Shown here piece after piece: positions 1-19,694 of a DNA stretch of 19,694 nt; position 1 is the stretch's first letter, and every line of letters begins with the position of its first letter. The notes below the pieces were generated by a model. The model was not told the origin of the DNA. It made no database searches and was given only the letters and a program-made list of their open reading frames with translations. Source of the DNA: Candidatus Hodarchaeaceae archaeon (GTDB lineage: Archaea; Hadarchaeota; Hadarchaeia; Hadarchaeales; Hadarchaeaceae). The stretch covers positions 1 through 19,694 of the forward strand of contig JASEGJ010000021.1 in NCBI GenBank assembly GCA_030018135.1, given 5' to 3'. Both the position numbers and the translations under genes were made by a program.

Positions 1-65
1 TCTGGGACTCCGATGTTTTTAAACTACGGCGTGACTTGTGGGAAATGACTTAAATTGCCCCAACG

Positions 66-73
66 TTTTAATA
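66..73 (+). promoter_or_regulatory. TATA-like box of the metallophosphoesterase gene
   Basis: The AT-rich element TTTTAATA is centred about 27 nt before the GTG at 97, the usual archaeal distance from TATA box to transcription start. No purine-rich ribosome site lies just upstream of that GTG, so the mRNA is probably leaderless. A second AT element (ACTTAAAT, near 49-56) is an alternative that would give a short leader. This was recognised by eye only. Confidence 0.4.
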
Positions 74-96
74 TTCGTCGGTACCTATAATCATCG

Positions 97-756
97 GTGG
101 TTGACCTGCGCATTCTAGCGGTGGCCGATTTTCATGGGCTGCCTAACGCGGATGATAACTTATCGAAATTCCTCCAACGCGGCTATGATTGCCTAGTATT
201 GATTGGAGACCTCACAAACTTCGGTCCGGTAAGCTCGGTTGACAGTATGTTAACGAGGATTGAAGCTGCTGGCGTGTTAACACTCGCAGTACCCGGCAAT
301 TGCGACCCAAAGCCAATACTGGAGGTCCTCGATAAACACGGCGTCAACTTGCATGCTAAATGCATGGAGTTCGGCGACATTACTTTCGTTGGCCTAGGCG
401 GTTCCAATCTGACGCCTTTCAACACGCCCTTTGAGTTTACCGAGGCCGAAATCCACGAAGAGTTGGCGGCACTAACCTGTGAGGTTAACGATAGATGGGT
501 GCTAGTGACCCATACCCCTCCATACGATACACGTGTCGACCGAACCGACGCAGGTATACATGTTGGAAGCAAGAGCATCAAACAGTTTATCGAACAAAAA
601 CAGCCATTAGTGGCATTGTGCGGCCATGTCCACGAAGCTCGAAACACGGATAAACTGGGTAGAACCTTGATCATCAATCCAGGACCGATTAACAAGGGTT
701 ATGCAGCGGAGGTAGTTATAGGCGATGGAGTTTGCGCCAAGCTGTTGGAAGTTTAG
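97..756 (+). CDS. Calcineurin-like metallophosphoesterase
   Basis: This 219-aa protein shows the metal-binding motifs of the calcineurin-like phosphoesterase superfamily in order: ADFHG near residue 10 (D-x-H), GDLTNFG near 37 (GD), GNCD near 67 (the GN[HC][DE] position), THTPPYD near 138 (H) and GHVHEAR near 175 (GHxH). Together these hold a dinuclear metal centre that hydrolyses phosphomono- or diesters. There is no signal peptide or membrane segment, so it is cytosolic. It resembles the small archaeal single-domain members, but the substrate cannot be read from sequence. The start is GTG at 97, which begins the conserved first strand (DLRILAVADFHG), and an upstream TATA element fits a leaderless transcript. 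The gene appears to be monocistronic. The fold and superfamily are secure, the exact role is not. Confidence 0.9.
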   Translation: MVDLRILAVADFHGLPNADDNLSKFLQRGYDCLVLIGDLTNFGPVSSVDSMLTRIEAAGVLTLAVPGNCDPKPILEVLDKHGVNLHAKCMEFGDITFVGLGGSNLTPFNTPFEFTEAEIHEELAALTCEVNDRWVLVTHTPPYDTRVDRTDAGIHVGSKSIKQFIEQKQPLVALCGHVHEARNTDKLGRTLIINPGPINKGYAAEVVIGDGVCAKLLEV

Positions 757-841
757 CCTTTGACCCACTATCGGTTAGCTTAAGATGACGCATGTGGCTA
801 CCATTATCTGTAGTTGCTTATTAACTCAATTTGAGGGTCGG

Positions 842-1015
842 ATGAGGGCGAGATCGCCGAAAGCGAGGCCAGGTATTGTCCAATTTGCGGCTCATCGAAG
901 CTAAAGTGGGTGCTACCACAGATTTGGTCATTTACGATGTATGAAGTGTGGTTATCGAGGTTCGCTCATCAAAAATGATAAGTCAACACTAAATGACGCC
1001 CGTCTTTATTGCTAA
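842..1015 (+). pseudogene. Frameshifted small zinc-ribbon protein remnant
   Basis: Two overlapping reading frames together encode what looks like one small archaeal zinc ribbon. The frame through 844-936 gives ARYCPICGSSKLKWVLPQIW then SF. The frame from 935 gives RCMKCGYRGSLIKNDKS and runs to a TAA at 1013-1015. The layout CPxCGS, then WxLPQxWS, then CxxCGYRG matches, from memory, a widespread archaeal zinc-ribbon family of about 50-60 residues. The break lies at 931-938: removing one base, or restoring two, would rejoin the halves. No start codon is in frame with the first half. The nearest ATG (842) is in another frame, so a second shift near the 5' end is likely. The 3' end overlaps the convergent egsA end. 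It could be true gene decay or assembly error. The function of the intact family is not known to me. Confidence 0.5.
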
Positions 1016-2035
1016 TCGCTCGGCGGCATGTTTGCTCAAGCCTTTGTCGAGAACTGTATATCGCTCAGGCCTGATTCTGTGGGCAATGGTCAGCGCCTTG
1101 ATGATGTATTTAGCGGGTATATTCAGCCCTCCAGCGTTTGTCGGACAACCTATTGTGCGGAGCGCGTCGCGAATTGCCTGCCAATCACCGCCGTGCAAAT
1201 ACATCATCATTATTGTGCCCACCCCGCATTGCTCGCCGTGCAGTGCTGGTTGAGGAGCCAGGAGATCAAGTGCATGACTGAACAGGTGTTCAGAGCCGCT
1301 CGCTGGTCTACTGCTACCAGCTATCCCCATCGCCACCCCGCTGCTTATAAGCGCCTTGACGACCTTACGCACGCTTTCTTCAGTATGTTGTCTTATGATA
1401 TTTGCATTCTCCATTATCAGCTGAGCGCTCATCAACGAGAGCGCGGCAGCATATTCGCTATAAGGCTCTCCGCGTAGACGGCGTGCAAGTTCCCAGTCGC
1501 GAACGGCTGTAAAATTCGCGATGAGGTCCCCACAACCAGCAGCCAAGAGGCGACGTGGGGCACTTTTGATAACTAACGTGTCGGCAATAATTGCAGTGGG
1601 AGCGTGAGTTTCAATTGAGGCGGGATGGCCCCTGCCTTTGATGGACGCACGTGCGGATGCTATGCCGTCATGTGAAGCGGCGGTTGGCACTGAGATGAAC
1701 GGCTTGCTCTCGTAAAAAGATGCGAGTTTTGCGATATCGATACATTTGCCGCCGCCGACGCCTAAAAGGAAGTCTATCTCTTTTCTCACGAGTCTGCGCA
1801 CCCGTGTGACGGCCCTTATGTTGGCCCGCTCTACAAGCACATATTTAACATCAAAATTCTTTTTCGTTAACGAACCGTGGACCCTATTGCCAGCTATCTG
1901 AAAGGTTAGGGAATCGGATACAATTAGTGCCCTCTTGCCCAAGCATAAGCGGCTACAAACATCTGCAACTCGCCCGATCACCCGTGGACCCATCCAGATC
2001 TCACGAGGCAGTTCTATGCGTTTTGGTTCCTTCAT
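989..2035 (-). CDS. egsA: sn-glycerol-1-phosphate dehydrogenase
   Basis: The 348-aa product is an iron-alcohol-dehydrogenase/dehydroquinate-synthase-fold enzyme that reduces dihydroxyacetone phosphate to sn-glycerol-1-phosphate with NAD(P)H. This is the first committed step of archaeal ether-lipid synthesis and sets the glycerol stereochemistry. Visible motifs are the dinucleotide-binding GGGKCIDIAK near residues 94-103, the substrate/cofactor loop PTAASHDGIAS near 117-127, and the presumed zinc ligands D170 (AAGCGD), H250 (SGSEH) and H266 (ALHGEQCG). Length is normal for archaeal EgsA (about 340-350). The start is ATG at 2033-2035 with a weak GGCGATC ribosome site. The gene is divergent from psmB and shares its AT-rich promoter region. 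Its 3' end overlaps the decayed zinc-ribbon remnant. The bacterial relative AraM is an alternative name for the family, but the archaeal context makes EgsA the clear choice. Confidence 0.95.
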   Translation of the reverse strand: MKEPKRIELPREIWMGPRVIGRVADVCSRLCLGKRALIVSDSLTFQIAGNRVHGSLTKKNFDVKYVLVERANIRAVTRVRRLVRKEIDFLLGVGGGKCIDIAKLASFYESKPFISVPTAASHDGIASARASIKGRGHPASIETHAPTAIIADTLVIKSAPRRLLAAGCGDLIANFTAVRDWELARRLRGEPYSEYAAALSLMSAQLIMENANIIRQHTEESVRKVVKALISSGVAMGIAGSSRPASGSEHLFSHALDLLAPQPALHGEQCGVGTIMMMYLHGGDWQAIRDALRTIGCPTNAGGLNIPAKYIIKALTIAHRIRPERYTVLDKGLSKHAAERLAIKTGVI

Positions 2036-2082
2036 CGATGATCGCCTTGAGCAGACTCTCGGTTTGCCGTTAGCAGGTAAAC

Positions 2083-2090
2083 TTTATATA
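2083..2090. promoter_or_regulatory. Shared TATA element between egsA and psmB
   Basis: TTTATATA on the plus strand reads TATATAAA on the minus strand, so one element looks like a TATA box both ways. In the psmB direction it is preceded by a purine/A-rich BRE-like GGTAAAC and predicts a start near 2113, giving a leader of about 40 nt. In the egsA direction it predicts a start near 2060, giving a leader of about 25 nt. The BRE-side sequence is less convincing for egsA. No transcript data are available here. Confidence 0.45.
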
Positions 2091-2152
2091 CGGATAGCGA
2101 GAGTTTTTACTGCTGCTTCTAATGCGGCATTTCTTAGCAGGCGGGTGTTCAA

Positions 2153-2776
2153 TTGAAAAATGATCAGCTGAAATATTTGGAGGGCACAACGACCATCGGG
2201 TTGATATGTAAAGATGGGGTGATCCTCGTTACCGACACTAGAGCTACGATGGGTAATTTGGTCGCAAGCAAGCAGGCGCGAAAGATCTACAAAATAACAG
2301 ACACGATTGGTATCACCGTCGCCGGGGGCGTGGCTGACACCCAGGCCCTCGTGAACATATTGCGCGCCGAAGCTGGGTATTACCATATGCGCGAGGGCGT
2401 GCCCATGAACGTACGGGCAGCTGCGAGATTGGTCGCAAACGTGCTTCACGCCTACCGCCTGTTCCCCTACATAGCTAATTTGTTGGTCGGCGGCGTCGAT
2501 GCTAAAGGACAGCGATTGCACTTTATCGACCTTGACGGTTCGCTTACCGAGGAAACCATGGTGGCTACCGGCTCTGGTTCCCCAGTTGCTTATGGCCTGT
2601 TGGAAAGCGAGTTTAAAGAGGGGATAACCACCAAGGAAGCTTTACCCATAGCCGTTAAAGCGATTAAGGCGGCTATGAAGCGCGATATCGCCACTGGTAA
2701 TGAGCTGATGGTTGCGGTCATAACTAATGCTGGATATAAAGAGCTCTCGCCTGAAGAGATCAAAAAGCTAGCTTAA
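2153..2776 (+). CDS. psmB: 20S proteasome beta subunit
   Basis: This 207-aa protein is the catalytic subunit of the archaeal 20S proteasome, an Ntn-hydrolase that degrades unfolded or tagged proteins inside a barrel made with alpha subunits. The short propeptide ends LEG before TTTIG, so self-cleavage would expose Thr12 as the N-terminal nucleophile. Counting from that Thr, Asp17 (VTDTRAT) and Lys33 (QARKIYKI) fall at the canonical catalytic positions, and GSGSP and the LLVGG strand are also present. The start is TTG at 2153, preceded by a GGCGGGTG-like site. An 11-residue propeptide is normal for archaea. The gene is followed 21 nt later by aCPSF1, probably in one transcript. No alpha subunit gene lies in the window. 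Confidence 0.96.
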   Translation: MKNDQLKYLEGTTTIGLICKDGVILVTDTRATMGNLVASKQARKIYKITDTIGITVAGGVADTQALVNILRAEAGYYHMREGVPMNVRAAARLVANVLHAYRLFPYIANLLVGGVDAKGQRLHFIDLDGSLTEETMVATGSGSPVAYGLLESEFKEGITTKEALPIAVKAIKAAMKRDIATGNELMVAVITNAGYKELSPEEIKKLA

Positions 2777-2797
2777 AAAAATCTGAAGGTGGCCCGC

Positions 2798-4705
2798 ATG
2801 GCTGCGGAAGAACTCTTGAACGAGATAAAGCGCGTTGTGAAAGAGGAACCCCTGTTTGCGGATGCGATCTCCGACATCGATTTTGAGGGCCCGAAGGTGG
2901 TGCTCTACTGCCGCAACCTAGACCTACTCACACAGAATGGGGACGCGATCAAAGAGCTTGCACGTAGGATTCGAAAGCGCATCACATTGCGTCCAGACCC
3001 GTCGATTTTAACGGAACAGAAGGAAGCCGAGGAGGAGATTCGACAGGTGGTGCCCCCAGAGGCCGGCATAGTGGATATTGTATTCAGCCCAGATGTTGGC
3101 GAGGTCGCAATAGAGGCTCAAAAGCCAGGAATTGCGATTGGTAAGGGTGGTGCTTTGCTACGAGAGATGATGCGGAGGATTAGTTGGACACCGAGGGTTG
3201 TTCGTGCCCTGCCGATTCAATCGGATATCGTGCGGAATATCCGTTACTCCGTAATTCAAGCGAGCGCGGAGCACAGAGAAATTATGCGCAAGATCGGCAG
3301 ACGAATTCACCGCGAACCAAAGGCAAAAGCTGGTTGGGTCAGGGTATCTACGCTTGGCGGTTCACGTGAAGTCGGTCGATCATCGTTCTTCCTGCACACT
3401 CCAGAGAGCCGCGTTCTGCTTGACTGCGGCATAAATGTCACATCGGATGAGCGAGCATTTCCACACCTTGAGGCACCTGAGCTGAGGTTATCCGAACTCG
3501 ATGCCGTTATCATAAGTCACGCTCACCTCGACCACATGGGATTCGTGCCATACCTCTTTAAGTACGGGTTTGAGGGGCCAGTCTACTGCACGCTACCAAC
3601 GCGCGATTTAGCGGTTCTGCTACAGCTGGATTATATCGAAATAGCTGAGCGAGAAGACAAACCATTGCCCTACGATAAAAAGGATATCCGCACTTTCGTG
3701 CAGCATACTATTCCGCTTGACTACGGCGATGTTACAGATATTTCACCCGATATCAAGATCACATTTCACAATGCCGGACACATCCTTGGATCGGCAATTA
3801 CGCATATTCACGTCGGCGAAGGCTTGTACAATATTTTATACACCGGCGACCTAAAGTTTGACCGCACGCGACTTTTTTCGCCAGCAGTTCATACTTTTCC
3901 CCGTTTAGAAACCCTGATTATAGATAGCACCTATGGCGGTGCCGAGGATATCCAACCCTTCCGGGCCGATGCTGAGAAGGAATTCATACGCGTGGTAGCC
4001 GAAACCATAAAACGAGGTGGCAAAGTTCTGGTACCAGTATTTGCGGTTGGGCGAGCGCAGGAGATAATGGTTTTACTTGACGACTGTAGGCGGGCCGGAA
4101 TGCTGGATAACATACCAGTTTATTTAGATGGCATGATCTGGGAGGCAACGGCCATTCACACTGCGTACCCTGAATATCTGTGCCCTGAACTGCGTGAACA
4201 AATTTTCCATCAAGATAGAAATCCATTCTTGTCGGACATGTTCACCCATGTGACCGGACCAGACCAGCGTGCTCAAGTAATTGACGGCGAGCCAGCAGTT
4301 ATTTTATCAACGGCGGGTATGATGGCTGGCGGACCAGTCATAGAATACTTTAAGGCTTTGGCCCCAGATCCAAGCAATGCCTTAGCGTTTGTTGGTTATC
4401 AATGCGAGGGGTCGCTTGGCAGGCGAATTCAGAAGGGCTGGCGAGAGATACCATTACGAGGCGCGGGGGGCAGGGTTGAAGAGGTAAAGGTCAATATGGA
4501 GGTTCGAACCATTGAGGGCTTTAGCGGCCACTCCGATCGGGCCCAATTGTTGAATTATATCCGGAAAATCGTTCCGAAGCCGGAGCGCGTGATTTGCTGC
4601 CACGGCGACGATAGCAAGTGTGTTGACCTAGCAAGCGCTATACACAAACTTTTTAAGATAGAAACAAGAGCGCCAGCGAACTTGGACACGATTAGGCTGT
4701 GTTAG
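2798..4705 (+). CDS. aCPSF1: KH-domain beta-CASP ribonuclease (transcription termination factor)
   Basis: This product of about 635 residues is the archaeal homologue of CPSF73/CPSF-1, an endo/5'-3' exoribonuclease shown in methanogens to cut nascent RNA at U-rich 3' ends and drive termination. The N-terminal 180 residues form two KH-type RNA-binding domains (GKGG near residue 118). The metallo-beta-lactamase part follows: LLDCG near 207, HAHLDHMG near 241, NAGHILGS near 325 and YTGDLKFD near 348. The beta-CASP part has DSTYG near 376, PVFAVGRAQE near 413, GFSGHSDR near 574 and a final CCHG near 600. All metal-ligand motifs are present. I chose ATG 2798 because GAAGGTGG sits just upstream. 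A GTG at 2789 would lie inside that site. It follows psmB, a pairing I recall from euryarchaea. There is no obvious hairpin terminator downstream, and the 104-nt gap to the convergent ZPR1 gene holds nothing else I can support. Confidence 0.96.
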   Translation: MAAEELLNEIKRVVKEEPLFADAISDIDFEGPKVVLYCRNLDLLTQNGDAIKELARRIRKRITLRPDPSILTEQKEAEEEIRQVVPPEAGIVDIVFSPDVGEVAIEAQKPGIAIGKGGALLREMMRRISWTPRVVRALPIQSDIVRNIRYSVIQASAEHREIMRKIGRRIHREPKAKAGWVRVSTLGGSREVGRSSFFLHTPESRVLLDCGINVTSDERAFPHLEAPELRLSELDAVIISHAHLDHMGFVPYLFKYGFEGPVYCTLPTRDLAVLLQLDYIEIAEREDKPLPYDKKDIRTFVQHTIPLDYGDVTDISPDIKITFHNAGHILGSAITHIHVGEGLYNILYTGDLKFDRTRLFSPAVHTFPRLETLIIDSTYGGAEDIQPFRADAEKEFIRVVAETIKRGGKVLVPVFAVGRAQEIMVLLDDCRRAGMLDNIPVYLDGMIWEATAIHTAYPEYLCPELREQIFHQDRNPFLSDMFTHVTGPDQRAQVIDGEPAVILSTAGMMAGGPVIEYFKALAPDPSNALAFVGYQCEGSLGRRIQKGWREIPLRGAGGRVEEVKVNMEVRTIEGFSGHSDRAQLLNYIRKIVPKPERVICCHGDDSKCVDLASAIHKLFKIETRAPANLDTIRLC

Positions 4706-4809
4706 TGCCGACAATTTGGCGGCAGATTTATGTAATCCGATGGTTGCAAGAAAATCATCATAAAGCAATAACTACCTTGCCGCTTGGTGCTGAATTTTAA
4801 CCGATTAGC

Positions 4810-5355
4810 CTACCCTGCCTTAAGTAGGTTAAGTTCACGTTTCTTTGCGCGTTCATCGACGATCGCGCTATGTCCAAATGGGTCCACCACTATCAGCTTT
4901 GCCTTAAGTTTGCCCGCGCGTATTGCATCGAGCTTTTCAATCACCGCCTCGCCGCTACGCCGTCGGGCGGCGTTGGCCTCACGTAATGCAAGTTTCACGG
5001 CCTGCTCGATTCGATTGAGCACGCCCTCGATATTGGAAACGTAGCCCTCGGATGCGGGACCCGGTTCGATCGTGACTCCGAGTTCCGGTACTTTTATAGT
5101 TCCGGTGCTGGACTTCACCACCCTAACCACGAGGTCGGACTCAGACGTTATTCGAAACTCATAGCGCATAGGTTTGCGCTCGCCGAGGCACATGACATCG
5201 GCATGCCTAAAGTTGCAGTTATCGCAGCTCAGCAGCGTTTCCATAACCTCACCAAAGTAAGGGATATCGTCAATTCTACCCTTTACGTGAAAAGTTCCAA
5301 TGGCTCGACATGATGGGCAACGCTCAATAGGGAGCGTAAACTCCTGCCGCCGCAT
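4810..5355 (-). CDS. ZPR1-type zinc finger protein
   Basis: The 181-aa protein has one archaeal ZPR1 module: a C4 zinc finger (C13-x2-C16 and C44-x2-C47) followed by the beta-rich ZPR1 domain, including EGVLNRIE near 110 and VVDPFGHSAI near 155, a signature of the family. Eukaryotic ZPR1 has two such modules and binds the elongation factor EF1A as a folding chaperone. A similar link to archaeal EF1A is an inference. It is the last gene of a minus-strand operon, 15 nt after sepF, with a clear AGGTGG ribosome site just upstream of the ATG at 5353-5355. Length is normal for archaeal members. The family assignment is secure, the function is not established in archaea. Confidence 0.9.
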   Translation of the reverse strand: MRRQEFTLPIERCPSCRAIGTFHVKGRIDDIPYFGEVMETLLSCDNCNFRHADVMCLGERKPMRYEFRITSESDLVVRVVKSSTGTIKVPELGVTIEPGPASEGYVSNIEGVLNRIEQAVKLALREANAARRRSGEAVIEKLDAIRAGKLKAKLIVVDPFGHSAIVDERAKKRELNLLKAG

Positions 5356-5370
5356 AAAGCCACCTAAAAA

Positions 5371-5748
5371 TCAAGCTTCAGCTTTCTTAAATTGGATGCG
5401 GACGAATTTCGGCGTGGCTATTACCTTTGACTCGCTCAGGCGTCCGATATCTCCGCCAATACCATGGGCCATGCCCTTTAGTTGATCGATTGCGCGCTTT
5501 AACTCAGCAGGATCTTGATTCATGAGCGGAGTGATGTCGAGGATCACGATATTTCCCGCTCGCAGTTCATCCGAGATCTCCCGGACATCGACGAGGCTTT
5601 GTAGATTCATGCTCTTGACGTATATCGGTTCAATTTCGCTTAGACCTCTCATCTTGGCGGCCTCCTCAACCTCGAGAATGGGCACCTCCTCAACCGCCCC
5701 GGGTCTTCGCTCCGGTGTCCTTTTAAAAATACGCTTCAGGTATTCCAT
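5371..5748 (-). CDS. sepF: Cell division protein SepF (archaeal)
   Basis: The 125-aa product matches archaeal SepF, the membrane anchor of FtsZ in archaea without FtsA. The N-terminus (MEYLKRIFKR) is short, basic and hydrophobic, as expected of an amphipathic membrane-targeting helix. A variable linker follows, then a SepF core from about residue 40 to 120 with NIVILDITPLMN, AIDQLKGMAHGIGGDIGRL and VIATPKFVRI, the conserved helix-glycine-strand pattern of the family. The start is ATG 5746-5748 with GGGAG about 7 nt upstream. It begins 4 nt after the end of the PUA-domain gene and is followed by ZPR1, so it is almost certainly cotranscribed with translation-related genes. Its partner ftsZ lies about 2.4 kb away on the other strand. 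Confidence 0.92.
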   Translation of the reverse strand: MEYLKRIFKRTPERRPGAVEEVPILEVEEAAKMRGLSEIEPIYVKSMNLQSLVDVREISDELRAGNIVILDITPLMNQDPAELKRAIDQLKGMAHGIGGDIGRLSESKVIATPKFVRIQFKKAEA

Positions 5749-5752
5749 CCAG

Positions 5753-6298
5753 CTACTCCCCTCGTTGCAATCTGTCGATGGCTTTCTCTGTATTTAACCT
5801 TTTCTTGATGGCCTTAATTTGGCTTCCGAGCGACCAAACCCCATCGCCCACGTAATAGAGGTTTTTGACCACCCGCCCCTTAGGCGCTTTCATATCACAA
5901 CCAGCCACGAGCGCTAGGCCAACGGCGAGCGGTTTGCCGTGCCGCTCATCAACCACGACGACGCTATCACCAAGCGCGATGTCGCCATCTGCCGCGACCA
6001 CGCCAGGTGCCATAATATCGGCCCCGCTCACGATATGAGGCACAGCGCCCATGTCGATGACCACGCGTTTCAGCGGAATACGATCAACTGAGGCAAGAGT
6101 CGGGAAAAACCCATCCTTCGTCTTTATCACGAACGGCTTACCGTTTACCAAAACGACCTCGATGCCATCTTTAAGCTCCACGATCTCTATATCACCTTTT
6201 AGAAGTTCGATTGCGGCTTTACCAAACCTATTGGCGAGCTCGGCGGTGAGCTGCTTAATCAGAGCCCCTCGCGGATGATAACGCCGGTTTATCGACAT
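5753..6298 (-). CDS. PUA-domain RNA-binding protein (MCT-1/Tma20-like)
   Basis: From ATG 6296-6298 the product is 181 aa. The N-terminal half, with FVIKTKDGFFPTL, resembles the pre-PUA domain (DUF1947-like) of archaeal relatives of eukaryotic MCT-1/Tma20. The C-terminal half is a PUA domain with VPHIVSGADIMAPGVV and VVVVDERHGKPLAVG, the RNA-contacting strands. Eukaryotic homologues act with DENR in ribosome recycling and re-initiation; an analogous translation role here is inferred. An in-frame ATG at 6320-6322 adds eight residues, but it overlaps the TATA-like element, which predicts a transcript beginning at 6298-6299. A leaderless mRNA from the 6298 ATG therefore fits best. It is the first gene of the operon with sepF and zpr1. 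Confidence 0.88.
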   Translation of the reverse strand: MSINRRYHPRGALIKQLTAELANRFGKAAIELLKGDIEIVELKDGIEVVLVNGKPFVIKTKDGFFPTLASVDRIPLKRVVIDMGAVPHIVSGADIMAPGVVAADGDIALGDSVVVVDERHGKPLAVGLALVAGCDMKAPKGRVVKNLYYVGDGVWSLGSQIKAIKKRLNTEKAIDRLQRGE

Positions 6299-6321
6299 TA
6301 TGCTAAAATGGGCACGATACA

Positions 6322-6330
6322 CTTAAATAC
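6322..6330. promoter_or_regulatory. Shared TATA element between the PUA gene and lsm
   Basis: CTTAAATAC on the plus strand reads GTATTTAAG on the minus strand. Counting about 27 nt from its centre lands on the PUA-gene ATG (6298) in one direction. In the other it lands at 6350-6353, between the two candidate lsm ATGs (6349, 6358). Neither gene has a good ribosome site, so both first genes may be read from leaderless or near-leaderless mRNAs off one AT element. This rests on spacing only. Confidence 0.5.
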
Positions 6331-6357
6331 GAAGCCGCCGATGGGTTGATGATTTTC

Positions 6358-6585
6358 ATGTCTGCACAGCGACCTCTAGATGTCTTAAACCGTGCCTTGG
6401 GGTCATCGGTACTGGTGAGCCTTAAGGGTGGTCGCGAGCTTCGGGGTAAGCTCAGCGGCTTCGATGTGCATGTCAACTTAGTGCTCGAGGATGCTGAAGA
6501 ACTACACGGCAATGAGTCCGTCAAGCGATATGGCACGATGATTATCCGCGGCGATAGCGTAGTTTTCATCTCGCCAGCTGGGTGA
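6358..6585 (+). CDS. Lsm/Sm-like RNA-binding protein
   Basis: This protein of about 75 residues has the Sm fold: the N-terminal helix [11 protein letters not shown], Sm1 ([31 protein letters not shown]) and Sm2 ([15 protein letters not shown]). The RG-D positions in Sm2 and D-x-H-x-N in Sm1 form the uridine-binding pocket. Archaeal Lsm proteins assemble heptameric rings that bind U-rich RNA. I chose ATG 6358 because homologues start a few residues before QRPLDVL. ATG 6349 and TTG 6346 are in-frame alternatives adding three or four residues. Its stop is 4 nt before the rpl37e start. Lsm followed by L37e is, from memory, a conserved archaeal pair, which supports cotranscription. Confidence 0.94.
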
Positions 6586-6589
6586 TCTC

Positions 6590-6775
6590 ATGGTCAAGGG
6601 CACTGCGGCTATGGGCAAGCGCCACAAGATAATGCACATTCGTTGCCGGCGATGCGGCAGGCGCGCTTTTCACGCTCAGAAGGGGGTTTGTGCAGCCTGC
6701 GGCTACGGCAGATCGCGCCGAATCACGCGCTACAATTGGAAAGCAAAGAAGGTGCAGGGCCTGCGGCTCCGATAG
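6590..6775 (+). CDS. rpl37e: Large-subunit ribosomal protein L37e (eL37)
   Basis: The 61-aa protein is the archaeal/eukaryotic-specific zinc-finger ribosomal protein eL37. It begins [13 protein letters not shown], has the C4 zinc finger CRRCG plus CAACG, and ends in the basic stretch [15 protein letters not shown] that threads into 23S rRNA. The start ATG at 6590 is preceded by GGTGATCT, a strong match to the archaeal anti-Shine-Dalgarno region that overlaps the lsm stop codon and indicates translational coupling. A later in-frame ATG (MGKRHK) is less likely because homologues share the KGT-x-x-MG start. Confidence 0.96.
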
Positions 6776-6820
6776 GCAATCATTCCGATGCCACCCATTT
6801 GAGAACCGCTGTCAAGCCTG

Positions 6821-6834
6821 TCCTATTTTTAGGA
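6821..6834 (+). terminator. Possible terminator after rpl37e
   Basis: TCCTA and TAGGA form a five-pair stem around a T-rich loop, with a run of five T inside, 45 nt after the rpl37e stop and before the tRNA-Ala promoter. Archaeal termination depends mainly on T runs, so the T tract itself is the more meaningful part. The evidence is weak. Confidence 0.3.
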
Positions 6835-6847
6835 TGGGCCGCAATTT

Positions 6848-6855
6848 CTTTAAGC
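6848..6855 (+). promoter_or_regulatory. TATA-like box of tRNA-Ala
   Basis: CTTTAAGC is centred about 26-27 nt before the first base of the tRNA (6878), which would place transcription initiation at or near the mature 5' end. Judged on sequence and spacing only. Confidence 0.4.
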
Positions 6856-6877
6856 CTGAGTGACGACTCCCTTTTGT

Positions 6878-6974
6878 GGGCCGGTAGATCAGCCTGGTAT
6901 GATCGTCCGCTTGGCATACGTGCCAAAAGCGCGGCTGAAGCGGGAGGTCGCGGGTTCAAATCCCGCCCGGTCCA
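6878..6974 (+). tRNA. tRNA-Ala (GGC), intron-containing
   Basis: The full cloverleaf can be drawn: acceptor GGGCCGG (6878-6884) with CCGGTCC (6967-6973), D stem GATC/GATC, anticodon stem TCCGC (6906-6910) with GCGGG (6940-6944), a five-base variable loop, and T arm GCGGG-TTCAAAT-CCCGC. The anticodon is GGC at 6913-6915 in the loop TTGGCAT. The acceptor has the G3-U70 wobble pair (6880/6971), the identity mark of tRNA-Ala. The discriminator is A at 6974, and no CCA is encoded (the next bases are CAT). A 22-nt insertion separates the anticodon loop from the 3' half of its stem and is best read as an intron. The mature form would be 75 nt. Confidence 0.93.
6918..6939 (+). other. Predicted 22-nt tRNA-Ala intron near position 38/39
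   Basis: Removing 6918-6939 leaves the loop TTGGCAT closed by TCCGC/GCGGG, as I recall from other archaeal tRNA-Ala(GGC). A bulge-helix-bulge-like fold can be drawn: TGGC (6912-6915) pairs with GCTG (6934-6937), the three-base bulge ATA (6916-6918) faces the 5' cut, CGTGC (6919-6923) pairs with GCGCG (6929-6933) around CAAAA, and an AA-containing bulge marks the 3' cut. The outer junction is imperfect. A rival 6-bp hairpin (TTGGCA/TGCCAA) and a shifted 37/38 boundary are possible, so the exact splice sites are uncertain by about a base. Confidence 0.65.
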
Positions 6975-7040
6975 CATCTTTAAAAAATATGGCAAAATAG
7001 TGAAGTGCTCCTATCCTCTTTAATGCACCTGACTAAGGGA

Positions 7041-7048
7041 TATTAAAA
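7041..7048 (+). promoter_or_regulatory. TATA-like box of tRNA-Val
   Basis: TATTAAAA is centred about 26-27 nt before the first base of the tRNA at 7071, ideal archaeal spacing. The tRNA therefore seems to have its own promoter rather than being read only from tRNA-Ala. Confidence 0.5.
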
Positions 7049-7070
7049 CGTTGAATTATCATTATTTGTT

Positions 7071-7172
7071 GGGCCCGTGGTCTAGTGGTTATGAGGGAAC
7101 AGGTTCAACCTCTCCCTAACAAACGTCACCTTGACAAGGTGAAGATCCTGGGTTCGAATCCCAGCGGGCCCA
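7071..7172 (+). tRNA. tRNA-Val (GAC) with a D-arm intron
   Basis: The acceptor stem GGGCCCG (7071-7077) pairs with CGGGCCC (7165-7171). The anticodon arm is TCACC-TTGACAA-GGTGA (7126-7142) with anticodon GAC at 7133-7135. The variable loop is AGATC, the T arm is CTGGG-TTCGAAT-CCCAG, and the discriminator is A at 7172. No CCA is encoded. The D arm is broken: GTC at 7080-7082 can only meet its partner GAC if a 29-nt insertion is removed. With it removed, the sequence is a standard 73-nt tRNA-Val. The insertion has the hallmarks of an archaeal splicing substrate (separate entry). A run of five T follows shortly after the gene. Confidence 0.93.
7094..7122 (+). other. Predicted 29-nt non-canonical intron in the D arm of tRNA-Val
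   Basis: A bulge-helix-bulge motif can be drawn directly. GTTA (7088-7091) pairs with TAAC (7117-7120) as the four-pair central helix. It is flanked by the three-base bulges TGA (7092-7094) and AAA (7121-7123), and GGGA (7095-7098) pairs with TCCC (7113-7116) as the inner helix around a small AGG/CCT hairpin. Cutting after the second base of each bulge joins TTATG to ACGTCACC, exactly restoring the D stem GTC/GAC. The position is about 23/24 in standard tRNA numbering. The outer helix is weak (about three pairs including wobbles). Confidence 0.8.
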
Positions 7173-7179
7173 CCTCTCC

Positions 7180-7184
7180 TTTTT
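7180..7184 (+). terminator. T-run terminator after tRNA-Val
   Basis: Five consecutive T lie 8 nt beyond the tRNA 3' end, consistent with U-rich intrinsic termination of archaeal RNA polymerase. There is no hairpin. Confidence 0.35.
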
Positions 7185-7254
7185 AGGGTTGCCTCGCTTG
7201 AGAAAAACAACCGTGGCGGTTAACAATTCTAGGCCATTGGAAAGCGGGAAATAG

Positions 7255-7262
7255 CTTAAACT
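7255..7262 (+). promoter_or_regulatory. TATA-like box of dtdA
   Basis: CTTAAACT is centred about 33 nt before the dtdA ATG, predicting a start near 7285 and a leader of only about seven bases. A GAGGG about 8 nt before the ATG would lie at or upstream of that start, so the two signals compete. Confidence 0.35.
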
Positions 7263-7291
7263 ACATAGTCAGCTCATCCGAGGGCAATAAA

Positions 7292-8083
7292 ATGAAGTTG
7301 ATATTTGCATCTGCTAAGGATCCTGCCGCCCAAACCATCGTAACCCAGTTACTCGGGCTTTACAGTTTTGAGAGGGTTCAAAGCCGACCGGAGGCATATG
7401 CCTACGGAGATGTGTTGCTTATGACCACTATGGACGACGCAACCCAAATCGCCACGTTACCATTAGCTGCAGACGAAGTTATCATCGCCTCCAGGCACGC
7501 TAGCGAGTCCGGCAAACCAACGCTCACTGTTCATGCCCCCGGAGATGTGGCTGGTAGGAAACTCGCCATAACATCCCCGGCGACCATAAAAGCGGCCCTT
7601 AAGGCGCTTTCCGTGACCAGCGATGAACTTAGCTTACCCTATGGGGTCTCGCTAGAGGCAACCCACCATGGCCCAGTCCAACTCGAGGTACCAGTTACAT
7701 TTGTGGAGATCGGCAGTTCACTAGCGCAATGGCGCGACGAGGCAGCGGCCGAAGCTGTAGCTCGTGCGATAATGTCGGCGGCAACTTCTAGGGCTAAGGG
7801 ACGGCAAGCCGTCGGATTTGGGGGTCCACACTACGCACCAAGACATAGCGAGGTCGTCCTGCGAACGGATGTTTGCATAGGTCACATCTTACCAAAATAT
7901 GTAAACATGGACGAGGAACTCGTCGAGCAGGCAATCGCGAGGACGTACGGCGGTGTAGAGCTGTTAGCGCTGGATTGGAAGGGTCTGAGCAGCGAGCAGA
8001 GGCAGCTATTGCAACGCGTCGCTGCTAAATTTGGCCTACAAGCCATCCGCGAGGGCGAACTTTTGGCCACACAAAACGTTTAA
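7292..8083 (+). CDS. dtdA: D-aminoacyl-tRNA deacylase (DtdA/DTD2 type)
   Basis: This 263-aa enzyme removes D-amino acids mischarged on tRNA, a translation quality-control step. Archaea and plants use this DTD2/GEK1-type enzyme in place of bacterial DTD. Characteristic segments are EATHHGP near 122-128, TFVEIGSS near 136-143, GFGGPHYAPR near 175-184 and GHILPKY near 197-203, which hold the conserved histidines of the zinc-dependent active site. Length is normal. The start is ATG 7292, which begins the first beta strand. The gene lies between the tRNA pair and ftsZ, has its own promoter-like element, and ends where the ftsZ promoter element begins. Confidence 0.95.
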   Translation: MKLIFASAKDPAAQTIVTQLLGLYSFERVQSRPEAYAYGDVLLMTTMDDATQIATLPLAADEVIIASRHASESGKPTLTVHAPGDVAGRKLAITSPATIKAALKALSVTSDELSLPYGVSLEATHHGPVQLEVPVTFVEIGSSLAQWRDEAAAEAVARAIMSAATSRAKGRQAVGFGGPHYAPRHSEVVLRTDVCIGHILPKYVNMDEELVEQAIARTYGGVELLALDWKGLSSEQRQLLQRVAAKFGLQAIREGELLATQNV

Positions 8084-8087
8084 ATTG
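8078..8087 (+). promoter_or_regulatory. TATA-like box of the ftsZ cluster
   Basis: GTTTAAATTG overlaps the dtdA stop codon. A start about 27 nt from its centre (near 8109) would give ftsZ a leader of about 23 nt carrying the strong ribosome site TTGGAGGAG (8118-8126). A second AT element (ATAATTAAAA, 8091-8100) is a weaker alternative because its start would cut into that ribosome site. Confidence 0.4.
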
Positions 8088-8131
8088 ACCATAATTAAAA
8101 TGACACAGCAGATGTATTTGGAGGAGCATAC

Positions 8132-9271
8132 GTGGAAAAAACCGAATTGGGCGCGTTTAAGCCGGAAACTGGGTTTGAACCAGTAAAACCCGGTATTTCA
8201 GCACCGGCGAAGCTCGGTGTTTTACCGGTGGCAAAATCCATGGATGAGGAACTCGAGCAGGTATTGCAGCGCGCACGCGCCAAAATTGTTGTAGTAGGCT
8301 GTGGCGGGGCGGGTTGCAACACCATTTCGCGAATGACGGAGGTCGGTATTCAGGGCGCGGAAACTATTGCGATAAATACCGACGCGCAGGACCTGCTCTA
8401 TACCACCTCTGATCGAAAAATCCTGATCGGTCGCGAAATAACGGGGGGTCTTGGCGCAGGTAACGATCCGGAAAAAGGCGGAGCAGCCGCACAAGAGGAC
8501 GAGGCCACGATAAAAGATTACCTCTATCCCGCAGATATGGTCTTTGTTACATGCGGCCTGGGCGGCGGAACTGGCACGGGCGCATCGCCGGTCGTGGCCG
8601 AGGTGGCAAAAAAAATTGGCTCGTTGACGGTTGGGGTTGTAACGCTGCCCTTCACCGTAGAGGGAAAACGCCGGAGGCAGAATGCCGAACAGGGTTTGAT
8701 GCGCTTGCGCGAGATCGCGGATACCGTGATAGTGATACCCAACGACAAGCTACTCGAAATTGCGCCAGATTTGCCCATAGCTGCGGCATTCAAGGTCGCC
8801 GACCAATTGCTGATGGATGCGATCAAGGGGATAACCGAGATGGTAACTAAGCCAGGATTGATAAACTTGGACTTCGCCGACGTTCGCACCGTGCTCCAGA
8901 ACGGCGGGGTGGCGATGATAGGCATAGGCGAATCGGATACCGGCAACCGTGCGGCGGAGGCTGTCGATGAAGCATTGAACAGCCCGTTGTTAGATGTCGA
9001 CATCACCGGTGCTAAGGGGGCGTTGGTGAACGTCGTTGGTAGCCCGGACATGACGCTTGAAGAAGCTAAAAGGATCGTCGGGCGGGTATCGGAAGCGCTT
9101 GATCCAGAAGCTCAGGTCATCTGGGGCGCACAAATTTCAGAAGACCTCAAAAACGCCGTGCGGGTGATGGTGATCCTTTCAGGCGTTCATTCGCCGTACG
9201 TGCTCGGCCCCGGGGAGCGACCGAAGAGAGGCCCAAGCGCCATCGATCTAGAACTGGAGTTCTTGAAGTAA
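8132..9271 (+). CDS. ftsZ: Cell division GTPase FtsZ (FtsZ1-like)
   Basis: The 379-aa product is the tubulin-like GTPase that polymerises into the division ring. The GTP-binding fold shows GCGGAGCN near residues 56-63, the tubulin signature GGGTGTG at 144-150, the ribose-contacting [10 protein letters not shown] near 177-186, and the T7 catalytic loop NLDFAD at 245-250. A roughly 35-residue N-terminal extension precedes [19 protein letters not shown], an arrangement typical of archaeal FtsZ1. A short C-terminal tail ends LELEFLK, a possible SepF-binding site by analogy. GTG 8132 is chosen because GGAGGAG lies six bases upstream. The stop codon abuts the secE start. FtsZ1 followed by secE and spt5 is a known euryarchaeal arrangement. 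SepF is also encoded in the window. Confidence 0.97.
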
Positions 9272-9451
9272 ATGTTGCGGAAGTTTCTATACGAATGCAA
9301 GCGTGTGTTACGCGTCGCTCGCAAGCCGGGTAAAACGGAGTATATGGATGTCACCAAGGTGACCGGGCTTGGCATCATATTAATAGGTTTTATCGGCTTC
9401 GTGATAATGATGATCAGTTATCTAATCGGTGGGATGTCGGGCGCCGCTTGA
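9272..9451 (+). CDS. secE: Preprotein translocase subunit SecE (Sec61 gamma)
   Basis: This 59-aa ORF starts with the ATG immediately after the ftsZ stop. It begins MLRKFLYECKRVLRVARKPG, the conserved amphipathic helix and basic loop of SecE/Sec61-gamma. The motif KTEYMDVTKVTGLG leads into one transmembrane helix, about residues 34-56 (IILIGFIGFVIMMISYLI). Archaeal SecE is normally 55-65 residues with a single membrane span, so it is complete. It clamps SecY in the plasma membrane translocon. Coupling to ftsZ by adjoining stop and start codons is clear. Its small size makes it easy to miss. The frame of spt5 is open through its 3' end, but the true spt5 start lies beyond it. Confidence 0.93.
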   Translation: MLRKFLYECKRVLRVARKPGKTEYMDVTKVTGLGIILIGFIGFVIMMISYLIGGMSGAA

Positions 9452-9464
9452 CAGGGGTGTAATT

Positions 9465-9941
9465 TTGGAGGGGACACAAGAAACCAGAAAACCAGCGGTT
9501 TTTGCCGTTAGGACGACAATCGGCCAAGAGAAAGCCGCGGCTGATATGATCGCTACCCGTGCTCGGAACTTCAACCTACCAGTTAAGGCGGTGCTCGCGC
9601 CCGAGGGGATAAGGGGGTACGTATTCGTTGAAGCTCTCGAGGAGACCGCGGTTGAGCAGGCACGCGCCGGCATCAAGCATGCAAAGGGTGTGGTAGAGGG
9701 CGAGATACCGTTCAACGAGATCGAGCACTTTCTGACCCCCAAGCCAGTTGTCGTCGGAATGGAAGTGGGTGACATCGTTGAGCTAATCTCCGGCCCATTT
9801 AGAGGTGAGAGGGCTAGGATTATACGGGTGGATGAGCTAAAAGAAGAAATCACCGTTGAACTCTTCGAGGCCACCGTACCAATTCCGGTGACCGTCCGGG
9901 GGGACTTCGTAAAGGTGATAGAGAAGACGAAGAGGGGGTGA
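9465..9941 (+). CDS. spt5: Transcription elongation factor Spt5 (NusG family)
   Basis: This 158-aa factor binds the RNA polymerase clamp and increases processivity. The NGN domain spans about residues 8-95 (AVRTTIGQEKAAADMIA, GYVFVEA, GVVEGEIPF), followed by a KOW domain from about 100 (VVGMEVGDIVELISGPFRGERARIIRVDE). The open frame continues upstream into secE to a GTG at 9429. I prefer TTG 9465 because AGGGGTG sits just upstream and because homologues begin shortly before the first NGN strand. It partners Spt4, which is not in this window. secE-spt5 is a near-universal pair, and the OB-fold gene follows after 4 nt. Confidence 0.95.
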   Translation: MEGTQETRKPAVFAVRTTIGQEKAAADMIATRARNFNLPVKAVLAPEGIRGYVFVEALEETAVEQARAGIKHAKGVVEGEIPFNEIEHFLTPKPVVVGMEVGDIVELISGPFRGERARIIRVDELKEEITVELFEATVPIPVTVRGDFVKVIEKTKRG

Positions 9942-9945
9942 CGAG

Positions 9946-10236
9946 ATGAAGGCGAGCGATGTAAAGCCAGCCATGCGCAACATCGATTTGGACTTGAAGA
10001 TAGTTGAAATAGAGGAACCACGTTCATACATCGGTCGCTCCGGGCGCGAAGGCAGGGTGACGACAGCAGTCGGCGAAGATGACTCGGGGCGGATAAAGAT
10101 ATCGCTTTGGGACAACGACATCGATAAGGTCAAGGTCGGTAGCTTGGTCCGCATCCGCAATGGCTATTCACGGCTCTTCAGGGACGAGGTTTACGTCAGC
10201 GCCGGCATGTATGGCAGGCTAGAGGTCACCGAGTAA
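9946..10236 (+). CDS. Single OB-fold nucleic-acid-binding protein (SSB/RPA-like)
   Basis: The 96-aa protein is one OB fold of the archaeal SSB/RPA type. VKPAMRNIDLDLKIVEIEEPR forms the first strands, ISLWDNDIDKVKVGSLVRIRNGY carries the conserved tryptophan and the typical D-ID-VKVG turn, and YVSAGMYGRLE closes the barrel. Such proteins bind single-stranded DNA. RNA binding is also possible. There is no C-terminal acidic tail or second fold, so it is shorter than Sulfolobus SSB. The start is ATG 9946, preceded by GGGGGTGACGAG, and only 4 nt separate it from spt5, which indicates cotranscription. Its place between spt5 and rpl11 is unusual as far as I know. The specific substrate is uncertain. 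Confidence 0.85.
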   Translation: MKASDVKPAMRNIDLDLKIVEIEEPRSYIGRSGREGRVTTAVGEDDSGRIKISLWDNDIDKVKVGSLVRIRNGYSRLFRDEVYVSAGMYGRLEVTE

Positions 10237-10255
10237 TCAATCGTTGCCTAGATTT

Positions 10256-10315
10256 GAGCTAGCTGGCACCACAACTTTTTATGTCTGCCCATCTTATCAT
10301 TCGAAAGAGCTAGCT
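10256..10315. repeat. Duplicated GAGCTAGCT palindrome around the rpl11 promoter
   Basis: The nonamer GAGCTAGCT, which contains the palindrome AGCTAGCT, occurs at 10256-10264 and exactly again at 10307-10315, 51 nt apart. The copies bracket the TATA-like element at 10275-10283, one near -49 and one just after the predicted start. This geometry would suit an operator pair or a leader-RNA element. No regulator is known to me. A third copy lies in the rpl10 coding region and may be chance. Confidence 0.4.
10275..10283 (+). promoter_or_regulatory. TATA-like box of the rpl11-rpl1-rpl10-rpl12 operon
   Basis: CTTTTTATG lies in the 113-nt gap after the OB-fold gene and predicts a transcript start near 10305, leaving a leader of about 45 nt before rpl11. 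The gap separates the ftsZ-secE-spt5-OB unit from the ribosomal protein unit. Supported by composition and spacing only. Confidence 0.4.
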
Positions 10316-10349
10316 ATCAAGCCACGACTTTGGGTTTGCGGCGATCGCT

Positions 10350-10826
10350 ATGAAGGCTACAATTAAGACATTGGTTGATGGGGGCAAGGCAACGCCGGGG
10401 CCACCCGTTGGACCAGCTTTGGGGCCGCTCGGCGTCAACGTCGGTCAGGTAGTCGCTAAGATAAATGAAAAGACCGCAGCATTCGAGGGTATGAAGGTAC
10501 CCGTTAAGATAATTGTCGACAAAAAGACTAAACAGTTTGATATCGAGGTCGGCTCTCCACCAGCTGCAGTGCTGATCCAAAAGGAGCTTGGCCTTGAAAA
10601 AGGGGCGAAAACGGCCGGTAAGGAACTCGTTGGGAACCTTACGCTGGCCCAAGCGGTTAAGCTTGCCAAGCTAAAGTTAAGCGTCACTTTAGCTAAGGAT
10701 TTAAAGAAAGCGGTTAGCGAGATTCTTGGCACATGCTTGAGCATGGGTATAATTGTCGATGGCAAGGATCCGCGCGAGGTTCAACGCGAAATAAACGAAG
10801 GCAAACGTGACGAGGAATTAAGGTGA
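10350..10826 (+). CDS. rpl11: Large-subunit ribosomal protein L11 (uL11)
   Basis: The 158-aa protein builds the base of the ribosomal stalk in the GTPase-associated centre. The N-terminal domain holds the glycine/proline-rich [23 protein letters not shown] (read in two parts, residues 11-33). The C-terminal rRNA-binding domain shows [17 protein letters not shown] and [18 protein letters not shown]. The tail ([13 protein letters not shown]) is normal for archaea. The start is ATG 10350; a weak GGCGATCGC precedes it. The gene heads the rpl11-rpl1-rpl10-rpl12 operon and ends 4 nt before rpl1. Confidence 0.97.
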
Positions 10827-10830
10827 TTGA

Positions 10831-11481
10831 ATGCCGGTTTCGCGCGAAAAATTGCTCGATGCAATCAAGCGAATGAGGGAGACCAGCGAAAGGCGAAACT
10901 TCACGCAAAGTGTTGACCTAACGTTAAATCTCAAAGATATCGACCTCAAGAAACCGGAGAACCGCATTAATGAGGAAGCCTTGCTCCCACACGGGGTAGG
11001 CAAACCCCGAAAGGTGGCGATATTCGCGGAGGGTGAGCTGGCTAGAAAGGCACGTGAGTCCGGCGCAGATCTGCTGCTTGCGCGTGAGGATATCGATCCC
11101 CTCCAGAAGGATAGAAAACGGGCAAAACAAATCGTTGATGGATATGACTTCTTCCTAGCACAAGCAGACTTGATGCCGTTGATAGGCAAGCAGCTCGGCC
11201 CAGTACTGGGTCCGCGTGGAAAAATGCCAAAACCAATTCCGCCCACTGCTGACCCAAAGCCGCTTATCGAACGCTGCCGAAGGATGGTGCGCATACGAAC
11301 GCGGGAACAGCCAGCATTGCATGTGCCGATAGGTTTGGAAAGCATGACCGACGAACAACTTGCTGAAAATGCTCAGGCGGTGCTAGAAGTTATCGAGCAC
11401 AGGCTGGAGAGGGGCCTTAATCAAATAGGCTCGCTGCATATCAAAACGACGATGGGCAAGCCCACGAAAATCGAGGCGTGA
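10831..11481 (+). CDS. rpl1: Large-subunit ribosomal protein L1 (uL1)
   Basis: The 216-aa protein forms the L1 stalk, which moves deacylated tRNA out of the E site. Recognisable parts are the N-terminal FTQSVDLTLNLKDIDLKKPENR, the domain II region with IFAEGELARKARESGADLL and FFLAQADLMPLIGKQLGPVLGPRGKMPKP (residues 110-138 region), and the C-terminal HIKTTMGKPTKIEA. The start ATG 10831 is coupled to the rpl11 end by AGGTGATTGA. In Methanococcus, L1 represses its own operon by binding a site early in the L1 reading frame. I could not confirm such a site here. Confidence 0.97.
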   Translation: MPVSREKLLDAIKRMRETSERRNFTQSVDLTLNLKDIDLKKPENRINEEALLPHGVGKPRKVAIFAEGELARKARESGADLLLAREDIDPLQKDRKRAKQIVDGYDFFLAQADLMPLIGKQLGPVLGPRGKMPKPIPPTADPKPLIERCRRMVRIRTREQPALHVPIGLESMTDEQLAENAQAVLEVIEHRLERGLNQIGSLHIKTTMGKPTKIEA

Positions 11482-11483
11482 TT

Positions 11484-12503
11484 ATGGCGATAAGCGCGAG
11501 GGCCGAGGTCGCATCTTGGAAGCGTGAGGTCTTAAGTGAACTCGTGGAAATATTTAATCGTTACCCAGTAGTTGGCGTTCTGAGCATTTCAGACCTTCCC
11601 GCGGCACAATTTCAGCAGGTGAGGCGCCAGCTTCGAGGACAGGCTGAAGTGATTGTTTCCAAAAATACCTTGTTAAGGCTCGCCGTCGAAAAAGCCGCTG
11701 AACAGAGGGACCCAAAGCTCCGCGAGCTAGCTAATTACATCCAAGGTCCGTCCGCACTAATATTTACGAGGATGAACCCCTTCAAGCTAAGCAAAATCCT
11801 CCAAGCAAGTAAGATGAGCGCACCTGCAAAGCCCGGTATAAGATCGCCTAAAGAGGTAACAATCCCTGCGGGGGAAACGGATTTCGCCCCGGGTCCAATC
11901 GTCGGCGAACTCCAGCGCGTTGGCATCAAAGCCAGAATCCAAGCCGGCAAGGTTGTCATACTCGAAGATTGCTGCATCCTAAAAGAAGGCGAGATCATAA
12001 CAAAGGAAGTCGCCGACGCCCTAGCACGCTTCGGCATCCAACCGCTTGAACTCGGTCTAAAACTGTGTGCCGCCTACGAGGCGGGAATGATTTTTTCCAG
12101 CGAGGTATTAACAATCGATGAAAAACAGGTGATAGGACAACTCCAAGCGGCTTGCGTGGGTGCTGTAAACCTAGCTGTCAACATAAACTACCCAACAAGC
12201 ATCACGATAGGCATCATCGTTGCCAAGGCTAGTGCCGCCGCGCACAATTTGGCGTTGAACTTTTGTTTACCCGTCGCGGATGTTATGCCAACACTTTTGG
12301 CGCGGGCCAATGTGGAGATGCTTAGCTTGGCCGCTGCTTTATTTAGAAGGGACGAAAATGCACTTGATGAGAAATTGAAGGGAATGCTCGCTACCGCGCC
12401 ACCGGCGGAAACTAGATCAGAGGAGAAGAAAGGGGAAAAGACAAAAGAAGAGGAAAAGCTAAAAGGAGAAGAGATGGCGGGCTTAAGTGCATTGTTTGGC
12501 TGA
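11484..12503 (+). CDS. rpl10: Large-subunit ribosomal protein L10 (uL10, P0)
   Basis: This 339-aa stalk protein has the rRNA-binding domain (EILVEIFNRYPVVGVLSISD-like start, VIVSKNTLLRLAVEKA), the archaeal/eukaryal P0 insertion domain around residues 110-190, the helical spine that loads L12 dimers (about 230-310), and a charged Glu/Lys tail ending AGLSALFG. The same last residues end L12, and in archaea this motif docks the translational GTPases. ATG 11484 is preferred; the GTG at 11478 overlaps the rpl1 stop and the ribosome site GGCGTGATT. The Lys/Glu-rich linker is low-complexity but typical of the family. Confidence 0.96.
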   Translation: MAISARAEVASWKREVLSELVEIFNRYPVVGVLSISDLPAAQFQQVRRQLRGQAEVIVSKNTLLRLAVEKAAEQRDPKLRELANYIQGPSALIFTRMNPFKLSKILQASKMSAPAKPGIRSPKEVTIPAGETDFAPGPIVGELQRVGIKARIQAGKVVILEDCCILKEGEIITKEVADALARFGIQPLELGLKLCAAYEAGMIFSSEVLTIDEKQVIGQLQAACVGAVNLAVNINYPTSITIGIIVAKASAAAHNLALNFCLPVADVMPTLLARANVEMLSLAAALFRRDENALDEKLKGMLATAPPAETRSEEKKGEKTKEEEKLKGEEMAGLSALFG

Positions 12504-12516
12504 CGGAGGTGTATAA

Positions 12517-12813
12517 ATGGAATACGTATATGCTGCGATGGTATTGCATGCAGCCGGTAAAAAAATCGATGAGGGTGGCCTGTCGAAGGTTCTGCAAGCA
12601 GCGGACGTTCAAGTGAATGAAGCAAGGGTGAAAGCCTTCGTAGCAGCGCTTGAGGGAATAAACATCGACGAAGCAATAAAGAGCGCGGCAGTGCCCGCAG
12701 TAGCGGCCCCAGCCGCGGCGCCGACGGCAAAGGCTGAGGAGAAAAAGGAAGAGAAGAAGGTTGAGGAGAAGGAGGAGGAGGCCCTCGCTGGTCTCAGTGC
12801 GCTATTCGGCTAA
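12517..12813 (+). CDS. rpl12: Large-subunit ribosomal protein L12/P1
   Basis: The 98-aa protein is the archaeal P1-type stalk protein. The helical dimerisation domain ([18 protein letters not shown] to [12 protein letters not shown], residues 1-66) is followed by an alanine/proline hinge, a Glu/Lys-rich run and the factor-binding tail AGLSALFG shared with L10. Several dimers bind the L10 spine and recruit elongation factors. A near-perfect ribosome site, GGAGGTG, lies five bases before ATG 12517, stronger than those of its operon neighbours and suited to the higher copy number needed. It is the last gene of the operon. Confidence 0.97.
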
Positions 12814-12819
12814 ATACTT

Positions 12820-12854
12820 CTATGCCTGCGGTCCAATGCAAAGCATAGTGTTTT
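12820..12854 (+). terminator. Putative terminator of the ribosomal protein operon
   Basis: CTATGC (12820-12825) and GCATAG (12843-12848) are perfectly inverted and are followed at once by TGTTTT. The structure lies just past the rpl12 stop. The T run would be the active part in archaea. The loop of 17 bases is rather long, so the call is tentative. Confidence 0.4.
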
Positions 12855-12936
12855 AAAATGGTGGGTTACCTCGCGGATTCCACGGCTGTCGTGGTTTCCG
12901 TACCGTCGAATGATGCATTGAACGGATCATCAGAAA

Positions 12937-12975
12937 TTTCAAACGAGGTAATAAAATTTGGAGCTTCGTTTGAAA
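12937..12975. repeat. Ten-base perfect inverted repeat upstream of alaS
   Basis: TTTCAAACGA (12937-12946) and TCGTTTGAAA (12966-12975) are exact reverse complements separated by 19 bases, and the inner G-T and G-C pairs can extend the stem. It sits in the 229-nt gap between rpl12 and alaS, upstream of the alaS TATA-like element. It might be a protein-binding site or an RNA hairpin. Otherwise the gap holds only the operon terminator and the alaS promoter. Confidence 0.55.
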
Positions 12976-13002
12976 CTATTTTCACTGATTTTCAGGCGAA
13001 GG

Positions 13003-13010
13003 CTTTTATC
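13003..13010 (+). promoter_or_regulatory. TATA-like box of alaS
   Basis: CTTTTATC is centred about 36 nt before the TTG start of alaS, predicting a transcript start near 13033 and a leader of about ten bases. Judged by composition and spacing only. Confidence 0.4.
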
Positions 13011-13042
13011 CAAAGTGAGGCATTTGCCCTTTAGGGACATGC

Positions 13043-15775
13043 TTGAGAGATATCTACCGAGTCGCCCTTTTCAAGGACGAGGGATTTCATCGCAAGCGAT
13101 GCGAAACCTGTAGCCGCACCTTCTGGACCCTTGACCCTAACCGAAAAACCTGCGGCGATACACCGTGCGACGAATATGCCTTCATAGGCAGGCCGCCGAT
13201 TCGTAGGCGATACAACTTGTTTCAGATGGAAAGTGCGTTTCTGAAGTTTTTTGAAATGCATGGGCACACCGTAATTAACCGCTACCCGGTGGTCGCTAGG
13301 TGGCGCGATGACATCTTCCTTACCATAGCGTCGATCGCGAACTTCCAGCCCTGGGTAACGAGCGGCCAAGTGCCCCCGCCCGCCAACCCCCTCGTCGTCA
13401 GCCAGCCAAGCATCAGGCTGAAAGATATCGATAATGTCGGGCGCTCGGGGAGGCACTTCACGCTCTTCTTCATGGGGGGGCACCACGCCTTCAATTCCCG
13501 TAAAAAACGCATCTACTGGACCGATGAAACCGTTGCGCTTTGCCATGAGTTCCTGACGCGTGAGCTGGGCATCCTGCCCGAGGAGATCTCATACATCCAA
13601 GATTTTTGGGAGGGGGGTGGCAACGCCGGCGAGGACTTTGAGGTCAACGTGCGCGGACTCGAACTCGCAACGCTTGTTTTCATGCACTACCTGTCTAAGG
13701 ACGGCGAGTATGAGCTGCTCCCGCTAAACATAGTTGACACGGGCTACGGCATGGAACGCCTCACCTGGGCATCGCATGGCACCGCATCGAGCTATGAGGC
13801 CGTCTTTGAGCCCGTGGTCAAAAAGTTGCGAGAGCTTGCGGGAGTCAAACTGCCGCCTCCAGAGTTGCTGCGCGAACACTCGAAGCTTGCAGGCCTCATG
13901 GACATTGAAACTGGCCGCGACCTGCTTACGCTTCGGACCAAGGCGGCTGCTCGCACCGGCCTGAGCGTGGATGAGCTCAGCCGCCTGATGGCCCCGCTTG
14001 AGGCGGTCTATGCGATCGCCGACCACTTACGTTGTTTAGTCTTTATGTTCGGCGATGGGATAACGCCCAGCAATGTCCAAGAGGGCTACCTGGCGCGACT
14101 CGTGCTTCGCCGCACGTTGCGTTTGATGCGCGAACTCGGGCTTCAGGAGCCGCTGGCAGAGCTTGTACAGTTGGAAATAAGACACCTCGTGCCTCACTTC
14201 CCTGAGTTCGGCGAGCGCGAGGGCCACATACTTGAGGTGGCGGAACTCGAGGAGCAGCGATATCTCGATGCAATCTCACGGGGAGAAAGGCTAGTTAAAC
14301 GCTTGGTGGGCGCCCTCCGCGAGGAGGGTAAACCCCTGTCCGCCGAGAAACTCACGGAACTTTACGACAGCCATGGCTTGCCCCCTGAGGTAGTAAGGGA
14401 GATAGCGACCGAGATGGGCACCACCGTCGATGTGCCCGAGGATTTCTACATCAGGGTTGCGAAGCTACATGGTCGGGCCGAGCGAGCACCAGTTACAGTT
14501 TTGGCCATTCCGAAAGAGAGGCTGCGGGGCATACCCCCGACCAAAGCCGTGTACTACGATGATCCATACGCGAAGGAGTTCCATGCTAGGGTACTCGGGA
14601 GCTTCGATGGTTACGTCATGCTAGATCGAACGGCTTTCTACCCGGAGGGCGGCGGGCAACCAGCAGATCTTGGCAAACTCATAAGCCATAGGGGCAAGGC
14701 GAAGGTAGTCGATGTCCAAAAGGTAGACGGTGTCATCGCACATCAGGTGAAACCAAACATCTTTAAGACGGGGCAAAAGGTCAGGGGCGAAATCGATTGG
14801 GCAAGGCGAAGCTCGCTCATGCGCCATCATATCGCCACGCACATCCTGCTCGGTGCCGCGCGCCGCGTGCTCGGCAATCACGTCTGGCAACACGGCGTTC
14901 AAAAGGGCGTTGACCGCACTAGGCTGGATATATCGCACTTCAAGCGCGTTGAGCCGATTGAGCTACGGGAGATCGAGAGGTTGGCTAACCAAGTGGTGAT
15001 GGAAAACCGGGCCGTTTTCATAAACTGGATGGATCGAAACGTCGCTGAGCGTGAGTACGGCTTTGATCTCTATCAAGGGGGTGTCGTCCCCGGCAAGCAG
15101 GTGCGCATTGTCGACATAGACGGCTGGAACACTCAAGCCTGCGCTGGAACTCATTGTCTGCGGACGGGCGATGTGGGATTGATCAAAATCGTGCATACCG
15201 AAAGAATTCAAGATGGCATCGAACGACTTGAATTTGTAGCCGGGGAGGCGGCACTTAACTTCATACAAAAACAGGAAGAACAGTTCGCGAAAGCGGCGGG
15301 GATACTGCGCGCCCCGCTCGAACGCGTGGCCGCGGCAACCCAGCGGCTCTTCGATGAGTGGAAATCTACACAAAAAGAGGTGACGAGGTTACAGGAGCGC
15401 TTGGCAGAGCTGCGCTTGGTGGAGTTGCGCGCAAAGGCAAAAAGAGTTGGAGCGGTGCGGGTGATATGCGAGGAGGTAAAAGGGGCCAATGTAGAAGAAT
15501 TAATCCAAACAGCAAGCGCGCTGGTGCGAGGGGATAAATCCTTGGTCGTAATGCTAGCCACATGCGACGAGATGGCGAGGCTTGTCGTTATGGCTGGGGA
15601 GGCGGCCATTGGAGCAGGCATAGACTGCGGCGAAATAGCGGCTGCAGCGGCAGGTATCCTCGGGGGAGGGGGCGGCGGCAAGCGCGAGATGGGGCAAGGA
15701 GGCGGTCCCGAGGTCAAAAAGCTCGGCGAGGCTTTGACCACCGCGGTCGAGGTCTGCGAGCGACAGCAACGATAG
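13043..15775 (+). CDS. alaS: Alanyl-tRNA synthetase
   Basis: This 910-aa class II synthetase charges tRNA-Ala. The archaeal N-terminal cysteine-rich segment (CETCSRTFWTLDPNRKTCGD, residues 20-39) precedes the catalytic core with GHTVINRYPVVARWRDD, and FWEGGGNAGEDFEV near 192. The editing domain that removes Ser and Gly has HHIATH (H596, H600) and CAGTH (C700, H704), all zinc ligands present. The C-terminal C-Ala domain ends in a GGGGGGKREMGQGGG run. Length is normal for archaea. The start is TTG 13043: no other start lies in frame after the stop at 13016, while an out-of-frame ATG overlaps at 13039. The transcript probably has a very short leader. leuS follows after 8 nt, so they are likely cotranscribed. 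tRNA-Ala(GGC) is also in this window. Confidence 0.97.
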   Translation: MRDIYRVALFKDEGFHRKRCETCSRTFWTLDPNRKTCGDTPCDEYAFIGRPPIRRRYNLFQMESAFLKFFEMHGHTVINRYPVVARWRDDIFLTIASIANFQPWVTSGQVPPPANPLVVSQPSIRLKDIDNVGRSGRHFTLFFMGGHHAFNSRKKRIYWTDETVALCHEFLTRELGILPEEISYIQDFWEGGGNAGEDFEVNVRGLELATLVFMHYLSKDGEYELLPLNIVDTGYGMERLTWASHGTASSYEAVFEPVVKKLRELAGVKLPPPELLREHSKLAGLMDIETGRDLLTLRTKAAARTGLSVDELSRLMAPLEAVYAIADHLRCLVFMFGDGITPSNVQEGYLARLVLRRTLRLMRELGLQEPLAELVQLEIRHLVPHFPEFGEREGHILEVAELEEQRYLDAISRGERLVKRLVGALREEGKPLSAEKLTELYDSHGLPPEVVREIATEMGTTVDVPEDFYIRVAKLHGRAERAPVTVLAIPKERLRGIPPTKAVYYDDPYAKEFHARVLGSFDGYVMLDRTAFYPEGGGQPADLGKLISHRGKAKVVDVQKVDGVIAHQVKPNIFKTGQKVRGEIDWARRSSLMRHHIATHILLGAARRVLGNHVWQHGVQKGVDRTRLDISHFKRVEPIELREIERLANQVVMENRAVFINWMDRNVAEREYGFDLYQGGVVPGKQVRIVDIDGWNTQACAGTHCLRTGDVGLIKIVHTERIQDGIERLEFVAGEAALNFIQKQEEQFAKAAGILRAPLERVAAATQRLFDEWKSTQKEVTRLQERLAELRLVELRAKAKRVGAVRVICEEVKGANVEELIQTASALVRGDKSLVVMLATCDEMARLVVMAGEAAIGAGIDCGEIAAAAAGILGGGGGGKREMGQGGGPEVKKLGEALTTAVEVCERQQR

Positions 15776-15783
15776 GTGATACG

Positions 15784-18681
15784 ATGGTGAATTGGCGGGA
15801 GATCGACGCCAAATGGCAGCAAGCTTGGCGGCAGGCTAGGTTGTTTGAGGCGCGGCCCAATGCCGGGCCGAAATTCTATCTCACCGTGGCTTATCCCTAC
15901 GTCTCTGGGCCAATGCACGTTGGCCATGGCCGCACCTACACGGTCCCGGACATCATTGCGCGCTACAAGCGGATGCGCGGCTATAACGTGCTTTTTCCGA
16001 TGGCATATCACTTCACTGGCACGCCCATCGTCGGCGCCGCCAAACGAGTGGCGCGTCGCGAGCCGGGCTTTATCAAGGTATTAGTCGAGCGCTATGGCAT
16101 CACCGAGGAGGAGCTTCCAAAATTTGAGGAGCCGCATTATTTCGCCACTCATTTCGCGCGCGTGAGCGACCTCAGCTATCGCAGGGGGATGGAATGGTTG
16201 GGTTACTCCATAGACTGGCGTCGTGAGTTCACCACGATCGACCCGCAGTACAGCAAGTTCATCACATGGCAGTATCACAAGCTCATGGATGCTGACCTCG
16301 TTATCAAGGGTGCACATCCGGTCAAGTGGTGCCCTAGTTGTGGCAACCCCGTAACAGATCACGACCTGCTCGAGGGCGAGGGCGTTGGCATCCTCGAGTT
16401 CACGCTGCTAAAATATCGCCTGGGCGACTACGTGCTACCGGCGGCGACCCTTAGGCCCGAGACGATATTCGGCGTCACAAACCTGTGGCTCAACCCCAAC
16501 GTTAAGTATGTTTGCGCAGAGGTCGACGGCGAGCGATGGGTGGTGAGCCCGCAAGCGTTGGAGAAGCTGCGCGACCAGGGCCACGAGATCGGCGAGGTTG
16601 TGCCTCTCGCGGAATCCTTGATAGGCAAGGAGGTCGAAGTTCCTCTGACGCATAAGCGGGTGCCAGTTCTGCCAGCAAACTTCGTCGACCCTGATAACGC
16701 AACTGGCGTGGTCGGCTCGGTCCCGGCCCATGCGCCATATGATTACATTGCGTTGATAGATCTCCAGCGAAGGCCGAAGGCGCTGAGAGCATATGGCATG
16801 GACTCAACTGCAATACAGGGCCTACAGCCAATCTCGTTGATCGAGCTTCGCGGGTTCGGGGGGAGCCCCGCCGTGGACATCGTCAAGGCGATGGGCATAG
16901 GAAGCCAAATGGACCCAAGGCTCGAGGAGGCGACGGCAGAGGTTTACCGCAATGAGTTCGCGAAGGGCATCATGCGGGATTGGGTCCCAAGGTATGGTGG
17001 CATGCCCGTATCTAGGGCTAAAGTTGCCGTAAGAGATGACATGCTGGCGGGAGGGGAGGCATGTATCATGTACGAGTTTTCAGCAAAACCCGTCACCTGC
17101 AGGTGCGGCACGCGCTGCACCGTTAAGGTTGTTGAAGATCAATGGTTCCTCAACTACGCCGATGGTGCATGGAAGGAGAAGGCGCGCAAATGCTTAGAGC
17201 GAATGCACCTAGTACCCCCTGAGACGAGGGCGCAGTTTGAGCACACGATAGAGTGGTTGCACGAATGGCCCTGCACGCGGAGCATCGGCATGGGCACGCC
17301 AGCACCGTGGGATCCAAAATGGATAATTGAATCCCTAAGTGATTCCACGATCTACATGGCATACTACACGATCTCCCATATCATCAAGACGATCGATCCG
17401 AGCAAGCTCACGGACGAGGTCTTCGACCTCATTTTCTTCGGCAAAGGCGATGCGGCAGAAATCGCAAACGCCACGGGCATCGACCGGCAATTGTTGGAAA
17501 GCATGCGCATGGAGTTCGAGTTCTGGTATCCACTCGACTACCGCATGTCCGCAAACGAACTCATACCGAATCATCTGACATTCCACATATTTCACCACGC
17601 GATGATATTCCCGCCAGAGCAATGCCCGCGCGGCATAGTATCCTTCGGCATGGCCGTGCTCGAGGGGGAGAAGATGTCGTCGTCGAAGGGCAACATCATC
17701 GCGATCAACGAGGCGGTTCGCAGATATGGTGCGGATGCCGTGCGGCTTTACCTCATGTCGACCGTCGAGCCCTGGCAGGACTTCGACTGGCGCACACAAG
17801 AGGCGGACGCCATGTTGAAAAATCTTGAAAGATTTTATGCGTTGGGCGAGGAGATCATCGCACTGCCCGAAGCTAAAAGCTCAGAACTAACGCATCCGGA
17901 GCGATGGATGTTAAGCAGACTACAGGAGCATATCCGGGCTACCACGGAGGCGCTTGACGCCTTTGAAACCCGCAAAGCCGTTCAACACGCGTTCTTCTTG
18001 TTGATGCAGGACCTGCGCTGGTACGAAAAGCGCGCCCAGCAAGCAGGAGCACGCGCGCGTACGCTTAAGCAAGTGCTAGATGTTTGGGTGCGGCTGCTCG
18101 CGCCATTTGCGCCGCATGTGTGCGAGGAGCTTTGGCATAAGATGGGTCGAACCGGCTTCGTGTCGGTCGCTAACTGGCCCACCCTAGAAGCGGAGCTCAT
18201 CGACAAAAGAGCTGAATTCATCGAGGACTACCTTATGCATATCTTGGAAGATATCGGCGAAATCCTTCGGGTCACAGGCTTGGAGAAACCCAAGAGGATT
18301 TGTTTGTACGCCGCACAGGACTGGAAGTGGCAGGCGTATCGGATGGCTCTAGAGCGTGCTCGAACCGGGAAGGTCGAAGTAGGGAAGTTAATCGGGGAGG
18401 CCATGAAAGAACCCGGACTAAAGCCGCACGCTGTCGAATTGGCAAAGTACATGCAACGTGTGATTCAGGGGCTTAGGGGTATGTCTGATGAGCAGCTTGC
18501 GGCGATAGCCGCTGCCAAAGTTGATGAGCTGCAGGTGTTGATGGATGCGGCGGAATTTATACGGAAGCAATTTGATGCAGCAGAGGTGAAGGTTTTCGGG
18601 GCCGATGATCCAGCGCGCCACGACCCACAAAATCGAGCGCGACTTGCGATGCCGCTGAGGCCGGCCATCTTCGTGGAATAA
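15784..18681 (+). CDS. leuS: Leucyl-tRNA synthetase
   Basis: From ATG 15784 the product is 965 aa, the usual size of archaeal LeuRS, a class I synthetase. The HIGH motif appears as HVGH at residues 45-48 and the KMSKS loop as KMSSSK at 630-635. Between them lie a zinc-knuckle CPSC (C183, C186), the CP1 editing domain with TLRPETIFGVTNLW (222-235) that hydrolyses mischarged tRNA, and EWLHEWPCTRSIGMGTP. The anticodon-binding helices and C-terminal domain follow. The same frame is open back to 15562 inside alaS, but that part reads as an alaS shadow, and GGTGAT lies just before ATG 15784. It follows alaS by 8 nt and precedes the DUF434 gene by 2 nt. Confidence 0.97.
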   Translation: MVNWREIDAKWQQAWRQARLFEARPNAGPKFYLTVAYPYVSGPMHVGHGRTYTVPDIIARYKRMRGYNVLFPMAYHFTGTPIVGAAKRVARREPGFIKVLVERYGITEEELPKFEEPHYFATHFARVSDLSYRRGMEWLGYSIDWRREFTTIDPQYSKFITWQYHKLMDADLVIKGAHPVKWCPSCGNPVTDHDLLEGEGVGILEFTLLKYRLGDYVLPAATLRPETIFGVTNLWLNPNVKYVCAEVDGERWVVSPQALEKLRDQGHEIGEVVPLAESLIGKEVEVPLTHKRVPVLPANFVDPDNATGVVGSVPAHAPYDYIALIDLQRRPKALRAYGMDSTAIQGLQPISLIELRGFGGSPAVDIVKAMGIGSQMDPRLEEATAEVYRNEFAKGIMRDWVPRYGGMPVSRAKVAVRDDMLAGGEACIMYEFSAKPVTCRCGTRCTVKVVEDQWFLNYADGAWKEKARKCLERMHLVPPETRAQFEHTIEWLHEWPCTRSIGMGTPAPWDPKWIIESLSDSTIYMAYYTISHIIKTIDPSKLTDEVFDLIFFGKGDAAEIANATGIDRQLLESMRMEFEFWYPLDYRMSANELIPNHLTFHIFHHAMIFPPEQCPRGIVSFGMAVLEGEKMSSSKGNIIAINEAVRRYGADAVRLYLMSTVEPWQDFDWRTQEADAMLKNLERFYALGEEIIALPEAKSSELTHPERWMLSRLQEHIRATTEALDAFETRKAVQHAFFLLMQDLRWYEKRAQQAGARARTLKQVLDVWVRLLAPFAPHVCEELWHKMGRTGFVSVANWPTLEAELIDKRAEFIEDYLMHILEDIGEILRVTGLEKPKRICLYAAQDWKWQAYRMALERARTGKVEVGKLIGEAMKEPGLKPHAVELAKYMQRVIQGLRGMSDEQLAAIAAAKVDELQVLMDAAEFIRKQFDAAEVKVFGADDPARHDPQNRARLAMPLRPAIFVE

Positions 18682-18683
18682 AT

Positions 18684-19340
18684 ATGCTTTCGGCCGAACT
18701 AGGAAGAGCAGTTCGAGATCTGCGCTATTTGCTGGACCATGACTACCCCCGCGAGTCCGCCGTAAATTTTATAGCCAATCACTACCGCTTGGGACTCAAC
18801 GAGCGCCATTTGCTCGCCCGCTGCGTATTTTCGAGGACCGAGGTGGCGAGCCACAGGGCCAAAGCGGTCGATATTGCTGGGGTACGAGGGAAAGGCCTTG
18901 GCGTGGACGGCTACAATGTACTGATAACGGCCGAGAGCATTTTAACCGGCAAGCCTGTGGTACTATGCGACGATGGCTACGTGCGGGACTTGCGTGCGAT
19001 CTTCGGCAAGTACAAGATGTCCCCCGTAACCGCTCGCGCGCTGAAGGCCATGGTGGAGGTTATTGCCGAGGCTAGGCCAAGCAGAGTTACCATCCTACTC
19101 GATCGCCAAGTGAGTAGGAGCGGCGAACTCGCGGCGATGGTTAGGCAACACCTCAAACAAGCTGGGTTAAGGGGCGATGCTAAAACTGCGACAGGTGTAG
19201 ATCTAAGGGTAAGAGGAGGTTTCAATGTGGTGGCGAGTAGCGACCGCGCGATCATCGAACGGGCAAAAGCGGTCTGGGATCTCCCGGCCGAACTACTGCG
19301 AGATCGGGCAAATGTGCTCGACCTGACCACTTTTCGTTAA
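18684..19340 (+). CDS. DUF434-type conserved archaeal protein
   Basis: The 218-aa protein matches, from memory, archaeal proteins labelled DUF434. The N-terminal helical part (residues 1-60) has LRYLLDHDYPRESAVNFIANHY and LNERHLLARCVFS. A second part begins with GLGVDGYNVLITAES near 72 and DDGYVRDLRAIFGKY near 95, then ILLDRQVSRSGELAAM near 136 and VVASSDRAII near 180. The acidic residues in DGYNVL, DDGYVRD and ASSDRAI resemble the layout of PIN/NYN-like nucleases, but that is my inference and no activity is established. It starts 2 nt after leuS with a poor ribosome site, so it is probably translated by coupling in the alaS-leuS operon, which hints at a tRNA or RNA role. Confidence 0.8.
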   Translation: MLSAELGRAVRDLRYLLDHDYPRESAVNFIANHYRLGLNERHLLARCVFSRTEVASHRAKAVDIAGVRGKGLGVDGYNVLITAESILTGKPVVLCDDGYVRDLRAIFGKYKMSPVTARALKAMVEVIAEARPSRVTILLDRQVSRSGELAAMVRQHLKQAGLRGDAKTATGVDLRVRGGFNVVASSDRAIIERAKAVWDLPAELLRDRANVLDLTTFR

Positions 19341-19355
19341 TGTGAAATTATCAGA

Positions 19356-19370
19356 TTTTTATAACTTTTA
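19356..19370 (+). terminator. T-rich terminator after the DUF434 gene
   Basis: Two T runs (five T at 19356-19360 and four at 19366-19369) follow the stop by about 15-30 bases in the short gap to the convergent minus-strand gene. Clusters of T runs are the usual archaeal termination signal. Confidence 0.45.
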
Positions 19371-19380
19371 GGCCGGTGAA

Positions 19381-19593
19381 TTAAGCTAGCGGATGCCAAC
19401 ATGCAACATAGCGCCCCCCGCCTTTCGATACAAGGGAAGGTCGATCCTCCGTACACTCTTTGGTCGCGTAAGGACATCTCGGATGGAATCTACCGCCGGG
19501 GTTCTTTACCTCTGGTGCGGGCCTTCTCATGGTAACCGCTGCCGCTGCCACAACTGCCACTAATACGATTACTGCGATGACAATCCAACCCAT
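19381..19593 (-). CDS. Small membrane-anchored protein with an oligopeptide-transporter ATPase tail motif
   Basis: From ATG 19591-19593 the product is 70 aa. Residues 3-21 are one hydrophobic helix (WIVIAVIVLVAVVAAAAV) followed by RR, so the N-terminus anchors it in the membrane. Residues 31-70 read NPGGRFHPRCPYATKEC and then RYVACWHPL, closely matching the C-terminal tail (oligo_HPY type) of DppD/OppD-family ATPases, where four cysteines can bind an iron-sulfur cluster. Three remain here (C40, C47, C65), and the usual first cysteine (GC-RF) is Gly34. There are no Walker or ABC motifs. The frame extends upstream to a TTG at 19638, beside a strong AAGGAGG, which would make it 85 aa. No transporter gene is nearby. 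Function is unknown; it could be a domain-shuffling relic or a stand-alone accessory protein. Confidence 0.65.
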   Translation of the reverse strand: MGWIVIAVIVLVAVVAAAAVTMRRPAPEVKNPGGRFHPRCPYATKECTEDRPSLVSKGGGRYVACWHPLA

Positions 19594-19694
19594 TCGAGCT
19601 ATCCCTTTTTCTCCTATTGTACCTACCTCCTTTTGCAAGTTTAAGTCATATCACCTAATTTTCGCCGTAAAATAGTTCTTGAGATACTTCCTCA

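Follow-up and report, generated by a model that had tools for sequence, protein, structure and literature searches.

The tRNA-Val(GAC) gene of a hadarchaeal genome is interrupted in its D arm, which raises the question of whether the insert is an intron that is spliced out at an unusual place and, if so, by what kind of endonuclease. The window, i.e., the whole stretch of DNA analysed here, is one complete contig of 19,694 bases (C13) from a MAG of 1.11 Mb in 45 contigs that is 93% complete (genome label G000). A preliminary description had placed the host outside the Thermoproteota, and the host indeed belongs to the Hadarchaeota; the FtsZ encoded in the window is 89% identical to that of one archaeal MAG and 72-80% identical to those of named Hadesarchaea. 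Two tRNA genes (6878-7172) are flanked by a PUA-domain gene and by the genes dtdA (D-aminoacyl-tRNA deacylase) and ftsZ, and comprise the following features.

6878..6974, plus strand: neighbouring tRNA-Ala(GGC) gene with a predicted 22-nt intron at 6918-6939 (Rfam 50.8 bits; the spliced form matches the intronless orthologue of genome G022)
7071..7172, plus strand: tRNA-Val(GAC) gene including its predicted intron (Rfam RF00005, 58.4 bits; spliced cloverleaf with anticodon GAC)
7071..7093, plus strand: 5' exon, positions 1-23 (agrees with intronless orthologues and with Val(CAC) of the same genome)
7088..7091, plus strand: 5' strand of the central helix, G19 U20 U20a A21 (GTTA), pairing with 7117-7120 (a pairing kept in all 14 same-site introns)
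7092..7094, plus strand: 5' bulge TGA, predicted cut TG/A (motif geometry)
7094..7122, plus strand: predicted 29-nt intron at 23/24 in the D arm (orthologues that match otherwise lack it; six other genomes have introns of 24-31 nt at this site)
7095..7116, plus strand: inner (intron) hairpin, GGGA 7095-7098 with TCCC 7113-7116 (sequence varies, at least the first two pairs kept in 14 of 14)
7117..7120, plus strand: 3' strand of the central helix, intron UAAC, pairing with 7088-7091
7121..7123, plus strand: 3' bulge AAA, predicted cut AA/A (motif geometry)
7123..7172, plus strand: 3' exon, positions 24-73 (Rfam match, spliced reading and orthologues)

The Rfam tRNA model matches 7071-7172 only if 31 bases are treated as an insertion in the D loop, and ARAGORN makes no call at this gene. 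Removal of 7094-7122 leaves a standard tRNA-Val(GAC) cloverleaf, in which the D arm (GTCTAGTGGTTATGAC) is like that of the intronless Val(CAC) gene of the same genome (GTCTAGCGGTTATGAC) and those of intronless Val(GAC) orthologues. The exon junction (...GGTTATG/ACGTC...) is the same as in the D arm of this Val(CAC) gene up to position 25, except for one loop base. Both the identity of the gene and the intron limits given in the preliminary description are thus borne out, the former by the Rfam match, the spliced cloverleaf and the anticodon GAC, the latter by the cloverleaf obtained after removal and by orthologues without the insert.

At the exon-intron borders, a central helix of 4 bp lies between two 3-nt bulges and is flanked by helices on both sides, as in the strict form (hBHBh') of the archaeal bulge-helix-bulge (BHB) motif. 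The GTTA/TAAC pairing described earlier is present, the inner helix has 4 bp, and the outer helix consists of three weak pairs (G18-C25, U16-G26, and G15-U27, i.e., one G-C and two G-U). Since an A occupies both 7094 and 7123, the sequence alone would allow the junction at 23/24 or one base further on at 24/25; the motif forms only at 23/24. The geometry of the motif agrees with the cuts proposed earlier after the second base of each bulge, and removal of the sequence between them restores the D stem. Shuffling of the intron dinucleotides with the exons fixed (20,000 shuffles) gave the full central helix in 0.7% and the central helix together with four inner pairs in 0.08% of the cases. For the single precursor, the unconstrained minimum-energy fold (-42.3 kcal/mol) is not the motif fold (-37.8 kcal/mol) and is better by 4.5 kcal/mol; our case therefore rests on comparison, and folding energy is not used as support. 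The idea of a homing element was dropped because the intron is only 29 nt long and contains no ORF.

The strongest evidence for the predicted intron is comparative, as the same motif is found in all 14 same-site introns. The Val(GAC) orthologue is readable in 20 Hadarchaeota genomes, often still beside dtdA and ftsZ. Seven of these genes (G000, G002, G008, G011, G014, G016, and G024) carry an intron of 24-31 nt at exactly 23/24, and 13 (G004, G005, G007, G009, G010, G013, G015, G020-G023, G025, and G027) do not; twelve of the latter are uninterrupted and that of G005 has only an intron at 37/38. Genomes G007 (empty site) and G008 (filled site), two close relatives, have flanks that are 91% and 90% identical and identical exons, the difference being exactly the insert; judged from their sequences, they are a natural before-and-after pair. 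Same-site introns are also present in Val(UAC) (TAC) genes of several genomes and in Val(CAC) of G024. At each of the 14 filled sites examined, the core and the bulges are retained, as are three pairs of the outer helix and at least the first two of the inner helix; the inner helix also swaps pairs among same-site introns and its loop varies. In G024, which represents a distant genus, the third core pair is changed on both sides (U to C in the exon, A to G in the intron), which turns GTTA/TAAC into GTCA/TGAC. Retention of the motif at all 14 sites and this compensatory change are good evidence for selection on the motif as RNA. At a probability of about 0.92, we read 7094-7122 as an ordinary archaeal BHB intron that occupies an unusual D-arm site, 23/24, and that would be spliced.

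Two readings without splicing have to be weighed against this. The gene could be a decayed or inactive copy with an insertion, its intact Val(GAC) counterpart residing in an unassembled part of the genome, as the assembly is only 93% complete and the present gene is missed by ARAGORN. The exons are perfect, however, the motif of the same-site intron is preserved in seven genomes, with a compensatory change, and a search for a separate intact Val(GAC) gene, which the preliminary description had named as an observation that would speak against its own proposal, found no second one in the 93%-complete genome; we consider an inactive copy very improbable. Slightly less credible still is that the insert escapes splicing and enlarges the D arm of the mature tRNA. 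Although the insert is a stable hairpin, it would interrupt the D stem at G23/A24 and is missing from more than half of the relatives, and conservation sits on the splice motif whereas the loop varies.

Splicing of the predicted intron could proceed as follows. In the precursor, the intron's UAAC, close to its 3' end, would pair with D-loop bases G19-A21, forming the 4-bp core between the two 3-nt bulges. A single alpha-type EndA, probably a homotetramer, would then cut after the second base of each bulge, and the ligase RtcB would join the exon ends G23 and A24, so that the D stem would be restored before the tRNA can work. RtcB is present in G000 as an 874-aa frame (G000:C11:68229-70859; L121, L122) in which the family match is split in two, and this frame probably contains an intein.

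The type of splicing endonuclease, whose identification had been suggested as a check, was read from the genome. G000 has one EndA gene, with a product of 179 aa, N- and C-terminal EndA domains (PF02778 and PF01974; TIGR00324), and the triad Y115/H125/K156 at the catalytic columns common to Methanocaldococcus jannaschii EndA; it thus has the composition of the alpha4 type, i.e., a single gene for ~180 aa with both EndA domains and a Tyr/His/Lys triad. The adjacent gene presumably encodes tryptophanyl-tRNA synthetase, as read from its sequence. The crenarchaea-specific loop (CSL), a 9-residue stretch in A. pernix, is absent from all 21 aligned Hadarchaeota EndAs, including that of G000. When the M. 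kandleri beta sequence and a beta profile from crenarchaea were used as queries, one clear EndA gene was detected in each of 23 of the 28 Hadarchaeota genomes; both queries recovered only this alpha gene, and a beta subunit was found neither in G000 nor elsewhere among these 28 incomplete MAGs. Other matches, in three distant genomes, were weak and not convincing (E 0.03-0.08), and the crenarchaeal beta profile failed to reach its own cut-off in any control genome, which makes its negative result weak if taken alone. A gap in the 93%-complete genome could hold another Val(GAC) gene or a beta subunit of very divergent sequence, though 22 related genomes likewise have a single clear EndA gene. 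Neither component of a broad-specificity (alpha-beta)2 endonuclease, a beta subunit or a crenarchaeal specificity loop in alpha, was thus detected, and the gene content is that of an alpha4 enzyme without a separate structural subunit gene, consistently across the incomplete MAGs. Hadarchaeota EndA probably assembles as an alpha4 homotetramer.

Enzymes of the alpha4 and alpha'2 types are reported to cleave the complete bulge-helix-bulge (PMC6379350, PMC4033280). The motif at 7094-7122 is of this complete type, and the earlier claim that this intron needs a broad-specificity enzyme is not supported in that form. The intron belongs to the known noncanonical BHB kind, and what sets it apart is its setting, a simple enzyme combined with a heavy, scattered intron load. 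Noncanonical BHB introns are well known; a small number of euryarchaeal methanogens have them too (PMC3218864, PMC4033280), and they can be even more numerous in Asgard archaea (PMC11291895). Those described from Thermoproteota, Nanoarchaeum, Korarchaeum, and three thermophilic methanogens are likewise short, with a 4-bp core and 3-nt bulges, likewise occupy D-arm sites (such as 20/21, 22/23, 24/25, and 25/26), with several introns per gene, and have likely been copied from gene to gene. In contrast, the host here is a member of the Hadarchaeota with a one-gene EndA that lacks the crenarchaeal loop, and the positions that the text of PMC4090602 names do not include 23/24. No paper on tRNA introns of Hadarchaeota was found in the literature searched, which omits most subscription journals.

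Intron load and placement in the host were assessed in a census of 32 tRNA genes, of which 28 were read via Rfam and four via T-arm searches. Ten genes are intronless and 22 carry a total of 27 predicted introns. Ten of these introns sit at 37/38, one at 38/39, and the other 16 at further positions, including ten in the D arm. Genes for tRNAs Phe, His, Cys, Tyr, Trp, Asn, Gln, and others were not found in this 32-gene census of the 93%-complete genome, and may be more heavily interrupted or split. For Met(CAT) and Gly(GCC), we retained a reading with one intron over two-intron readings of about equal score; Glu(TTC), Pro(TGG), and Gly(TCC) were read by sequential intron removal and comparison with intronless orthologues of G022. 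Alignment of 18 predicted spliced tRNAs to their G022 orthologues, nearly all of which are intronless, showed agreement across the junctions with only small gaps in the D loop, a check of the junctions that does not depend on the motif score. Of the 27 introns, 26 have a complete core helix, in a search that rewarded it. Ten introns have at most one contiguous outer pair and thus represent relaxed sites; these include all three Gly genes, Asp, and Glu. Pro(TGG) (L028, G000:C11:108332-108451) has two introns only four exon bases apart, so that the second motif forms only once the first intron is removed.

If the tRNAs with these roughly ten introns without outer helix are made, the one-gene enzyme must tolerate relaxed sites, and the genome-wide occurrence of such sites argues against cutting of strict motifs only by an alpha4-type enzyme. 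We give even odds to the proposal that a single-gene, loop-less Hadarchaeota EndA removes relaxed introns, in the D arm and elsewhere, in addition to strict ones. This bears on the earlier supposition that the lineage probably has an endonuclease of broad specificity: the architectures known to confer breadth are not encoded, and the relaxed sites elsewhere in the genome lend the supposition some force. The M. jannaschii alpha4 EndA (PDB 1a79) shares with that of G000 the single gene for ~180 aa, two domains, triad, and lack of the loop; alpha4 enzymes, however, are described as serving few strict-motif introns at 37/38 (PMC4090602), in contrast to the 16 introns of G000 away from this position. 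According to a review, archaea with alpha4 or alpha2 enzymes have introns in <10% of their tRNA genes and only at 37/38 (PMC4090602), and alpha4 has been stated to cut canonical motifs only, a change of endonuclease having driven the spread of noncanonical introns (PMC4033280).

This co-evolution rule would hold if the BHB intron were spliced by an (alpha-beta)2 endonuclease with a beta subunit that has diverged beyond detection. The intron load and relaxed motifs do resemble those of Thermoproteales or Methanopyrus, and the closest solved sequence is a construct of the Methanopyrus kandleri (alpha-beta)2 EndA (PDB 5x89), which also stems from an archaeon outside the Thermoproteota that has noncanonical introns, and which lacks the specificity loop (PMC6379350). 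Yet the M. kandleri enzyme has a separate beta subunit and none was found in Hadarchaeota, where both beta searches find only one alpha gene in nearly every genome, and this alpha has both domains and no CSL. A hidden beta subunit appears unlikely to us, if clearly less so than the two readings without splicing. Should the single EndA indeed handle relaxed sites, its breadth would exist without either architecture known to give it, and introns would not have required a new endonuclease architecture in order to spread in this phylum, which runs counter to the accepted co-evolution model. Genome G022, which belongs to the same family and has the same enzyme type, has about six introns in 40 genes read (one gene, L269, being parsed uncertainly), nearly all at 37/38, so that intron load and placement changed greatly without visible change in enzyme architecture. 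The heavy-load G000 and this low-load relative allow a direct test of the rule that needs a single protein and a small number of precursor RNAs.

For work on how introns are gained and lost, closely similar loci that differ in the presence of a single intron likewise provide a new system. On the tree of the dtdA and FtsZ locus, the intron state requires five changes, at least four of which are forced by well-supported branches, which suggests that the Val(GAC) intron changed state at least four or five times among these relatives; the tree cannot tell gain from loss. The Val(GAC) intron of G016 clearly resembles the Val(TAC) intron of that genome, and the same is true of the Val(GAC) and Val(CAC) introns in G024. 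Combined with the state changes, such homologous introns in two Val isoacceptors of one genome point to copying or recombination at tRNA loci as well as loss, and copying between isoacceptor genes is likely. Intron copying between tRNA genes has been proposed for Thermoproteales, in work that PMC4033280 cites. The Val loci of G011 (L222) and G014 (L223) are 97% identical downstream of the tRNA and 77% upstream; this drop at the tRNA indicates that recombination probably broke at the Val locus. In Ca. Caldiarchaeum, close relatives likewise differ by a D-arm intron (24/25) in the same gene, tRNA-Thr(GGU), with the gain being tied to a 1.9-kb integrated element, whereas none was seen beside the Hadarchaeota Val gene (PMC3293823).

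Some further observations concern other tRNA genes of this group. The intron of the neighbouring tRNA-Ala(GGC) sits at 38/39 and has no outer helix, and its relatives L036-L038 have an apparently regular intron at 37/38 plus an extra one in the D arm. In G022, long introns of 45-54 nt are present in Met, Trp, and probably Asn (L266, L269, and L279), some with GATGATG- and CTGA-like boxes, and may host C/D box RNAs. The Val(GAC) genes of G004 (L124) and G020 (L138) have the T loop TCCGAAT instead of TTCGAAT.
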